From: an uncultured Chthonomonas sp.
Lineage (GTDB): Bacteria; Armatimonadota; Chthonomonadetes; Chthonomonadales; Chthonomonadaceae
Assembly (NCBI GenBank): GCA_903859705.1
Contig: CAIONQ010000023.1
Coordinates: 1-64,000, forward strand
DNA: 64,000 nucleotides
Reading direction: 5' to 3'
Each line of letters begins with the position of its first letter. Positions within the stretch are counted from its first letter, which is position 1. A program made the translations under genes and the position numbers. The notes beneath the pieces are model-generated. The model worked only from the letters and a program-made list of their open reading frames with translations. It made no database searches and was not told where the DNA came from. This document shows positions 1 through 64,000 of this stretch, in pieces.

Positions 1-1
1 G

Positions 2-214
2 GAAGCAGCGGCACCGGCCGGCGGCAAAACGATCTACCTGAGCTCTGATCGCCCCGACCTGGTTGGCCTTCCTGCCAGCATCAAGATCGCAGCTGGTAAA
101 ACAAAGGGCACCGTTACCTTCCCAACCGCAAAGGTAGCTGGTAAAACGGTGGTTACAATCCACCTGCTCTGCGGAGATCGCATCAGCCGCGGCCTGCTAA
201 CCCTTACAAAGTAA
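2..214 (+). CDS. C-terminal end of a secreted/surface protein (partial)
   Basis: The window opens inside an open reading frame that runs from base 2 to a TAA at 212-214, giving 70 residues. The sequence alternates beta-strand-like stretches with a motif of the form LVGLPASIKIAAGKTKGTV and ends VTIHLLCGDRISRGLLTLTK. This pattern (serine-rich strand, then 'P-x-S-I-x-I-x-x-G' and 'T-V-T-F') is seen in immunoglobulin-like repeats that end large surface or adhesin proteins; that is a family-level resemblance, not a proven match. The start and most of the protein lie outside the window. A strong terminator follows. No catalytic residues are visible. Confidence 0.6.
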   Translation, partial: EAAAPAGGKTIYLSSDRPDLVGLPASIKIAAGKTKGTVTFPTAKVAGKTVVTIHLLCGDRISRGLLTLTK

Positions 215-232
215 GTAACAATCACCCAACCC

Positions 233-260
233 GGGCAGAGAGCAAAGCTGCTCTCTGCCC
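233..260 (+). terminator. hairpin downstream of the partial surface gene
   Basis: A GC-rich inverted repeat (GGGCAGAGAG paired with CTCTCTGCCC) lies 18 bases after the stop codon. It has no T-run of its own and is followed immediately by a second hairpin that does, so the pair probably acts together. Confidence 0.5.
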
Positions 261-267
261 GCAATCA

Positions 268-305
268 GCCAGGCTGTGGCACCACCCACAGCCTGGCTTT
301 ATTTT
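268..305 (+). terminator. rho-independent terminator
   Basis: A perfect 12-base stem (GCCAGGCTGTGG with CCACAGCCTGGC, loop of 6) is followed by TTTATTTT. This is a classical intrinsic terminator for the partial gene ending at 214. The remaining bases to 409 hold no recognisable feature apart from the 3' end of the opposing RDD gene at 410. Confidence 0.8.
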
Positions 306-409
306 GCTTGTGGGCCGTTTTCCTCGCCCTCAATGTGGCAGAAACTGTAAACCTTGCCTCCGGTCCATACCTACAAGAAAGTGGTGTACCGGGTTGACAT
401 TAAGCTACG

Positions 410-1051
410 TTACTCTGCGGATACTACCATCGATTTTGCGAGGTGATCGCCTATCCGGCGCTTCGTGCTGAGCACGCAAATGATATCTGCCAGGTTTGCT
501 ATGCCTCCAATTACAGCAAATGCAACTATTCCCACAACCGGGATCATCAATAGTATTGCAGGCAGAAATGTGATGTTGCGCAGTACGGATTGGCCGTATG
601 TTATCTTCTGGCCGTCGAGGCAAACTACCCGGGTTTTTGCAACCCGCTTACCAACGCTTTGCCCGCCAAAGAAGGCGTCTCGGGATAGGTAGTAGGCACA
701 GAGCAGGGGCGCGCCGATCAGCCCGATTATTGGTATTAGCGCGAGCCACACAAGTGGGAATGCCAGCAGATTATCGATTAGCAGCCCAACAAAGCGCGTG
801 CCCAGCCCAATTTCCGTCGTGGCGTTTACAACCGGTTTGGGAACTGTTGGCACAACCCCTGCAGATGCGGGGCCACTTGGTGTAAGTGCACTCTCCGAGG
901 AGAGCAACTCTTCTGCTCGAACTGTTCGGTCTGTTACCGGGTCGAACACCATTGTTTCGCCTGTAATGCCTCCCCGTGCAGCAAGTTCCCGCAGACCATC
1001 CAGCCCGACAGGCGTGCTTCGCGCCCCATCCAATCCAATTACCTGATACAT
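410..1051 (-). CDS. RDD family membrane protein with N-terminal GYF_2-like segment
   Basis: A 213-residue protein. Residues about 1-50 (MYQVIGLDGARS..., ending TVRAEELL) resemble the short GYF_2/DUF4339 segment often found before membrane domains. From about residue 79 there is an RDD domain: the R and D of TRFVGLLIDN, two hydrophobic helices, the G-Q-S-x-G-K-R motif after the second helix, then a third helical block and a final R-R-x-x-D-H-L-A. RDD proteins are small inner-membrane proteins; some relatives have been linked to ion transport but most are uncharacterised. I chose the ATG at 1051 because AGGGAG lies about 9 bases upstream; an in-frame extension to 1117 has no ribosome site. Convergent with the terminator at 268-305; no operon partner. 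Confidence 0.75.
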   Translation of the reverse strand: MYQVIGLDGARSTPVGLDGLRELAARGGITGETMVFDPVTDRTVRAEELLSSESALTPSGPASAGVVPTVPKPVVNATTEIGLGTRFVGLLIDNLLAFPLVWLALIPIIGLIGAPLLCAYYLSRDAFFGGQSVGKRVAKTRVVCLDGQKITYGQSVLRNITFLPAILLMIPVVGIVAFAVIGGIANLADIICVLSTKRRIGDHLAKSMVVSAE

Positions 1052-1319
1052 GATCTGATCTCCCTCTGTGTAAATCTGCTGGTAGAGTGGGTCACTGTCT
1101 GTGACGCCTGCCAACACAGGGATATCATGGAATTACAACCCGTTACATGCCTGTTACCAGAACGTAAATTTTCTGTTAATATTTCCGCCGACTATTTCCC
1201 CAAACGCCGCTTGCATTCAACCCCCTGTTAAGGTTAGAATATCGCCCGTCGGCTGCGGGTCTGTGTGTGCGCCCACTGCAGCGAAGGCAAGGATCTTTTG
1301 CAAAGGAGCTACTGGTCGG

Positions 1320-1961
1320 ATGCATACTTCTCCCACTGTCAGATTGTGCTATTTGAGGCGCGGTGCTTATACTGCAGATACGGTTGCCATGCTGTGGCTT
1401 TTGCTGTTTTTAGTGCTGGTTGGGTATGGCATCAAGCTGTATCTTACATCTTCGGCCTATAAAGCGCCGGTTGTGGTATCGCTGGCAGAGTTTGTTAAAC
1501 AAGAGCCCAAGTCTGGCTGGTACACCGTTAAAGATTGTCAGCTGGATATGGCCCACACCGTTAACTGGGAAGAGAACAATGTAACCATTGAGGTGAATGC
1601 CCCGATCCTTGGATTGCCGAGATCTGCGCCTCAGATCTATGCTTCGCTAACAGACTCAAAAACACTTTCGGCTTTTGTAGATCTTGGCTATGCACGTAAA
1701 AAAGGCCCCGCAGAGGCACGGAGCTTTGTTCAGCAGCATTATGATGTTTTTCATCAGCGTAAAGATGTTTCCGGGCTGGTTACCGTTGGCAAGCGCGATC
1801 CCATGGGTGAGTGGCAGCAGGCCGGCGTTGAAGCCGCCACAGTGGTGTGTATTGAGGATGGATGGCAGCCGAATTTCAAGGGGGCGTACGCTGCTATTGG
1901 CATTGGGCTGGCAATGTGCGGGGTTTGCGTGGCGGTTATTGTGCGGGCTCGCCGCCGGTAA
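1320..1961 (+). CDS. two-TM membrane protein of unknown function
   Basis: I do not recognise this protein. It has a hydrophobic N-terminal helix (MLWLLLFLVLVGYGIKLYL), a central soluble part of about 130 residues rich in beta-like and acidic segments, and a C-terminal helix (IGIGLAMCGVCVAVIV) ending in R-A-R-R-R, so both ends are probably cytoplasmic and the middle extracytoplasmic. The start is uncertain: ATG 1320 has AGGAG at 1304-1308 (11 bases away); ATG 1389 sits directly before the first helix and lies 15 bases after a good -10 box (TATACT, 1368-1373) with TTGTGC 18 bases further up, which would make the 1320 start untranscribed from that promoter. It overlaps the opposing gene by 26 bases at its 3' end. 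Confidence 0.6.
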   Translation: MHTSPTVRLCYLRRGAYTADTVAMLWLLLFLVLVGYGIKLYLTSSAYKAPVVVSLAEFVKQEPKSGWYTVKDCQLDMAHTVNWEENNVTIEVNAPILGLPRSAPQIYASLTDSKTLSAFVDLGYARKKGPAEARSFVQQHYDVFHQRKDVSGLVTVGKRDPMGEWQQAGVEAATVVCIEDGWQPNFKGAYAAIGIGLAMCGVCVAVIVRARRR

Positions 1962-2565
1962 CCTTTGCTGGTTTGTTGCGGGAGAATGCATCCCAGTACT
2001 CCCGCCCCATCTCTCTAAGGGCATCAACGGTTAGGATGGCACCCGTGTTTCGGGTGATCTTCAGTTCTGTGCCAATCAAATTCAACTCGCAGTAGCGTTC
2101 GTGCAGCGGATCTCCGCTCAGTCCGCCAGTTATCCGCAGGCCCGTCTTTCCGAGGGCTGTAACCAAATCTGCATCGTAAATATCGAGCGGACTGTCATAT
2201 ACGGATTGCTGAAACTCTTGCCATCGGATGGAGTCTATGCGGGCCTTTGCCCAGTACGCATCGATGGCGGCACTTCGTTCATGGCGATCTAACTTTGTGT
2301 TATCGATATCGTTTATTGGGTACGGCTCTGATATCTGAAGAAGTGCGGCGGTTACATCCGTTAGTAACACCGATATTCTTAGCTCATGTTCGCGGTATGG
2401 CAGGTGGCTTACCAATATATCCAGTTCCACGGTGCGGGCGATGCGGTCTTCCCTACAATTGATGATTTCGCCATCGTGAAGGCAATCCCACAGTGTATTG
2501 CACACACTGCCTTTCGGCATCAGCGCACCCAGTATATCTGGCAATGCGTAGTTAGCTTCTTGCAT
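1936..2565 (-). CDS. hypothetical protein coupled to the upstream glycosidase gene
   Basis: A 209-residue protein I cannot assign. It has no signal peptide or membrane helix and looks like a cytoplasmic alpha/beta protein; it is rich in charged residues and contains a run of hydrophobic beta strands (ARTVELDILV, HELRISVLL, AALLQI). Its ATG follows the TAG of the glycosidase gene with no gap (TAG at 2566-2568, ATG at 2563-2565), so the two are almost certainly translationally coupled. That pairing is odd, because the upstream product is exported and this one is not. The 3' end overlaps the convergent gene by 26 bases. Confidence 0.6.
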   Translation of the reverse strand: MQEANYALPDILGALMPKGSVCNTLWDCLHDGEIINCREDRIARTVELDILVSHLPYREHELRISVLLTDVTAALLQISEPYPINDIDNTKLDRHERSAAIDAYWAKARIDSIRWQEFQQSVYDSPLDIYDADLVTALGKTGLRITGGLSGDPLHERYCELNLIGTELKITRNTGAILTVDALREMGREYWDAFSRNKPAKVTGGEPAQ

Positions 2566-4266
2566 CTATTGCCTTACCGTTACCTTAGAACCACCGGGAA
2601 ACACTGCGATTACCGGATACTGGCCCACGTGCAGAACTGCTGTTCCGGCGGTTAAGCGTAACGGCCCAACATTGCCCATGGCATCGTATAGCAAAGGCTT
2701 CTCGCCTTCTGCTTCGGTATCCAGTATTACCGCCTTCTCATCTTTTACAGTGAAGGCGCATACCACCGTCTTACCGCCAGAATCGAACATATACACGTGA
2801 AGGTTATCGGTTTCTACGGCAATGCTCTTAAACCGTGCACCCGCAAGGGTATTGATAAGGGCCGATAGTGCTCCATAGGCAAAACGCGGGCAAAAGAAGT
2901 GGTCCGAGTATCCCCAGTCCACCTCATCTCCCGTTTTCATGCGCGGACCGCCCACATCCCGGCTGGAGTATAGCAGCGCCCCACGGTGGCCATGTGCCCA
3001 GCAGTACAGGGTTTTCTGCAGCGCGGTGGTTGCCTGGTTCTGCTCCTGATCCAGGCGCCATGCGGCCCAGCCCATCTCTGTGTTTATGTATCGTGGAGAT
3101 GCATACCCTGCTGCACTGTGCAGGCGCGATATCTCTGCAAACGATTTCTTTAATGCAGGAAGATCCCCATGAGAATGGTAGGCAATCAGATCGGTGGTGC
3201 CCTTAAAGCCTGATGCCAGTATGGGGGTCCATTCTGGTTTCATCAGGCAGTATCCGCCGTTCGCAAGCACAGCCTTCGGGGCCACTTTTCGTATCTCTTC
3301 TACTGCGCACTTGTGCTGTGCAATGCACTCCTGAGGGGTGCCATGCCAGAAATCGAGATTGTCTGGCTCGTTGCCAATTTCTATAAACGCGCTGTCTTTT
3401 GCGTAGCGAGAGGCTGCCTCGCGAATGTAAGCACGGTACGGACCCTCGAGCCGGGGATAACGCCACAGGGGATCTGTTGCTTTTTCATACTGTTTGAGCA
3501 CGGGGGCTGGCCCCCACAACTGCAGATCCAGCTTTATGCCTCGGGAGGTTAGGGCCTTTACACAGGAATCGGTTCCGGGGGCATCCAGCCAGCCCTTGCC
3601 GTCGGGGTCGTCTTTACCGGCAGTGCCCGCCAGGGCATCAATACGCACAACTTGCAGCCCCATGCGTGCCGAGCGCTCGGCATCCAAATCAGCAGACTGC
3701 GCAGGCGTAAGCCCGGGGCAGGTTGCGGTGCCGAACTTATTGCTCCAGCTTTGCCTTGCTGGGAACGAGCAGGTGCCAATAAAAAACTGATCGAAAGCCC
3801 ACTTCTTTATAAGCGGCTGATTGTCCGGGCAAACACTGAAGCTCCTGGCCATTCTGAAAACACATTTGCCATTTAGCGATCCATCCAGCGTTAGCAGATA
3901 GGTGCCGTTGCCAGTTACATCAAAGCGCAACGCATGGTTGCCCGCCCCTGCTACCGAGGTGGTGACCACTGGCACGTTGTTCCAGTTCCAAACAGTGAGC
4001 TGGAGCCTATCGGCCACATCCGCCTTCGCAGGTTTAAGCGTGAATCGTACCTGCTGGCCGGGGCTAAAAACCCAGGCACCCGGTTTCTCTGGCTCAATTG
4101 CTGCGCCGGGCTTAACCAGGTCGGCATCTGGCACCGGCTCGTTCAGCAGGGGCGTGCCGGGCAACGTTAGCGCGGGCATCCCCGGATACAGGTGAATCAT
4201 CAGGCCATTGGATGCCTGCCCGGTGGCAGCCATTAGCATTGCGGCAACGGTGTAGCACGGGAGCAT
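2566..4266 (-). CDS. secreted glycoside hydrolase-like protein, clan GH-A type
   Basis: A 566-residue exported protein. A signal peptide (MLPCYTVAAMLMAATGQAS) precedes a beta-sandwich of about 130 residues (WNWNNVPVVTT, strand-rich) and then a probable (beta/alpha)8 barrel. The barrel carries E-I-G-N-E-P-D with Glu about 300, the typical acid/base motif of clan GH-A enzymes, and I-N-T-E-M-G-W with Glu about 397, the expected nucleophile position. The layout is closest to GH39/GH5-like enzymes; the exact family and substrate cannot be told from here. Start at 4266 is chosen because GGAGGG lies 5 bases upstream; an in-frame extension to 4302 would run through an operator-like palindrome. It is translationally coupled to an unknown gene downstream. 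Confidence 0.7.
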   Translation of the reverse strand: MLPCYTVAAMLMAATGQASNGLMIHLYPGMPALTLPGTPLLNEPVPDADLVKPGAAIEPEKPGAWVFSPGQQVRFTLKPAKADVADRLQLTVWNWNNVPVVTTSVAGAGNHALRFDVTGNGTYLLTLDGSLNGKCVFRMARSFSVCPDNQPLIKKWAFDQFFIGTCSFPARQSWSNKFGTATCPGLTPAQSADLDAERSARMGLQVVRIDALAGTAGKDDPDGKGWLDAPGTDSCVKALTSRGIKLDLQLWGPAPVLKQYEKATDPLWRYPRLEGPYRAYIREAASRYAKDSAFIEIGNEPDNLDFWHGTPQECIAQHKCAVEEIRKVAPKAVLANGGYCLMKPEWTPILASGFKGTTDLIAYHSHGDLPALKKSFAEISRLHSAAGYASPRYINTEMGWAAWRLDQEQNQATTALQKTLYCWAHGHRGALLYSSRDVGGPRMKTGDEVDWGYSDHFFCPRFAYGALSALINTLAGARFKSIAVETDNLHVYMFDSGGKTVVCAFTVKDEKAVILDTEAEGEKPLLYDAMGNVGPLRLTAGTAVLHVGQYPVIAVFPGGSKVTVRQ

Positions 4267-4285
4267 AAGGACCCTCCAAAAATAC

Positions 4286-4300
4286 GGAACAGAGTGTTCC
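4286..4300. promoter_or_regulatory. operator-like palindrome upstream of the glycosidase gene
   Basis: GGAACA-GAG-TGTTCC is a perfect 6+6 inverted repeat with a 3-base spacer. It sits 20 bases before the glycosidase ATG, just upstream of the ribosome site, where a repressor could act. The cognate regulator is unknown. Confidence 0.4.
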
Positions 4301-4436
4301 AAAACTGTAAGACCAACATGGCAAGCTAATAGTTCCAGATTGCGTTATCCCGGGCTTAGCTCCTGCCTCATTGTGTGCAATTTGTGAACACGGCTAAGTA
4401 TTGTCTAATATATATCTAAATAATAATGACAATACA

Positions 4437-4465
4437 TTGACAAATAATAGACAAAAAGGCATAAT
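4437..4465 (+). promoter_or_regulatory. vegetative-type promoter of the fasciclin gene
   Basis: TTGACA (4437-4442) and CATAAT (4460-4465) are separated by exactly 17 bases in an AT-rich stretch, a near-consensus sigma70-type promoter. The predicted transcript would start near 4472 and have a leader of about 50 bases. Five GACAA/TTGTC motifs crowd this region (see findings). Confidence 0.7.
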
Positions 4466-4521
4466 AACCCTGTCACTTAGACAATGTGCTGAATTGAACC
4501 CTGTGTGAAAGGAACGTTGCA

Positions 4522-5028
4522 GTGAAAATCGTTTCCAAACTGTTCAGCTTTGCTGCACTGGCAGCTGCTGCCGTGCTCATGATTTCTGTTCCAGCTGCGG
4601 CACACGCAGATAAAGATATAGTCGATACCGCAGTGGCGGCAGGTTCCTTCAAGACCCTGGTTGCTGCAGTGAAGGCAGCAGGCCTAGTGGATGCCCTGAA
4701 GGGCGATGGCCCCTTTACTGTATTTGCGCCCACCGATGCGGCTTTCAGCAAACTGCCGAAGGGCACCGTCGAAGCTCTTCTTAAGCCAGAGAACAAGCAC
4801 AAGCTCGTCGACATCCTTAAGTACCATGCCGTTGCCGGTAAGATCCTGGCTGCAGATGCCGCCAAGCTTACCAAGCCCACCAGGGTGAAGACCCTCAATG
4901 GCAAATCTGTTACCGTCGTCTACAAGAACGGTGGGGTTCATGTAGATAAGGCACATGTTGTGAAGGCAGACATTCTCTGCTCAAACGGCGTTATTCATGT
5001 AATCGATTCGGTATTGCTACCGAAATAG
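4522..5028 (+). CDS. secreted fasciclin (FAS1) domain protein
   Basis: A 168-residue protein made of a signal peptide (ends near AAAHA, residue about 29) and one complete FAS1 domain. The hallmark boxes are present: [15 protein letters not shown] (H1 region), [10 protein letters not shown] (YH motif) and [10 protein letters not shown] (H2 region). FAS1 proteins act outside the cytoplasm in cell adhesion or matrix binding. The start is GTG at 4522 with AAAGGA 8 bases upstream. The gene stands alone: strong promoter at 4437-4465 and strong terminator at 5079-5119, so it is a monocistronic unit, probably well expressed given the promoter and even codon use. Confidence 0.92.
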
Positions 5029-5078
5029 CGTTCGCTCCGATCCTTCTTCCTGACAGACAATTTGTAAGACTTCCAATT

Positions 5079-5119
5079 GCCCTGCTGCCAGATTACGCTG
5101 GCTGCAGGGCTCTTTTTTT
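5079..5119 (+). terminator. rho-independent terminator of the fasciclin gene
   Basis: GCCCTGCTGCCAG (5079-5091) pairs with CTGGCTGCAGGGC (5098-5110) with one mismatch, loop of 6, followed by TC and seven T residues. It also lies just after the opposing SDR gene's stop codon. Confidence 0.88.
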
Positions 5120-5129
5120 GGATCTGGAA

Positions 5130-5852
5130 TTACGCGCCAGCAAGCTTTTTTATGTAGTCGCTGGCATAGTACTGTGCGCCGCCCTCAACGATGGCGGTTA
5201 GAGTGATCTCTGCAACATACTCCGGGGTATCTCCTGCGGCGTAGTTTGCCGCGGGGCCGCCGCCTGCGGGGTTGCCCATGCGGTTCTTGCCGAAGTTTGT
5301 TGCCGTTATCCCGGGGTAGACCTCGCCAACCACTATGCCATCAGCCGCAAGCTCTGCGCGGGCCGTTTGTGTAAAGCCAAGCAGGGCTCGCTTCGAGCTG
5401 GAGTACACGCCATATTGGGGGATTGTCATAAAAGCAGTGCCGGAGTTAACGCTGATAATGCTGCCACTGCCCTGGGCCCGCATTATGGGGATAACCGCCT
5501 GCATGGCCACAATGGGTGCAAGCACGTTTAGGTGGAAGATCTCATCAAATATTTCTGGGTCGATCTCCTCAATGGCGGCGGCATAGCTTCGGCCAGCATT
5601 GTTGATCAGGCCATCAATCTGCCCGAAGTGTGCGTTAACACTCTGGATAGCTTTACGCAGCGCATCGAAATCTGTTACATCTACTGTAACTGCAAAACTT
5701 CCTGGCAGGCTGGCAGCAATCTCTGTCAGGGCATCTGTGCTGCGTGCCAGCAGTGCAACTTTGCCGCCAATATCTGTAAGGGCTCTGGCAATTGCCAGGC
5801 CAATTCCGGAAGAGGCACCGGTAACCACAAACACTTTTCCCGTTATTTCCAT
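5130..5852 (-). CDS. short-chain dehydrogenase/reductase (SDR), classical type
   Basis: A 240-residue cytoplasmic NAD(P)-dependent oxidoreductase. It has the nucleotide-binding TGASSGIG (residues 11-18), the structural NNAG (84-87), the catalytic Ser137 in the SVNSGTA strand and the YxxxK pair Tyr150/Lys154, spaced as expected. The substrate cannot be deduced. Position 39 is Ser rather than Asp in the stretch LLARS, which together with Arg38 leans towards NADP(H); this is an inference. Start at 5852 is chosen for AGGCAGG upstream and because the conserved fold begins at once; an extension to 5891 has no support. It is divergent from the DUF1080 gene and probably monocistronic. Confidence 0.88.
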   Translation of the reverse strand: MEITGKVFVVTGASSGIGLAIARALTDIGGKVALLARSTDALTEIAASLPGSFAVTVDVTDFDALRKAIQSVNAHFGQIDGLINNAGRSYAAAIEEIDPEIFDEIFHLNVLAPIVAMQAVIPIMRAQGSGSIISVNSGTAFMTIPQYGVYSSSKRALLGFTQTARAELAADGIVVGEVYPGITATNFGKNRMGNPAGGGPAANYAAGDTPEYVAEITLTAIVEGGAQYYASDYIKKLAGA

Positions 5853-6028
5853 AACAAACCAACCTGCCTTTCTTAAACAGCTCACCGCCACAGCAATTGG
5901 CTAAGAGCCGAACGCCTGTTCTGTTTACGCCAGGCAACTATGCAACATTACAGGAATTTCTGCAGGCAACGTTGAAAAACCAGAGACGCAAAATATGCAT
6001 CCGCGCACATTATGGAGACTACTGCCTG

Positions 6029-6841
6029 ATGCTTTCACTTCATCGGAAAAACGCCCGCACATCCACGCTGCTTACCTCCCTGGCAGCCTGCGCCTTCCTG
6101 ATGCCGCTCACTCCTGTTGTTGCGATAGCTCAACTGCAGCAGACGGCTCCGCAGCCAGATCACTCTTCGCCACAGCCCGTGCCCTCTATCCCTGGCTTAA
6201 AAGTGCTGTTCGGTGGTAAGTCCGATGATCTTACAAACTGGGAAGGTGGCGCTGGAAAGCCTGCTAAGTGGACCGTTGAAGACGGCATACTGATTGCAAC
6301 CGCCCCCGATTCTATTCAGACAAAAGAACTTTTCACAGATTGCCAGCTGCATGTAGAGTTTAGAGTGCCCTATTTGCCCAACGCCAAAGGGCAGTCTCGC
6401 GGCAACAGCGGCGTTTTTCTGCAGGATAGGTATGAGATGCAGGTGCTGGATAGCTTCGGCATTACCGATCCCGGTTCCGGAGATTGCGGAGGTGTGTACT
6501 CCATCCACGCGCCATTGCTAAATGCGTGCAAGCCACCGCTGCAGTGGCAAACATACGATATTGTTTTTAGAGCCCCACGCACGGATCCGGCCACGCACAA
6601 AGTTACTGAGCTGCCGCATGTAACGGTGTTTTTAAACGGCATACTGGTTCAAAACAATGTGGCTATTCCCCGTTCAACGCATATGCCAAAGGTAAAGCCC
6701 GGCGAGGCGCCGCCTCCACCAACACTGCCAAACGGTTTTGATACCCCCGGCCCCATTAGGCTGCAATGGCATGGCGCAAAGGTTGCCTTCCGAAATATTT
6801 GGATAGTGCCGCTTGCCTTACAGGGTGCACAGCACTACTGA
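6029..6841 (+). CDS. secreted DUF1080 protein (3-keto-disaccharide hydrolase-like fold)
   Basis: A 270-residue exported protein. A signal peptide with a polar start (MLSLHRKNARTS), a hydrophobic core and an AIAQ cleavage region precedes a DUF1080 domain: LFGGKSDDLTNWEG at the start, KWTVEDGIL, a RGNSGVFLQDRYEMQVLDSFG core and the final GPIRLQWHGAKVAFRNIWI, which is the family's conserved ending. The fold is a concanavalin-like beta sandwich; family members act on oxidised disaccharides or bind glycans. GGAGA lies 10 bases before ATG 6029. A weak promoter candidate is TTGAAA (5972) with TATGCA (5994), spacer 16. Ends at a strong hairpin shared with the convergent acyl carrier protein gene. Confidence 0.87.
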   Translation: MLSLHRKNARTSTLLTSLAACAFLMPLTPVVAIAQLQQTAPQPDHSSPQPVPSIPGLKVLFGGKSDDLTNWEGGAGKPAKWTVEDGILIATAPDSIQTKELFTDCQLHVEFRVPYLPNAKGQSRGNSGVFLQDRYEMQVLDSFGITDPGSGDCGGVYSIHAPLLNACKPPLQWQTYDIVFRAPRTDPATHKVTELPHVTVFLNGILVQNNVAIPRSTHMPKVKPGEAPPPPTLPNGFDTPGPIRLQWHGAKVAFRNIWIVPLALQGAQHY

Positions 6842-6872
6842 TTCCATAGCAAACACAGTGTATTTAGCAAAC

Positions 6873-6899
6873 GGGCCTGGCGAGCGATTCGCCAGGCCC
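6873..6899. terminator. bidirectional hairpin between DUF1080 and acyl carrier protein genes
   Basis: GGGCCTGGCGA pairs perfectly with TCGCCAGGCCC across a 5-base loop, between two convergent genes. T-rich sequence after it is modest on both sides (ATTGCTTTAT on the plus strand). Confidence 0.7.
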
Positions 6900-6918
6900 A
6901 ATTGCTTTATAAGCCTAT

Positions 6919-7179
6919 TCACATCATCGGGGTAAGGTCGCCCTTGCGCGCAACCTGCGCATCCATCAGGTCGGCCAACTCCGCAATCGTTCCCAGGTGC
7001 TCTGCCTCATCGCCAATGGTTATATCAAACTCATCTTCCAGGGCGTGAATAATCTGCACCACATCCAGCGAATCCGGGTTTAAGTCTGCAATAACGTTTG
7101 TATGTGGGCTAATTTTGCCCTCCTCAACAGAGAGCTCATCCGCTACTACTCTGCGCACCCTTTCATAGGTACTGCTCAT
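6919..7179 (-). CDS. acyl carrier protein
   Basis: An 86-residue protein that is an acyl carrier over its whole length. The phosphopantetheine site D-S-L-D lies at residues 36-39 (Ser37 carries the prosthetic group), preceded by DLNP and followed by VVQIIHALEDEFDITI, the helix II pattern of AcpP. AGGAGG lies 10 bases before the ATG and a good promoter lies at 7244-7273. The usual fab neighbours (fabD, fabG, fabF, rnc) are absent, so this may be either the main AcpP displaced from its cluster or a secondary carrier; the C-terminal tail VARKGDLTPMM is slightly unusual. Because of this I leave the symbol empty. Confidence 0.9.
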   Translation of the reverse strand: MSSTYERVRRVVADELSVEEGKISPHTNVIADLNPDSLDVVQIIHALEDEFDITIGDEAEHLGTIAELADLMDAQVARKGDLTPMM

Positions 7180-7243
7180 GGTTCTGCTTCCTCCTATTCA
7201 AATGGCACTTCGTTCGTTGCCTGCCGAAACTGCGTTACACCTC

Positions 7244-7273
7244 ATTGTAGGGTAGGCCGTTTAATATGTCCAA
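7244..7273 (-). promoter_or_regulatory. promoter of the acyl carrier protein gene
   Basis: On the minus strand TTGGAC (7268-7273) and TACAAT (7244-7249) are 18 bases apart. The -35 end is only about 5 bases from the -10 region of the divergent LysR gene, so the two promoters lie back to back and a bound regulator could affect both. Confidence 0.6.
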
Positions 7274-7297
7274 TATATGATATATACTGATTGATAT

Positions 7298-8233
7298 ATG
7301 AAAAGTATCATTGAAACCGGGATAGAGCTGCGCCACCTGCGCTACTTTTTGATGGTGGCCGAAGAGCTTCACTTTGGGCGTGCTGCAGCGCGGCTCTGTA
7401 TTGCCCAGCCACCCCTCAGCCAGCAGATACAGCAGTTGGAGAAAATGCTGGGTTTTGCCCTGTTTGTGCGCAGCAGCCGCAGTGTGCAGCTTACGGCTGC
7501 TGGCCAGCAATTGGTGGATGATGTGCGGGAAGTGTTTGCCACCCTGGATAAGGCCATGCATGAGGCGGGCCGAATCGCGAATGGGGAGACAGGCAGGCTG
7601 AGAATTGGTTTTGTGGGCACTGCGGCGTTTTCGCTACTGCCAGAGGCTCTGCGTGATTTCCGGGAGAGGCGGCCGCAGGTAGAAGTGAGTTTGCGTGAGC
7701 TAGTGAGCGCGCGCCAGGCACAGGCACTGCGCGAGGGCCGTATTCATGTTGGGTTGGCGCGGCCGGGTGTTACCACCCCCGAGATAGTATGTGAGGCTGT
7801 GCTTTCAGAACCCCTGATGGCAGCGCTTCCGGCAACACACCCGCTGGCAAAACGCGTCTCTATTGCCTTGATTGAGCTTCAATCGGAACCCTTTGTGCTA
7901 TTTCCCAGGCTGCCACGGCCCAGCTATGGAGATTATCTGCTGGGGGTGTGCGCCGTGGCTGGCTTTCGGCCCAATGTAGTGCAGGAGACGGCAGAAATAC
8001 ATACAGCCATTGGGCTAACCGCTGGTGGAATAGGTGTAACCCTACTGCCGGCAAGCGCCTCCGCATTAACCCGCCCCGATGTGGCCTTTGTGCCGCTCTC
8101 TGCGCCAACACCGATAACGGAACTCTGCCTGATGTACCGAGCCGATGCAATGAACCCTGCGCTGGAAGCATTTTTAAACAGCGTGCGAACGGTTGCCACG
8201 GGCGTTGATAGAGAACGGCAGAAGCAATCCTGA
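7298..8233 (+). CDS. LysR family transcriptional regulator
   Basis: A 311-residue DNA-binding regulator. Residues about 10-70 form the winged helix-turn-helix (ELRHLRYFLMVAEE, AAARLCIAQPPLSQQIQQLE, FVRSSRSVQLTAAG), followed by a linker helix and a periplasmic-binding-like effector domain (LRIGFVGTAAFSLLP..., TAGGIGVTLLPAS). The N-terminal part is most like the BenM/CatM/CbbR branch. ATG 7298 has no ribosome site, but an extended -10 (TGATATATA, 7278-7286) lies only 11 bases before it, so the mRNA may be leaderless. It is divergent from the acyl carrier protein gene, a usual arrangement for a LysR target, and two TGATATAT repeats (7278 and 7292) flank the start. The 240 bases after it hold no gene. 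Confidence 0.9.
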   Translation: MKSIIETGIELRHLRYFLMVAEELHFGRAAARLCIAQPPLSQQIQQLEKMLGFALFVRSSRSVQLTAAGQQLVDDVREVFATLDKAMHEAGRIANGETGRLRIGFVGTAAFSLLPEALRDFRERRPQVEVSLRELVSARQAQALREGRIHVGLARPGVTTPEIVCEAVLSEPLMAALPATHPLAKRVSIALIELQSEPFVLFPRLPRPSYGDYLLGVCAVAGFRPNVVQETAEIHTAIGLTAGGIGVTLLPASASALTRPDVAFVPLSAPTPITELCLMYRADAMNPALEAFLNSVRTVATGVDRERQKQS

Positions 8234-8473
8234 ACGCGCCCTGCGTAATCGTTATAGCGTGCGTTGCACAGGGTATTGGCAGTTTGCTTACTGTGTCAGC
8301 TATGACCAGCAGGGTGTGTATGCAGGAATCCGGTACCCGTACCTCTAATCAGCCCTCATTCCCGGCAACGCCTCCCCGCGCATGCCCGCCACAATGACGT
8401 GTTCATACACGCCGCAGTTTATCGCGGCATTCACTTAATGCTTCCTTATCCAACCCCGGAGGATTGTCGCGCT

Positions 8474-10270
8474 ATGGCGAAAAATCACCGCTGTAAGTAC
8501 CTTGCAGCCTTTACGCTCCCCGCTTTTCTGCTTACGGCAGGCGCTAATGCGCAAAGCGGCGACGTTATTGATAAGATTAAGGATGAGGGTCTCAATCGCT
8601 CTCAAGTAATGCAGACACTCAGCTACCTCACCGATGTTATTGGCCCCAGACTCACCGGTTCACCCAGCCTCAAAACCGCCAATGAATGGACCAAAGACCG
8701 CCTGGCAAGTTGGGGCCTGCAAAACGCCCATCTGGAGCCCTGGGGTCCGTTTGGCCGCGGCTGGCAGGTAGATAAGTTTTCTATTCAGGTAGTTGCTCCT
8801 CAGCAGATTTCGCTTATTGCTTACCCTCGCGCCTGGTGCGGCGGCACAAAATCCACCGTAACGGGCGAAGTTGTTTACATCGATGCAACCGATGCAGCCG
8901 GGCTGGAGAAGTACAAAGGCAAGCTAAAGGGCGCTATCGTAATGATGTCTGCCCCGCGTGAGTTGGGGCTTATAACTACGCCGCAGAGCAGCCGATACAC
9001 CGATGAGCAGCTTGCCGAAATGGCCAGCGCAACGGCCGGTGCCCCCAGAAGACAGGGTGCGGGCGGTGCACCGGCCGGCCAGCGCCGTGGTGCCCAGGGT
9101 GGCCAGAACAACTTTATGGCCCAGATGCAGCTAACAAGCATCAAGCAGAAGTTTGTTGAGGATGAGGGTGCGGCCGCAGAGATCTTTATTGCGCCGGGTG
9201 ATGATGGCACCATCTACGTGCAGTCTGCAACGGTAGCTCCAAAAACTCTCCCGGTAGCCCCGCCCGCAGCAGGCGGTGGCGCTCCTACAGGGGGTGCGCC
9301 CGTTCCTGCTGCAGGTGCCCCCGGAGCGGGTGCTCCCGCAACTGGTGGTGCACGGCGCCAGCAGGCTGCAGCCCCACGGCGCGTGCAGCCATGGGATAAG
9401 GATGCAGGCAAGGTGCTGCCGCAGATTACGGTTTCGGCAGAGAACTACAATCGCCTTGCACGCATGATTCAGCAGGGCGTTAAGCCCAGAATATCGCTGG
9501 ATCTCTCCGTAAAGTTCTTCGATAAGGATTTGATGGCGTACAACACCATTGCCGAAATCCCCGGCACCGATAAGAAGGACGAAATTGTGATGCTGGGCGG
9601 CCACATGGATAGCTGGCACAGCGGCACAGGCGCCACCGATAATGGCGCGGGTGTATCGGTTTGCATGGAGGCCGTGCGCATTCTGCAGGCACTCAACATC
9701 AAACCACGCCGCACCATCCGCGTTGCACTGTGGAGTGGTGAGGAAGAGGGTCTGTTCGGCTCACGTGCCTATGTTGCTCAGCACTTTGGCAGCTATCCGC
9801 AGCGAACAGGCGGCGGAATGGGCTTTGGTGCTGCGCCGGATCCTTCGGCACCCGCACCCGTGCTCACCAAGAAGGACGAGTACGAGAAGCTCTCCGGGTA
9901 CTTCAACCTGGATAATGGCGCTGGCAAGATCCGTGGCGTGTATCTGCAGGGCAATGAGAATGTTCGCTCCATCTTCCAGGAGTGGCTCCAGCCGTTCCAG
10001 GATGTGGGCGCTCAAACGCTTACCATCCGCAACACGGGCTCAACCGATCACGTATCTTTCGATGGCATAGGCCTGCCGGGCTTCCAGTTTATCCAGGATA
10101 CTCTGGAGTACAACACCCGTACACATCACTCCAACGAAGATGTGTACGATAGATGCCCGCCCGAGGATATGAAGCAGGCATCCATAATCATGGCCGCATT
10201 TATCTACAACACCGCCATGCGTGAAGAGAAGCTGCCACGTAAAACGGTTACCACTGCCAACAATCAGTAA
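8474..10270 (+). CDS. secreted M28 family zinc aminopeptidase with low-complexity insert
   Basis: A 598-residue exported peptidase. Signal peptide (MAKNHRCKYLAAFTLPAFLLTAGANAQ), then an N-terminal peptidase part with a PA-type insert, then the M28 catalytic core: GGHMDSWHSG (His377), ATDNGAG (Asp389), SGEEEG (catalytic Glu423, metal Glu424), YFNLDNGAG (Asp) and the late HHSNEDVYD (His), so all five zinc ligands are present. Inside the PA-like region are two Gly/Ala/Pro-rich stretches, about residues 195-215 and 255-300, which are probably flexible. GGAGGA lies 10 bases before ATG 8474. Family members remove N-terminal residues from peptides. It is followed by a strong terminator. The 240 bases before it contain a small GCCGC/GCGGC inverted repeat (8411-8428) and no clear promoter. 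Confidence 0.92.
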   Translation: MAKNHRCKYLAAFTLPAFLLTAGANAQSGDVIDKIKDEGLNRSQVMQTLSYLTDVIGPRLTGSPSLKTANEWTKDRLASWGLQNAHLEPWGPFGRGWQVDKFSIQVVAPQQISLIAYPRAWCGGTKSTVTGEVVYIDATDAAGLEKYKGKLKGAIVMMSAPRELGLITTPQSSRYTDEQLAEMASATAGAPRRQGAGGAPAGQRRGAQGGQNNFMAQMQLTSIKQKFVEDEGAAAEIFIAPGDDGTIYVQSATVAPKTLPVAPPAAGGGAPTGGAPVPAAGAPGAGAPATGGARRQQAAAPRRVQPWDKDAGKVLPQITVSAENYNRLARMIQQGVKPRISLDLSVKFFDKDLMAYNTIAEIPGTDKKDEIVMLGGHMDSWHSGTGATDNGAGVSVCMEAVRILQALNIKPRRTIRVALWSGEEEGLFGSRAYVAQHFGSYPQRTGGGMGFGAAPDPSAPAPVLTKKDEYEKLSGYFNLDNGAGKIRGVYLQGNENVRSIFQEWLQPFQDVGAQTLTIRNTGSTDHVSFDGIGLPGFQFIQDTLEYNTRTHHSNEDVYDRCPPEDMKQASIIMAAFIYNTAMREEKLPRKTVTTANNQ

Positions 10271-10286
10271 ACCTTGCAACAAAAAA

Positions 10287-10338
10287 CAGCCCCGCCCGGC
10301 TAACCGCAAACGCGGCTACCGGGCGGGGCTGTTTGGTT
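10287..10338. terminator. strong bidirectional terminator
   Basis: CAGCCCCGCCCGG pairs with CCGGGCGGGGCTG, with the inner GC-rich segment also able to pair, followed by TTTGGTTTT on the plus strand and preceded by AAAAAA (giving TTTTTT on the minus strand). It serves both the M28 gene and the convergent Cys-rich gene. Confidence 0.88.
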
Positions 10339-10347
10339 TTATGGTTA

Positions 10348-10779
10348 TCAGGATTTCTGGCTCTTCTGCAGAACCCGATACTGGTCTTCCAGGTTTCGAA
10401 TCAGCCTGCGGATCCTGTTAAGCTTCATTTTGTTCATATCCGCGAACATATACCGGCAGATGTAGGCTGTACAGCCGAATGGCATGAGGTCTTTCGGAAA
10501 AGAGCAGCCGGCTTCCGTAAGGTAGTCGCAACTCTCCCTGATCACGTCACCAGTGTCCGGGTCCCGTGGCAACTCCACCACCTCATCTTCAGCGGGGGGC
10601 ACCACGCGTGATTTCCATCCGGTGTGCTCTGCCAGCACAATGTCTATTCTTTCCATGCGTGCGGGCTTAAGGCAGCAGGGGGTAGGGCACGAAGGGCAGT
10701 TATCTTTTGTAAACGCATCGAACTCTCTGCGCAGTTCGCGCTGCGTTCTTCGGTAAGATTCGATGGGGTTGTTTAACAA
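10348..10779 (-). CDS. Cys-rich YkgJ-like putative metal-binding protein
   Basis: A 143-residue cytoplasmic protein with nine cysteines. They cluster as NCPSCPTPCCL near residue 30 and C-D-Y-L-x(4)-G-C-x(9)-G-C-x(4)-C in the second half. This spacing resembles the YkgJ-type zinc/iron-chelating domain (CxxCxxxCC then later GC and C), with the second half diverged; the role is unknown and probably binding of a metal or iron-sulfur cluster. I chose the TTG at 10779 because GGAGG lies 7 bases before it; the longer reading from GTG 10827 has no ribosome site. It is followed by the shared terminator and is probably monocistronic. Confidence 0.6.
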   Translation of the reverse strand: MLNNPIESYRRTQRELRREFDAFTKDNCPSCPTPCCLKPARMERIDIVLAEHTGWKSRVVPPAEDEVVELPRDPDTGDVIRESCDYLTEAGCSFPKDLMPFGCTAYICRYMFADMNKMKLNRIRRLIRNLEDQYRVLQKSQKS

Positions 10780-10905
10780 GGCATCGCCTCCAGAAGCATA
10801 AACAGATGCTGTGGTGAGGTAACACACAGCGCTTACAATATACCATTCCCACCTGAGGTTGGCCCGCGGTATGCATGCCGCTTAGAAATAGAATATACTG
10901 CGTAC

Positions 10906-13503
10906 ATGATGAACTCTGGTGATGTTTGTGCTGATGCGGCACCCTCCCCGCCAACACTTAAAATAACTCCCCGTGCGCTACTTGAGGTGAGGCAACCCGG
11001 CTCACCGGCTGTGCATCCCGATGGGCACCGTGTTGCTTTTGAGCTGGATGAGCCGGATTTTGAAGGCAGCCAGTACCTTTCGCACCTCTGGATAACAGAG
11101 TGGATGGATCCCATTGCAGCGGTGCCTGAAACAAGTGAGAATGGCGAGGCAGATGAAGCCACCGCCATTCCTGGCCCGGATCAGTTAACGCGCCAGCTAA
11201 CATGGTCGCGATGCAGCGAATGGAATCCGCAGTGGTCGCCAGATGGCACGCTGCTTGCCTTCCTATCTGATCGGCCAGATCCAACCGCTTCTGAGGATGC
11301 TGAGGATGCCGAGGAGCCCACGGTACAGCTATGGGTATTGCCCATTGATGGCGGTGAGGCTCGTAAGCTTACCTCTGCCAAAGAGGGTGTGCTTGCGTAT
11401 AGATGGTTTCCGGATGGCTCCTCACTGCTTGTGCTGGCGCCAGAACCCTTCCCTGCAGCCCGGGCGGCAGCGGATAGGGAAAAGGACGAGAACCTGAAGA
11501 TAGACCCCGTGGAAGAGCCGGAGCACCGAAAGCGGCGCCGCCTATGGCGCGTAAGCTCCGATTCCGGCGGTGGGCGGCCACAACTTATTTGGCCCGGCGA
11601 CCCTGGCATTGTGGAGGTGGCAATATCTCCGGATGGGGAGGTAATCTGCTTCGCCAGCAATGGAACGGGCGATGCCAACGATTATAGCAAAACCTACCTG
11701 TACTTGTTGCGCTCTTATGAAGAGGGCGCACGCTGGGAAAACCGTGTGCTGTGCACGCGTGGTGGCGATAAGAGCAGCTTACGCTGGTCGCCAGATGGAT
11801 CTCAGATTGCGTTTCTCTCCAGTCTGGATCCAGAGCTATCTTTTGCCCCGCAAACCCTTTACACAGTGCTGGTACCCAACGCCGAAGATGTTGGGCCGGT
11901 TGATGCTCAACGTGCCCTACCCGGGCGGGATTGTGATGTTCTGGAGATAGAGTGGGATGGTGGTGGTGGCATTATTGGCATTGCCGCAAACGGCACCACC
12001 GATTCGCTGTTTCGCTATACCGCCACAGAGCCAGACATCGCGCCGGTGTTTACAGCTTTTTTAGATGATCAGGCCGCCTGCTACCGAGGGCTGGCGGTTG
12101 AGCCTGCAGGTTATGGCTTTTGCTGGATAGCCGAGGGCAGGCAAAGTCTGCCGGAACTTCGCTTCAGTACCACCGAAGGGCCGAAAACGCTTACGGCAAT
12201 AAACACGGATTTTACAGAGCGCTATGTGCTGCCCACCCAGAGCACCGTTTGCTGGAAAGCTGCGGATGGCACAACCATAGAAGGGGTATTAACCCTGCCA
12301 CCGGCCGGAACCGCGTCAGATAGTCCATTGCCGCTGCTGCTGCACCTGCACGGTGGCCCGCATGGTAGAGCTGTTGATACCCTGCAGGGCTACCTGATGC
12401 CCGCGCTATGGGCGGCATCTGGCTACGCTGTGCTTGCCCCCAACTATAGGGGCAGCGAAGGCTATGGAGAAGCATTTGCCCTGGCAAGCCGCTGTGATCT
12501 TGGCGGTGGAGATTTTGATGATTGCATGGCTGGTGTAGATTGGTGTATAGAGCAGCGGATAGCAGACGCCGATAGGCTGGGAGTAATGGGTGGCTCTTAC
12601 GGCGGTTTTCTAACCAACTGCGCCATTGGCCGCACCAACCGGTTTAAGGCGGCAATCTCGATGTTTGGCATCTTTAGCCTCAAGGCAGATGCGGGCACAT
12701 CATCGTTCTATCGCTGGAATCTGGAGTATCTGGGTGGAACCTTCTGGGAGCAACCGGAACTATACACGCGCCTCTCACCGGATAGGTTTGCGGCGGCAAT
12801 TCAAACTCCCACGCTAATTCTGCATGGCGATGAAGATGAAAACACATACCCGGGCAACTCTCGAGAACTGTATCAAACGCTGAAACTGCGAAATGTGCCC
12901 GTTAGCTTCGTACACTATCCGCGAGAAGGGCATGGCATTAACGAGCCCAACCATCGCCTGGATGAGATACGGAGATCGCTTGCCTGGATGCGCCGGTATC
13001 TACCTGCATCGCAGCCGTGGCAACCGGGAGACTGGGTACCTTCAGAAGATGGTATCTGGGAGTTGTGCGTGCACTCTGCGGATCCAATGCAGATGCCGGC
13101 TACTCGGCCGCAACAGCCTGCAGGGGCCCCGAGAGCGCTGCTTTTAGAAGTTTGCTTCAGCATAAGTGCGCGCCAGCACTCTGGCAAATCCGCTGTTGCA
13201 TTGGAGGCTATGCCGCTTAGTACGCTTGCACTTACCGTTCCTTCGTCTTCCGTGCCGCTATCACCAACAGGTGTAACGGCAGAAGCACTGGGTGTAAAAG
13301 CGCTCATTCGGGGCGCAGATCTGGAACTATCTGCCGTGGGTGCAGGTGGGCCAGGCAACGCATCAATTGCCGCCAGCATAGTATTTTCGTTGCCATCCGA
13401 GCTGCGGACCGGGGGCGATGCACTGTTCCTGGCGCCTGGCTTCCAGCCTGTAAGCGTGTGCTGGGCCTCCGAGCCAGATGAGGAACCAGAAGCCGAGATG
13501 TAA
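10906..13503 (+). CDS. S9 family prolyl-oligopeptidase-type serine peptidase
   Basis: An 865-residue cytoplasmic serine peptidase of the acylaminoacyl-peptidase/DPP-like group. The first 430 residues form a beta-propeller with repeated W-S-P-D-G-T/S blades (WSPDGTLLAFLSD, WFPDGSSLLVL, WSPDGSQIAFLSS). The alpha/beta hydrolase domain has GGSYGGF (Ser564), HGDEDEN (Asp642) and EGHGINEP (His676), completing the triad. About 150 further residues follow the normal end of the family, rich in Ala, Ser and Pro, without recognisable domain. No signal peptide. ATG 10906 has no ribosome site but a TATACT box lies at 10894-10899, six bases before the ATG, so the message may be leaderless. The next two genes run in the same direction with gaps of about 90-110 bases. 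Confidence 0.92.
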   Translation: MMNSGDVCADAAPSPPTLKITPRALLEVRQPGSPAVHPDGHRVAFELDEPDFEGSQYLSHLWITEWMDPIAAVPETSENGEADEATAIPGPDQLTRQLTWSRCSEWNPQWSPDGTLLAFLSDRPDPTASEDAEDAEEPTVQLWVLPIDGGEARKLTSAKEGVLAYRWFPDGSSLLVLAPEPFPAARAAADREKDENLKIDPVEEPEHRKRRRLWRVSSDSGGGRPQLIWPGDPGIVEVAISPDGEVICFASNGTGDANDYSKTYLYLLRSYEEGARWENRVLCTRGGDKSSLRWSPDGSQIAFLSSLDPELSFAPQTLYTVLVPNAEDVGPVDAQRALPGRDCDVLEIEWDGGGGIIGIAANGTTDSLFRYTATEPDIAPVFTAFLDDQAACYRGLAVEPAGYGFCWIAEGRQSLPELRFSTTEGPKTLTAINTDFTERYVLPTQSTVCWKAADGTTIEGVLTLPPAGTASDSPLPLLLHLHGGPHGRAVDTLQGYLMPALWAASGYAVLAPNYRGSEGYGEAFALASRCDLGGGDFDDCMAGVDWCIEQRIADADRLGVMGGSYGGFLTNCAIGRTNRFKAAISMFGIFSLKADAGTSSFYRWNLEYLGGTFWEQPELYTRLSPDRFAAAIQTPTLILHGDEDENTYPGNSRELYQTLKLRNVPVSFVHYPREGHGINEPNHRLDEIRRSLAWMRRYLPASQPWQPGDWVPSEDGIWELCVHSADPMQMPATRPQQPAGAPRALLLEVCFSISARQHSGKSAVALEAMPLSTLALTVPSSSVPLSPTGVTAEALGVKALIRGADLELSAVGAGGPGNASIAASIVFSLPSELRTGGDALFLAPGFQPVSVCWASEPDEEPEAEM

Positions 13504-13591
13504 CCATTGGTGGTAACATGCTTCGGATTTTAACCGTATCTGTTCATGCAATAACCGTCTTAACCCGTATTCGGCCAGACTAAGGAAGTAA

Positions 13592-16159
13592 ATGATCCGC
13601 TGGAAATCACACTCCTATCTTACCTTTGCAGCACTCCTGCCTGTGTTTGCATGCATGGCATCGGTGCCGGCCCGGGCACAGAAACCCACTTCACAGCTGC
13701 TGAGTTCGGGCTGGCAAATGCAGGGTGATGGTCCGGGCACCTCTCATCCCATTGCGGTGCCGGGCACTTGGCGTACTGCCGGGGCCGTGCCTCCGGCTCT
13801 GGGCGTTTACTCGCGCACCATCCAGGTGCCAGCCAGTGCTGCGGGGCAGGCAGTGTGGTTGGAATTTGAGGGCGTTAATGGGGCATCCATAGTTTCGGTT
13901 GGGCCCAACATGTCTCACTTAAGGCCAATGGCCGAGCATGCATCCAGCCTGCGTCCCTTTGCAATTAACATTACTTCGTTGGTTACGCCGGGGGAGAAGG
14001 CAGTTGTGCGTGTGGGAGTTCGGGCAACGGGTGCCGCCCTCCAGCTTCCGGGAATTGTGCGGCCTGTGCGTCTGAGGATTGTGCCGCAGAACTATGTGGA
14101 TGTACGCGATATAGAGGTGCGCAGAGAAGCATCTGCGGCTCGTAGTGTATCGGTGGCAGCGGAAGTAATGAACCTGAGCAACACTGCTCAAAAGGCTGTT
14201 GTAAAAGCCGAGTTTGCGCAAGGTGTATCGGCTCCCATCGCAGCCCAAACGGTGGATCTTAAGCCGGGAGAAGTACGCCGCATTCAGTTCGGCACCGTGA
14301 AGTGGCTGGCGTCGCCTCAAACCGATTGGCGCCCAAACACCCCGTATCGTGCAGACTACAAACCCTTTCTGCATGCAGTTACCGTAAGCACCCACGCAAC
14401 GGCACTTACTCGTCAGTTTGGGTACAGCAGCGTGCGCAGCACACAGGCTGGTCTGTTTGCGGGCAGCACCCATCTGCGCTTGCGTGCCGATGTGCTGGAC
14501 GAAACCAGGCATGGGTCCCCCGTTTTTGCTACTGCAAACGCCTTTTCCATGGCAGGTTGGCCAGATACAATTCGCGCGTATCAGCAGCTAAACATCAACG
14601 CACTCTGTTTTCAAGGCATGCCTGCAACTCGTGAGATGTTGGAGGCATGCGATAAGGCCGGGATGCTTGTAATTCAGCCCGCTGGTATAGAGAGCGGGCC
14701 AGAACATTTGGCTGCTTGCCGCGCAGATGCTTCTCATCCAGCGCTCGTTATGTGGATATCTGGTGGAACGGCTGCTGCAGACACAACTCAGATCTGCAAA
14801 GAGGCCGATCCCACCGTGCCGCTGTTATCAGCAGGGGCTGCATCTGGCTCTATAAAGTTAACTGGAATTGAGGCTGGCACCCTTGAGGCCATGGGCGGTG
14901 CGGCAGAGATACAGGCCGCAGCTATGGCGGATGTGCCAGAAAGCCCGGCATTTGCGCTCACCTCTATTCGCATTCAGCGCGCATCCCAATCTCCCATATT
15001 GCTGGTAAAGGGCCTTACACAGGCTGCGCCAGGGGCCATTGCATCTCTTGCGCCGGCCGCGGCTATTCAGCAGCCTGGCAAGCCGTTGCCACCAGAGCCC
15101 ATACGGATATCTTCCTCTGGGCTATCGGCACTACGGAAGGCGCTGGCGGGTGTTGCCGCGTTTGATCTGGAATATTGCCGAAGCAATGTACACTCCAATG
15201 GGCGGGGAGATTGGCCCACTTCGGTGCCAACACAGATGGGTGGCACCACCGTGCAGCGTCATTTCACGGTAGTGAACGACGACAGTGCTGGCTCCGATCT
15301 GCGGGTGATAGTGCTGCCGACAATACGGAATTCGCCAACCGATGTGCAGGCCCTGCCAGAGTTCTCTGCTACAGTGCACGCCGCTCCCGGCAGTACGGCC
15401 GAGGTTACGATGCCTCTATTGGCACCCGTAGTTGCGCACGCCACAGAACTAAGCTTGCAGGTTACGGTGTGGAAGGCCGGCAAAGAACGCTTTAGAGAGA
15501 CACTGACTTTTGTTATAATGCCCCGCTCTGGCGTGCGTGCCTCGGTTAAATATCTTGGTCTGGATACCAGCACTCATGGAGACTGGGTTAACTCAGAGGG
15601 CAAACGCGTTTACGGTCAACAGGCCTTCTTTATCGCTATCCGTGGCGGCAGAACGCTGTACCAGGATCCGGATCTGTATCTACGCCGGGTTCCCGCCATA
15701 GAACCTGAAGACAGATACCGTGGGGACGTGCACGACGACTCTGCCGATTCTGAAATTGAGTTTCAGCGTACGGAAACCACGCTCGATCCCAGGGTGTTGT
15801 GGACCGCCCCGGACCGGCTGGTTAAGCATCCCGTAGCCTTTTATGGATCCAACGGCAAGCTATTCTTCCGTGCGGATTGTGTGGATGGTGCTACGCATCT
15901 GCTCAGCCTCTATATCCTCGATTTTGCCCGCCCGGGCGTTTCGTTTGATGTGGAGCTATTCGATTCTCAGGCGCACTTGCTTGAGTCTCGAAGGATAGAT
16001 GGTAAGTCCCTGGATGAAGGGGCGTACGTGCGGTACCAAATCGAGGGATCGGTTTACATTTCCATCGTTTCACTCAGCAAATATCTGCCTGCTGTATCGG
16101 GGCTGTTTCTCGATCCTGTAGCGAACGGGCAAAAATCTACGGTTAGTACAAACCGCTGA
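13592..16159 (+). CDS. secreted GH2-like beta-sandwich protein, probably catalytically dead
   Basis: An 855-residue exported protein. After the signal peptide (ends VPARAQ) comes a sugar-binding jelly-roll (LSSGWQMQGDG, VPGTWRTAG, VYSRTIQVPA) as in GH2 beta-galactosidases, then an immunoglobulin-like domain (DVRDIEVRREASAAR). The expected barrel is much reduced: QQLNINALCFQGMPA, MLEACDKAGMLVIQPAGI and HPALVMWISGG follow GH2, but where GH2 enzymes have G-N-E this protein has S-G-G, so the acid/base Glu is missing, and no nucleophile motif is visible. The C-terminal 250 residues are beta-rich. It may be a glycan-binding relative. AGGAAG precedes the ATG by about 7 bases. Downstream is a Tat dehydrogenase in the same direction. 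Confidence 0.65.
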   Translation: MIRWKSHSYLTFAALLPVFACMASVPARAQKPTSQLLSSGWQMQGDGPGTSHPIAVPGTWRTAGAVPPALGVYSRTIQVPASAAGQAVWLEFEGVNGASIVSVGPNMSHLRPMAEHASSLRPFAINITSLVTPGEKAVVRVGVRATGAALQLPGIVRPVRLRIVPQNYVDVRDIEVRREASAARSVSVAAEVMNLSNTAQKAVVKAEFAQGVSAPIAAQTVDLKPGEVRRIQFGTVKWLASPQTDWRPNTPYRADYKPFLHAVTVSTHATALTRQFGYSSVRSTQAGLFAGSTHLRLRADVLDETRHGSPVFATANAFSMAGWPDTIRAYQQLNINALCFQGMPATREMLEACDKAGMLVIQPAGIESGPEHLAACRADASHPALVMWISGGTAAADTTQICKEADPTVPLLSAGAASGSIKLTGIEAGTLEAMGGAAEIQAAAMADVPESPAFALTSIRIQRASQSPILLVKGLTQAAPGAIASLAPAAAIQQPGKPLPPEPIRISSSGLSALRKALAGVAAFDLEYCRSNVHSNGRGDWPTSVPTQMGGTTVQRHFTVVNDDSAGSDLRVIVLPTIRNSPTDVQALPEFSATVHAAPGSTAEVTMPLLAPVVAHATELSLQVTVWKAGKERFRETLTFVIMPRSGVRASVKYLGLDTSTHGDWVNSEGKRVYGQQAFFIAIRGGRTLYQDPDLYLRRVPAIEPEDRYRGDVHDDSADSEIEFQRTETTLDPRVLWTAPDRLVKHPVAFYGSNGKLFFRADCVDGATHLLSLYILDFARPGVSFDVELFDSQAHLLESRRIDGKSLDEGAYVRYQIEGSVYISIVSLSKYLPAVSGLFLDPVANGQKSTVSTNR

Positions 16160-16271
16160 GATTTGTTGCCTGAGGCGCATTCGGGCAGGACATAACGGAA
16201 CCGGGGTGGAAAAGGGGTTGCAGTCTGCCGGCGCTCTGTCGGCTCTGTTTCGTTCAAGGGGGAGTTTTGTG

Positions 16272-17732
16272 ATGAGCGATAAGCTGTCACGGCGAGGCTT
16301 TCTGGAGCAGTCTCTAATCACTGCTGCCGCTGGCATCGCAGGCATGGCCAGTTCCGGCTCGGCATATGCCGCACACAACGAGATTTTTGAAAAGCAGAGC
16401 AAATCTGCCAATGAGAAAATCCACATTGCAGTCATTGGCCTTAACGGCCGAGGCGGCAGCCACCTGGATGCTTACCTTAATCGTGATGATGTTGAGGTAG
16501 TTGCTCTCTGTGATGTAGATCTCAGCGTAGTAGAGCGAGCATCAGAGCGCGTTAAGAAGAAGGGGCGCACCGTTCCTGCCGGATATCAGGATATCCGTAA
16601 GCTGCTTGAGCTAAAGGGGCTGGATGCGGTTTCCATCGCAACTCCTAACCACTGGCACTCACTCGCAGCGATCTGGGCGCTTCAATCTGGCAAAGATGTG
16701 TATGTAGAGAAGCCGGTTAGCCACAACGTGCATGAGGGCCGCGTGCTGGTAGATACCGCGCGCAAGTACAACCGCATTTGCCAGGCGGGCACACAGTCTC
16801 GATCTGCCAAGGCCTGCCAGGATGCCACCGAGTATATTCACTCTGGCCACATCGGCAAGGTGCTGCTCTCTCGTGGTCTATGCTACAAGCCACGTAACAC
16901 CATCGGCAAAATCTCCAGCCCAACGCCCGTTCCGGATGGCGTAGATTATGATCTGTGGCTTGGCCCGGCCCCGCAGAAGCCGATTAATCGTCAGCGCTTC
17001 CACTACGATTGGCACTGGTTCTGGGATTACGGCAACGGAGATCTCGGCAACCAGGGCATCCATCAGATGGATATCGCACGCTGGGCGCTTAATAAAAATC
17101 ACCTGCCGTCTTCCGTATTTAGTCTGGGTGGTCGGTTTGGGTACGTCGATGATGGCGAAACCCCGAACACCGAACTCAGCTTCTTCGATTACGGCGATAG
17201 CCACCTTGTTTTTGAGGTGCGCGGACTGAAAACCAGCGATCTCAAGGGCGCCAAAGTCGGCAACATCGTCTATGGCACAGAAGGTTACGTGGTTATCACT
17301 GATAACTACGGCAAGGCAGCGGCATTTGACAATCAAGATCGACAGGTTCAAACGTTTGAGGGTGGTGGCGATCACTTCGGCAACTTCCTCTCGGCACTTC
17401 GCAGCCGCAAACGTGGCGATTTGAACGGCGAAATCGAGAAGGGGCACCTCTCCAGCGCGCTCTGCCACCTGGGCAATATCTCCTACAGGCTGGGTTCCAA
17501 GCATAGCTTTGCAGACGACCCCAAGAGCCTGGACAAAGACCAGAAAGAGACGTTCGCACGCTTTAAGAGCCACCTGAACGATAATGAGGTAGACCTGAAA
17601 ACTACCCAGTACGCTCTTGGGCCAGTTCTTAAGATCGATGCAAAGCGCGAGCGCTTCAAGGATAGTGCTGAGGCTAATCAGATGATTACGCGCGAATACC
17701 GCGCGGGATTTGTTGTGCCCGATAAGGCATAG
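16272..17732 (+). CDS. Tat-exported Gfo/Idh/MocA family oxidoreductase
   Basis: A 486-residue protein beginning with a twin-arginine signal (SRRGFLEQS, then a hydrophobic stretch ending GSAYA). The Rossmann part starts IAVIGLNGRGGSHLDAYL and contains ALCDVD and the EKPVSHN motif typical of the family (Lys of EKP is catalytic or cofactor-linked); the C-terminal domain has GDLGNQGIHQMDIARWAL with the conserved His. Family members are NAD(P)-dependent sugar or inositol dehydrogenases; some Tat-exported ones work in the periplasm with a tightly bound cofactor. GGGGGAG lies 8 bases before ATG 16272. It ends at a strong terminator. It probably acts with the secreted sugar-directed proteins around it. 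Confidence 0.9.
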   Translation: MSDKLSRRGFLEQSLITAAAGIAGMASSGSAYAAHNEIFEKQSKSANEKIHIAVIGLNGRGGSHLDAYLNRDDVEVVALCDVDLSVVERASERVKKKGRTVPAGYQDIRKLLELKGLDAVSIATPNHWHSLAAIWALQSGKDVYVEKPVSHNVHEGRVLVDTARKYNRICQAGTQSRSAKACQDATEYIHSGHIGKVLLSRGLCYKPRNTIGKISSPTPVPDGVDYDLWLGPAPQKPINRQRFHYDWHWFWDYGNGDLGNQGIHQMDIARWALNKNHLPSSVFSLGGRFGYVDDGETPNTELSFFDYGDSHLVFEVRGLKTSDLKGAKVGNIVYGTEGYVVITDNYGKAAAFDNQDRQVQTFEGGGDHFGNFLSALRSRKRGDLNGEIEKGHLSSALCHLGNISYRLGSKHSFADDPKSLDKDQKETFARFKSHLNDNEVDLKTTQYALGPVLKIDAKRERFKDSAEANQMITREYRAGFVVPDKA

Positions 17733-17760
17733 CCTGCACCACGCCCTTTGCTTACATAAA

Positions 17761-17796
17761 TGCGGGCTTCGGATTATCCGAAGCCCGCATTTTTCA
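17761..17796. terminator. rho-independent terminator
   Basis: TGCGGGCTTCGG pairs with CCGAAGCCCGCA across a short AT loop, followed by TTTTTC. It ends the dehydrogenase gene and lies between convergent genes. Confidence 0.9.
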
Positions 17797-17821
17797 TCTG
17801 GTTGTTATCTGGCCAACCGGG

Positions 17822-20059
17822 TTACCGGGCACCCAGAGCTGCCTTTGCACTGGCGGCAAGCACAGAAGGCGTTACGGCCTTCACCTCGGGTGGCAGGCGC
17901 CTCCACAGGTCGGTCAGCCAGGTGGCATTGTAGTTCCAACTAATCGCCATGGCGCTCATATAACCCGGGCGCATTCTGGGCGCATTTGCTGTAATTTCGC
18001 CCGCAAGCCAGCTGTTTTGCTGCTCCATTTTGCGGTTTGCAACTTCTGCTTCCCCGCTCCAAACCTGGAAGTTTGTAAGAGTATGAAACACCGGCACGCC
18101 CTCTACAAACTGCGTGGAGTTATCTGGAGTAATGCCACTGTGCCTGCCCATATCCGCAAGTATGTACTTAAGGCCAGGCATGCCATGCGTGAACCTATGA
18201 AGTAATTCTGTACTTGCGGATGGACCGCCGTTTCCGCCATTGTAAATCTCAATGCCGCTCATCCCAAGCTGCCTGCGGTACCTATCAAACAGCTGTACAT
18301 ACTCTGCCCACAGGCGCTCTCGATCTTCTTTACGGTAGCGGCTAGCATACACGGGGGCATTCATATACAGCAACCCAAAAAAGCTCTCTGCGGGAGTGCG
18401 GTGCTCGTAATACCATTGTGCAACTGCAGGAAGGGTATCCAGAAGCGTTACATTCATGCCATAGCCACAGGGTACTTTGCCACGGTTTGCGTCTGCCCAT
18501 ATACCCCGTTGATACAACTGCCAGTACCAGTGCGCATCCCCACTATCCATAATGTTTACCGATAGGTACAGATCCTTTTGTGAGGGCGTTTGTTTAGTAG
18601 GCTGCTCTTCTGCATGCTGAAAAATGGTGCTGGCAGGATGCACGGCGCTATGCACCGATACATTGGAGCTAAAGCCTGTACCCGGCACCCACTTTGCGTA
18701 CTCGGATAACAGCCGAACGGCAGCATACTCATCGATGCCCTTGCCACCATACATCGGCCAGCCCATTACAGGCACGTTACCCGGGGTTGCAGCCAGCAGC
18801 TCCTCTAAAAATTCGCGCTCTGCAATCGGATCTGCACCCTTTTCTGCATCCGTGTAGCTGGATACCCAGAACATGAATATCTTCTGCTGCACCATGGTAT
18901 CACGGCTGGTGAGGGCGTTGGAAAGTGGGTGCTCCCAGGCGATGGCGCGGTGGCTCATTTGCCCCCAGTAGGTTTTGAACACGTATCGGTAGGCATCTAC
19001 ATTGCGGTGCCAACGGCCGCGCAAATCATCCACAACGGTAAGTTGATACTGAGCGGCCAGTTCGGGAGAAACCGGCAGCGCATTCTTTATGCTGCCTATC
19101 ATCCACGCTGCATGGCGCGATCCCGGCAAATCTGGATCCCAAACTACTGCTCCAGATACCCGGCTCTTAAAACGGGCGATTACAGCAAGCGGCGTATCGA
19201 GGCGTGTTTCTGGCCCTGTATACGCTTTGGTTTGCAGATACCGCAGCCACAGGGTGTCCTGATCGGCCGGATTGGTGGGGTTGATTAGGTAAAGCGTGGG
19301 CGCATTGCGGTTTACGATGCCCTGCAGAGCGGTTAGCATTCCGCACACATCTGTGCTTGCATGCGAAATATCTACCGTGATAAGGCTGCGAGGGAGGGTG
19401 CCTGGTGTGCGCGGAAACCACTCCTTCCAGGGGCCTGTTCTGCCCTGCTCTGCAATTCTTGATAGCTGTACGGATGATTTTTCTATGCGCACCGCAGTAA
19501 ACCAGAACGCCTCGGTAACCCCATCGGCAACAAACTGAATATTCAGCCGTTTACAATTGGCCGGGGCGGTAACTCGCACTGTTATTGGCTGCCACGTATA
19601 ATCGCCAGCGGGCACCGGCTGGCGGTACTCGCCATTACCTTCCAGGCTGGCGCCAATAAACAGTCTGCCAACACCCTTGCCTTTGATCTGTGCCTGAACA
19701 ACATAGGTTGTTTCTGGCTCAACAGATATCCAGTCCGTATTTACAATGAGATACTTGTACGCCTGCGTGGGGGTGGCATCTTGCATTCTGATGGAAGGAT
19801 GCCCGGCAAATCTATTGTCACTGTCTACCTCCGCCTTTGCATGCGTATCTGTACCGGTGCCGGCGGTCCATCCATCCGGGAATTTTCTGCCAGCAGACAG
19901 CTGTTCAAAATTGCCATTGGGAACAACGGTGTTTGTTTGGGAAATTGCTGCGGCAGGAAACAGTACCGCCAGCGCAGCCAGAACATTACGCAAGCAGCTT
20001 ACGGATTTAAATGTGCGGTGCACAATATCCAGTGTTGGTGGTACCATGTTCATTAGCAT
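17822..20059 (-). CDS. secreted GxGYxYP-like protein with N-terminal carbohydrate-binding module
   Basis: A 745-residue exported protein. After a signal peptide (cleavage near AISQ) comes a CBM4/9-like jelly-roll of about 150 residues (VPNGNFEQ, FPDGWTAGTG, PETTYVVQAQIKG, the typical strand order). The remainder has the marker of the GxGYxYP N-terminal domain, LTALQGIVNRNAPTLYL, and later PCGYGMNVTLLDTLPAVAQWYY, which is the family's body; the defining G-x-G-Y-x-Y-P itself is diverged. Family members are thought to be glycoside hydrolases of unknown substrate. The start is ATG 20059 or, with AGGG nearby, ATG 20053. It is divergent from the amidase gene, with 58 bases between them. Confidence 0.7.
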   Translation of the reverse strand: MLMNMVPPTLDIVHRTFKSVSCLRNVLAALAVLFPAAAISQTNTVVPNGNFEQLSAGRKFPDGWTAGTGTDTHAKAEVDSDNRFAGHPSIRMQDATPTQAYKYLIVNTDWISVEPETTYVVQAQIKGKGVGRLFIGASLEGNGEYRQPVPAGDYTWQPITVRVTAPANCKRLNIQFVADGVTEAFWFTAVRIEKSSVQLSRIAEQGRTGPWKEWFPRTPGTLPRSLITVDISHASTDVCGMLTALQGIVNRNAPTLYLINPTNPADQDTLWLRYLQTKAYTGPETRLDTPLAVIARFKSRVSGAVVWDPDLPGSRHAAWMIGSIKNALPVSPELAAQYQLTVVDDLRGRWHRNVDAYRYVFKTYWGQMSHRAIAWEHPLSNALTSRDTMVQQKIFMFWVSSYTDAEKGADPIAEREFLEELLAATPGNVPVMGWPMYGGKGIDEYAAVRLLSEYAKWVPGTGFSSNVSVHSAVHPASTIFQHAEEQPTKQTPSQKDLYLSVNIMDSGDAHWYWQLYQRGIWADANRGKVPCGYGMNVTLLDTLPAVAQWYYEHRTPAESFFGLLYMNAPVYASRYRKEDRERLWAEYVQLFDRYRRQLGMSGIEIYNGGNGGPSASTELLHRFTHGMPGLKYILADMGRHSGITPDNSTQFVEGVPVFHTLTNFQVWSGEAEVANRKMEQQNSWLAGEITANAPRMRPGYMSAMAISWNYNATWLTDLWRRLPPEVKAVTPSVLAASAKAALGAR

Positions 20060-20117
20060 GCCCTGTGGTGGGGTTTGCTGCCCACCGCCTTTAGACCATC
20101 CTGCGTTGAGGAAAAAG

Positions 20118-20909
20118 ATGAGAGTTTACGCCTGCCAGATTAACTGCGTTTGGGAAGATAAAGCCGCCACCAACCGTGTCGTGAGCACGCTAATAGAGCG
20201 TGCTGCGCCCCTCCCAGGCTCGCTGGTGGTATTGCCCGAGACGTATGCAACCGGGTTCAGCATGGATGTGAACCTCACCATGGAGCCAGTTGGGGGCGAA
20301 ACACAGCGGTTTCTATCAAATTTGGCGAAGCAGTACAACATCTATGTTACCGCCGGAGTTGTGGTGCATGATGCGGCAGGGATTGTACGCAACCAGTCTA
20401 TAACCTTCTGCCCTGGTGGCACGGAAATTGGCAGATATAGCAAGATATTTCCGTTTACACGCGGCAAGGAGCACACGGTGCACGCGGCTGGCAGCAGCGT
20501 AGAGACATTTGCCTGCGGACCCTTTACCGCCGCACCTTTTGTGTGTTTCGATCTCCGGTTTCCAGAGATATTCCGAACTGCAGCCATTGCCGGAGCAAAC
20601 CTGATAACCGTAATTGCCAGCTGGCCCGTGCCGCGCACGGAGCACTGGATGGCATTACTACGTGCCCGCGCAATTGAGAACCAGTGTTATGTTGTGGGCG
20701 TAAATCGTTGCGGCACCGACCCGGGCTTTACCTTTGAGGGCAGGTCGCAGATAATAGACCCATCCGGAAAAATTATTGCCGATGCCGGCAATGCAGAGGG
20801 GATCGTCTCAGCCGATCTGGATATCGAATATCTGAAATCATATCGTGCCGACCTGCCGTTTCTTACCGATCTGCGCCCGGCCTATATCAATGCTCCAGGG
20901 GCAGAATAA
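20118..20909 (+). CDS. carbon-nitrogen hydrolase (nitrilase superfamily amidase)
   Basis: A 263-residue cytoplasmic amidase with the full nitrilase triad: Glu41 in LPETYATGF, Lys108 in YSKIFPF and Cys142 in VCFDLRFPE. The C-x-D-x-R-F-P-E motif and size fit the omega-amidase/YafV branch, which removes the amide of alpha-keto acid amides made by transaminases; the exact substrate is an inference. I take ATG 20118 because GAGGAA lies just upstream; the longer in-frame reading back to 19746 overlaps the divergent gene. It ends only four bases from the stop of the opposing GNAT gene. Confidence 0.9.
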   Translation: MRVYACQINCVWEDKAATNRVVSTLIERAAPLPGSLVVLPETYATGFSMDVNLTMEPVGGETQRFLSNLAKQYNIYVTAGVVVHDAAGIVRNQSITFCPGGTEIGRYSKIFPFTRGKEHTVHAAGSSVETFACGPFTAAPFVCFDLRFPEIFRTAAIAGANLITVIASWPVPRTEHWMALLRARAIENQCYVVGVNRCGTDPGFTFEGRSQIIDPSGKIIADAGNAEGIVSADLDIEYLKSYRADLPFLTDLRPAYINAPGAE

Positions 20910-20913
20910 GCCC

Positions 20914-21984
20914 TCACAGCACGTAGAGCGGGTTGTGGCACACATACCTATCGTGCTTGCCAAATGGTCGGCTTGCCATAAACAGGTATTGAAAAACAAT
21001 TTGCCATCGGTTTTGCAGCAGCCAGTTAAGCATCACTCCATTAATGCCGGAGAGCGCCGCATACTGGTCCATGCCAGAGGGATCTCCGAAGCCCGCATCA
21101 AATGCTGTGGTGTTGTAACGCACGCGTGTTAGCTGGCTTACGTGATAGAAGTATCGTGGCAGCTGTTCGGGATCCAGCGCAAGGGATGGGCCATTTGTAA
21201 GAGGCCCCATGTAAGCGTAACCAAGTATCCGCCCATCATCTGCCGTGCGGAAAAGGCGTGATGAGCCGTTATGCCCACCCATCTCCTGTATCCACAATCT
21301 ATGTTCGGATGGCCGTGCGTAGCCTACTATATCTCTATCCAGCTCAGATAGCTGTTCAATTACTGCATCGTTGGCAACAATTGGCTCTGCAATCACATCG
21401 GCATCCCGGGTGGATCCGGTGTAAACCTCATCAAATAGGCCTGTGGTGGCCCGGTCGATCACGGGGCGACGCAGATGCGCCGGAAGCTTGAGGTTTGCCG
21501 AAGAGCCGCCAAGCAGCATCATAGGAACCTGTGGCAGGCATCCCAGCTTGCGGATGTACAACGAATCGGCATCTGGATGGTGTGAGGCCAGCACCATGCG
21601 GGTATCTGCGCCGGCTGCCTCGCCATCAGCAAGGCAACTGCCAAGCAACGCTCCTCCCAGGCCCTGCCTGTGCTGGCTGGGCACGACAAAGAACTCCGTC
21701 AGGCTCCAAACTTGATCTCGCACAACACTTCGGGCATAACCCACGATGCGTGGTGAGCCGAAGCGTGGCGCCTCTTCCGCAACCCAGAAGCTGCAGTTGG
21801 CACTGGTTCTCAGGTGGTGCCGCGTGGTGGCGTGCGCCTGCCAGTTCATATCCGCATTCATGGTGCGGCGCATCACATCAAAGGTGGATGTTTCATCCTC
21901 TGCGGTGCCGCGCCTAACGGAGAGGCCCCTGGGCAACGGACGGCCAGTTGTGCCGCGCGCATCCCGGTTTAGAAGGAAGCCCAT
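20914..21984 (-). CDS. GNAT family N-acetyltransferase, two-domain
   Basis: A 356-residue protein. The first half is a GNAT domain: SVRRGTAEDETSTFDVMRR, SLTEFFVVPSQHRQGLGGALLG (Q-x-x-G-x-G acetyl-CoA loop) and YIRKLGCLP. The second half repeats the general GNAT strand order less clearly (LFRTADDGRILGYAYMGPLTNGPSLALDP), so it is likely a tandem GNAT or a GNAT with a partner domain, with the second lacking an obvious CoA loop. Acceptor unknown. GGAGGAAC lies upstream of ATG 21984, and the next gene upstream (tricorn-like) has its stop 36 bases away on the same strand, so the two may form one operon. Confidence 0.8.
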   Translation of the reverse strand: MGFLLNRDARGTTGRPLPRGLSVRRGTAEDETSTFDVMRRTMNADMNWQAHATTRHHLRTSANCSFWVAEEAPRFGSPRIVGYARSVVRDQVWSLTEFFVVPSQHRQGLGGALLGSCLADGEAAGADTRMVLASHHPDADSLYIRKLGCLPQVPMMLLGGSSANLKLPAHLRRPVIDRATTGLFDEVYTGSTRDADVIAEPIVANDAVIEQLSELDRDIVGYARPSEHRLWIQEMGGHNGSSRLFRTADDGRILGYAYMGPLTNGPSLALDPEQLPRYFYHVSQLTRVRYNTTAFDAGFGDPSGMDQYAALSGINGVMLNWLLQNRWQIVFQYLFMASRPFGKHDRYVCHNPLYVL

Positions 21985-22019
21985 CGGTTATGTTCCTCCT
22001 GAAGCTTGCCGACCAGTTG

Positions 22020-25000
22020 TCAGCGTTTGTGGCCAGCCGCACCGGGTGCAAGTACGCCTGAAGATCCCCCGTTAGGGTTATCGTTAGCGGCGCGCCCTCT
22101 CGGTGTTTCCGGCACATGCGGAGAGAAGCTATCGCCGCCTTTCAGCAGTAGATCAACAGCCGCCTCCAGCTGCCTGTCTCGGTGGCTTGCAATATCTTCC
22201 GGTGTGTTCTCTATCAGATAGTCTGGCTCAATTCCCAGGTTCTCCAGGTTACGGCCATCAATGGTGTAGAAGCCTACACGCGGCAGCCGGTACTGGGTAC
22301 CATCTGATAGGGTTGCCGGGCTGGTGCCGATAACATAACCAGGTGTGGGAACGCCAACAATCTTGCCCAGTTTCAGTGACCTGAAGCCCTGCGGAAATAC
22401 TTCGGCATCACTGAAGCTGTTTTCATTAATCAGCAGAACTATAGGCTTGGTCCAGATGCGTTCCGGCTGAGTTTCCAGATCAGAATCTCTCTTGCGAACA
22501 AAGCCATAAACTCTGTGAGAAAGCTGCTGCAGAATCGCATCGTGGGTATTGCCGCCGCCGTTGCCTCTTATATCCAGCACCAGGCCATCTTTCAGGTATG
22601 CCTCGCCCCATAGTTCGCGCTCAAACTTCGCCAGCGATGCAGCATCCATCTCGCGGATGTGGATGTATGCTAGCTTTCCGCCAGAGAACTTGTTCACCAT
22701 CTCACGCGTGTGCTTTACGCGGGCATCATACTCCAGGTTTACCCACTTATCGGCAGTGATAGTCTTCAGGTTAACGGTGCGCGCGCCCTCTTTCACAGGC
22801 TTCGAGTTAACGGTGAGTGTTACCTGCTTTCCATCCTTGTTTTGCAGGGCCTGATAGTAAAGTTCGTTGTTCTGAACCTCTTTCCCATCTATGGCCAATA
22901 CATAATCCCCTGCCTGCACGCGGGAGGCGGGCGAGGCGGCAGGGCTGCCCGGCATAATCCCAAGCACCTTCAGGCCGGGGCCGGTGTAGCTTTCATCGTA
23001 TACAAGCCCCAGCAGAGCCTGTGTTGGGCCCGGGGGCACGCTACGGCCAGGCGTTATTTCGGAGTGCGAGGAGTTAACTTCACCAACCATATTGGATAGC
23101 AGCGTGGTTAGCTCTTCTGGTGTGCCGATACCGGGCAGAAGCGCCTCATATTTGGCGCGCAGCACCTTCCAATCCACGCCATGCATGCCAGAATCGTAAA
23201 ATTCTTCGCCGAAATTGCGCCAGAACTCATGGAAAGATTGTGAAATCTGCAGATCTTTATCCGCAATGTATTCGGCTGTAAAGGGTATGGCCACCGAAGG
23301 CTGCGGCGGGAATGGGCCAATTGGCAGAGTATGGCAGGTTCCGTCTGCGCCAGTAAAGAAGAAGCGGCTGTTATCTGGAGCTATGTTAATGTTGCCTGCA
23401 GGGGAACCATCCGGTCCGGCACTTACCTGCTGAACCTGGCCGCCCATAAACGGCACCAGCAGGAATATGCCGTTGGCAAGGTGCACTACGGCCCGAGCAG
23501 AATCGGCTGTGGGCTCAAAGCTTAAAACGCCATTGAAACCGCCAACCAGCTCGGCCCTATCCTGAATATCCTCAAAATCAATCTTTACATCCCGGCTTCT
23601 GTCAGCGTTCTGGCCTCCCCGGCCGGCCACATCTTCCGGGCGTTCCAGCGGAAGTTGAAATAGCTGAGGAACTGGCATGTTACGGGTGGAGGCAAACAGC
23701 AGGCGTCGGCCATCGCGGGTAAATCGCGGGGAGATGTTTTGGCCCGGATAACGTGTTACATTGATTGGCGCGCCGCCAACGGTTGGCACCAGCCAGATAT
23801 CGAAGGTGCCAATTTTATCGGACTTTGAATATGCAAGCCAGCGGCTATCTGGCGACCACGTATGGTTGATAATCCCGCTGGAGGGCGTGCCTGGCGGGGA
23901 CTCTACAAGCCTGTGATCCGGCCCAACGCCGTTAGCCGGTGCCAGATACAGGCCAGACTGCGGGCCACCCTTTGTGTAAGAAACCCACTTGCCATCTGGT
24001 GACCATTGCGTATCTCTTACTGGAAAGTCCCCGGTAGAGAGGCGGGTTAACGAGCGCGTGATAACATCCAGGCTGTAAACGGCGGTAATGCCGTTTCTGT
24101 CTGAAACCACTGCGATGTGAGAACCGTCTGGAGACCATGTGATGTCGTCGTAACTACCATCCTGTGCCGTTAACCGGCGCGCTTCTCCGCCCTGTATGGG
24201 CTGTACCCAGATAGCACCCTTCAGTATCAGGGCAATCTGCTTACCATCGGGCGAAACCATGGTTACAGCGCCGCCTGTAAGCGTTTGCTTCTGCTGGCGG
24301 TTCACACGCTCATCGCTACGAACAACGATGTTAACGCGCTTTGCATCGGAGCCATCCGGCTTTACAGTGCAAATATCGCCATTGTAAAGGTAGGTGAGCA
24401 GCGAACCGTTACGGGCAATTTGCGCGGAGCGAACTGCATCGGTTTGATACTTCGTAACGGGCTTTGCTTCGCCGCCATCCAGCGGTACTCGCCATATATT
24501 GGGGGTGTTGGAGGTGCCGCGCAGCGTAGTTACAAAAAGGCTCTTGCTGTTTCCGCTGAAGAGTGGGAAGAACTGCTGGGAGTTATCGCCACTTAGCGGA
24601 AATTTAAGGCTGCCAGTGGCCAGGTCTTTAACAACAATTTTGGCGGCTTCGCTGCCCCGGTACCATGGCCTCCATGTTGGCTGCCCGGATCGCCGGTAGG
24701 CAAGGAGTTTGCCATCTGGCGAAAAGGAACCATCCGTAAGGGCATCTGTGTCGTAAGTGAGCCGGTGCACCGCAAGTGTATGCAGATCAATTGTAAATAG
24801 ATTGGTCTGGGCATTGGGGCTAACGTACGCATCGTAGAGAAAAGCCTCTGTTTCTCGTGCGGAGTAAAACAGCAGCTTTTGCCCATCCGGTGCCCAATCG
24901 GCAAGGATATTGCCACGCTCAAAGAAGGTTACCTGCCTTGGCGGCCCACCCTCAGATGGGATGAGGTAGATATCCTGATTGCCGGAACGGTTGGAAGTAA

Positions 25001-25343
25001 AGGCAATCCACTTGCCATCTGGCGACCAGCGTGGGCGACCATCAAATCCATCGTGGATGGTAAGCCTGGTTGCTGAGCCCCCGGCCGAGGAGACAGTGTA
25101 AAGGCTGCCCTTATAACTGAAGCAGATCTGCTTGCCATCCGGCGAAAGGCAGGGAGTAAAGCCCCCATGAATGGGTGCCTCTACGGGCGGTGCCAGTAGG
25201 TCCTGCGTAGTGGAAGCAGTAGGTGGTTGGTTGGGCTTTTGAGCATGCGCTGGTAGCAGGGTGGTGGCGCACAAAGCCAGCACTGCGGTATCGCGCAAAA
25301 GGGGAATGTTGAAGTCAAACCGAACAGGCCATAACCGCTGCAT
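22020..25343 (-). CDS. tricorn-type S41 serine protease with TolB-like propellers and PDZ
   Basis: A 1107-residue exported protease. A signal peptide (ends LLPAHAQ) precedes two beta-propeller regions with repeated W-S-P-D-G-K-W/H blades (RWSPDGKWIAFTSNRSG, DWAPDGQKLLFYSA, TWSPDGSHIAVVSD, TWSPDSRWLAYSK). Then come SSHSEITP, matching the Ser-His of the tricorn core, a PDZ domain (LKVLGIMPGSPA, GDYVLAIDGKEV) and the S41 domain with NENSFSDAEVFPQG, whose Ser is the nucleophile. Tricorn relatives degrade peptides made by other proteases. AAAGGG precedes ATG 25343; an extension to 25400 is in frame but less supported. Downstream on the same strand is the GNAT gene. Confidence 0.92.
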   Translation of the reverse strand: MQRLWPVRFDFNIPLLRDTAVLALCATTLLPAHAQKPNQPPTASTTQDLLAPPVEAPIHGGFTPCLSPDGKQICFSYKGSLYTVSSAGGSATRLTIHDGFDGRPRWSPDGKWIAFTSNRSGNQDIYLIPSEGGPPRQVTFFERGNILADWAPDGQKLLFYSARETEAFLYDAYVSPNAQTNLFTIDLHTLAVHRLTYDTDALTDGSFSPDGKLLAYRRSGQPTWRPWYRGSEAAKIVVKDLATGSLKFPLSGDNSQQFFPLFSGNSKSLFVTTLRGTSNTPNIWRVPLDGGEAKPVTKYQTDAVRSAQIARNGSLLTYLYNGDICTVKPDGSDAKRVNIVVRSDERVNRQQKQTLTGGAVTMVSPDGKQIALILKGAIWVQPIQGGEARRLTAQDGSYDDITWSPDGSHIAVVSDRNGITAVYSLDVITRSLTRLSTGDFPVRDTQWSPDGKWVSYTKGGPQSGLYLAPANGVGPDHRLVESPPGTPSSGIINHTWSPDSRWLAYSKSDKIGTFDIWLVPTVGGAPINVTRYPGQNISPRFTRDGRRLLFASTRNMPVPQLFQLPLERPEDVAGRGGQNADRSRDVKIDFEDIQDRAELVGGFNGVLSFEPTADSARAVVHLANGIFLLVPFMGGQVQQVSAGPDGSPAGNINIAPDNSRFFFTGADGTCHTLPIGPFPPQPSVAIPFTAEYIADKDLQISQSFHEFWRNFGEEFYDSGMHGVDWKVLRAKYEALLPGIGTPEELTTLLSNMVGEVNSSHSEITPGRSVPPGPTQALLGLVYDESYTGPGLKVLGIMPGSPAASPASRVQAGDYVLAIDGKEVQNNELYYQALQNKDGKQVTLTVNSKPVKEGARTVNLKTITADKWVNLEYDARVKHTREMVNKFSGGKLAYIHIREMDAASLAKFERELWGEAYLKDGLVLDIRGNGGGNTHDAILQQLSHRVYGFVRKRDSDLETQPERIWTKPIVLLINENSFSDAEVFPQGFRSLKLGKIVGVPTPGYVIGTSPATLSDGTQYRLPRVGFYTIDGRNLENLGIEPDYLIENTPEDIASHRDRQLEAAVDLLLKGGDSFSPHVPETPRGRAANDNPNGGSSGVLAPGAAGHKR

Positions 25344-25550
25344 ACACGTAACCCTTTCGCGCCGAGGCTGAAGCGTCACCGGCAATCGCAATTGAGACAT
25401 TTTACCCTACTCAGATTCCATGCTGATGTGTGGTTGGGCCATATTGCCAGGCAATCAAATGAGGTATGCTTGCCACAAAGTTTGCTGTAGATCCTATGTG
25501 GCAGTATTTACGCCTGTTGTAGCCATCTCCGAAAAGAGGGGGATAAAGCC

Positions 25551-28202
25551 ATTACTCTGCTTCGTTACCTGCTGAGCGCAATACAACTCTCGCTGCTTCA
25601 GGATAATCCGGTTGCTGCACGCGAAGTGCGGCGCGATCTGCGGCGTTCCCGCTTTTTCAAGAGTGTTGTCTTCCTTGCCATTGGCCTTGCTGCTGCGGTA
25701 GCTGTGGGAGGCTGGATGCTCTACTATGCGGTACAAATTACAGGGCACGTACCCAACTACGTAGGTGGAGATTACGGCACGGCTCTCGCCATCTCTTTCA
25801 GCGGTATTCACTTCTGGTTTATTTTCAGAACCTCGCGGAGCCGCATTGATGGAATGCTTACGCGTGAGGCTGCCCTGGATGGAATGACCAGCCTGCTTAT
25901 GCTCCCAACAAATCGTATGGAGCTGGTGCTGCAATCAGCAATATATCCCACGTTTTGTGCCTTGATGATGGCGGTTTTGCTGTTGCCGGTTTACCTGTTT
26001 TGCGTGGGGCTTGGCGGCCTAACCTGGCTGGAGTTGATTTCACTGTATGGAATGTATACGCTTGCTGCAGTTGCCACGCCGGTTTTTTCGCAGCCCGCAC
26101 TCTCTGGCTCGGTAAGTGCCAGCGTTACCAACCCATCGGAAGGTCCGGATACGGCAACATCCGGCACACATCGTAAATCGATGCTGGGCCTCACTTTCAA
26201 AAAGGGAGTAAATGCGGCGGCAACTCTGGCAGCATTGCCGGTTATGCTGTTTCTGTTTGTAGCCACCATTCTGGCAGTTATTAGTAACGGTGCACTGCAG
26301 CCGTTTAGTGGGCTTGCACCGTACCTGCCGCATGGCGTTATTCAATTGCTGCCATCCATGGTGATTTCTTTCCCGTTGATCATTGCGCGCGTAATGGCAG
26401 AGCCGCTTACCTGGTTTGGAATGCACCTTTGCCCGCTGGTGCCTGCAACGCTTCTGGTGCTTGCTGCCCGGGCGTTGTTCACTATCAGAACAGCACAGTT
26501 TCTATCTGTTGGTCAGTACCGGGAACTGGCAACACTGGATACGTATCGTCAGTGGCGTTCCGCAATGGGCCTGCTCTTCTTTGCAGCTGCACTCACGGTT
26601 ACCGGGTACTTATGGCCATGGGCCGTGCGAGATGGCGGGGCGGCCGGCCTGGTGCAGATGCCAGGCACAGCACTATCAGAAGCAGGTTTGCGCTGTTTTG
26701 TTTATTGCGTTAGCTTTGCTGCGGCCGTGTGGACCATTATCTCGAGTGCGCGCATCGGAAACTGGATGCGTGCTACAGAAGAGGGCACTGTTGTAGCAAA
26801 ACGCCTCCATCTCCGCGCCACGGCCCGGTTTTTGTTGCTTCCAACAATGAGTGCGGCAGCATTTATGGCCGTCTGCCTGGTATTTTCCGGCTCGCTGCAC
26901 GTGCCGGCTGGCACCTTTACTTTTGAAGCGCATATGGCGGCTATTACCCTGGTTTCTTCGGCAGCAGTGTGGGCTATTTGCCGCGTCCATCCCGCCCTAA
27001 TGGTGGTAGGGTTCATTACCACACCCACCGCCCTCTATTCCACTCCCTCCATAAAGCCGCTGCTATACCTCAGCCCAACCATCGGCCTGCTGAGGCAGGC
27101 ATCTTCAGCCTCTATGGGATTGCAAACGAACGTTAAATCACCGCTTTTTGGCACACAGGCTGTGCAGCCGTGGCTGCTCTCACTATCGCTGCTGGCGCTG
27201 GTTATGGGTGTGTTAGGGCAAGTTATTTTTAAGGTGCGGGCAAAGGCAGATCTCGATATGCCAGCCCTGGATCCGACAGAGATAGGTGAGGAAGTATTTC
27301 AAGACTCATCGGGCAGCATCTCGAGCGGAATAGAAAGCACTGCTGGTAAATCTTCGGCGCTATCTGAAAGGTTTGTACTGAAGCTTCAGCGGTTTTTGGA
27401 TAATGCTGTGCTCACTCGGGATCTGCGTTCCTGGCTGAGAAAGCGTTTCACTTCCTCCAATATGCTGTTAATTGTTATTGCCACGTTGGCGCTAATTGCA
27501 ATAACTATCCTGTGGGTTCCAGAACTTTCCACGCCGGGCACTACATTGGCGCGCTCACTGGATCCAGATGGGCCTTCTCAAAGCATTCCGCACATAATTG
27601 CTCAGCTAATTGGCTGTTGCAACGTTGGCATGTGGCTGCTTGGTTTTCGCGGCGGCTATACCGCACTGCCGTATGCTTTCGGGCTGGACAGGCGCAAAAC
27701 AACGCTTGGATTCTTGCTTACAACGCCCCTTAGCACCATTGAAATTGTGCTGGGGCGCGCCATTGCAATTACCATTGTGTGTGGCGCACCGCTAATGTAC
27801 TTGATGTTTGTAGGAATGGCGCTGTGCATTCCATTCGCAGTATTAACGCACAGCGTGGCATGTTTCTATACAGCATTTACCGCAATGGGAAGCGTGTTCT
27901 TACTTTTCGGTGCTATGTCTATGGCCTCGCTGGCGCTTGGTACCATGTTTCCAAATCTGCTGGCAGTTAAATTCAACGGGTGCATTCGTCTGGTTATTCT
28001 GTGGTTTCTATTAACAATCATCTCCATCGTATCGGCCATCATCTCCCTGGTATTCAAGACATTTGATTTGAATGAGAACTATGGTTGGGCCGGATACATT
28101 ATTATCTCAAGCGTTGTGATCCTTGTTGGTTTTAGCTTAACGATGATGGCTCTGCAGGGCATGCGTAAGGGAGATATCGATACGAAGATCGCCGTTCACT
28201 GA
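25551..28202 (+). CDS. internally duplicated ABC-2 type membrane protein
   Basis: A polytopic membrane protein of about 883 residues with two similar halves. Each half begins with a short amphipathic motif just before the first helix: residues 18-34 (DNPVAAREVRRDLRR) and about 617-632 (DNAVLTRDLRSWLRK). This motif and many helices are typical of ABC-2 permeases that carry long loops, so it is a likely membrane subunit; no ATPase is encoded beside it. The only canonical start in frame is GTG 25626, which would cut the motif in half and has no ribosome site. AGAGGGGG (25535-25542) lies 8 bases before ATT 25551, so I take ATT as start. It ends 28 bases before a DinB-like gene. Confidence 0.7.
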   Translation: MTLLRYLLSAIQLSLLQDNPVAAREVRRDLRRSRFFKSVVFLAIGLAAAVAVGGWMLYYAVQITGHVPNYVGGDYGTALAISFSGIHFWFIFRTSRSRIDGMLTREAALDGMTSLLMLPTNRMELVLQSAIYPTFCALMMAVLLLPVYLFCVGLGGLTWLELISLYGMYTLAAVATPVFSQPALSGSVSASVTNPSEGPDTATSGTHRKSMLGLTFKKGVNAAATLAALPVMLFLFVATILAVISNGALQPFSGLAPYLPHGVIQLLPSMVISFPLIIARVMAEPLTWFGMHLCPLVPATLLVLAARALFTIRTAQFLSVGQYRELATLDTYRQWRSAMGLLFFAAALTVTGYLWPWAVRDGGAAGLVQMPGTALSEAGLRCFVYCVSFAAAVWTIISSARIGNWMRATEEGTVVAKRLHLRATARFLLLPTMSAAAFMAVCLVFSGSLHVPAGTFTFEAHMAAITLVSSAAVWAICRVHPALMVVGFITTPTALYSTPSIKPLLYLSPTIGLLRQASSASMGLQTNVKSPLFGTQAVQPWLLSLSLLALVMGVLGQVIFKVRAKADLDMPALDPTEIGEEVFQDSSGSISSGIESTAGKSSALSERFVLKLQRFLDNAVLTRDLRSWLRKRFTSSNMLLIVIATLALIAITILWVPELSTPGTTLARSLDPDGPSQSIPHIIAQLIGCCNVGMWLLGFRGGYTALPYAFGLDRRKTTLGFLLTTPLSTIEIVLGRAIAITIVCGAPLMYLMFVGMALCIPFAVLTHSVACFYTAFTAMGSVFLLFGAMSMASLALGTMFPNLLAVKFNGCIRLVILWFLLTIISIVSAIISLVFKTFDLNENYGWAGYIIISSVVILVGFSLTMMALQGMRKGDIDTKIAVH

Positions 28203-28230
28203 TGGGAGAGTTACAGAAAGGGGCCACCGG

Positions 28231-28698
28231 GTGTTGGAAGATCAGATCGTGCAGATGTGGAGCATTCACGCTCGTATTCAGCTCTATTTTCTGAATGCGC
28301 TTACGCCAGAACAGCTTTCCGTAACCGCCCCATCAAAAGGCAATAGTGTAGCGGATCAGTTTGCACACACGCACAACGTGCGGCTAATGTGGCTGAAAGC
28401 CTCTGCTCCTGATTTGTTAGAGGGGCTTGAAAAGGTAGTGAAGGCATCGGCTCTGGAGCCTGGCGTGCTGGCAAGTGCTCTACAGGCATCCGGTGCGGCA
28501 ATCGAAGCTCTGGTGCGCAGATCGGCTGAATCGGGCGGCAAAGTAAAGAACTTTAAGCCAGATGTTGTGAGTTTTGTAGGCTACCTGATATCGCATGAGT
28601 CGTTTCATGCAGGCAAAGCCGATATGAGTTTGAGGCTTGCCGGGCTGCCTGTAGATGATAAAACACACTACGGCATGTGGGAGTGGGGCGTGCGCTGA
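28231..28698 (+). CDS. DinB/YfiT-like putative metal-binding protein
   Basis: A 155-residue four-helix-bundle protein of the DinB superfamily. The three metal-binding histidines are plausible in VADQFAHTHNVRLMW (first helix pair) and ISHESFHAGK (late helix), with the signature HESFH. Such proteins include thiol transferases (bacillithiol or mycothiol dependent) and stress proteins; the substrate here is unknown. The GTG start has AAAGGGG about 8 bases upstream, and the gene follows the ABC-2 gene by 28 bases, so they may be cotranscribed. It is convergent with comEA (9 bases apart). Confidence 0.75.
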   Translation: MLEDQIVQMWSIHARIQLYFLNALTPEQLSVTAPSKGNSVADQFAHTHNVRLMWLKASAPDLLEGLEKVVKASALEPGVLASALQASGAAIEALVRRSAESGGKVKNFKPDVVSFVGYLISHESFHAGKADMSLRLAGLPVDDKTHYGMWEWGVR

Positions 28699-28707
28699 AC
28701 GGAGACT

Positions 28708-29472
28708 TCAGTTCACCGTAACACAGGGAATAAGGCGCTGGTAACGTTTATCGCCAATTCCACGCACATTGCGCAGTTCATCAACGGATTGAAACGAGCC
28801 ATGTTGCTGGCGGTACTCAAGTATCTTTGCTGCGGTGGCAGCGCCAACGCCCGGCAGCAGGCGCAGATCCGCCTCAGTAGCGGTATTCAAGTTAACAATG
28901 GTCTGGCCCTTAACGCCAGTTGGCGCCGCGTTTGCCTCTGTACCAGAGGGCGGCTGTTGTGCCGGGCCGGAATGCGAAGTTGTTGGAACCCAGGCCTCTC
29001 CCTGGCTGCTGACATTTGCTGCCGAGTTTGCAGGCTGTGTTACAGAGCCGGTTACAGGCACAACAATTTTGCTGCCATCCTGAATGCGTTCCGCCATGTT
29101 GAGGGAATTAGGATCGCCCTGCGGGGTGGCCCCACCTGCCATGGTAATGGCATCGGCCACGCGGGAGCCGACAAGCAGTTCATACACGCCTGGCCGGTTA
29201 ACGGCACCCGTTACATGCACGGTTACCGAGCCTTTGGCGGGAGCGGTGGGTGCAGTGCCAGGCTTCGCCTCGGGTTTTGAATCGTCTGAATCGCTGGTGT
29301 CGGCACTGTGCGTTGCTGGCGCTGTGGCGGCCGGTGGATCTTTAAGTGTAAGCGGCGGCAAACTCTGCGGCTGCGCGGGCCGCAGGCACAGATAAGCAAC
29401 AATCCCCGTTACAACGGCCATAACCGCCAGAATGGCGGCTGCCTTACGATTGGAAACGCTGTTTGCATCCAT
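28708..29472 (-). CDS. comEA: ComEA family competence DNA-binding protein
   Basis: A 254-residue protein with one N-terminal membrane helix (ILAVMAVVTGIVAYLCL), a Pro/Ala/Ser-rich linker, an SLBB-type domain (VTVHVTGAVNRPGVYEL, ITMAGGATPQGD) and a C-terminal helix-hairpin-helix DNA-binding domain (VNLNTATEADLRLLPGVGAATAAKI, ELRNVRGIGDKR). This is the standard ComEA architecture: a membrane-anchored receptor that binds double-stranded DNA for natural transformation. No comEC or comEB is in the window. ATG 29472 has no ribosome site; an extended -10 (TGGTATGAT on the minus strand, TATGAT at 29478-29483) lies five bases before it, implying leaderless transcription. The 237 bases upstream hold no gene. 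Confidence 0.88.
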   Translation of the reverse strand: MDANSVSNRKAAAILAVMAVVTGIVAYLCLRPAQPQSLPPLTLKDPPAATAPATHSADTSDSDDSKPEAKPGTAPTAPAKGSVTVHVTGAVNRPGVYELLVGSRVADAITMAGGATPQGDPNSLNMAERIQDGSKIVVPVTGSVTQPANSAANVSSQGEAWVPTTSHSGPAQQPPSGTEANAAPTGVKGQTIVNLNTATEADLRLLPGVGAATAAKILEYRQQHGSFQSVDELRNVRGIGDKRYQRLIPCVTVN

Positions 29473-29477
29473 GGCAT

Positions 29478-29486
29478 ATCATACCA
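29478..29486 (-). promoter_or_regulatory. extended -10 of comEA (leaderless start)
   Basis: On the minus strand TGG-TATGAT ends five bases before the comEA ATG. A TTGATC lies 19 bases upstream as a possible -35. Predicted transcription would begin at or next to the start codon. Confidence 0.45.
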
Positions 29487-29709
29487 GAGGAGAGTACCCG
29501 CGGATCAAGATGCGAAGTAATAATAGGTGGATTTGGAGGGGGTGGAACAAGACTGGTACGCACGGCCTGGGTATATTCGCCTAAATTCCAGAACCAATGT
29601 AACCCCATAACCTCAATTCTGGTTGATGTTTTTGGCCTGTGAACTCCAGGAGGGCGCTACACCGCATTCGTTGCTATCGGATACGCGGGGGGCTCTCATC
29701 TCTCTTCCC

Positions 29710-31068
29710 TCACCTAACCGGCACCGGGCTCACTGCCACGCTGCGGTGGCCGCTGGCATCTACGGCACGCACACCAAATATAACGTTATCTTTACTAAAT
29801 GGCAGGGTGGCCTTCAGTGCTTTGTCAGTTGCTTTACTGTGGGTCCAGGTGCTTTCAGCGGTATCTCTCCACACTACTTCGTATCCGGCTGCTCCCGGGC
29901 TTTCGCGCCAGGTAAGTGTGGTATCCGTAGCAAGGCCGCTAACCACAATTCCCACGCGGGAGGGTGGTGCCGGTGCAAGCGCCATCTCTGCAAGGGCGGC
30001 GGCGTTTACACGGGCTGCAGCAGCGATGTACTCTGGGTCTGTGTACTCAGGAAGATCTCCGTAAGAGATCCCATTTTCATCCCGTACATTTTGATGCTGG
30101 TGCCGATAATCTTCGTTGGGTTCTGTAAACCTTACAGCGGGGAAGCCGCGTTCCAGGAACGGGATGTGATCGCCACCGCGCAGATATCGATCTCTCCTGT
30201 AAATGAGACGAACCTTCATCTCCGGAACATACTTGCGAGCAGTTTCTTGAATCAGGCGTGCCAGTTGGCGAGATTTGCTATCATTCTCGCCACCAATAGA
30301 TCGCCGCACTTCGGCCTGTGCGGTAGTTTCGGCGCTGGGTACGCCTTCAGAAAACAGGCGAATTGTATGCGCGTCTCGTTCCCCATGTGCGCCAGTGGAG
30401 CTGCCAATAATGTCGTTTGTGAACATGGAGTCTATCGGCAGCCGGTGCTCTGCCGCATCCGCCGCAAAGTGAGTAGAGCCGAGCAGGCCTTGCTCTTCAC
30501 CAGGAACCATCAGGAATACAATTGTCGCACGGTATGGGCCGTGCTGCGTCATAACACGGGCAAGTTCAAGTACCGCTGCCGTGCCAGAGGCATCGTCATC
30601 CGCGCCGGGGGCATCGCCAACCGCATCGGTGGGGCTTGTGCACATAGAATCGTAGTGGCCGCTAACTATAAGATAACGCTGTTGATCCCCGGTTAAGGTG
30701 CCCGGCAACGTAGCAACAATATTGGTTAGCCGGGTGGGGCCCGGTACGCGTGCGGCGGGTGGCTGTATAAAGCTCTGCTCTTCTACTTTCAGCTTTCCGC
30801 CAGAGGAAGTGGCTATTTCGTTTAACTGAGATACCAGCCATCGGCGTGCGGCACCAATACCGCGCGTAGGGTCGTCCTGGTTGGAGAGCGTGTTGCGTGT
30901 TCCGAAGCTTACCAGTTTGCGCACGGTGCCATCCAGGCGTGCCGGGCTGATTTCGCGCACTATCTGCTGAATAACCCTGTCTTTCTTTCCTTCAGATCCG
31001 TGCGCCGGCAATGAGACGGAGAAAAGGATGGCAGATAAGCCAATAGATTTGAGGATGGTTCCGTGCAA
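29710..31068 (-). CDS. secreted M28 family peptidase with C-terminal fibronectin-like domain
   Basis: A 452-residue exported zinc peptidase. After a short signal peptide (LPAHG) it has the M28 motifs SGHYDSM (His), GADDDASG (Asp), MVPGEEQG (catalytic Glu and metal Glu), a TNDIIG Asp and the late HQNVRDE His region. The last 90 residues look like a fibronectin type III domain (TTLTWRESPGAAGYEVVWRD, FGVRAVDASGHRS). Start is TTG 31068 with AGGAG 8 bases upstream; the nearby ATG is in another frame. It is the last gene of the minus-strand run DUF1444-trpD-trpC-trpF-zinc ribbon, 28 bases behind its neighbour, so it may be cotranscribed with tryptophan genes although functionally unrelated. Confidence 0.9.
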   Translation of the reverse strand: MHGTILKSIGLSAILFSVSLPAHGSEGKKDRVIQQIVREISPARLDGTVRKLVSFGTRNTLSNQDDPTRGIGAARRWLVSQLNEIATSSGGKLKVEEQSFIQPPAARVPGPTRLTNIVATLPGTLTGDQQRYLIVSGHYDSMCTSPTDAVGDAPGADDDASGTAAVLELARVMTQHGPYRATIVFLMVPGEEQGLLGSTHFAADAAEHRLPIDSMFTNDIIGSSTGAHGERDAHTIRLFSEGVPSAETTAQAEVRRSIGGENDSKSRQLARLIQETARKYVPEMKVRLIYRRDRYLRGGDHIPFLERGFPAVRFTEPNEDYRHQHQNVRDENGISYGDLPEYTDPEYIAAAARVNAAALAEMALAPAPPSRVGIVVSGLATDTTLTWRESPGAAGYEVVWRDTAESTWTHSKATDKALKATLPFSKDNVIFGVRAVDASGHRSVAVSPVPVR

Positions 31069-31096
31069 TCTGGCATCTCCTGTTGTGCTGCAGCAG

Positions 31097-31333
31097 CTAC
31101 TTGAAATACACCATATAGACCACCAGGCCTATGGCAACCACAATCAGCACTCCCACCATGCCCCGGTATTCGGTGCGCCACGTAACTGGGCTAAAGGTGC
31201 AATCCACACAGCGCGTTGCGTAATCCGCATTGTACGCCTGGCACTTAGGGCAGCGCTTAACATTTATTGTATCGAACTCGATGCCATTTTGAACGGGGCG
31301 ATCTTCCCGTTTCTTTTTGAAAATCAATGTCAT
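31097..31333 (-). CDS. small zinc-ribbon membrane protein
   Basis: A 78-residue protein: a basic N-terminus, a four-Cys zinc ribbon (CPKC at about residues 28-31 and C-V-D-C at 42-45) and one C-terminal hydrophobic helix (GMVGVLIVVAIGLVVYMVYF). Function unknown; zinc-ribbon plus helix proteins often serve as small membrane adaptors. GGGAG touches the ATG at 31333 directly, which is too close, while TTG 31327 would have a spacing of 6, so the true start may be that TTG. A GC-rich hairpin (31337-31357) lies just upstream, between trpF and this gene. Confidence 0.7.
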   Translation of the reverse strand: MTLIFKKKREDRPVQNGIEFDTINVKRCPKCQAYNADYATRCVDCTFSPVTWRTEYRGMVGVLIVVAIGLVVYMVYFK

Positions 31334-31336
31334 CTC

Positions 31337-31357
31337 CCGGCACGCCTGACGTGCCGG
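31337..31357 (-). repeat. intercistronic hairpin between trpF and the zinc-ribbon gene
   Basis: CCGGCACG and CGTGCCGG form a perfect 8-bp stem with a 5-base loop, ending just before the GGGAG ribosome site of the next gene. There is no T-run after it, so it is more likely an mRNA processing or stability element, or a partial brake on translation, than a terminator. Confidence 0.45.
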
Positions 31358-31363
31358 AGGATG

Positions 31364-31993
31364 TTACCCTCGGCGCCCGGCGGCCTCAATAAAGGCACGC
31401 ATTTTGCCATGATCTTTGCGGCGTGGTGTTTCTGCACTCTCCACCGCAGTGCTTACGTCTACAGCAAACGGCCTTACCTGAGCTATTGCCCCGGAAACGT
31501 TATCCGGGTTAAGCCCGCCAGCCAGCACCAGGCTTCCGCCATAGCGTTGCAGAGCATTGGTTGCCAGGCTCCAATCAAACGTAACCCCGGCACCGCCAGG
31601 GCTGGTTTCATGGTAGGCATCCAGCAGGTACGAGGTGGCTCCATAGGTTTCCAAAACAGGACCGATTGCGGCAATATCCGCCTCGGATCTGATCCGGAAT
31701 GAAGGCAGCCATCGGCGGATGCCGATATCCCCAGACTGTGGGTTAGGGTGGTAGCACTGAATCACATCGATGTGAGGCAGTATGCCGGCCGGTATCTGGC
31801 TGGCAGACATACAGACTCCAACGCGGGAGACAAACGGGGGAATGCTTCGGAGCATAGACTCAAGATCGGGCTCATCGAGGATGCATCGCTGCGTGCCCGG
31901 TACAAATACAAAGCCAAGCGCACTGGCACCGTACTCCACGGCGGCCAGCGCATCCTGCACATTAGTAATGCCGCATATTTTAACTCGCGTCAA
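31364..31993 (-). CDS. trpF: phosphoribosylanthranilate isomerase
   Basis: A 209-residue enzyme that converts N-(5-phosphoribosyl)anthranilate to CdRP, the third step of tryptophan synthesis. It has the start motif VKICGITN (catalytic Cys in KICG), the ALGFVFVPGTQR strand, and the phosphate-binding end LAGGLNPDNV and VDVSTAVE; the usual VDVSSGVE is slightly changed (T-A for S-G), which probably does not matter. Slightly short barrel compared with the usual 200-220 residues, so complete. It follows trpC after 65 bases in a minus-strand trpD-trpC-trpF run. trpE, trpG, trpB and trpA are not in the window. Confidence 0.95.
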   Translation of the reverse strand: MTRVKICGITNVQDALAAVEYGASALGFVFVPGTQRCILDEPDLESMLRSIPPFVSRVGVCMSASQIPAGILPHIDVIQCYHPNPQSGDIGIRRWLPSFRIRSEADIAAIGPVLETYGATSYLLDAYHETSPGGAGVTFDWSLATNALQRYGGSLVLAGGLNPDNVSGAIAQVRPFAVDVSTAVESAETPRRKDHGKMRAFIEAAGRRG

Positions 31994-32058
31994 GGCGATC
32001 TCCTACAAAGTGCAAACCCGTCCGGCTGGGCTGGCAGGTCTGCACCCTGATCTGGTGG

Positions 32059-32850
32059 TCAGCTTTCGATCAATTCACGCAGTTTCGCACCAATATCGGC
32101 CTCACGCATCAGCGCTTCGCCAATTAAAGCCGCGGTTACGCCGGAAGCGCGCAGGGCAACGATATCTGCCCGGGTAAATATGCCGCTTTCGCTTACGATA
32201 TGCAGGTTCGCTTTTGTATCTTCTGGCAGAAGCTTAACCAGATCCAGCGTTGTGCATAGCGATGTTCGGAAGGTATGCAAATCGCGGTTGTTAATGCCTA
32301 TGAGTGTGGCACCGGCCGAAAGTGCCTCTTTTAGCTCTTCGGCATCGTGCACCTCTACCAGGGCTGTTAATCCATACTTTTCAGCCGCTCGCAGGCCGGT
32401 TCTCAAGTCTTCCGGCGAAAGCGCGGCAACAATAAGCAAAATTGCATCGGCACCGGCAACACGGCTTTCCGCAATTTGCCAGGGGTCTACCGTAAAATCT
32501 TTGCGCAGCAAAGGCAGATCAACTACCGCGCGAATTGCAGTCAGGAAATTCAGGTGACCCTGAAAGTACTGCTCATCGGTTAGAACAGAGAGGCAGGTTG
32601 CACCATTCTCGGCATAGATCTTTGCGATGGCAACCGGGTCGAAATCTTCTCGGATTACTCCCTTGGATGGGGAAGCTTTCTTAACTTCGGCAATAATTCC
32701 GGGCCTTTTGGCAGCAAGCAACGCACCAACAAAATCGCGCGCAGGCGCCAGCGTGGCAATCTTTGCCTCTAACTGCTCCAGCGAGCATTTGCGCCTTCGC
32801 AGCTCAACTTCTGTTTTCTTAGTGGCCAGTATTTCAGATAACATGCTCAT
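32059..32850 (-). CDS. trpC: indole-3-glycerol-phosphate synthase
   Basis: A 263-residue TIM-barrel enzyme that closes CdRP to indole-3-glycerol phosphate. It has the N-terminal helix (ILATKKTEVELRRRK), IIAEVKKASPSKGVI (catalytic Lys in the strand 2 motif), VLTDEQYFQG, LLRKDFTVD (catalytic Lys), GADAILLIVAAL, VEVHDAEEL, IGINNRDLHTF and VSESGI, all standard. Start codons ATG 32850 and ATG 32844 are both possible; no strong ribosome site is visible. It lies 72 bases after trpD and 65 before trpF. Confidence 0.96.
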   Translation of the reverse strand: MSMLSEILATKKTEVELRRRKCSLEQLEAKIATLAPARDFVGALLAAKRPGIIAEVKKASPSKGVIREDFDPVAIAKIYAENGATCLSVLTDEQYFQGHLNFLTAIRAVVDLPLLRKDFTVDPWQIAESRVAGADAILLIVAALSPEDLRTGLRAAEKYGLTALVEVHDAEELKEALSAGATLIGINNRDLHTFRTSLCTTLDLVKLLPEDTKANLHIVSESGIFTRADIVALRASGVTAALIGEALMREADIGAKLRELIES

Positions 32851-32922
32851 GAAGAATAACCCGAACCCTGTCTGAGCCGATACAGCGCCATGCTGGCACC
32901 GGCAGATGATAAAACGTGGAGA

Positions 32923-33960
32923 TTAAAACGCGGAAGTGAGTGTGGCTAGCCTATCGACCACTGAGAGTGCGGCCCCGCTTTCAATGATGGCGGATGCCTG
33001 TTGGTATGCGGCGGGCCAGCTATCTGCCAGTCCACCTGCCCGCAGTGCAGCTGCGGCATTCAATGCAACAATGCTCCGGCGTGCAGCCGCAATTTCCGTA
33101 GCCTGCCCCTCGCCCAGTGCCTGCCGCAGAATGGCGGCATTTTCGGAGGGAGTGGGCGCAGGTGCCATCCAGGCGGGATTGGGGGTTGCTCCCGTAACGC
33201 CAAGCTCTTCTGGCAAGCATCTGTAATCTGTTATCTGCCCGTTTTCAAGCTCGCAAACTCTGTTGCGGCTGTAGGTAGAAAGCTCATCAGTGCCAGGATC
33301 CGAATGGATTACAATTGCCCGGCTGCAGCCCAGTTCATGCAGGGCTCCGGCAATCAGTGGGCACAGGGCATCATCGTACACACCCATAACCTGCAGTTGT
33401 GCCCCGGCCGGGTTGGTAAGTGGGCCAAGCAGGTTAAATACGGTTCTAATGCCCACCTCTTTACGAGCAGCGCTTACATGCTTCATTGCCGGGTGGTGAG
33501 AGCGTGCAAACAGAAACCCAATTCCGATGGTATCTATGCATTCGGCACATTGATCTGCCGAAATCTGCACATTTACTCCCAGCGCCTCCAGCACATCTGC
33601 GCTTCCACAAACCCCGCTGGCGGCCCGGTTGCCGTGCTTGGCCACCGCCATGCCTGCCGTGCAGGCAACAAACGCTGCCGCCGTTGAGATGTTAAACACC
33701 TTGTGGCGGCCACCGCCCGTGCCACAGGTATCCAGCAGAGGAGTTCGGTGGGCCGATACCTTAACCGAGTGGTGCCGCATGGCGCGGGCAAAGCCAGCAA
33801 CCTCTTGCACCGTTTCTCCCTTAATGCGCAATGCCATCAGGAGTGCGCCAATCTGAGCATTGGTCGCCGCACCGCTCATCAGCTGCTCCATAAGAGCGGA
33901 GGCCTCTTCCATGGTTAGATTTTGGCCAACAGAGAGGCTATGCAGCGCTTCCTGAATCAT
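32923..33960 (-). CDS. trpD: anthranilate phosphoribosyltransferase
   Basis: A 345-residue enzyme that joins anthranilate to PRPP, the second step of the pathway. The signature GTGGGRHKVFNISTAAAFV (PRPP and anthranilate binding) and KHGNRAASGVCGSADVLEALG are present, followed by SHHPAMKHV and NLLGPLTNPAG. The ATG at 33960 lies two bases after the TAA of the DUF1444 gene (33963-33965), so the two are probably translationally coupled. It is first of the trpD-trpC-trpF block. No attenuator or T-box-like leader is evident in the 189 bases upstream of the DUF1444 gene. Confidence 0.96.
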   Translation of the reverse strand: MIQEALHSLSVGQNLTMEEASALMEQLMSGAATNAQIGALLMALRIKGETVQEVAGFARAMRHHSVKVSAHRTPLLDTCGTGGGRHKVFNISTAAAFVACTAGMAVAKHGNRAASGVCGSADVLEALGVNVQISADQCAECIDTIGIGFLFARSHHPAMKHVSAARKEVGIRTVFNLLGPLTNPAGAQLQVMGVYDDALCPLIAGALHELGCSRAIVIHSDPGTDELSTYSRNRVCELENGQITDYRCLPEELGVTGATPNPAWMAPAPTPSENAAILRQALGEGQATEIAAARRSIVALNAAAALRAGGLADSWPAAYQQASAIIESGAALSVVDRLATLTSAF

Positions 33961-33962
33961 GC

Positions 33963-35039
33963 TTACGCCCCGCCCTGATCGAACGGAGTTCTCACACGCG
34001 GTGCGCCACCTTCTTCGGTAGTTTCAGTAAGGCCGCCCCAGGCACTCAAATCCACCGGTGCTGTTGCAGCCGGGCGGGCGTTTGTTGGCTGCACGCCAGG
34101 GCTGGGTAGCGTTGCAGCATTGCCACGGGCAAACATGCTGTTATGATCCAGTTCCACCTTATCGCCCTGATTCAGGCCCTGCTGATAGATGGTAACGGTG
34201 CCGCCCGTAACCGCTGTGCTGACGTGGTATGCCTGTGGCGTGATGGAATGCGACTGCATATTGTAGGTGCGGTTGCTCTGCTGAATCTGGCTGATTAGCC
34301 CGGGCTCATCTGCACGAATAACCACCAGCCTGTTTCGAATGGGCACAAAGGCAACGAAGTCGCCTTCCAGACGCTGAGAAATATAGTCTCGGAAGCGCTC
34401 AATAACCAGCCAGGTGGCGGTAAGGTGATCGCCCTCGAGCACCAGGCCAACCTCTTCCTGGCTATCTTTCCGGGCGGTACCACCCGCAACCAGCGCGTTG
34501 GATACCGGCGGAAAGGAGAGCATGTTCATGTTCATGATGGCGGCTTGCATCGCCTCTTCGAACGTAATACCCCATGCTTCCAGGTTGGCATTAGTAACAG
34601 CAACAGCGGTGCCGGGCAGATCGCGCATTACAATAACGCCGATGTCACCAATAAATGGCGCGTAGGGTAGGCTATCGGGCGGATTGGCGCGCTGCATGGT
34701 GGAGTTTGCCACTAGAATATAATCTCTGAGGTTCTTAATGGTTGGGCGCAATGTGGCCTGAGCATCATACCAGCCATGCTCTGGAACATCAACCACCAGC
34801 GAGGAGATCCAACGCTGTACCTGTGAATCTTTTTCACCCGGGTTCTTGGAATACTCCATGTACAGGTTCCGCATATTGCAGTCCTGTTTTTTGCCATCGA
34901 GTGTCAGAACGATTCCGGTTTCATTGTATTCGATTGTTGCGTTGGGATGCTGCCTGCGTACAGCCAGCCGCACAACATCCCGAAACTCCGTAAAGCCTAC
35001 CGGCTTTTCTTTACCTAAGGTAACGCCAAATATCTTCAT
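33963..35039 (-). CDS. DUF1444 (YtpQ-like) family protein
   Basis: A 358-residue soluble protein resembling the DUF1444/YtpQ family of Firmicutes, which is about 265 residues; the extra part is a Pro/Thr/Ala-rich C-terminal tail (NARPAATAPVDLSAWG...). Core stretches include FTEFRDVVRLAVRRQHP, FIGDIGVIVMRDLPG, and NMNMLSFPPVSNALVAGG. The function of the family is unknown. ATG 35039 has GGGGA upstream; a longer in-frame reading to 35060 is possible. It overlaps nothing but lies two bases before trpD, so it shares a transcript with tryptophan genes, which is unusual for this family. The gap to 35228 holds only small inverted repeats (35091-35101). Confidence 0.62.
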   Translation of the reverse strand: MKIFGVTLGKEKPVGFTEFRDVVRLAVRRQHPNATIEYNETGIVLTLDGKKQDCNMRNLYMEYSKNPGEKDSQVQRWISSLVVDVPEHGWYDAQATLRPTIKNLRDYILVANSTMQRANPPDSLPYAPFIGDIGVIVMRDLPGTAVAVTNANLEAWGITFEEAMQAAIMNMNMLSFPPVSNALVAGGTARKDSQEEVGLVLEGDHLTATWLVIERFRDYISQRLEGDFVAFVPIRNRLVVIRADEPGLISQIQQSNRTYNMQSHSITPQAYHVSTAVTGGTVTIYQQGLNQGDKVELDHNSMFARGNAATLPSPGVQPTNARPAATAPVDLSAWGGLTETTEEGGAPRVRTPFDQGGA

Positions 35040-35228
35040 CGTTCTGGTTCCCCGGGGCACACGCCCTCAAGCCCGAAACACGGCATGTCAGGGCATTGCC
35101 CGGCTACGTGCACTCCCTTTTACGGGGCTGCACGCTGCAGGTCTGAATCTACCCGATTACAGGGTTCAGGGGCAAGAGCAAATGCTCGCCTCCGAACGTA
35201 TTAATGCTGCAGTATGCAGTATTCCGTA

Positions 35229-36122
35229 TCAGTGCGCAGATCCTTCTTCCTGCCCGAGGGCAGCTGGAGGAGTTGCGCGGCCTATTACGCTGATAAGAGC
35301 CGCCAGCGTCATCAGATATGGGAGCATGTCCAGCAAGGCGGGGCTGGTCCATTCCACTCCCAGAAAGTTTATGTTCAAGCCCCGAATTTGCAGCTGAGTT
35401 TGCACTGCGTAGAACAGGCCGAAGAACAGCGACGCCACAGCCGCCCCTGCCGGGTTCCACTTACCAAATATTACTGCAGCAAGCGCTATATAGCCTTTGC
35501 CTGCAGACATATCTCGGGAAAACGTATGCGTTTCACCAAGGGAAAGAAAGGTGCCCGCAAATGCCGCGCATATGCCGGATAGCGTAACCGCCACAAGCCT
35601 TACTGGCAGAATACTCACTCCCGCCATGCGTGCACTCTCCGGGTTTTCGCCGGCCGCGCGCAGCCGTAACCCAAATCGAGTATCCCGCAGTACAAACGCA
35701 AGTGCTGCAGGAAGTATGGCAGCAGAAGCCAGGTAAAAGGCGGGAGGGAGGCTTTTGCTGGTTATTCCATCCGGGAATAGCACCAGAGTAAGATAGCGCG
35801 TTGCCCCCGCAGCAAGCAAGTTTATCCCCAGCCCGCTTACCACATGGTTCATTTTAGTAACCTGGGTTAGCACGGCATGCAGCAGGCCAAGCGCCGCACC
35901 CACTGTGAGCGCCGCCACAAGGCCGATTAGCGCGGAGTGCTGCCCGAAGTACGCACCCGCGAACGCGCCCGAAAGTATTAGCCCTTCCAGCGCGATATTA
36001 ACCACGCCGGCACGCTCCGAAAGGATGCCACCCATGGCGGCAAGCAGCAGGGGAGCCGCGCCATTCAGCGTTGCCACCAGCAGGGCCGTGAACCAGAACC
36101 CCTGATTACCCGCTGATCCCAT
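35229..36122 (-). CDS. nucleoside ABC transporter permease, NupQ/YufQ type
   Basis: A 297-residue inner-membrane permease with about eight helices. It carries the family's signature SERAGVVNIALEGLILSGAFAGAYF, the region that contacts the ATPase, and the C-terminal DMSAGKGYIALAAVIFGKWNP segment of the YufQ/NupQ group. It overlaps the other permease gene by 17 bases (36106-36122), typical of coupled subunits. With the genes before it this is a type II BMP-family importer for purine or pyrimidine nucleosides; the exact substrate is inferred from family. Confidence 0.9.
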   Translation of the reverse strand: MGSAGNQGFWFTALLVATLNGAAPLLLAAMGGILSERAGVVNIALEGLILSGAFAGAYFGQHSALIGLVAALTVGAALGLLHAVLTQVTKMNHVVSGLGINLLAAGATRYLTLVLFPDGITSKSLPPAFYLASAAILPAALAFVLRDTRFGLRLRAAGENPESARMAGVSILPVRLVAVTLSGICAAFAGTFLSLGETHTFSRDMSAGKGYIALAAVIFGKWNPAGAAVASLFFGLFYAVQTQLQIRGLNINFLGVEWTSPALLDMLPYLMTLAALISVIGRATPPAALGQEEGSAH

Positions 36123-37263
36123 GGGTTTCCTTTCTTTCGGCTTTTGTTCCGGGCCTGCGGAACCTGATGGCTGCCTTTATACCAACCAGCAATATCACCA
36201 CTGCCTGCACAATTTCGGATATAGGGGCGGGTACGTTTGTTGTTGTTTCCATATACCCGGAACCACTTGCCAGCGCACCAAAAAACAGAGCGCTGAGTGC
36301 CACACCGGGGCCACTTAAATTGCCGAGCAGTGCCACCGCAATACCATCGAACCCGGCCGTGCCCGCAACGCCAGCAACATAGCGGTGATGAATGCCCATC
36401 ACTTCTACTGCGCCCGCCAGCCCGGCTATTGCGCCAGAAAGCGCCATGGTTAGCACCGTTATTCGCCGCACATCTATGCCGGAGGCACGCGCGGTATCCG
36501 GACTCAATCCCACTGCCCTAATCTGCAGCCCGGTGCTGGTTCTGCCAATAAACAGCGCCGCAGCAAAGGTGCTTATAATTGCCAGCAAAATCCCTGCTGT
36601 AAGGTTGCTGCCATGCACGTAGGGCCACAGCCAGGCGGTTTGTGCCATAAGCGGACTCTGGGCCGACATACTGCCCGGCGCATCGTCTTTCATATTGTGC
36701 GTCACAAGATATTGAATGATATCGAGTGCCGCAAAGTTCAGCATGATGGTGCTAATTACCTCATGCACGCCTCGGTACGCCTTCAATACTCCAGAAAGTG
36801 CGCCCCACAGGGCACCGGCAGCGGCCCCGGCAACAAGCACCAAAAGCACATGCAGGCCAGGGTTAATGCTTCCATCGCCCGCCGCACTGTGTTTGCCAAG
36901 CGCACCCACACCGGCGGCAAACAGTGCTCCCATCAGCATCTGACCCTGAGCGCCGATATTAAACAAACCCGCACGCAGGCCCACCGCAATGGCGGTGCCG
37001 GTAAACAGCAGTGGTGTAATTTTTGCCAGCGTTTGTGCCAGTAAAAAGAGGTTTATATGCCCGGAGCCAAGCCGGATCATTGTGTCTGAAGTTGCCGGGC
37101 CAGCCTCCAGGCCCGTTGCGCCTGTCCACATGGCGGCAAAAGCGGCTACCGGGTGATATCCGGAGCACAGCATGATGATAGCGGCAACCGCCAGCCCAGC
37201 TGCTATGCCGGCCAGAGGGCGCATTGCAGGGGCAAACTTTTGTAGTAGCGCCTGTTTCGTCAT
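36106..37263 (-). CDS. nucleoside ABC transporter permease, NupP/YufP type
   Basis: A 385-residue permease, longer than its partner, with about ten helices. FNIGAQGQMLMGALFAAG is the conserved ATPase-coupling motif of this family, and VHEVISTIMLNFAALD follows as expected. Its ATG at 37263 overlaps the stop of the ATPase gene by four bases, so the three transporter genes are read as one coupled unit from the strong promoter at 39065-39094. Confidence 0.92.
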   Translation of the reverse strand: MTKQALLQKFAPAMRPLAGIAAGLAVAAIIMLCSGYHPVAAFAAMWTGATGLEAGPATSDTMIRLGSGHINLFLLAQTLAKITPLLFTGTAIAVGLRAGLFNIGAQGQMLMGALFAAGVGALGKHSAAGDGSINPGLHVLLVLVAGAAAGALWGALSGVLKAYRGVHEVISTIMLNFAALDIIQYLVTHNMKDDAPGSMSAQSPLMAQTAWLWPYVHGSNLTAGILLAIISTFAAALFIGRTSTGLQIRAVGLSPDTARASGIDVRRITVLTMALSGAIAGLAGAVEVMGIHHRYVAGVAGTAGFDGIAVALLGNLSGPGVALSALFFGALASGSGYMETTTNVPAPISEIVQAVVILLVGIKAAIRFRRPGTKAERKETHGISG

Positions 37264-38906
37264 CGCGCGGCACCGCTTCCTGCTGTGGCACCGGTCATCA
37301 AAGCTCCCACCGTTTCTGCAGTGGCCTCTGAGTGTGGCAGCACGCCCACTATCTGTCCATTAAACATCACAGCCACTCGGTCCGAAAGCTCAAGCACTTC
37401 ATCCAGGTCCAGAGAAAACAGCAGCACTCCCATGCCAGCCGCACGCGCTTTGCGCAGTGCTTCATAAACAAAACCTGAGGCACCGGTATCCAGTCCGCGG
37501 GTCGGTTGGCACGCCACCAGCACTCTCGGCTGCCCATCCAGCGCCCGCGCTATAACCACCTTCTGCTGGTTACCACCAGAGAGGTCTCCCGCCCGGGCAT
37601 CTGCGGTGCGCGTACCCAGCCTTACATCGTAGCCAGTAATCATTTCACCAGCGCGGGCGCCAATGGTTGCCCGGTTCAGAAATACTCCGCCACCCCATGC
37701 CCGGTCCTTTTCATGGCCAAGCAGGTAGTTCTCACCAATACTAAAATTCAGGATCATTCCAGCACGGTGCCTATCTTCGGGGATATAGGCAATTCCAAGC
37801 TTCTGCCGCCTGCGCACCGAATCGCGTGTGATCTCGCTTTCGGATAGAAAATCACAACTCGCCAGCCTTATGGTGCCGCTCTTAAGTGTTCTCAGGCCCA
37901 CTATGGCTTCGGATAGCTCTTTTTGTCCGCTGCCATCTACCCCGGCTATTCCAACTATTTCGCCAGCAAACAGCTCTAGCGAGGCATCTGTAACTGCTTT
38001 TGCTCCGCGTGATCCAAATATGGTTGCGCCCTGAATCTTGAGCAACGGTCGCCGCTCTGATGCAGCCTCTACCATAGGGCCGCCTGTAATCTCACTTTCA
38101 ATATCGGGAGAGGGGCTTGCTGCCGGCGGGCGCGTGCCGATCATTCGCTCCAGAAGCTCTTCTCGGCTGGTATTGGCCGTAATGAAGTCTCCGGCCAGCT
38201 TGCCTCCGCGCAGCACCGTTACTGCGCTGCTGTATGCCATTACCTCTCGTAGCTTATGGGTTACAAACACCACGGTTGTGCCCGCACGCTGCAGCGATTG
38301 CAGCAGAGCAAACAGAGATTCCGCCTCAGCCGGGGCCAGTACTGCGGTTGGCTCATCCAGCAACAACACACGCGCCTTTCGATACAGTGCTTTTACAATT
38401 TCAACCTTTTGTTGAGCGGCCACTGAGAGGCGTTCAGCACGCATGTTTAGATCAATACCCGTTAGCCCCAGGTGGCTCATTATTTGAGCTATCTCGCCGG
38501 ATGCCTCTTTTCGCTTCAGAACTCCGCCCGGTAGCACCTGTTCGGAGCCAAGAATCACATTTTCGATTACAGAGAGGGCCGGTATCAACGCATAGTGCTG
38601 GCTCACGAGCCCAATTCCCATCTTTATGGATTGTGCAGGCGATGTTAGCTTCCCGGTTACCGATTCCCCGTTTATCCGTATTTCGCCACACCCAGAATCC
38701 GGCTGGTATCGGCCATACAAAATATTTAGCAGGGTAGATTTGCCCGCACCGTTTTCCCCGATGACGGCATGAAACCCGCCGCGCTTAACCCGTAGCGTTA
38801 CATCTGAGTTGGCAACAATACCGGGGAATGACTTTGTTATCCCCAGCAACTCCACTATATAATCTTCCGAATTTTGATTGGGGCCAGAATTTTCTGCCGT
38901 GGTCAC
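37260..38906 (-). CDS. nucleoside ABC transporter ATP-binding protein, NupO/YufO type
   Basis: A 548-residue ATPase with two fused nucleotide-binding domains. Domain 1 has GENGAGKSTLL (Walker A), LSVAAQQKVEI (signature) and VLLLDEPTAVLAP (Walker B). Domain 2 has the degenerate Walker A GVDGSGQKEL, LSGGNQQKVVIARAL and VLVACQPTRGLD, where the Walker B acid is replaced, as usual in the sugar/nucleoside ATPases of this type. The start is GTG 38906 (GTG ACC ACG). It is the first gene of its operon. A binding lipoprotein (BMP family) is not present on either side, so it must be encoded elsewhere. Confidence 0.93.
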   Translation of the reverse strand: MTTAENSGPNQNSEDYIVELLGITKSFPGIVANSDVTLRVKRGGFHAVIGENGAGKSTLLNILYGRYQPDSGCGEIRINGESVTGKLTSPAQSIKMGIGLVSQHYALIPALSVIENVILGSEQVLPGGVLKRKEASGEIAQIMSHLGLTGIDLNMRAERLSVAAQQKVEIVKALYRKARVLLLDEPTAVLAPAEAESLFALLQSLQRAGTTVVFVTHKLREVMAYSSAVTVLRGGKLAGDFITANTSREELLERMIGTRPPAASPSPDIESEITGGPMVEAASERRPLLKIQGATIFGSRGAKAVTDASLELFAGEIVGIAGVDGSGQKELSEAIVGLRTLKSGTIRLASCDFLSESEITRDSVRRRQKLGIAYIPEDRHRAGMILNFSIGENYLLGHEKDRAWGGGVFLNRATIGARAGEMITGYDVRLGTRTADARAGDLSGGNQQKVVIARALDGQPRVLVACQPTRGLDTGASGFVYEALRKARAAGMGVLLFSLDLDEVLELSDRVAVMFNGQIVGVLPHSEATAETVGALMTGATAGSGAAR

Positions 38907-39058
38907 GATTGCACACTCAGCGATCGGTCGTTAATGTTCACAAACAGCTGCATTCATATGGCAGGACCGGAGAGAAATGTGTGTGCTCGTGTCTTCGGTG
39001 ACGCGGCTGCCGATTTTCACCGAACTAACGGCGAATCTGGGATTTGGTTCCGGCGGTT
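38907..39058 (-). promoter_or_regulatory. structured 5' leader of the nucleoside transporter operon
   Basis: The predicted transcript runs about 150 bases before the GTG. It contains GGCGAA/TTCGCC arms (39057-39062 and 39031-39036) and a perfect 8-bp stem TTCGGTGA/TCACCGAA (38994-39001 with 39017-39024) whose loop can form a second hairpin. It does not match any riboswitch class I can recall in full. Confidence 0.45.
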
Positions 39059-39064
39059 CGCCCC

Positions 39065-39094
39065 ATTGTAGCGGAACGGTGAAACCGCTGTCAA
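39065..39094 (-). promoter_or_regulatory. strong vegetative promoter of the nucleoside ABC operon
   Basis: On the minus strand TTGACA (39089-39094) and TACAAT (39065-39070) are 18 bases apart, five of six consensus bases in the -10 and six of six in the -35. Between this and the gene at 39301 lies about 200 bases of AT-rich sequence with an AAATCGTC direct repeat (39154 and 39166); I see no further gene there. Confidence 0.75.
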
Positions 39095-39300
39095 TTGCCA
39101 AAAAATTGTTAAGACATATTAAATTTATCTCACCTGTGTCCTGCATGTGAATTAAATCGTCTTATAAATCGTCATAGATAGTGGGAGCAACACTTTCCCT
39201 ACACACCCTGTGATATCGGCTCAGCGGGCCGCTTTCACTGCCAGTGCCCCCTAATACAGGAGACCGCTGGCAATATTCGCGCTGCACGGAGTACAGACTG

Positions 39301-39615
39301 ATGGGAAACAAACCAAAAGCGTCTGTCCCCTTCCCGATCCCGGATCCGAGTGAAGGCAGCGGTACAGAGCGCGAAGCGGATGGTCAGCAGGCTGCCCGCA
39401 CGAAAACTGAAAATAGAACCATTATCGTCGAGATTTGCGCCGCATATAACAGGGAAGGCCTAACAATGCCGCGCCCCAATGGGCCAAACGGCAAACGTGT
39501 ACTGGACCTCGAAATGCTCATGAACAGCCCGGTTTATTGGGAATGGCTTAATGAGCGTGAAACTGAAGAAGCTCTGATGGAAATGTATATTCAGAGAACA
39601 CGCAGGGCGCAATAA
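39301..39615 (+). CDS. small hypothetical protein
   Basis: A 104-residue protein with no recognisable domain. The first 45 residues are Pro/Ser/Glu/Thr-rich and probably disordered; the rest is likely helical (MLMNSPVYWEWLNERETEEALMEMYIQRT) and acidic. CGGAG lies 10 bases before ATG 39301. It has its own strong terminator, and the region upstream is AT-rich with direct repeats. It may be a regulatory or stress protein, but nothing points to a function. The longer in-frame reading back to 39244 lacks a ribosome site. Confidence 0.55.
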   Translation: MGNKPKASVPFPIPDPSEGSGTEREADGQQAARTKTENRTIIVEICAAYNREGLTMPRPNGPNGKRVLDLEMLMNSPVYWEWLNERETEEALMEMYIQRTRRAQ

Positions 39616-39654
39616 TTTGTGAAAAGAAAACCGCTTTTCACCGGGAGAACACAG

Positions 39655-39696
39655 CCGGGCCATCGGAATTACCACTTCCGATGGCCCGGTTTTTTT
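39655..39696 (+). terminator. rho-independent terminator
   Basis: CCGGGCCATCGGAA pairs perfectly with TTCCGATGGCCCGG across a 7-base loop, followed by TTTTTTT. It ends the small gene at 39301-39615. Confidence 0.95.
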
Positions 39697-39786
39697 GTGC
39701 GAGCGGGCACAAAGGTAATTGCCTATCGAACATCGAAGCTTGCCTCGCTGAAACCACACTCTTTTCGGCCCAGGAGTATGTAAAAC

Positions 39787-40449
39787 ATGTCTGCAAGAAC
39801 CATACCGATGACGGATGAACTGTACGAATACCTGCTTCAGGCAAACCGCCCCCTTCCTGAGCTATTTGTGAGCCTGCGTGAAGAAACTGCCGCAATGCCC
39901 GCAGGGGGCATGCAGATATCTGCGGAGCAAGGCCACTTTATGGCGCTGCTTACGCGGCTTATCCGAGCCCACAGGGTGCTTGAAGTGGGTGTATTTACTG
40001 GCTACAGCGCGCTTACGGTTGCCACGGCACTACCCGAAGATGGAAAACTGATTGCGTGCGACGTTAGCACCGAGTGGACGAATATTGGCCGCCGCTACTG
40101 GGAACAGGCCGGCGTAGCACACAAAATTGATCTGCGCATTGCCCCCGCACTGGATACTCTGGACTCCCTGATTGCTGATGGCCACGCCGGCACCTTCGAT
40201 TTCGCATTTATCGATGCCGATAAGCCCAACTATGATGGGTACTACGAACGCATGCTTCAGCTTGTGAGGCCGGGCGGCCTAATCGCCATCGATAACACCC
40301 TCTGGAGTGGGCACGTTTCCAACCCGGAGAAGAACGATGAAAGCACGGTGGCACTGCGCACCCTCAACGCAAAGATTCGCGATGATCATCGCGTGCACCT
40401 CAGCTTGCTGCCCGTTGGAGATGGATTGACACTGGTTATGAAGATTTGA
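39787..40449 (+). CDS. SAM-dependent O-methyltransferase (caffeoyl-CoA OMT-like)
   Basis: A 220-residue class I methyltransferase of the cation-dependent catechol/caffeoyl-CoA group. Motif I is VLEVGVFTGYSALTVATALP, motif II KLIACDVSTEW, and the metal-binding FAFIDADKPNYDGYYE and IDNTLWSG are intact, so it probably needs a divalent metal and methylates a catechol-like hydroxyl group. CAGGAG lies 10 bases before ATG 39787. The neighbours give no hint of the acceptor. It precedes the sugar-directed genes on the same strand but probably has its own expression. Confidence 0.93.
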   Translation: MSARTIPMTDELYEYLLQANRPLPELFVSLREETAAMPAGGMQISAEQGHFMALLTRLIRAHRVLEVGVFTGYSALTVATALPEDGKLIACDVSTEWTNIGRRYWEQAGVAHKIDLRIAPALDTLDSLIADGHAGTFDFAFIDADKPNYDGYYERMLQLVRPGGLIAIDNTLWSGHVSNPEKNDESTVALRTLNAKIRDDHRVHLSLLPVGDGLTLVMKI

Positions 40450-40500
40450 CGGTATAACTAAGGAAACCTAAAATAATCGGCGTTTACTGGTGGGGTACCA

Positions 40501-43242
40501 ATGTTAATCAGGCAGAAGCTGAAATGGATTGTGTTGTTTCTTATCGCGGCAGTGTTGTCGCCATGTGGTGCAAAGGCGCAAGCCGCACCACCGCAATCTG
40601 AAATCCTGATCAAAACATCGGACTTTGCATTAACCCTGGATCCCATCAGCCAAACTGCCCGAAGTTTGAAACCTGCAGGTGGCAAGGATAATTTCGACTA
40701 TACCCCCGCAGATAAACTGGCCGAACGCTCCCGGGATGGCTTTTACCACCTCGGAGATATCACGTTCAGGTGCCGAATAGCCGCAAATGCAAAGTGGCAG
40801 GATTACTCTACCGCAGCGCATCGCCGGCCAGTAACCCCAATAAACACACCGGGTTCGCTGGCCACGGCAATCCTCAACCCCAGCCTTGCCTCCACAAGCC
40901 CGCTGCAGGTTACCCGCAGCTGGAAAACCAGCAATGGCAGGCTTACCCTGCAGTTTGAGCTGAAGAACACTTCTGCACAGCCAGTAGAAATTGGCTCTCT
41001 GGGCATCCCTATGGTGTTTAACAACATCATAACGGGCCGCAACCTGCAGCAAGCGCATGAAATCTGCTCTTTTTCAGATCCCTACATTGGTCAGGATGCG
41101 GGCTATCTGCAGGTAACCCGCCTCAGCGGTGCTGGGCCTGCACTTGTTGTTGTGCCAGAAGATGGAACCAGAACTCCGTTCGAAGGCTACCAACTGCTGC
41201 AGGAGCCAATGTGGCCGAACCAGACCTTTGAGGGAACCTTTGCCTGGCTTGTGCACACCCGCGCCTATGCAGAAAATGAGTGGCGTAACGCCCGCCCCTG
41301 GAACGCACCCACTTCCGTAACCTTGCACCCTGGGCAAAGCAAAACCTACGGGCTACGCTTCTTGTCTTCCCCATCTATACGCGATATCGAAGCTACCCTT
41401 GCCGCCAACCATCGGCCTGTTGCCATGGGTATCCCCGGTTATGTGCTGCCTCAGGATTTGAATGCACGCCTGTTTCTGAAGTACGGCAGCCCCGTTCGAA
41501 CCATCACCGCCGATCCGCCGGGTGCCGTTGAAGCCTCCGCAGATGCCAATCTCCATGGAAAATGGCAGGGTTACACTCTGCGTGGCAAAAACTGGGGGCG
41601 CGCTCGGGTAAACGTTACCTATGCAGATGGCCTGGTGCAGGCCATAAGCTGCTATGTAATCAAACCTGCTTCGCAAGCCACTGCCGATCTGGGTAGCTTT
41701 CTGTTTACTAAGCAGTGGTTTGAAGATGCCTCCGATCCATTCCACCGCAGCCCATCTGTGCTTAGCTACGATAGGGAAGCAAACCGGCTGGTAACGCAGG
41801 ATAGCCGGGTCTGGATTGCGGGCCTCGGCGATGAGGGAGGATCTGGCTCCTACCTGGCCGCAGCCATGAAGCAGTTAGTGCAGCCCAATTTTGCCGAAAT
41901 GGCTAAATTTGAAAAGTTTGTGGATGGCGTGTTGTGGGGCAGGATTCAATACAGTGATGGCCCCAATAAGTATGGAGTTCGCAAGAGCCTTTTCTATTAC
42001 GAACCTAAGGAGCTTACGGACTATGCCTACGACACCAATAGGGATTGGCGATCCTGGACAAGTTGGAACCGCAAAGCATCAGAAGATATTGGTCGGGGCT
42101 ACAACTACCCGCACGTTGCGGCCTCCTATTGGTCCATGTACAGGGCAGTGCGCAACAATCCGGGCTTTCAGTCTCGATTTGGCTGGAACTGGTATCTCGA
42201 TCATGCATACGAAACCGCACGCTTCTTAACAGACCGGGATGAAAACGGCAATACTCGCGTTGGATACGTTGAAATGGGATTGATGGAAGGCGATATTTTT
42301 GTTGCTATTCTGCAGGATCTCAAGCGTGAAGGCTGGGCCGAAAAGGCCGCTCATCTTGAGCGTAACATGCGCATTCGGGCAGAAACATGGCGCAAGGCGC
42401 GCTTCCCATTTGGCAGTGAAATGGCATGGGATTCTACCGGGCAAGAAGAGGTGTTTGCCTGGTGTAAGCACTTTGGATATGAAGATAAGGCCGAAATCGC
42501 GCTTGATTCGATTTTAGGTTACATGCCCACGCTTCCGCACTGGGGTTACAATGGCAATGCACGCCGATACTGGGATTTTCTGTACGGCGGCAAGCTTAGC
42601 CGAATAGAGCGGCAGATACACCATTACGGCTCAGGCATTAATTCACTGCCCTTGCTGCAGCAGTATCGGGAAAGGCCAGATGATCTGTACCTGCTGCGTG
42701 TGGGGTACGCCGGAGGCATGGCAGCCCTCACCAATATCGATCAGGAAGGTTTCGGTTCGGCGGCTTTCCACTCGTTCCCATCCACTTTAAAGTGGGATGC
42801 ATACAGCGGCGATTACGGCCCCAACTTCTATGGCCATGCCATGGCAACAGCAACGTATCTGGTTAAACACCCAGAAGTGGGCTGGGTTGCATTTGGCGGC
42901 AACGTAGTTCAGGCCGCCAACACCGTTCGTGTAGTGCCCAAAGATTCCGCTCGTCGCCGGCTCTATATCGCACCGGCAAGGCTATGGCTAACGCTGGATG
43001 CCGGCACGTTTGAGTATGCCGAGTTCACGCCTCAGAATGGCTCTGTCAAGTTGAGATTCACCGCCATCGCCGGCGCAAACAAGATCGCACGATTGTGTAT
43101 CGAAACGCCCGGGGTCTCTGGCGCATCCAGTTACAGGCTTCAGGGTAACTTCAAACAGGATGCAGGGGCCTACACAATCCCGCTACCCACACATAGTGAA
43201 GTAATCCTGATCCCTGCCACCGCCCATGGAGTAAAAAAGTAA
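40501..43242 (+). CDS. secreted DUF5695-like protein, probable (alpha/alpha)6 sugar-active enzyme
   Basis: A 913-residue exported protein. A signal peptide (ends GAKAQ) is followed by about 380 residues of beta-sandwich and then an (alpha/alpha)-barrel-like region with motifs I recognise from DUF5695 proteins: RSWTSWNRKASEDIGRGYNYPHVA, GLMEGDIFVAILQDLKREGW, FGSEMAWDSTGQEEVFAWCK, PHWGYNGNARRYWDFLYGGK and SGDYGPNFYGHA. The order and near-complete conservation support the family call; its substrate is unknown but it co-occurs with sugar-degrading genes. GGTGGGG lies before ATG 40501. The stop touches the next gene (GH127), so the two are certainly expressed together. Confidence 0.78.
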   Translation: MLIRQKLKWIVLFLIAAVLSPCGAKAQAAPPQSEILIKTSDFALTLDPISQTARSLKPAGGKDNFDYTPADKLAERSRDGFYHLGDITFRCRIAANAKWQDYSTAAHRRPVTPINTPGSLATAILNPSLASTSPLQVTRSWKTSNGRLTLQFELKNTSAQPVEIGSLGIPMVFNNIITGRNLQQAHEICSFSDPYIGQDAGYLQVTRLSGAGPALVVVPEDGTRTPFEGYQLLQEPMWPNQTFEGTFAWLVHTRAYAENEWRNARPWNAPTSVTLHPGQSKTYGLRFLSSPSIRDIEATLAANHRPVAMGIPGYVLPQDLNARLFLKYGSPVRTITADPPGAVEASADANLHGKWQGYTLRGKNWGRARVNVTYADGLVQAISCYVIKPASQATADLGSFLFTKQWFEDASDPFHRSPSVLSYDREANRLVTQDSRVWIAGLGDEGGSGSYLAAAMKQLVQPNFAEMAKFEKFVDGVLWGRIQYSDGPNKYGVRKSLFYYEPKELTDYAYDTNRDWRSWTSWNRKASEDIGRGYNYPHVAASYWSMYRAVRNNPGFQSRFGWNWYLDHAYETARFLTDRDENGNTRVGYVEMGLMEGDIFVAILQDLKREGWAEKAAHLERNMRIRAETWRKARFPFGSEMAWDSTGQEEVFAWCKHFGYEDKAEIALDSILGYMPTLPHWGYNGNARRYWDFLYGGKLSRIERQIHHYGSGINSLPLLQQYRERPDDLYLLRVGYAGGMAALTNIDQEGFGSAAFHSFPSTLKWDAYSGDYGPNFYGHAMATATYLVKHPEVGWVAFGGNVVQAANTVRVVPKDSARRRLYIAPARLWLTLDAGTFEYAEFTPQNGSVKLRFTAIAGANKIARLCIETPGVSGASSYRLQGNFKQDAGAYTIPLPTHSEVILIPATAHGVKK

Positions 43243-45624
43243 GTGATGGTTCTTTCGTATTCCCTTTTGCGATTTTGTTTGGTGCTGTGTGCGGCACTGA
43301 TATTTGGGTGCACACTGTCTGCATCTGCTCAGCCCACGCGTAGAGCGGTGCCACTGAAGGCCGCCCCCCTGCCGCTGAACGATGTTCGGTTAACCGGTGG
43401 GCCGCTGCTACATGCCCAACAGTTGGATGCTGCCTATTTGCTGAGCCTTAGCCCGGATAGAATGCTATCTTACTACCGTGTTCAGGCGGGCCTGAAACCA
43501 AAGGCAGAGGGGTACGGCGGCTGGGATGGCGGTGGCAAAAACCTCACCGGTCATATTGCTGGCCACTACCTTTCGGCCATCTGCTTTATGTACCAGGCAA
43601 CCGGCAACGAGGAGTTCAAGAAGCGGGCAATCTACATCGTGGATGAGCTTGCCGAAGTTCAAGCAAAACATGGCGACGGGTATTGTGGCGCGCTGGAGCA
43701 CCTTGAAGAGAGGTTCGCGGAGGTTTCCAGAGGGGATATCCGATCTGGCGGGTTTGATTTAAATGGCCTGTGGTCGCCGTGGTACACCCTTCACAAAACG
43801 TATGCTGGCCTGCGCGATGCGTATCACGTTTTGCATCTTAAAAAGGCCCTTGATGTTGAGATTGGGTTTTCTGCCTGGGCAGAACACGTGCTTGCTCCGT
43901 TAACTTCGGAGCAAATTCAAAAGATGCTGAACACAGAGTTTGGCGGAATGAATGAAGTGCTTGCCGATCTCTATGCGGATACAGGCGATAATCGCTGGCT
44001 TACACTCTCAGAGAAGTTTGTGCACCACTCGGTGGTGGATCCGCTTGCTGCCGGGCAGGATATTTTGCCCGGCAAACATGGCAACACTCAGGTGCCCAAA
44101 CTTCTGGGATCGCTCTCTCGCTATGTCTCTGCGGGAATAGCTGAGGAAGGGGCCGCAGCCCATTTCTTCTGGGATGCAGTGGCTCTGCATCACAGTTTTG
44201 CAACGGGTGGGCATGGCAAAGACGAGTATTTTGGACCGGCCGATAAGTTAAACGACTACATTGATGGCCGTACCGCCGAAAGCTGCAACGTGTACAACAT
44301 GCTCAAGTTTTCGCGCGCTCTGTTTGCCCTTGAGCCGCAGGAGAAGTATGCTGCCTTTATGGAGCGTGCCCTGTACAATCATGTGTTGGCCTCCATTTCG
44401 CCAGATAATGGCCGCATGTGTTACATGGTGCCCGTTGGGCGCAGCGTACAGCATGAGTACCAGGATATGCAGAACGATTTCACCTGCTGCGTTGGCTCTG
44501 GTATGGAGAATCATGCACTGCTCGCCGATGGTATCTATTGCGCTGGCAACGGCACTCTGTGGGTGAATATGTATGCCCCCTCCACCGCAAACTGGAAAGA
44601 GCAGGGAGTGCATCTTGATGTGCAAACCAGCCTGCCAGAGGGCGAAGCAGTAACCATCAAGCTAAGTATGGCCTCTCCTCAAACATTTACGCTTGCATTG
44701 CGCCGCCCAACCTGGGCCGGTTCTGGCTACGCGCTTAGCATTAATGGGGCCAGGCGCAGCCGGGTTACAGCGCCCGGATCTTACGTAACAATCCAGCGAA
44801 AGTGGCAGGATGGAGATACCATTCAGATGGTGTTGCCCATGCGCTTGCGGCTCGAGTCCGTTCCAGACAATCCCCGCCGTGCGGCTGTTATGCGTGGCCC
44901 ACTGGCCCTTGCTGGCAATCTCGAGAGTGCCACACCAGAGGATGAGCACTCCGCCCTGAAGCTGCCTGTAATTGTTACACCGCATGCTGCGGGCACCGCA
45001 TGGCTGCGCCCGGTGGGGAACAACGCCGCCTACGAAGCACAGGGAGAATATGCCGGGGCAGCAGGATCTGCATCTGCGGTTACGCTGAAACTTCAGCCTT
45101 TCTACACCCTGCACGATCGCAAGTATGAGGTGTACTGGGATCTGTTTACACCCACAGAGTGGAAGCACAAACAGGCCGAAGTTGCGGCAGAAAATGCCCG
45201 CATACTGGCCCTGGAGAAGATAACTGTAAGCTATGCCCACCCGGGAATGATGCAGAGCGAGCGGGATTTTGAAATGCACACGGAGGGCAGCCAGCCGGTG
45301 CGCATACTGGATAGAGCCGGGCGAGGCGGCCGAGGTTGGTTCACTTTTGATATGCCCGTAGATGCAAGCGCACACAACGCGCTGGTGGTAACTTACTTTA
45401 CAAACGAACGTCGGCCCGCCGCCTTCAAGCTGCTGATAGATGGGGTAGAGATTGCCAATCAGAGCGCAGTTCGCTCATCGCCAGCAAAGTTTGTAGACGT
45501 TACGTACGCTGTACCGCCCGCAGTTACTCAGAACAAAAAGAAAGTGACCATCCGTTTTGAATCTACGGCTGGCCACGATCTGGCTTCTGTATTTGGGCTT
45601 CGCGTAATCCGAGATCAGCACTAA
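43243..45624 (+). CDS. secreted GH127 beta-L-arabinofuranosidase-like enzyme
   Basis: A 793-residue exported hydrolase. After the signal peptide (ends SASAQ) comes the GH127 (alpha/alpha)6 core: LTGGPLLHAQQLDAAYLL, YGGWDGGGKNLTGHIAGHYLSA, MNEVLADLYADTGD, HGNTQVPKLLG. The HypBA1-type zinc/catalytic site is intact: TAESCNVYN (Glu346, Cys348) and TCCVGSGMENHA (Cys415-Cys416), so it should be active with a catalytic cysteine. The C-terminal half is beta-rich. Enzymes of the family release L-arabinofuranose from arabinooligosaccharides or hydroxyproline-linked glycans. Start GTG 43243 or ATG 43246 follows the upstream stop directly. Its end overlaps the opposing GNAT fusion by four bases. Confidence 0.93.
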   Translation: MMVLSYSLLRFCLVLCAALIFGCTLSASAQPTRRAVPLKAAPLPLNDVRLTGGPLLHAQQLDAAYLLSLSPDRMLSYYRVQAGLKPKAEGYGGWDGGGKNLTGHIAGHYLSAICFMYQATGNEEFKKRAIYIVDELAEVQAKHGDGYCGALEHLEERFAEVSRGDIRSGGFDLNGLWSPWYTLHKTYAGLRDAYHVLHLKKALDVEIGFSAWAEHVLAPLTSEQIQKMLNTEFGGMNEVLADLYADTGDNRWLTLSEKFVHHSVVDPLAAGQDILPGKHGNTQVPKLLGSLSRYVSAGIAEEGAAAHFFWDAVALHHSFATGGHGKDEYFGPADKLNDYIDGRTAESCNVYNMLKFSRALFALEPQEKYAAFMERALYNHVLASISPDNGRMCYMVPVGRSVQHEYQDMQNDFTCCVGSGMENHALLADGIYCAGNGTLWVNMYAPSTANWKEQGVHLDVQTSLPEGEAVTIKLSMASPQTFTLALRRPTWAGSGYALSINGARRSRVTAPGSYVTIQRKWQDGDTIQMVLPMRLRLESVPDNPRRAAVMRGPLALAGNLESATPEDEHSALKLPVIVTPHAAGTAWLRPVGNNAAYEAQGEYAGAAGSASAVTLKLQPFYTLHDRKYEVYWDLFTPTEWKHKQAEVAAENARILALEKITVSYAHPGMMQSERDFEMHTEGSQPVRILDRAGRGGRGWFTFDMPVDASAHNALVVTYFTNERRPAAFKLLIDGVEIANQSAVRSSPAKFVDVTYAVPPAVTQNKKKVTIRFESTAGHDLASVFGLRVIRDQH

Positions 45625-48600
45625 GGCAGATCAGTAAGTGCCTTAAGGGATCGCAAGCGATCTATATCCTCATCGGCAGGTTCAAGAACTAGCCAGAGCA
45701 AGGATCTTTCCGATTCGCCTGGCTTTATGGTGATTTCGCCGCCGGTGCCGAAGTTAGCACCGTGAACGCCGAAGTCCTCGGTTTTCATTGCACCCCCCGT
45801 TTCGCCACCGCTCGCAATCAGCAGCATGCGGTGGCCATCGGTACTTTCTGTAAGTCCGCAGCCGTAAACGTTATGTTCATGGCTAAACTGGCTCAGCCTG
45901 CGCACACGCTTTTGCCCATTGTTCCACCAGGTTGTCGTAGCTGATTTGCCAGCAATGACCTCGCCCGGGTTGGTCCAGCATGCTACACCCGCATTGGGCA
46001 GGCTGATGGGGCCCGTAGTTGGGTTGTGCCAGGTTACCATCACTACGGCCATAGAAGTATCGGCCCTGGTGAGGTATTCGGTTTTCACCTGCAGACCTCG
46101 GCGCAACCGGTGCTGCAGGGTGCAGCTTGTTTCTACACCGCTCCACTGAAGCCCGCGTGTTCCTACCCGGTCTGTAACCACCCGGGCAGCAAAAGCCTCT
46201 TTTGTTAACAGAAAACCACCAATCCACTCCAGGTATGGATGCACACCCCCAAACCATGGGTTAGACCATACCATCGGCCGACTTTGTGGATAGCTGGAGG
46301 TTAGGTATTCAAAGCTGCCATGCTGCAGAGAGAACATACTGCCAGCAAATCTGGGGCTTACCTGGAAGCGGATATTGCCATTATCAACGGTGTATATCCC
46401 TGCCTCGCCCTCCTCCGCTACTGCCACGGGAATTTTGCTGCCAACTGAGATTACCGGTGATTCTATGGTGATATCGTAACGGGGCAGCCGCAGTTCCGCT
46501 GTCAGGTCTGCGGTGGCACCATTGGCTGCACAGATGCTCAGCTCCCGTGTAATTGTCTCATTCTGTACAATGCCAATATTCGGTAGTTCGATGCTTTCGG
46601 GTGATACAGTCGCTCCGCCAGCACTAATGTGGATCTCGCCCAGCAAAGGTGCACCCAGCCTGTTTGCCGCAGATAGACTCACCGTAACTGCCTCATCTGT
46701 AGGCAGCAACACGGGGTTCACCGAGAACGTTAGTTCTCGCCCCGCAATTTTCTTAAGCTCTTCGGGCTCCGCCGTCCCCGCTTTCCGGGTTAGCCTTTGC
46801 CAGAGGTTGCGAACGGTGCTGAAGTTGCCAGGGCCAAGATACACGTACATGGGTTCCAGAGTTACCGAACCATGCGCGGGAACAGGGCCAGTTTGTAAGG
46901 TTAGGGAGGGCACCCACTCGTTTTCGTAAACTCCCTCTCCCCTCCACAAAAGGCCCGCCACTCCGCCCTTCATCTCCATGGCAACCCAGCCTTCCGAAAG
47001 GCTTTTGCCTTCCGCCAGGAAGTCCGCAGTGCATACCGGGAAGCCATCCAGATCGGAAGTAAGTTCGTGCAGAACCCCTGATTCCAGTGGCAATGCCAGC
47101 GCCAGGGGGTGGGAGCGACCCGTGTTTACGCGGATAGCGCCATCAAACGCCTCTGCTGCGGTATTTTGCAGCGTGATTTCTATTCGCAAAAGCGAATCAG
47201 ATAGCGGTGTAACGGCACGCGTAACCGTAATATCTGGCTGTTCAACCGTATGTCCGCTAATTGCGGCAGCACCTGCAGGAAGATGAGGCAGCTGCAGCGG
47301 GAGATATGGCCACTTTCGCCATCGCCAGGGATTATACGGTGGGCCAACATCCGGTATTGTCAGCTCCATCTGCAAACCTGTGGCTTTGTTGCTGAAATGC
47401 AGGCGGCCGCCGAGCAGGTTCTGGCACACCGAATATCCGGCTGATTCCTGCACCAGTGTGTCAGCACCAGAATCTACAAACACCAGTGGAGACCCCGCGT
47501 GGCACCGCAGCATCAGCGGCACATGCTCTATATGGTTTCCGCTATCAATCTGTACGATGGCCTGGTATGCCCCACCGTTGGCGATAGTTACTTCGGCCTT
47601 CATCTCGGCAACTGCGCAGGGCAGCAGGTTGAGAGTGCTGCTCTCCAGGTTAAATTCAGTGCCTTCTGGAACGATAATCGAAACAGTGATGCTGCGGGAG
47701 CAATCCACACTGTTCTTGATGGAAAGCTGAACCGCTTGCGGTACCCCGGGGTAGAAGGCGGATTCACTGAGCGTTGCTTCAAATGGGCGCACGAAGCGGG
47801 CCCCGGTTTCCAGAACCACTGTTTCCACTGCGCCATCGAGGTCGATGCCTTCAATACGGGTGGTTAACCTGCCGTGCCGCCGGCCATCTTTAATAGGTTG
47901 TGCTCCAAAATTCGCAGATACAATCCCCATACTTTCGGTTGGAACTCCGGCAACAGTGCTGGCGTTTAGCTGTGCTTCCAGCCACTCATCACCCTGGGCA
48001 GTAATTGTAACTGGGGTGTTGGGGTTCTTCTTCCATGTTACTTTCCAGGCAGCATCCAGATTGTCTCCGGCGGCCACAATGCCGGCTGGGCCGGTTAACC
48101 CGGTTAACACGCACGAGGCTTCCAGTTGCGCACAATCAATAGCGGTTATCCCGCCAGAGGCACAATCCACCGATACCGAGAGCTGGTCGTCCCCATCCTG
48201 AAACAGATACTGGTAAACCGGCATGCCGTTGAGATTGGCTTTGTCCGGTACCAACTCTGGCACATTTTTCAGGCAGGCATACCAATCTCTGCCAGGCTTT
48301 GAGAAGAACCACTTGCCAGGTGTGGAGTTAACGATTCCAGGCACGAAGCAGCGCATATATACATCGCTCTCCGGCTCCCACATAAATCCCATCCGCTTGT
48401 AAAGCGGCATTGCCTTTTCATTTCCGGCCCAGGTGTGCAGGGTAACTTCGCGGTAACCTTGCTCAATGCAATAGTCAATGGCGGTACGCAGAAGTCTCTT
48501 TCCAATGCCAAGGCCGTGGATAGCGGGGTCGGCATATAAGAAGGCTACATAGCCGGTATCTCCATCTGCCTCTGGAGCCTTAAGCTCGCAGATCCCTAGG

Positions 48601-48821
48601 AAACGATCGTCTGCCTCTGCCACCAGAGCTAAGTTGCACGCCCATCCTTCGAACTTCCACATCATGCCTTCCAGATGGGGTTGAATGCCGCGCTTCCAGC
48701 CACCGGGCCATCCCTCATCCAGGGTGTTGAAGAGGCCAATTAGCCTGGTTGCATCGGCCTTACTGCTTCTATCGATTGGGCGTATGGTAACGGATCCCGA
48801 GATATGTGGTGTTGAGGTCAA
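45621..48821 (-). CDS. giant GNAT acetyltransferase fused to beta-rich C-terminal region
   Basis: About 1066 residues without signal peptide. Residues about 10-160 are a GNAT domain (SVTIRPIDRSSKADATRL, VAFLYADPAIHGLGIGKRLLR with the Q/R-x-x-G-x-G/A-type CoA loop, LHTWAGNEKAMPLYKRMGF). The remaining 900 residues are unrecognised: several beta-sandwich-like modules (QAVQLSIKNSVDCSRSITVSI, ISLSAANRLGAPLLGEI) and a last part (IYTVDNGNIRFQVSPRFAG, WSNPWFGGVHPYLEWIGG) reminiscent of mutarotase-like folds. Start is uncertain: TTG 48821 places the GNAT fold correctly; ATG 48869 and GTG 48890 add residues with poor codon use, and the last overlaps a hairpin. Confidence 0.75.
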   Translation of the reverse strand: MTSTPHISGSVTIRPIDRSSKADATRLIGLFNTLDEGWPGGWKRGIQPHLEGMMWKFEGWACNLALVAEADDRFLGICELKAPEADGDTGYVAFLYADPAIHGLGIGKRLLRTAIDYCIEQGYREVTLHTWAGNEKAMPLYKRMGFMWEPESDVYMRCFVPGIVNSTPGKWFFSKPGRDWYACLKNVPELVPDKANLNGMPVYQYLFQDGDDQLSVSVDCASGGITAIDCAQLEASCVLTGLTGPAGIVAAGDNLDAAWKVTWKKNPNTPVTITAQGDEWLEAQLNASTVAGVPTESMGIVSANFGAQPIKDGRRHGRLTTRIEGIDLDGAVETVVLETGARFVRPFEATLSESAFYPGVPQAVQLSIKNSVDCSRSITVSIIVPEGTEFNLESSTLNLLPCAVAEMKAEVTIANGGAYQAIVQIDSGNHIEHVPLMLRCHAGSPLVFVDSGADTLVQESAGYSVCQNLLGGRLHFSNKATGLQMELTIPDVGPPYNPWRWRKWPYLPLQLPHLPAGAAAISGHTVEQPDITVTRAVTPLSDSLLRIEITLQNTAAEAFDGAIRVNTGRSHPLALALPLESGVLHELTSDLDGFPVCTADFLAEGKSLSEGWVAMEMKGGVAGLLWRGEGVYENEWVPSLTLQTGPVPAHGSVTLEPMYVYLGPGNFSTVRNLWQRLTRKAGTAEPEELKKIAGRELTFSVNPVLLPTDEAVTVSLSAANRLGAPLLGEIHISAGGATVSPESIELPNIGIVQNETITRELSICAANGATADLTAELRLPRYDITIESPVISVGSKIPVAVAEEGEAGIYTVDNGNIRFQVSPRFAGSMFSLQHGSFEYLTSSYPQSRPMVWSNPWFGGVHPYLEWIGGFLLTKEAFAARVVTDRVGTRGLQWSGVETSCTLQHRLRRGLQVKTEYLTRADTSMAVVMVTWHNPTTGPISLPNAGVACWTNPGEVIAGKSATTTWWNNGQKRVRRLSQFSHEHNVYGCGLTESTDGHRMLLIASGGETGGAMKTEDFGVHGANFGTGGEITIKPGESERSLLWLVLEPADEDIDRLRSLKALTDLP

Positions 48822-48880
48822 CTGTTTCTCGCTTCTTGTGCGCGCACGTCTTTGTATCCAGCAGCACATCCACAATGTTG

Positions 48881-48913
48881 CGGGCTCCACTTCATGATAT
48901 GAAGCGAAGCCCG
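48881..48913. repeat. long imperfect inverted repeat upstream of the GNAT fusion gene
   Basis: A 15-base arm (CGGGCTCCACTTCAT) pairs with ATGAAGCGAAGCCCG around GAT, with two mismatches, including the perfect core TTCAT-GAT-ATGAA. It lies just upstream of the likely start of the gene on the minus strand. Confidence 0.5.
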
Positions 48914-48972
48914 TTTGCAGTGCTTATCACAACCTGTATATCGTTTTCATGCCCTATCGGCGCTAAACAGTT

Positions 48973-50604
48973 TTAGTTCAGCAGATCAGAGGGCAACCCA
49001 TCCGGGAAGAGGCCACCATAGGTTGGGTCCGGGTAAACACCGGCAGAGAAGTCCGGGATACCCTCAGAGATAAAGGGGTACGTTGGTGCGAAGGCTTTGA
49101 TGTCAGCCGGTGGGTTTGCGAACCAGGCAGCCATATTTACCTTAACTTTTACTATTGTAACACCAGGCATTATTGCGGGGCCATTGTTTGCCCCACTGTT
49201 GGGGCCGCCGTTTGCCGCGGATGCTGCCAGTGCTGCAGGCATCTGCTCGAACACCCCGCCTGCGTATCCACCTGTAACGGTGCCGTAGATGTTCACCACA
49301 AACCTCGGGAACTTGAGGGTGAATGGGCCCACGGCAGCCTGTGCAATAACCGGCACCACATAGGTGTTTATACGGGTTAATACTATGTTCACCTTGGGAG
49401 TGTTAGGTAGCAGGTAACCACCGCTTCCATCTGTAGGGCGCGCCAACACGCCGGCAATCCCCTTCTGCTCACGATCAGCAGTGGCAGCTATGGCCTTCTG
49501 AGCAATCTGCAAGTAGGAGGCATCTCGCAACGTAAGAAATGGGCTGGCAGGCAGGTACTCTCCAGGCTCGAGCTTGCCGTTATTGTTTTTATCCAGATAA
49601 CCAAAGTAGGGAACAAGGGAGTTAGTTACGCTGGTGGCTGGTTCCGAAATGCCGGGCGGTGGTGCAGAGCCAGCCGAGTTGGAGCTGCCCGTGTTGGCCA
49701 TTGTTATAACGCCTGTGTTATCGCCGTTACTACGATCGCGGATGTATGCCAGTGAAAGTGCTATTTCGGAGCGCATAGAGTTAACATATGCGTCGAAAAG
49801 GTAAACCTCGGGCAGGCCAATCGTTACTGTTGCACCATTTTGATCGGGAGCAGGCAAGGTGTAGGTGAAATTAGCATCAGCCTCCACAATTGCCAGGTCG
49901 TCGGCTACAGTGCCGAGATCTGCAAGTAGCTTCTGCCTACGCGCCACATCAGAAGAATCGCCAAAATAGCCATTAAACGGCATCATGCCGAATCTGAGAT
50001 CAGCAATGGGGCCAAGCATTTCAAGCAAGGTATTTGGGTTGGAAAGGCCACGATTGAGGAACCAGATAAGGCTGAGTTGATTGTGGCCGGGAACAGGCGC
50101 CGAAATGGTGGTGTCATCTGGCGGCGATGGGGGCATGGTGCCGGTTGTAGGCGGATCTGGAACGAGGCCCACACCGGGCGAACCTCCACCTGAAGGGGCA
50201 TTGCCGCGAGTTATTGCCGTTGTGCTTCTGCCCGGAAGATGTGTACTGCCGGTGCTTCCTGCGCCGCTGGAACCACCGGAAGCAGCGGTGCTTCCGGCAT
50301 CCATACCCTCGCCGCAAATGCCTGCAAGCGAAATTGCCTCACCAAAGCGTGCCTGAGAACTGCCGGGATTGGAGCGCACTGCCTTCTGAAACAGCGAGAA
50401 TGCGTCGCCAAGGGTTTGAGTAGATGTATTGGAGCTGCCGGATGCCAGATTCACCAGAACGGATCGGCCAGCCGCAAGCGGGTCTACAGGAGTAGAGGTA
50501 CCTCCACCACCGCCGCACCCCGTTAGTGAAAGCGTAAACGCGCCGACTATGGTAATTGCAGCAGTAACTCTGCTGGCAATCCCCACGGCATCTCGATGCT
50601 TCAT
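48973..50604 (-). CDS. EF-hand-containing lipoprotein of unknown function
   Basis: A 543-residue exported lipoprotein: signal helix ending LSLTGC (lipobox), then a Gly run (GGGGG), a TPR-like helix pair (TQTLGDAFSLFQKAVRSNPGSSQARFGEAISLA), a low-complexity Gly/Ser/Pro linker, a largely unknown body, and a canonical calcium loop D-K-N-N-N-G-K-L-E-P-G-E-Y, 12 residues like an EF-hand or dockerin. I do not recognise the family. GGGGGAG lies 6 bases before ATG 50604 (the earlier ATG 50610 is too close). A strong promoter lies at 50749-50777, giving a leader of about 140 bases. Confidence 0.8.
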   Translation of the reverse strand: MKHRDAVGIASRVTAAITIVGAFTLSLTGCGGGGGTSTPVDPLAAGRSVLVNLASGSSNTSTQTLGDAFSLFQKAVRSNPGSSQARFGEAISLAGICGEGMDAGSTAASGGSSGAGSTGSTHLPGRSTTAITRGNAPSGGGSPGVGLVPDPPTTGTMPPSPPDDTTISAPVPGHNQLSLIWFLNRGLSNPNTLLEMLGPIADLRFGMMPFNGYFGDSSDVARRQKLLADLGTVADDLAIVEADANFTYTLPAPDQNGATVTIGLPEVYLFDAYVNSMRSEIALSLAYIRDRSNGDNTGVITMANTGSSNSAGSAPPPGISEPATSVTNSLVPYFGYLDKNNNGKLEPGEYLPASPFLTLRDASYLQIAQKAIAATADREQKGIAGVLARPTDGSGGYLLPNTPKVNIVLTRINTYVVPVIAQAAVGPFTLKFPRFVVNIYGTVTGGYAGGVFEQMPAALAASAANGGPNSGANNGPAIMPGVTIVKVKVNMAAWFANPPADIKAFAPTYPFISEGIPDFSAGVYPDPTYGGLFPDGLPSDLLN

Positions 50605-50748
50605 CGTCATCTCCCCCGAGCGCACGCCTGCAGGCGGGCCCGGACTGCTTGAATACTCACGGTTGCAAAAAAAGTGTGGGGGAAACCGTCGCAATTTCAG
50701 CGCCAATACTGCAGAACCGGTGGGGGCCAGCATGGTGCAGAATTGCTG

Positions 50749-50777
50749 ATTATAGCACAAGGCACCGAATGTGCCAA
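50749..50777 (-). promoter_or_regulatory. strong promoter of the EF-hand lipoprotein gene
   Basis: On the minus strand TTGGCA (50772-50777) and TATAAT (50749-50754) are exactly 17 bases apart, with TGC before the -10 giving an extended -10. The transcript would start near 50742 and have a leader of about 138 bases. The stretch 50605-50971 otherwise holds only this and the -10 of the helicase gene. Confidence 0.8.
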
Positions 50778-50931
50778 TTGGAGCGGAATGCTGTGTAACA
50801 TATTACACAGGGTGGCTTCAACCACCGTTATTGGACGGATGTAGAAATCTAATTGATCCTCAAATTTAGAAGGCGCAAAACGGCGGTAAAGTGTCGTGAA
50901 CTGCGTCACAGTCCCGAATCGGTCCTTAAGG

Positions 50932-50937
50932 TATACT
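50932..50937 (+). promoter_or_regulatory. -10 box of the DEAD-box helicase gene
   Basis: TATACT stands 35 bases before ATG 50972; no good -35 is visible 17 bases upstream. It argues for ATG 50972 rather than the in-frame ATG 50942, which would lie inside or before the transcription start. Confidence 0.5.
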
Positions 50938-50971
50938 AAGAATGTTGAGAAAGGGAGAATGTGACGTTTTA

Positions 50972-53128
50972 ATGACCGAAGCTAAGACTACAAAAAAGAA
51001 AAGTTCGTCGAAGAGCAAGGATACCACCGCCGCCGAAGACACTGCTGTGAAGCAGCAGGTCGAGACAGTTTCCGAACCCATTGCAGCCGTGGCTGCAGGT
51101 TCCGAGGCAGCCTCCGAGGAGGCTCCTGCCAGCGTACGTACTGAAAAATCCGAAGTACCTGTGGCAACTGAAGTAGCTGCAGCACCCGAAGTAACTGCGG
51201 CACCAGAACCAGCGGTAGCCCCTGAAGTAACTGCATGGCCTGCAGCACCTGCAGAAATCGTTTCCGAAGGCGAAGGAGATGCCGAAGATACGGTTCCGCC
51301 CGGAAAGCTTTTTCGAGATCTGAATCTGAGTGAAGCCACTCTGCGTGCAGTAATTGAGGCGGGCTTTGAAGCGCCTACGCCCATTCAAGAGCAGTCTATC
51401 CCTGTTTTGCTCTCCGGCCGTGATCTTATCGGCCAGGCACAAACCGGAACAGGCAAAACAGCTGCTTTCGCATTGCCAATTGCCGATCTGTTGGATTCTA
51501 CATTCCACTATCCGCAGGCCATTATACTTCTGCCCACCCGTGAGCTTTGCATTCAGGTTGCTCAGGAAACTTACAACCTTTCCAAATACCGCAAGCTCAA
51601 GGTTGTTCCTGTTTACGGCGGCCAGCCTATCGATCGCCAGTTCAGGGCTCTGAGCCAGGGTGCACAGGTTGTCGTCGGCACGCCAGGACGTGTGCTTGAT
51701 CACCTGCGCCGCGGCACGCTCGATCTTACTCGCGTTCGCATTGTGGTTCTGGATGAAGCAGATGAGATGCTGAACATGGGCTTCCTTGAGGATGTAGAAG
51801 AGATCCTCAAAGATGCCCCTGCAGAGCGCCAAACCGCACTGTTCTCCGCAACTATGCCGCCGCGTATCGCCGCGCTGGCGAAAACATATCTGCGAGACCC
51901 GGAGCGCGTTACTATTGAAAGCAAACGCCGCACGGTTGCCCTTGTCGAACAGAAGTACTACGAGGTAGCTCCTTCCCAGAAGGTAGAGGCTCTTTCTCGT
52001 ATCCTCGATATGGAGAGCCCGGGCAGCACCATCATCTTCTGCCGTACCCGTCGCGATGTGGATGACCTTGGTGAATCGCTGCAGCTACGTGGCTATGAGG
52101 CGGAAACTCTGCATGGTGAAATGAACCAGGCAGCCCGTGATCGCGTTATGAGCAAGTTCCGTGCAGGTGCCGCCGATCTGCTAATTGCCACCGATGTTGC
52201 CGCCCGTGGTCTGGATATCGATCAGGTTACACACGTAATCAACTACGATATTCCGTGGGATGTTGAGTCTTATATCCACCGCATTGGCCGAACAGGCCGC
52301 GCGGGCCGCAGCGGCGAAGCCATTACTCTGGTAAGCCCCCGCGAACGATATCAGCTTCGATTGATCGAACGAACCATTAACGCACCCATCCGGCCATGCC
52401 GGGTGCCTACCTCCGCCGATATCGCCTCTCGCCGCCGTGAGATGTTCAAAGATAAGCTCAAGGCGTCCATCAATGAAGGCAACTCCGATGGCTTCCTGGC
52501 CACCGTTGGTGAGATGATGGAAGAGGGCGGATTCGATGCTTCTCAGATTGCCGCCGCTGCACTGCAGATGCTATGGCAGAAAGAGAAGGGCGCAGCCGAT
52601 TACGATATTGCTCAGGCAAACGTAGAAACCGAGCGCACCGAATCCGGTATGACCCGCCTGTTCCTCCAGATTGGCCGGCAGGATGGCATTCGACCTGGCG
52701 ATATTGTTGGCGCCATTGCCAATGAAGCCGGTGTGCCTGGCAACGCAATTGGCACCATCGATATCATGGACCGCAGCACCTTTGTTGAGGTTCCGGAAGC
52801 CGATGCCAACCTGGTTATCGAAGCCCTTAACCGCACCAAAATGCGCGGCCGCAAGGTGTACGCAGATGTTGCTCGCCCACGCACAGAAGGCGAGCCCGGT
52901 TCCGGGCCTCGCCCACCTGGCGCATGGCAGGAACAGCGCCCATCAGGCCCGCCACAGGGCGGTGGTGGAGGCGGCAGGTACATGGGCCCACCCCGTGGAT
53001 CCTCTCCAGATCGAGATCGGCCGCAAACCCGGTTTGGTGGCGATCGGCAGCGCGTAGATCGCGCTGGCGGTGGCAAGAAACCATTCAAGCCAGAGTTTGA
53101 CGGGCCTAAGAAGCACTTCAAGAAGTAG
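50972..53128 (+). CDS. deaD: DEAD-box ATP-dependent RNA helicase with DbpA-type RNA-binding domain
   Basis: A 718-residue RNA helicase. An acidic/Ala/Lys-rich N-terminal extension of about 110 residues precedes the core: Q motif (FEAPTPIQEQSIPV), AQTGTGKT, PTREL, GGQPI, TPGRVLDH, DEAD (VLDEADEMLNMGF), SAT, then DVAARGLDI and HRIGRTGRAGR. Next is a DbpA-type RNA-binding domain (RLFLQIGRQDGIRPGDIVGAI, VEVPEADANLVIEAL) and a Gly/Arg/Pro-rich basic tail. This is the CsdA/DeaD layout: cold-induced remodelling of ribosomes and mRNA. I take ATG 50972 because the promoter's -10 lies at 50932 and AAGGGAG lies nearby. It is followed closely by a TPR gene. Confidence 0.95.
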   Translation: MTEAKTTKKKSSSKSKDTTAAEDTAVKQQVETVSEPIAAVAAGSEAASEEAPASVRTEKSEVPVATEVAAAPEVTAAPEPAVAPEVTAWPAAPAEIVSEGEGDAEDTVPPGKLFRDLNLSEATLRAVIEAGFEAPTPIQEQSIPVLLSGRDLIGQAQTGTGKTAAFALPIADLLDSTFHYPQAIILLPTRELCIQVAQETYNLSKYRKLKVVPVYGGQPIDRQFRALSQGAQVVVGTPGRVLDHLRRGTLDLTRVRIVVLDEADEMLNMGFLEDVEEILKDAPAERQTALFSATMPPRIAALAKTYLRDPERVTIESKRRTVALVEQKYYEVAPSQKVEALSRILDMESPGSTIIFCRTRRDVDDLGESLQLRGYEAETLHGEMNQAARDRVMSKFRAGAADLLIATDVAARGLDIDQVTHVINYDIPWDVESYIHRIGRTGRAGRSGEAITLVSPRERYQLRLIERTINAPIRPCRVPTSADIASRRREMFKDKLKASINEGNSDGFLATVGEMMEEGGFDASQIAAAALQMLWQKEKGAADYDIAQANVETERTESGMTRLFLQIGRQDGIRPGDIVGAIANEAGVPGNAIGTIDIMDRSTFVEVPEADANLVIEALNRTKMRGRKVYADVARPRTEGEPGSGPRPPGAWQEQRPSGPPQGGGGGGRYMGPPRGSSPDRDRPQTRFGGDRQRVDRAGGGKKPFKPEFDGPKKHFKK

Positions 53129-53133
53129 CTCCG

Positions 53134-54363
53134 ATGGCGAGTAAATTAACTCCTCCTGCCAGCAAACCTGTACCGGCAACTCCTGCCGGAGAATCTCTGT
53201 TTCAGGCAATCGGCAAGCGGCTTAAACGCCGCTTGCCGATCCTGATAGCAGCCATTGGCACACTGGCAGTTGTGGCTGGTGGTGTTAATATCTATCGACA
53301 TCGGCCAATGACCGCAGAACGGTACTATTGGCAAGGTGTTGAGCATCTGAAAGAGGGCAGTACAGCGTTTGCTATGCTGGATTGGCAAAATGCTGTACGC
53401 CTGAACAACAAAGACCCACGCCCTTATCTTGCCATGTCTGAAGTGGAAGAACGCGGCGGAAACCTTGGGCGTGCTGCAGATTTACTCGGCACTGTTCTGT
53501 ACTACCACCCCAAACACCTCCACCTTCAATGCCGGCGCGCGCAGCTTTACGGTATGGCCAACCGGTTTGAAATGGCCCTCAACGTAGCGCAGGATGGCGT
53601 TGCCATAGAGCCAAATTGCCCCGCAGCCTTTAATGCGTATGGCATGCTGCTGGAGAAGGCTGGCGACTACGCAGGTGCTGCAGTGGCCCTGGGCCGCGCG
53701 CACACGCTTCTACCTTCCGATCACGCACTGGCACTTGATTACGCCCGTATTCTCGCTCTCTCTGGCAAACCGCAGGATGCTCTGGGTATTGTTGAGGCAG
53801 AACTGGCCACCGATAAGTTTCCGGTGCAGGCCCACTATCTGGAAGGCTGGATCCTCAGCGAGTACGGCAGAGCGGGCAAAATAGATGACAAAAATGCGAT
53901 TATCCACTTTGGATTGGCGCTGGTAAACAATCCTGAACACACTCAGACGCTCACTCAGCTTGGGCGCATCTACCTGCGAAGGAATAATCTCCATGGGGCG
54001 CAAATAGAGCTGGAGCGCGCGTTCAAAAATGGCCCGGCATCTCTGGAACTTGTGGATGCCCTCGTAGAACTGTACGATAGGCTCAACAGCCCACTCCTAA
54101 TTCAGGCTCAACAAACGAATGAACAGCTGAAAGCAGCCCTGATACCGCTACGAGATCTACGCCATCGTTACGTTCAGAACCCCAATGATCTGAATAACAA
54201 CATGAAGCTTGCCGATGCGGAACTGGGTGTGGGAAATACTTACGATGCGTTTGACCTGGTTCGGATGGTACATGAAAAAGATCCGGGCCGTAAAGACGCG
54301 GCAGATAAGTACACCGAGATGACCACAGGTAAAGTGCCAACCGGGCCCAACAAAAGCAGCTAA
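53134..54363 (+). CDS. membrane-anchored tetratricopeptide-repeat protein
   Basis: A 409-residue protein. A basic N-terminus precedes one membrane helix (LPILIAAIGTLAVVAGGVNIY, residues about 32-52); the rest is made of TPR-like 34-residue repeats (AERYYWQGVEHLKEGSTAFAML, AAFNAYGMLLEKAGDYAGAAV, ALDYARILALSGKPQDAL, YLRRNNLHGAQIELERAF). TPR proteins act as scaffolds for protein complexes; partner unknown. It begins five bases after the helicase stop without a strong ribosome site, so it is probably coupled to it, and ends at a terminator. Confidence 0.85.
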   Translation: MASKLTPPASKPVPATPAGESLFQAIGKRLKRRLPILIAAIGTLAVVAGGVNIYRHRPMTAERYYWQGVEHLKEGSTAFAMLDWQNAVRLNNKDPRPYLAMSEVEERGGNLGRAADLLGTVLYYHPKHLHLQCRRAQLYGMANRFEMALNVAQDGVAIEPNCPAAFNAYGMLLEKAGDYAGAAVALGRAHTLLPSDHALALDYARILALSGKPQDALGIVEAELATDKFPVQAHYLEGWILSEYGRAGKIDDKNAIIHFGLALVNNPEHTQTLTQLGRIYLRRNNLHGAQIELERAFKNGPASLELVDALVELYDRLNSPLLIQAQQTNEQLKAALIPLRDLRHRYVQNPNDLNNNMKLADAELGVGNTYDAFDLVRMVHEKDPGRKDAADKYTEMTTGKVPTGPNKSS

Positions 54364-54386
54364 CACTTTTTGTACGGCAAACAATA

Positions 54387-54423
54387 AACGGCCCGCCCGG
54401 AGAAAGCTCTGGGCGGGCCGTTT
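54387..54423. terminator. bidirectional terminator hairpin
   Basis: AAACGGCCCGCCC pairs with GGGCGGGCCGTTT over a 12-base loop. The AAA/TTT ends provide short T-runs on both strands, between the TPR gene and the convergent ATPase gene. Confidence 0.75.
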
Positions 54424-54444
54424 AACTATTCCAAGGCACAGAAA

Positions 54445-55698
54445 CTATCCAGACATCGAGGAGTACACCGCATTAAATACCTCTTTGCAGGTTGTGCGGC
54501 CTTCAGCAATTTTTGCGTAGCCATCGTCAAGCATAGTTCGCATATTCTGCTTGGATCGGGCAACCTCGGTAATGGCTGCAATGCTGGCCTGCTTTGCAAT
54601 AAGTTCACGCAGTTCAGGCGTGCTTACCATTACCTCAAACAGGCCGAGGCGGCCCTTGTACCCGGTGTTTCGGCACTGATCGCAGCCAGTACCTTTATAG
54701 AAGGTGTGCTTGTCGATAAGATCCGGGTTGAGGTTAATCTCAATCAGCTCATCTCGGTCTGGCTTATAAGGGGTTTTGCACTTGGTGCAGATGGTTCGCA
54801 CCAGGCGCTGTGCCATAACTGCCTGCAGGGTAGATGCAATAAGGTATGGCTGTCCACCCATATCAATCATTCGGCCAATGGTTTCGATAGAGCTATTGGT
54901 ATGCAGGGTGCTCAGCACAAGGTGGCCAGTAAGGCTTGCCTGAATGCCAATACCCAGCGTTTCAGAGTCTCGCATTTCTCCAACAAGCATTACATCCGGG
55001 TCCTGCCGAAGAAAGGAGCGCATAACGCGCGGGAATGTAAGCCGCTCTGTTACCTGCACCTGGGTGATATGATCCATGAACTCGTATTCAACCGGGTCTT
55101 CTACGGTAACGATGTTCTTCTTCATACGATCCAGTTTATTAAGGGATGCGTATAGCGTGGAGGTTTTACCGCTTCCAGTTGGGCCCGTAACAAGCACCAG
55201 GCCATAGGATGATTGAACGGCATTGCTCCACTTATAAAGCACATCGGCGGGCATACCCAGCTTATCAAGGTCTACCTTTGCACCCATGGGGTCCAGAAGG
55301 CGCATAACAACCTTTTCGCCGTTAAGCATTGGCAGGCAAGACATACGAGCGCTGAGCTTGCGCGTGCCATACTCCATATCGAGGCGGCCATCCTGTGGTT
55401 CGCGGCGCTCATCGATGTGCATACCGGCAGCCAGCTTAAGGCGCGCCAGCACGTTCGGAACTATCTCCAGGCTGTACTGGCCAACATCGTGCATTACACC
55501 ATCCATGCGATACCTTACAAGCAGGCGATTACGTTCTGGCTGAAGGTGCACGTCAGAGGCGCCGAGATCCAGTGCCTGGCGCATCATAAAGTCGACGGCG
55601 GTAACGGCTTCGGTGAGGTCGCCTCCCATTTCGCGAACCTGGCCACCTTCACGCATAATCAGCCGGAATGCGCCCGGTCTGGCTCCCATTTGTGTCAT
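54445..55698 (-). CDS. GspE/PilB family secretion or pilus ATPase
   Basis: A 417-residue cytoplasmic hexameric ATPase that powers type II secretion or type IV pilus assembly. It has the N-terminal cyclic domain (LGASDVHLQPERNRLLVRYRMDG), Walker A GPTGSGKTST (172-181), the Asp-box VEDPVEYEF, Walker B LVGEMRDSET and the His-box HLVLSTLHTN. The four zinc-binding cysteines of PilB/GspE are present (C-T-K-C and C-D-Q-C). It lacks the usual N-terminal N1 domain of about 150 residues, so it is short, between PilB and PilT in size. AAGGAGAG lies 8 bases before ATG 55698. No other pil/gsp genes are in the window. Confidence 0.9.
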   Translation of the reverse strand: MTQMGARPGAFRLIMREGGQVREMGGDLTEAVTAVDFMMRQALDLGASDVHLQPERNRLLVRYRMDGVMHDVGQYSLEIVPNVLARLKLAAGMHIDERREPQDGRLDMEYGTRKLSARMSCLPMLNGEKVVMRLLDPMGAKVDLDKLGMPADVLYKWSNAVQSSYGLVLVTGPTGSGKTSTLYASLNKLDRMKKNIVTVEDPVEYEFMDHITQVQVTERLTFPRVMRSFLRQDPDVMLVGEMRDSETLGIGIQASLTGHLVLSTLHTNSSIETIGRMIDMGGQPYLIASTLQAVMAQRLVRTICTKCKTPYKPDRDELIEINLNPDLIDKHTFYKGTGCDQCRNTGYKGRLGLFEVMVSTPELRELIAKQASIAAITEVARSKQNMRTMLDDGYAKIAEGRTTCKEVFNAVYSSMSG

Positions 55699-55720
55699 GC
55701 ACAACTCTCCTTCACGAAGT

Positions 55721-56812
55721 TTACTTGCCTGCTGTACCGCCAGCGGAAGCCGGGGCCGAACCCGCGGGTTGCTGTGGCTGTTCCTGATGTAAGGGAGCAA
55801 AGCCGCCCATAAAAGCATCGACAGTGCTCGAATTCACAATCGTTATATCCGTAATGACGGGTTCACCGGGTTTAATAACGCCGGAGTTGCCAAACACATC
55901 CATCATCACATGAACAATGCGGCTCCCCATTTTGCGTGGGTTGGTGGCAAGGGTAGAGCTAACATACCCTGCCTTCACACCAAACAGGCCGTCTGGTGAG
56001 CCACCGTAACCGATAATCTTAATCTCTTTATGTGCGCTGGATGCCGCACGAGATACGCCGCGCGCCATGGCATCGTTACAGGCAAAAACTAAAAAGAGAT
56101 CTGGGTGGCGCTCCAGCCACTGTGAGGCGAGCTTCTCCGCAGTTTCATTCGACCAATCGGCGCTCTTTTCCTCGACGATACTAACGTGCTCACTGTACTT
56201 TAGCACATCTCGAAAGCCAGCTACCCTGCGATCATTGTGGCTGCCGGGGGTGCCTTCAACAACAGCCACCTTCCCTTCCGGCACATCGTTCTTGCCATGC
56301 TTGCGCAGATACTCCAGGGCTTCTTCCCCGCATTTTTTGCCGGCATCGTACTCATCGTAGCCAATGTACGCTTCCACCTTGCCGCCAGCTGGCTCCAGCT
56401 GATTGTGGATGAAGATAGGGATGCCCGCCAAATTGGCAGCATGAACTACCTCACTGAGCTTGTTAACGTCCATGCCACAAACGCTTATGGCATCTGGCTT
56501 CTTCTTCAGAGCTTCCATTGCGAGGGCGGCAAGAACGGCATCATCGGCATCACCTGGCGGAGAATAAAACTGAACGGCCTTCCAGCCAAGCAGATCGGCC
56601 TGATTCTGGGCACCTTCAATTAGCTGGCTATTAAACCAGTTCGATCGCGCAGGCGTAACGATAGCCACGGTTTTAGGGCCCGTGCCAGTTTGTGAGCGGT
56701 TGCAGCCCGCGCACCAAAAGAGAGTGGTACACAGAAGGATGAGGGAGGCGCGTTCGAAGACGCGCTGTACAGCGCGTGCTGCAGCAGTAGTTGCCAGATG
56801 CGTGCGGCGCAT
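55721..56812 (-). CDS. sugar-type ABC transporter substrate-binding lipoprotein
   Basis: A 363-residue exported periplasmic-binding protein of the LacI-like (peripla_BP_4) type used for ribose, xylose and related sugars. A signal helix ending LFWCAGC (lipobox) is followed by TVAIVTPARSNWFNSQLIEGAQNQA, IPIFIHNQ, GYDEYDAGKKCGEEAL, VVEGTPGSHNDRRVAGF and FLVFACNDAMARG, the normal ligand-pocket strands. GAGG lies 7 bases before ATG 56812. No sugar permease or ATPase lies next to it, and the BMP-type transporter at 35-39 kb uses a different class of binding protein, so this is an orphan subunit. Confidence 0.85.
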   Translation of the reverse strand: MRRTHLATTAAARAVQRVFERASLILLCTTLFWCAGCNRSQTGTGPKTVAIVTPARSNWFNSQLIEGAQNQADLLGWKAVQFYSPPGDADDAVLAALAMEALKKKPDAISVCGMDVNKLSEVVHAANLAGIPIFIHNQLEPAGGKVEAYIGYDEYDAGKKCGEEALEYLRKHGKNDVPEGKVAVVEGTPGSHNDRRVAGFRDVLKYSEHVSIVEEKSADWSNETAEKLASQWLERHPDLFLVFACNDAMARGVSRAASSAHKEIKIIGYGGSPDGLFGVKAGYVSSTLATNPRKMGSRIVHVMMDVFGNSGVIKPGEPVITDITIVNSSTVDAFMGGFAPLHQEQPQQPAGSAPASAGGTAGK

Positions 56813-56885
56813 GAAAATCCTCGAGAAACCCCGCTTAGGATACGACTGAGTAGATAATACCCGCAACTCGGCCCAGCGGTGCAGG

Positions 56886-58490
56886 TTACCCTCCAGCACC
56901 GGGCTGAAGCAGAGCTCCGCCCTGCGGGGTGGGCGGTCGGTTGTTAATCCCCTGGGGTACAGGTACGTTCAAAGCGCCGGGTACGGTGGCCGTTGGCCTG
57001 GGAGCACCTGCGCCAACCGCAACAATGGCTGAAACGGGTTTGTAGCGCGATGTAATGAGTTCTGTGCGTGCCGGCTTCCCATCATCTTCAATAATTCGCT
57101 TCCACTGAATGTTGTAACCGGGAGCGCCTTTATCTTTCACCACACGCTTGCCTGCTGGCAGAGTCTTATCTTCCACAACGGTGGTTGTGGATGGCGTAAC
57201 AATCTGACGAATTTTTTCCAACACAACGTGCCGCCCGGGGTTGCGTTTGCTATACAGGCGGAAGGTTAGGCTCCTGCCCTTTGCATGAGCATATACGTAC
57301 ACGGGGTTCTCGGTATCGTTTTCAAATTGAAAATCTACCGCACCGTAGGCCACAGTAGCGTCCAGGCCATAAGGAACATAAACAACCGGGGTGCAGTGCG
57401 GCTGGCGTCTAACAACTTTCAGGCCAGCTTTCAGCACGGCATTGTAAAGGGTGCTGGCTGTCTGGCAGATTCCGCCGCCCACATCCTCCACATGCCTGCC
57501 CTTTACAAAGATTGTTGCCTTCTGGTAACCACCCTCTTCGCTTCGTTTGCCAACTACTTTGTTGTATGAAAACACATCGCCGGGGGCCAATAGCGTTCCA
57601 TCGATATGTTGCGTGGCAATAGTTACGTTACGAACGCGTTGAGACGTTCCGCGAATGCGTGTGTTCATCTCCGCGATGGGGCCGTCAATTTTGGCCAGGT
57701 CGCCCTCCATAACCGGTGGAGGCAACTCTTGAAGTACCAGGCCAATTTCGTCACTGTTTTCAGTTTCGGAAGCAGATTTCTCTACCGTCTTCTGTGGATC
57801 CGAGGCTGATGTGGCAGGGTGAGGCGCCTGTTCGGCCGCAGGTAAAACCTGCGGCAAGGTCTTCTTCCAGTAATCTGTAATGGCTGCTACACTCGCAGGT
57901 ATGTCCAGATGTGTTCCGGGGCGGCCAGGTTTGATCTCAAAGTGCACGGCTGCCATGTCTGAAAGCGACACATGAGGGTTGGTAGGCTGGCGGTTTATGC
58001 TGTGTGCAATCTTCTTAAGAACGCCATCCAGTGTATCCTGGGCAACACGTGGCTCTGGTGCGATGGTATGTTGCTCTGTTTTGCCGCTAATAATCTGCTC
58101 TACGCGCGCCGCGGCCTCAGCACTGGCCCTGCCAGTATCCAGTGCCTTCAATACGGTTGCATCCACATCAAGGGAAAGCCCCAGATCTTTAGCCGTGTAC
58201 TTCCACGTGTACTGGCGGCCATTCGGCAGCTTGCACGTTAGAGTAACGGCGTGCGCTTCCGCCTTCTCCTGCAGTGGCGCCAGGCTGGAGCGCGCGGCCT
58301 CTGCAGATTGCCCACCCAGGTTTACACTGCTCACATGCACCCCTGGCGCTACTTGCGTTGAGGGTACACGAACGTAGGCGGCGGCAATAGCGCCCCCAAC
58401 GGCGGCTATTATCAGCACGCTGGCGGCCGCTATTAACGGCTTGCTGCTTCTGGATCGAGATTTACGAGTTGTGGTGCGTCTTGTAGACAC
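56886..58490 (-). CDS. VanW family protein
   Basis: A 534-residue protein with an N-terminal basic region and membrane helix (LIAAASVLIIAAVGGAIAAAYV), a PG_binding_4-like domain (VSSVNLGGQSAEAARSSL) and a VanW domain: NVTIATQHIDGTLLAPGDVFSYNK, VEDVGGGICQTASTLYNAVL, CTPVVYVPYGLDATVAYGAVDFQF. A G5-like C-terminal segment (KDKGAPGYNIQWKRIIEDDG) and a Pro-rich tail follow. VanW proteins are cell-wall associated; function is unknown despite the name. The start is GTG 58490 with AGGAAAC about 11 bases upstream. It stands between cysE and the sugar-binding gene on the same strand. Confidence 0.9.
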   Translation of the reverse strand: MSTRRTTTRKSRSRSSKPLIAAASVLIIAAVGGAIAAAYVRVPSTQVAPGVHVSSVNLGGQSAEAARSSLAPLQEKAEAHAVTLTCKLPNGRQYTWKYTAKDLGLSLDVDATVLKALDTGRASAEAAARVEQIISGKTEQHTIAPEPRVAQDTLDGVLKKIAHSINRQPTNPHVSLSDMAAVHFEIKPGRPGTHLDIPASVAAITDYWKKTLPQVLPAAEQAPHPATSASDPQKTVEKSASETENSDEIGLVLQELPPPVMEGDLAKIDGPIAEMNTRIRGTSQRVRNVTIATQHIDGTLLAPGDVFSYNKVVGKRSEEGGYQKATIFVKGRHVEDVGGGICQTASTLYNAVLKAGLKVVRRQPHCTPVVYVPYGLDATVAYGAVDFQFENDTENPVYVYAHAKGRSLTFRLYSKRNPGRHVVLEKIRQIVTPSTTTVVEDKTLPAGKRVVKDKGAPGYNIQWKRIIEDDGKPARTELITSRYKPVSAIVAVGAGAPRPTATVPGALNVPVPQGINNRPPTPQGGALLQPGAGG

Positions 58491-58567
58491 GTTTTGATGT
58501 TTCCTGATTACCGCAGATGAATCAAACTATGAGAGTGTGGCCAGCATGGGCCTGTACATGCCTTCTG

Positions 58568-59263
58568 CTATCCGCGTCGGCAACCGGATGCAGAGTCGTC
58601 GTTCGTACGGTCGATGAGTTGCTCCAGCTTCTCGCTGTGCTGCTCTATAAGTTCAAGGCGCTGGCGCAGTTCACGGATGGTTTCGTCCTGCGGATCCACG
58701 CGGTTTATCAGGTTATCCATTACATGCGGAGCGGCATCCGTTATCCGCATGCCATCCTGCTTTACCACGCGGCCGGGAATACCAACCACCGTACAGTTGG
58801 GTGGGATATCCTTGTTTACAACGGCGTTTGCGCCAACCTGGCAGAAATCGCCAATTGTAATTGGGCCCAGTATTTTTGCACCCATACCTATCAATACACC
58901 ATTTCCGATAGTAGGGTGCCGCTTTACTTTATTCAGGCTGGTACCACCGAGTGTTACCTGATGATACATTAGGACGTCATCACCTATCACTGCGGTTTCA
59001 CCGATAACTACCCCCATGCCGTGATCTATAAAAAACCTACGGCCAATGGTAGCGCCCGGGTGAATTTCTATACCAGTAATGAACCTGGAAAACTGTGAAA
59101 CCAGGCGCGCTGGCATCGTCAGTTTTCTTAAATACAGCTTGTGCGCCAGGTAATGAAACCACAGGGCATGCAAGCCCGGGTACGTCAGGACCTCAAGCAG
59201 GCTACGAGCCGCCGGATCCTTGGCAAATACTGTTTGTATATCTTCACGCAAACGGCCAAACAC
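58568..59263 (-). CDS. cysE: serine O-acetyltransferase
   Basis: A 231-residue enzyme that acetylates serine, the first step of cysteine synthesis. The N-terminal helices ([38 protein letters not shown]) and the left-handed beta helix of hexapeptide repeats ([55 protein letters not shown]) are typical, with the catalytic Asp-His in IDHG. It is of the short Bacillus-like type; a C-terminal coiled region ([23 protein letters not shown]) is extra. The start is GTG 59263. cysK is not in the window. Confidence 0.95.
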
Positions 59264-59435
59264 GCCTGTTATTTACTCCCGCAGAGCGCACAGTGGCCAG
59301 TACTCCTGGCCGGAATTGTCTTCACAGCCATTGAAATAACCAAACGCGCTTCGTTGCGATCACTGGCTACCATAGCCCACTTACCCCCTGATTTTAGCAT
59401 ATAATCCTCAGGGTTGCAATAAATTGCGAGTGTAA

Positions 59436-60281
59436 CTAACATATCCATTGTTGCTTTCCCGAGATTTGCTTCCAGATTACTCGCAGGCAGCCTGCGCTCC
59501 GATACTCTTTCTGTATCTCCGGATCCTGAAGCCTCGATATGCAAACTCCCAATTTCCCATACGCGTGAATGAACGTGCCTTCACTCTCATCCATAACTAT
59601 GCCGGTATGAGTGATGCCTCTGCCACGGGGATCTTCTCTCCCCTGAAAGAATATGATATCTCCCGGGAACAGTGTATCTCCCGCACTAATATGTTGCCCC
59701 GCAAAGCACTTCGCTTGCTGGTATGCATCCCGCGGCAATGGCACGCCATACATGCCAAATATTCGCTGCACAAAGCCGGAGCAATCGATACCGAAAGCGC
59801 TGGTTCCACCCCACAGGTAAGGCGTGCCAATGAGAGATTGCGCTGTGCGCAATAGCTCCATCGGCTGCCTATCGGTTGGTGTTGGGGCACCAGCAAGGCA
59901 AGGCATCGGAATGTATCCGAATGGTGTTTGTGCAAACACTCCCACAGTGCTCAGAACCACTACATGTGAGCCAATTGTTAGTCGGCTAACAAGTGTGGCA
60001 TCCGGCTCCGGTTCTGAAAGCAGATCTGCGAAGGGTATGCAGATCACAGCAGTATCTCCTGCTTGACGACTGATACCCCCAGGAAGGTTCCCAATATGCT
60101 GGCTGCGCAGCCAGCCTTCGTATCCATCCTGCATTACCACGCGGCTGAACTCTCCGCTGACTTCATGCTCCGCAACCACATCGCCATAAATAGCCTGGCT
60201 CACTAACTCCGAGCGGGATGATGGATCTGAATAGAGCGAGGATACGTTGTGTAGAATAAGCTTACGGTTATCTTGAGGCAT
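59436..60281 (-). CDS. NlpC/P60 cell-wall peptidase without signal peptide
   Basis: A 281-residue hydrolase. Two SH3-like segments (residues about 10-65 and 76-125) precede an NlpC/P60 domain: GTPYLWGGTSAFGIDCSGFVQ (Cys167), ITHTGIVMD (His225) and FIHAYG (His239), completing the catalytic triad. It fits the YkfC group that cleaves gamma-D-Glu-meso-diaminopimelate or L-Ala-gamma-D-Glu peptides. There is no signal peptide, so it may act in the cytoplasm on recycled muropeptides; this is inference. The start is ATG 60281, with no clear ribosome site (a TAATCT box lies close by). Confidence 0.92.
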   Translation of the reverse strand: MPQDNRKLILHNVSSLYSDPSSRSELVSQAIYGDVVAEHEVSGEFSRVVMQDGYEGWLRSQHIGNLPGGISRQAGDTAVICIPFADLLSEPEPDATLVSRLTIGSHVVVLSTVGVFAQTPFGYIPMPCLAGAPTPTDRQPMELLRTAQSLIGTPYLWGGTSAFGIDCSGFVQRIFGMYGVPLPRDAYQQAKCFAGQHISAGDTLFPGDIIFFQGREDPRGRGITHTGIVMDESEGTFIHAYGKLGVCISRLQDPEIQKEYRSAGCLRVIWKQISGKQQWIC

Positions 60282-60306
60282 GAAAACACCAGATTAGAAA
60301 TGCAGA

Positions 60307-60330
60307 CGCGCGACCCGGATGGGCCGCGCG
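60307..60330 (-). terminator. hairpin after the cytochrome-peroxidase gene
   Basis: A 10-bp stem (CGCGCGGCCC with GGGTCGCGCG on the minus strand, one G-U pair) with a 4-base loop lies 32 bases after the stop codon. The following T-tract is weak (TCTGCATTTC). Confidence 0.6.
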
Positions 60331-60361
60331 CTGACAAGGAGGCTTGGATCGCTACGGAACT

Positions 60362-61162
60362 CTACTGAGCTTCTGGATGAACATCCAGCTGCTTTTCAAT
60401 CTCCGTTACGATATCGGCGGTTTTGGCGGGGTCTGCACCTGCCTTGAAGCGGGCGGCGATCTCACCATTGCGACCAATTACAAACTTTGCAAAGTTCCAG
60501 TCGATGTCGCCAGCAAACTTCGGATCGGTGTTCTTATCCGTGAGGTATTTGTAGAAAGGAACGATGCCCTCGCCCTTCACAACTACCTTAGAGAACATCG
60601 GGAAGGTTACATTGTACTTGGAGGTACAGAACGCTTTGATGGTCTTGTTATCGCCCGGCTCCTGCTTGCCAAATTCGTTGGCTGGGAAGCCCAGGATTAC
60701 TAGGCCACGAGTTTTGTACTTATCGTACAGCTTCTGCAGGCTGGCGTACTGCGGAGTGTTACCGCAGAAAGAAGCCACATTTACAACTACCACTACCTTG
60801 CCCTGATAACGGCCAAGGTTTACAGGGTTGCCATCAATATCCTTCAGCACGAAATTCAGTGCGGGAGCAACTTTAACGGTGGGGTATGCGGCATTGGTGG
60901 GAACGGCATCGCCACCTAATGCATCCGGCGCCACGCCTGCTGCCTTCGCCTCGAAAGCGTTATCGAAGTCGGCGAAAGAGAGGTTGTGTGAGCCGTAGTA
61001 CATGCCACGGAAGTTTTTTGGACCCCCGGGAGTTACATGGCAGTAGTTGCAGGCTTTGTTTTCTTTGCGAGCAAATGCTGGCTTTGCATTTGCCGGTGTA
61101 GCGGCCGAGATAACCGCCAGCAAAACGGCTCCCACGAGCGCTTTCAGCACCATTCGAGACAT
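60362..61162 (-). CDS. exported cytochrome c-like/glutathione peroxidase fusion
   Basis: A 266-residue exported protein. After a signal peptide (ends ATPANA) lies a single heme-c motif C-N-Y-C-H (residues 38-42) in a short cytochrome-like segment. Residues about 100-260 are a complete glutathione-peroxidase fold: VNVASFCGNTPQY with catalytic Cys133, FPANEFGKQEPG with Gln167, and WNFAKFVIGRNG with Trp and Asn, so the catalytic tetrad is intact with Cys in place of selenocysteine. It should reduce peroxides in the periplasm, possibly taking electrons through the heme rather than glutathione. AAGGAG lies 7 bases before ATG 61162. Confidence 0.85.
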   Translation of the reverse strand: MSRMVLKALVGAVLLAVISAATPANAKPAFARKENKACNYCHVTPGGPKNFRGMYYGSHNLSFADFDNAFEAKAAGVAPDALGGDAVPTNAAYPTVKVAPALNFVLKDIDGNPVNLGRYQGKVVVVVNVASFCGNTPQYASLQKLYDKYKTRGLVILGFPANEFGKQEPGDNKTIKAFCTSKYNVTFPMFSKVVVKGEGIVPFYKYLTDKNTDPKFAGDIDWNFAKFVIGRNGEIAARFKAGADPAKTADIVTEIEKQLDVHPEAQ

Positions 61163-61394
61163 CTAATTCTCCTTAGTGTTGCTCCCGCTCCAAAATGGGC
61201 GGGGCTTAGCACAGATACGACGACGGCTGCAGCGTACGAGCAACTGCCTACGCTGCGTTACATTTAGATTCAGAAGATCATTCAATGCGCACCTGCACCC
61301 ATATCGGTGCATTGCTGCTCTGCTGCCCTGCCCGTACGTCGGCAGAGCAACATGATCTAAGACATTCCAGGTGCAAAGGTGTTGCACAAAACAA

Positions 61395-61407
61395 GCTACA
61401 TTGTAGC
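61395..61407. promoter_or_regulatory. palindrome in the intergenic region before the peroxidase gene
   Basis: GCTACA-T-TGTAGC is a perfect 6+6 palindrome in the 279-base gap 61163-61441 between the peroxidase fusion and the glycosyltransferase gene. The rest of the gap shows no clear promoter. Confidence 0.35.
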
Positions 61408-61441
61408 ATCTATTGCGTTAGGGATGCCGGATTCCTCTTGT

Positions 61442-62512
61442 TCAAGCATCTGCCAGCAGAGCGAGCTCAAGCAAATCGGTAGATCGATTCCAGGAGTACT
61501 GCTGCACGTGCTTCTGGCCGGCAAGGGCAATATCGGTTCTAAGGTTCGTGTTATCTAAGAGGCGCAGAGCAGCGCCTGCCAACGCTTCTGGGTTGCGAAC
61601 CGGGCACACAAGAGCCGTTTCCTCATCCATAGCGAAGTCCCGGCTACCGCCGTTATCCGTGGTAACCAGCGCGCATCCGCAGCTCATTGCCTCTGTAGAT
61701 GTGAGCCCCCAGCCCTCAGCATGGCTGGGCTGAAGCATGATGGAAGCGCGATTGTAGATCGCTTCCAGGGCACCAGCCCCGGGACGCTCTATGTATTCCA
61801 TCCATTCCGGCAGCACATCCGGTCGAGGTGAAGTTCCGAATCCCACTACACTCAATGTTGAAGAGGAAGCTCTTATAATATTTAGAGCCGCCACACCATC
61901 TGCCAGGCCTTTGAATGGGGTGGTGTTCACCAGCATTGCCACAACGGGCAGCCTCTCCTGTGGTGGCACGCGCATTACAAATTTCTCAAGATCCATGGCG
62001 TTGGGAACATGGAATGTGTCGGCGCTCACTCCCAACTCCGTTGCTTTCTCCATCAACCAGCGTGATATAACAATGCGCTTCATTGGCAGCCGCCAGGTGG
62101 CATCCACTTCGGCCGCAGGCCCGGCCCAGTCTTCATAGTGCTGAATAAAGTAGAATTTCCGCCCCTTTGAAGCAGGGAGCGCAAAAACCGGCGGAGCTGT
62201 TCTAAAAAACGTGGCGATAATCACATCGGCATCTGGAACACTGCTTGCGGTAAGGTCCCTACACAATTTCTGAGTTACACCAGGGTGGGGCGCAATCCAC
62301 GGAACAGGGCCACCAAAGTTCTTGCGAATATACTTGGGCCAGAGTAAAGATTTTATTGCGGGGACTATTCCCGGAACTGGGTCCCACGTGCGGGGGTGAA
62401 GTACCGTTACTGCATGCCCCCTGTCCGCGAGGTGGGCTGCATACTGATACACAATTTTGGCGCCGCCGGCCGGTTCCAGCACTGTACCCGGGAGTGCAAA
62501 TGTTATGCGCAT
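61442..62512 (-). CDS. glycosyltransferase family 4
   Basis: A 356-residue GT-B glycosyltransferase, probably a retaining sugar transferase for a surface polysaccharide. The N-terminal acceptor domain starts MRITFALPGTVLEPAGGA (nucleotide-sugar glycine loop) and the C-terminal donor domain has LPVVAMLVNTTPFKG, IYNRASIMLQPSHAEGWGL, TEAMSCGCALVTTDNGG with the E-x7-E pair of the family. GAGGG lies 4 bases before ATG 62512, and it begins 7 bases after the GT2 gene, so both are cotranscribed. Confidence 0.93.
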   Translation of the reverse strand: MRITFALPGTVLEPAGGAKIVYQYAAHLADRGHAVTVLHPRTWDPVPGIVPAIKSLLWPKYIRKNFGGPVPWIAPHPGVTQKLCRDLTASSVPDADVIIATFFRTAPPVFALPASKGRKFYFIQHYEDWAGPAAEVDATWRLPMKRIVISRWLMEKATELGVSADTFHVPNAMDLEKFVMRVPPQERLPVVAMLVNTTPFKGLADGVAALNIIRASSSTLSVVGFGTSPRPDVLPEWMEYIERPGAGALEAIYNRASIMLQPSHAEGWGLTSTEAMSCGCALVTTDNGGSRDFAMDEETALVCPVRNPEALAGAALRLLDNTNLRTDIALAGQKHVQQYSWNRSTDLLELALLADA

Positions 62513-62519
62513 TGGGCCC

Positions 62520-63467
62520 TCAGGCGTGTGGAGCGCCCCGCTCTACCTTTTTTACAATACCAGTGCGCTGCAGGGCGCGCAGTGGTACACGAGCCAGCGC
62601 CTGCGGGTGCCGGCGTAGCCCCTTTAACAACAGCGCTATTGCAGGGCCCAGTTTTCTGTTTGTTGCCGCAGTTTTTGCCTGCCCCAGCATCTGCTGGTAG
62701 TACATCTCATTTAGAAATTGATAGGCTGCAGTGCGTGCCTTGCGGCATTGTTCGCATCCTGGATGCAGATCTTTATACCGATCAAGCACAACCACAATTC
62801 GATTGTACATGTAATCTGAGTTAATCGATTGCTGACCTTCGTGTCCGCGAATGTCCACGAGGCACTCGGGAACGCCCAGTACCGGGTATTTCGCAGCAAT
62901 GCGTATGGTTAGCTCCCAGTCATCCGCGCCAGATACGGATTGATCAAAGCTACCGATTTCATCCAGTACTGATTTCTTTATAATTACCGATTGAAGTGCA
63001 ATAGCCTGCATGCTGAGGAGCGTATGCACATCCAGCTCAGGTTCAGCAGGGTGCTGAGAGGTTATCTGGTGAGTGTAGTGATCAAAGAACTGACGGCCAC
63101 ATATCACCATGCCTGCATCTGGCCTATTTGTAAACACAGCCATCTGCTTTTCCAGCTTTTCCGGATGCCACAAATCGTCGTGATCCAGAAAGGCAACGTA
63201 CTGGCCTGTAACGCTCGTAAGCCCACGATTTCTAGCTGCGGCTGTGCCAGCGTTTTGCTGTGTTATGGCAACTATTTTGGTGCCGTACTCTGCCAGTACC
63301 TCGGCAGTGTTATCTGGCGAGCCATCATTAATTATAATTGCTTCAACGGCCGGGTACGTCTGTGCAAGGATGCTGTCAATGGCCTCACGCAGAAACTCTG
63401 TACCCTTGTAAGTGGGCACAATAACGCTTACAACTGGCAGTATATTTGAACTGTTTGAAACTGACAT
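62520..63467 (-). CDS. glycosyltransferase family 2
   Basis: A 315-residue GT-A glycosyltransferase. The nucleotide-sugar domain starts VVSVIVPTYKGTEFLREAIDSIL; DDL (in YVAFLDHDDLWHPEKL) is the metal-binding D-x-D region, and GADDWELTIRIAAKY is the catalytic-base region. Residues after 250 form a C-terminal helical segment. GGAGGAG lies 5 bases before ATG 63467. Sugar donor and acceptor are unknown; with the GT4 genes on both sides it belongs to a surface-glycan cluster extending beyond the window. Confidence 0.93.
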   Translation of the reverse strand: MSVSNSSNILPVVSVIVPTYKGTEFLREAIDSILAQTYPAVEAIIINDGSPDNTAEVLAEYGTKIVAITQQNAGTAAARNRGLTSVTGQYVAFLDHDDLWHPEKLEKQMAVFTNRPDAGMVICGRQFFDHYTHQITSQHPAEPELDVHTLLSMQAIALQSVIIKKSVLDEIGSFDQSVSGADDWELTIRIAAKYPVLGVPECLVDIRGHEGQQSINSDYMYNRIVVVLDRYKDLHPGCEQCRKARTAAYQFLNEMYYQQMLGQAKTAATNRKLGPAIALLLKGLRRHPQALARVPLRALQRTGIVKKVERGAPHA

Positions 63468-63513
63468 GTGCTCCTCCGGAGGCTCCAAGCAACCCGGCGT
63501 TCACAGGTGAGAG

Positions 63514-63999
63514 CTATACTTTTGCCAACTGGCGCACTCTGTGCCAGATATGCATCCAGGTAAACTCCAATGCCCTGGTCCGGGCCCGCACTCCGAACTT
63601 ATTTCGAAGCTCTCTGTCCTGGATCAGTGAGGCAAGGTGGCCCGTAAGGGCTGCAAGGTCATCGCGCTCAAACAGTAACCCGGCACCCGTAACTGCCTCT
63701 GGTGTTCCGCCTGTTGCGCTGGCGACGGCGGCCAGGCCTACAGCCATGCCTTCCAGTGTTGAAAGTGCAAACGGCTCATCCCAGCGCGAGGGCACCACAT
63801 GAATATCTGCCTTCTGTAGCTCTCCCGGCAGATCCCACCGATTAATAAACCCGGGCATTCTCACGGATATCCCGGCTTTTTCCAACTGTTTTGCTCGCTC
63901 TTCCAGGCTGGCAGTATAGGCATCTGGCTGGCCACCGCCCCAGAAAGTGCTGCCAAGCAGCTGAATGCCGAATCTTGCGCCGTGTTTTGCAAGGGCAAT
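63514..63999 (-). CDS. glycosyltransferase family 4 (partial, C-terminal part)
   Basis: The last 161 codons of a GT4 enzyme whose start lies beyond base 64000. Visible are the donor-domain strands (FGIQLLGSTFWGG), IHVVPSRWDEPFALSTLEGMA with the Glu pair of the E-x7-E type motif, and VASATGGTPEAVTGAGLLF, the ligand-binding glycine loop. It is third in a run of glycosyltransferases on the minus strand, 46 bases before the next start codon. Confidence 0.9.
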   Translation of the reverse strand: MALAKHGARFGIQLLGSTFWGGGQPDAYTASLEERAKQLEKAGISVRMPGFINRWDLPGELQKADIHVVPSRWDEPFALSTLEGMAVGLAAVASATGGTPEAVTGAGLLFERDDLAALTGHLASLIQDRELRNKFGVRARTRALEFTWMHIWHRVRQLAKV

Positions 64000-64000
64000 A

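Follow-up and report, generated by a model that had tools for sequence, protein, structure and literature searches.

A GNAT acetyltransferase domain joined to a predicted tandem mutarotase-like arm in a widespread prokaryotic protein family

Introduction

Fusions of a GNAT acetyltransferase domain with other domains are already known as a kind. Ngs1 of Candida albicans is reported to be a protein whose acetyltransferase activity is switched on by ligand binding (PMC5063960), and it resembles the protein described here in that a carbohydrate-enzyme-like domain is fused to a GNAT; in this fungal protein, however, a beta-N-acetylglucosaminidase homology domain is N-terminal and the GNAT is C-terminal, whereas ours has the reversed order and mutarotase-like domains. 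RmNag, a fungal GH3 N-acetylglucosaminidase, likewise holds carbohydrate-enzyme and GNAT regions in one polypeptide; its GH3 part is reported to be N-terminal and its tandem GNAT, which acetylates glucosamine, C-terminal (PMC4680927), but our protein has no such hydrolase, and no GH3 family was matched in it in Pfam at E values up to 1. In O-GlcNAcase (GH84 plus a pseudo-HAT GNAT) a GNAT-type domain is also joined to a carbohydrate-active domain; there, the active part is reported to be the hydrolase, the GNAT going by the name of pseudo-HAT (PMC12494797, PMC7988489), whereas in our protein it is the sugar-enzyme fold that looks degenerate, with a seemingly intact GNAT. The fold of the two domains concerned, A and B, is common to GalM/aldose 1-epimerase (3mwx, 4bze), whose catalytic His pair is not conserved in A and B, and A and B also lack an Aldose_epim sequence match. 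Super-sandwich domains occur as well in proteins not known as sugar enzymes, namely the periplasmic domain of YidC and 5cd6 (BDI_1685), and these, judging from entry titles, are presumably not joined to a GNAT. Here we describe a gene in a stretch of 64,000 nucleotides from an uncultured Chthonomonas sp. (phylum Armatimonadota; hereafter the window), in which the GNAT carries a predicted tandem mutarotase-like arm.

One intact gene headed by a GNAT domain

The whole gene, GNAT plus arm, lies at 45621-48821 on the minus strand of the window as one intact reading frame of 1066 codons plus stop, with the stop codon at 45621-45623 and a TTG start at 48821, which was assigned from the start points of relatives; the product has 1066 aa. 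Upstream of the TTG the frame stays open to a GTG at 48890, within a 15-bp inverted repeat. Kyte-Doolittle hydropathy averaged over 13 residues peaks, within the first 60 residues, at 0.69 from the TTG and at 0.78 from the GTG, and the same measure gives 2.8 and 2.72 for the neighbouring GH127 and DUF5695 products, respectively. By this simple hydrophobicity test the fusion protein is predicted to be cytoplasmic and not exported, as the initial annotation had it, and a signal peptide from an alternative start was ruled out by hydrophobicity alone, neither start being signal-like. The reading frame, Pfam and an AlphaFold2 model also agree with the initial description of a complete GNAT heading a 1066-residue protein with about 900 beta-rich residues.

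The GNAT domain (residues 9-165; 48327-48797, minus strand) was delimited by Pfam, fold match and conservation. Only GNAT families were found in the protein in Pfam, the best being Acetyltransf_1 (E 3.5e-19, 69.6 bits against a cut-off of 20.7), and the fold was confirmed for residues 8-163 (Z 16.3 and rmsd 2.2 to 2vi7; Z 16.3 also to 2i79). The nearest NCBIfam model is RimI, at 33 bits far under its cut-off of 86.4. In alignment A2, which holds 68 of 80 related loci plus the window (69 sequences), W38, T130, W131, N134, Y141, K142, G145, W148 and P161 of the GNAT are invariant, so that 9 of the 13 invariant columns fall within this domain, and the commonest residue of a column accounts on average for 0.53 of the sequences there versus 0.25-0.44 in other parts. 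The acetyl-CoA binding loop of GNATs has the motif Q/R-x-x-G-x-G/A; the corresponding position of our protein reads H102-G-L-G-I-G107, and across the 69 sequences the first column is H in 53 and Q in 10, the last is G in 65, and the one two earlier is G in 34 (K in 28). The window protein is itself divergent, with an end branch of 1.55 in a quick family tree without bootstrap; it has C158 where 65 of the 69 sequences have N and N186 where 61 have R, and the DNA of its gene does not match the GNAT signature pattern of the family.

Predicted folds of the arm

The AlphaFold2 model of the 1066-residue protein (pLDDT 84.9, pTM 0.83) shows beta modules along the arm and a mutarotase-like end, which bears out the beta-sandwich-like modules proposed earlier. 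From the GNAT onwards, all on the minus strand, the model gives a helical linker conserved at W180, Y181 and D193 (residues 166-195; 48237-48326), then a beta module of unassigned type (residues 196-350; 47772-48236), delimited by its strands, with pLDDT of about 78-97 in 10-residue blocks, and a beta module (residues 351-445; 47487-47771) that is called Ig-like by its strand pattern. Super-sandwich domain A (residues 446-680; 46782-47486; E610 and W612 conserved) follows, with pLDDT 89.6 for residues 440-690. A linker and a second beta module, read as Ig-like in the same way (residues 681-796; 46434-46781), form the least conserved part, and super-sandwich domain B (residues 797-1066; 45624-46433; G858, G859 and W893 invariant in the 69 sequences) ends the protein.

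Domains A and B were recognised as mutarotase-like by structural alignment. Domain B gave Z 21.9 to 3mwx (rmsd 2.7 over 234 residues, 12% identity) and 21.8 to GalM 4bze, in keeping with the mutarotase-like C-terminal end of the initial annotation, which had overlooked a second such domain in the middle of the protein and the breadth of the family. The best Z of domain A was 16.7 over 226 residues, to 5cd6, with 15.9 to B. subtilis GalM 4bze, and the two domains are homologous to each other (in one hhalign comparison, probability 96.5% and E 1e-9). According to the model, thus, the arm is predicted to carry two tandem galactose-mutarotase-like super-sandwich domains. Among the 50 structural matches listed for each domain most are carbohydrate enzymes or epimerases, a majority due partly to what the PDB contains. 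Super-sandwich domains have roles that involve no sugar as well: the periplasmic domain of YidC takes Foldseek ranks 2-5 for domain A (Z 16.3 for 5mg3), with weak matches to Pfam YidC_periplas in 7 of 59 domain A members (best E 9e-4), and 5cd6, a TPR-domain protein, is the best or near best structural match for both domains. Foldseek with the whole 1066-residue model put ciliary, complement and beta-galactosidase chains on top, with TM-scores of at most 0.21 among the 50 matches listed, which we attribute to similar runs of beta modules rather than to common descent.

By sequence, the roughly 900 residues beyond the GNAT had no Pfam hit even with E allowed up to 1, and NCBIfam gave just one match, at chance level (E 0.22) and below the model's cut-off; a PDB sequence search gave nothing outside the GNAT among the matches listed (58 of 58, and the best 60 of 112). 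No Pfam family recurred in 37 domain B members, where 16 families appeared in one member each (best E 5e-4).

Mutarotase catalysis is assigned to a conserved His pair, and galactose-mutarotase active-site residues had been suggested for inspection in the C-terminal part. No column of domain A or B holds His in 40% or more of the 69 sequences, whereas in the control, made of 16 of 20 fetched loci (L144, L145, L147 and L152 being left out), five His columns are fully kept in all 9 classical GalM proteins and two in all 7 other epimerases. Moreover, PF01263 (Aldose_epim) was not matched at E up to 1 in the 37 domain B members (two from Bacillota) or the 59 domain A members. The hhalign alignments of domain B with GalM profiles were short and weak, which leaves column conservation as the basis of the active-site test. 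Given the absence of conserved His, unlike in the controls, domain B is unlikely to be an epimerase, leaving a binding or scaffolding role, and both epimerase-shaped domains seem to have lost catalysis; an active mutarotase is unsupported. Other residues are well kept, i.e. E610 of domain A (64 of 69) and N814 (65), E875 (55) and Y916 (52) of domain B, and H861 and H904 occur in 11 of 15 Armatimonadota rows. The acidic E875 could not be placed.

Distribution of the single-polypeptide design

A contig search with the single window protein as query found no relatives, and an alignment query found them. The 80 related loci are those listed of 371 matches; the latter number is not taken as the family size because some of the remaining matches may be ordinary GNATs. 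In 79 of the 80, from bacteria and archaea, the GNAT and the arm lie in a single ORF, L084 being split, so the architecture does recur elsewhere and no frameshift needs to be invoked. Besides A2, alignment A3 holds 58 of the 80 loci and A4 holds 36, with two Bacillota rows only. Furthermore, in 291 genomes of the phylum Armatimonadota, the GNAT signature was matched 16 times and domain B 19 times; all of the former matches and 18 of the latter fall in full-length or nearly full-length genes. The single-polypeptide architecture is therefore near-obligate. One copy (G070) is spread over three frames and ends at a contig edge. A 48-residue GNAT piece (G060) and a 55-residue domain B end (G010) each stand alone on the contig searched, and these two we read as remnants. 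The family was seen in at least 18 phylum-rank groups of bacteria and archaea, mostly in metagenome bins. WP_233811912.1 of Cytobacillus spongiae is related over its full length (30% identity to the Paenibacillus dauci member across 98% of the latter), yet its annotation, 'GNAT family N-acetyltransferase', covers the GNAT alone. By title and abstract start, none of the papers listed in searches of the openly accessible journal literature dealt with this family.

Gene neighbourhood

In the window the gene is convergent with genes for GH127 (E 7.4e-107) and DUF5695 (1256 bits), as had been noted, and the stop ends of the GH127 and fusion genes share 4 nt. The initial annotation implied a tie to these two, which is not supported: their products look exported by the hydrophobicity measure, unlike the fusion protein, and no homologues of them turned up by blastp (E up to 1e-4) in the stretches fetched around two sets of relatives, 15 of Armatimonadota from whole genomes and 80 from the contig search, which have several contigs in common. 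A link was set aside, since the linkage is not conserved in the stretches covered.

In Bacillota the fusion gene and an amidohydrolase gene form a two-gene unit. The latter, which matches Amidohydro_2, is directly downstream in 25 of 34 loci (a list compiled by hand from record titles), and in one family of 39 genomes it is present in 21 of 23 carriers of the fusion versus 0 of 16 non-carriers, with gaps of 19-29 nt between match ends. It had no match in the fetched stretches of the 46 non-Bacillota loci or in the genome of the window, and this pairing may therefore not extend to other groups. In Armatimonadota it was matched (E up to 1e-3) in 8 of 16 carriers versus 1 of 10 non-carriers, the non-carriers all belonging to one family, which makes the comparison an unfair one; the best match has 40% identity (G040), and each lies on a different contig from the GNAT. 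No PADLOC model was matched at E up to 0.01 by the window protein, a Brevibacillus relative, the amidohydrolase or the lipoprotein, and an anti-phage defence system was set aside on this ground.

Discussion

The mutarotase-like fold is common in carbohydrate enzymes, and Amidohydro_2 is chiefly known for small-molecule hydrolases. At slightly less than even confidence, we assume that the protein is a cytoplasmic N-acetyltransferase that depends on acetyl-CoA and belongs to a widespread family not yet characterised, and that its non-catalytic arm serves to capture a ligand, which may be sugar-like. The GNAT would be the catalytic unit, and the arm would capture and position the ligand, probably a carbohydrate or carbohydrate-derived compound because of the mutarotase-like fold, while the GNAT would acetylate an amine on this ligand or on its carrier; in Bacillota, the amidohydrolase may work on the same compound. 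The initial annotation, by which the protein may acetylate a sugar or glycan intermediate bound by its own C-terminal module, is supported in part, for the complete GNAT and the mutarotase-like C-terminal fold. It is rather unlikely, but deserves more weight than the other alternatives, that the substrate is instead a protein, the super-sandwich domains being a sugar-free recognition scaffold that brings clients to the GNAT: the good matches to YidC and the TPR-domain protein 5cd6 fit this, as does RimI as nearest model despite its score far below cut-off, but most of the 50 matches listed per domain are carbohydrate enzymes or epimerases, to which the PDB content also contributes, and the Bacillota partner comes from a family known mainly for small-molecule hydrolases.

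A ligand-gated sensor, in which effector binding by the degenerate domains turns on the GNAT, would make the protein a prokaryotic counterpart of Ngs1. This analogy draws on a degenerate carbohydrate-enzyme fold joined to an apparently intact GNAT, for which Ngs1 offers a comparison (PMC5063960), and on a LacI-like regulator, identified by eye, that adjoins the gene in two Armatimonadota loci (L053 and L054), but we consider it improbable, given the reversed domain order, the different fold (GH3-like versus mutarotase) and the lack of a regulator neighbour recurrent across the 80 loci. A bifunctional protein, with domain B working either as an aldose 1-epimerase or as some other enzyme whose active site is unusual, has in its favour the very good fold match to GalM, the well-kept E610, N814, E875 and Y916 and the Armatimonadota H861 and H904; with no His column at 40% where the controls keep theirs, and Aldose_epim unmatched by sequence, it is very improbable. 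Two genes fused by frameshift or misassembly can practically be dismissed: nothing in the window supports this, though a small number of relatives prove broken or incomplete (L084, G010, G060 and G070), and the identical one-ORF architecture in 79 of the 80 loci, together with the 18 full-length or nearly full-length copies in the phylum, has already refuted such an artefact.

Returning to the ligand-capturing acetyltransferase, about 85% of the length of the family has no entry in the copy of Pfam searched, and the sole annotated record seen is named simply GNAT; the folds of the arm are now largely assignable, and the GNAT signature offers a handle for finding the family. The tight pairing with the amidohydrolase in the culturable Brevibacillus and Paenibacillus makes the function directly testable. 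More speculatively, and with small probability, the family might be an old ligand-gated acetyltransferase of bacteria and archaea, including Asgard, a prokaryotic analogue of Ngs1 in which two degenerate epimerase folds would act as a metabolite sensor gating the GNAT on proteins or on the metabolite, with a dedicated Bacillota amidohydrolase that would remove or remodel the ligand. If the arm is indeed a ligand sensor, it would represent a new prokaryotic route coupling a metabolite to acetylation.

Gene structure and product

The giant GNAT gene (45621-48821, minus strand) is a single unbroken reading frame that starts at a TTG and runs for 1066 codons before its stop; upstream of the TTG the same frame stays open as far as a GTG at 48890. 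Its product matched only GNAT families in Pfam (top Acetyltransf_1, E 3.5e-19), with no other family outside the GNAT at E up to 1, and in NCBIfam gave GNAT matches that were all below cut-off plus a single chance-level match. Since the remaining ~900 residues are beta-rich in the predicted structure, the large acetyltransferase with a beta-rich arm described in the initial annotation is borne out. So, by a simple hydrophobicity test, is the claim that it is not exported, since neither start gives the hydrophobic export-like N-terminal segment that the products of the convergent GH127 and DUF5695 genes, unlike the giant GNAT, possess; the GH127 gene overlaps the giant GNAT gene by 4 nt. Between the GNAT start and an upstream lipoprotein gene there is a 15-bp inverted repeat (48881-48913; 87% complementary, 3-nt loop) with a strong RNA fold (-26.8 kcal/mol, z -4.7). 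With up to 3 mismatches allowed, the genome holds no second copy, no Rfam family matched at gathering score, and no T-run follows the repeat on the minus strand.

Predicted structure and conserved residues

The AlphaFold2 model of the whole protein (mean pLDDT 84.9, pTM 0.83) matches GNATs over residues 8-163 (2vi7 and 2i79, both at VIA-align Z 16.3), and its residues 795-1066 (domain B) match galactose mutarotase 3mwx (Z 21.9, rmsd 2.7, 234 aligned, 12% identity), mutarotase 4bze (Z 21.8) and the TPR-domain protein 5cd6 (Z 21.6, 249 aligned), so that the proposed mutarotase-like end agrees with the predicted fold. Modelled on their own, residues 440-690 (pLDDT 89.6) form a second mutarotase-like super-sandwich domain (A), matching 5cd6 (Z 16.7), YidC (5mg3, 16.3), GalM 4bze (15.9) and the super-sandwich domains of alpha-mannosidase and galactosaminidase (Z about 16). 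At the level of sequence profiles domains A and B are homologous; hhalign gave a probability of 96.5%, with E 1e-9 for one comparison, over 207 columns. The predicted module order is GNAT, helical linker, beta module, Ig-like, mutarotase-like A, Ig-like and mutarotase-like B, where the boundaries and the label 'Ig-like' are a reading of the strand pattern in the model.

In the 69 aligned family members, W38, T130, W131, N134, Y141, K142, G145, W148 and P161 of the GNAT are invariant, Y141 occupying the usual place of the GNAT catalytic Tyr. Equally invariant are W612 of domain A and three residues of domain B, G858, G859 and W893. The mutarotase active-site residues that the initial annotation suggested looking for in the C-terminal part did not emerge: no His column in domains A and B reaches 40% across the 69 sequences, whereas in controls from the same genomes five His columns are fully kept across 9 GalM proteins and two across 7 other epimerases. 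Of the acidic residues, E610 (domain A) occurs in 64/69 and E875 (domain B) in 55/69. H861 and H904 of domain B are kept in 11 of the 15 Armatimonadota rows, around which a clade-specific active site is conceivable; the alignment of domain B with the GalM profile is too weak for residue placement.

Distribution and evolution of the family

Searched against its own genome and 100 relatives, the protein has relatives over most of its length in 14 other genomes, each matching as one or two segments, of which the best has 26-32% identity. With the family profile A2, 18 copies of full or nearly full length turned up in 291 genomes of the phylum, including the window's own gene and one ending at a contig end (G051), plus pieces in G060 and G070. 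A profile of domain B alone matched in 19 genomes, 18 times inside A2-found genes and once as a 55-residue end of domain B in G010 (L188). The GNAT signature TW-x-GN-x-(K/Q)-AVPLYKK, as degenerate DNA, hit 16 places in the 291 genomes, each of them within one of the full-length genes. It missed two genes that deviate from it, the window's own and that of G009. The pieces, namely that in G010, 48 residues of GNAT at the end of a contig in G060 (L187) and a copy scattered over three frames in G070 (L050), are probably remnants, or copies that have broken or decayed. Because the profile and signature matches sit in full-length genes and the rest look broken, neither half was seen as an intact gene of its own in the 291 genomes at the sensitivities used. 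The giant GNAT architecture is genuine and conserved.

With an alignment as query, at least 80 loci were found among 84,980 named species; in 79 of the 80 listed, the GNAT and the remainder lie in a single ORF of 976-1780 aa (the longest is over-extended upstream, and L060 ends at a contig end); only L084 is split, into two ORFs. The match to the A1 family profile extends at least to position 1030 of its 1044 in 46/79 loci and ends before 950 in 11/79, and because it ends early in many loci, the end of domain B is, by this alignment, the most divergent part. In a Firmicutes relative of 1154 aa (L090:7947-11411) the match falls into two stretches with ~80 extra residues between them, possibly an inserted module. 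The record titles name Armatimonadota, Chloroflexota, Gemmatimonadota, Planctomycetota, Bacillota, Actinomycetota, Thermotogota and several candidate phyla, and among archaea Theionarchaea, Methanomassiliicoccales, Bathy-, Thor-, Loki- and Hodarchaeota and Thermofilaceae. Stray contigs occur in metagenome bins, the source of many of these loci. A quick tree of the 69 sequences groups them by taxon (18 changes for 18 groups; minimum 17, shuffled mean 38.3), the window protein pairing (SH-aLRT 97) with a sequence from an uncultured Chthonomonas. The same tree does not recover Bacillota, Chloroflexota or Armatimonadota as a single clade each: branches with good support require at least three, three and two changes, respectively. 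The family looks old and patchily retained, perhaps with some transfer in its history.

Gene neighbourhood

The supposed tie to GH127 and DUF5695 is not upheld, since no homologue of either was found in the sequence fetched on either side of the relatives, 15 from Armatimonadota and 80 from genome_contigs. Among the window neighbours tested, only the directly upstream gene (48973-50760, minus strand), whose product is lipoprotein-like by eye and has no Pfam match, recurs: a 49% identical homologue lies directly upstream of the sister-genome relative (L036, same contig as L051). In two Theionarchaea (L067, L068) there is a 9-nt overlap between the GNAT ORF and a downstream ORF that is ABC-transporter ATPase-like by eye, followed by two further shared ORFs, perhaps permeases. 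In two other archaea an AHSA1-type gene begins 30 nt past the GNAT gene (L066:11192-11641, L069:11129-11575; Pfam basis for L066 alone), and in two Armatimonadota a convergent LacI-like regulator gene, by eye, adjoins it (L053:6482-7675, L054:11186-12214).

An Amidohydro_2-type gene is present in 26 of the 34 Bacillota loci, 25 times as the next gene after the giant GNAT, in the same orientation (-97 to +281 nt by ORF ends), and once ~7 kb off, and in 0/46 fetched stretches of the non-Bacillota loci. For the eight remaining Bacillota genomes, a close copy lies outside the fetched stretch in one (74% identity) and a weak match in another (28%). Within the Brevibacillus panacihumi family (39 genomes), with a cut-off of E 1e-30, the amidohydrolase occurs in 21 of the 23 giant GNAT carriers, in every case 19-29 nt downstream, and in none of the 16 non-carriers (Fisher P 4e-9, ignoring relatedness). 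The two exceptions are G333 and G334. The GNAT gene of G333 (G333:C8:536249-539338), not that of G334, has a single in-frame TAA, which suggests joint decay of the pair in G333. At E up to 1e-3, amidohydrolase matches occur in 8/16 Armatimonadota carriers (top match 40% identity, G040) and 1/10 non-carriers. Because these are never on the contig of the GNAT and the window's genome gave no match at that cut-off, the partnership is a lead on the family, not a fact about the window locus.

Possible role of the arm

None of the open-access papers listed was on this family, and a plasmid-borne relative is annotated only as 'GNAT family N-acetyltransferase'. GNAT fusions are already known; the joining of a GNAT to tandem degenerate mutarotase-like domains is undescribed within the reach of the open-access searches. 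Two fungal fusions offer precedents, RmNag for acetylating a sugar amine (PMC4680927) and Ngs1 for sugar-gated acetylation (PMC5063960).

The computation shows the fold, the conservation, the near-obligate fusion, the lack of a conserved mutarotase His pair and the Bacillota pairing. That the arm is a protein scaffold is a serious alternative, because YidC shares the super-sandwich fold and is not known to be a sugar enzyme, and we consider it rather unlikely. A carbohydrate-like ligand, which we favour tentatively and put a little short of an even chance, is suggested by a fold that is chiefly one of carbohydrate enzymes and by the Bacillota partner, whose family consists chiefly of small-molecule hydrolases. 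The GNAT would be the catalytic unit of the protein, and the arm would bind something and then present or gate it.
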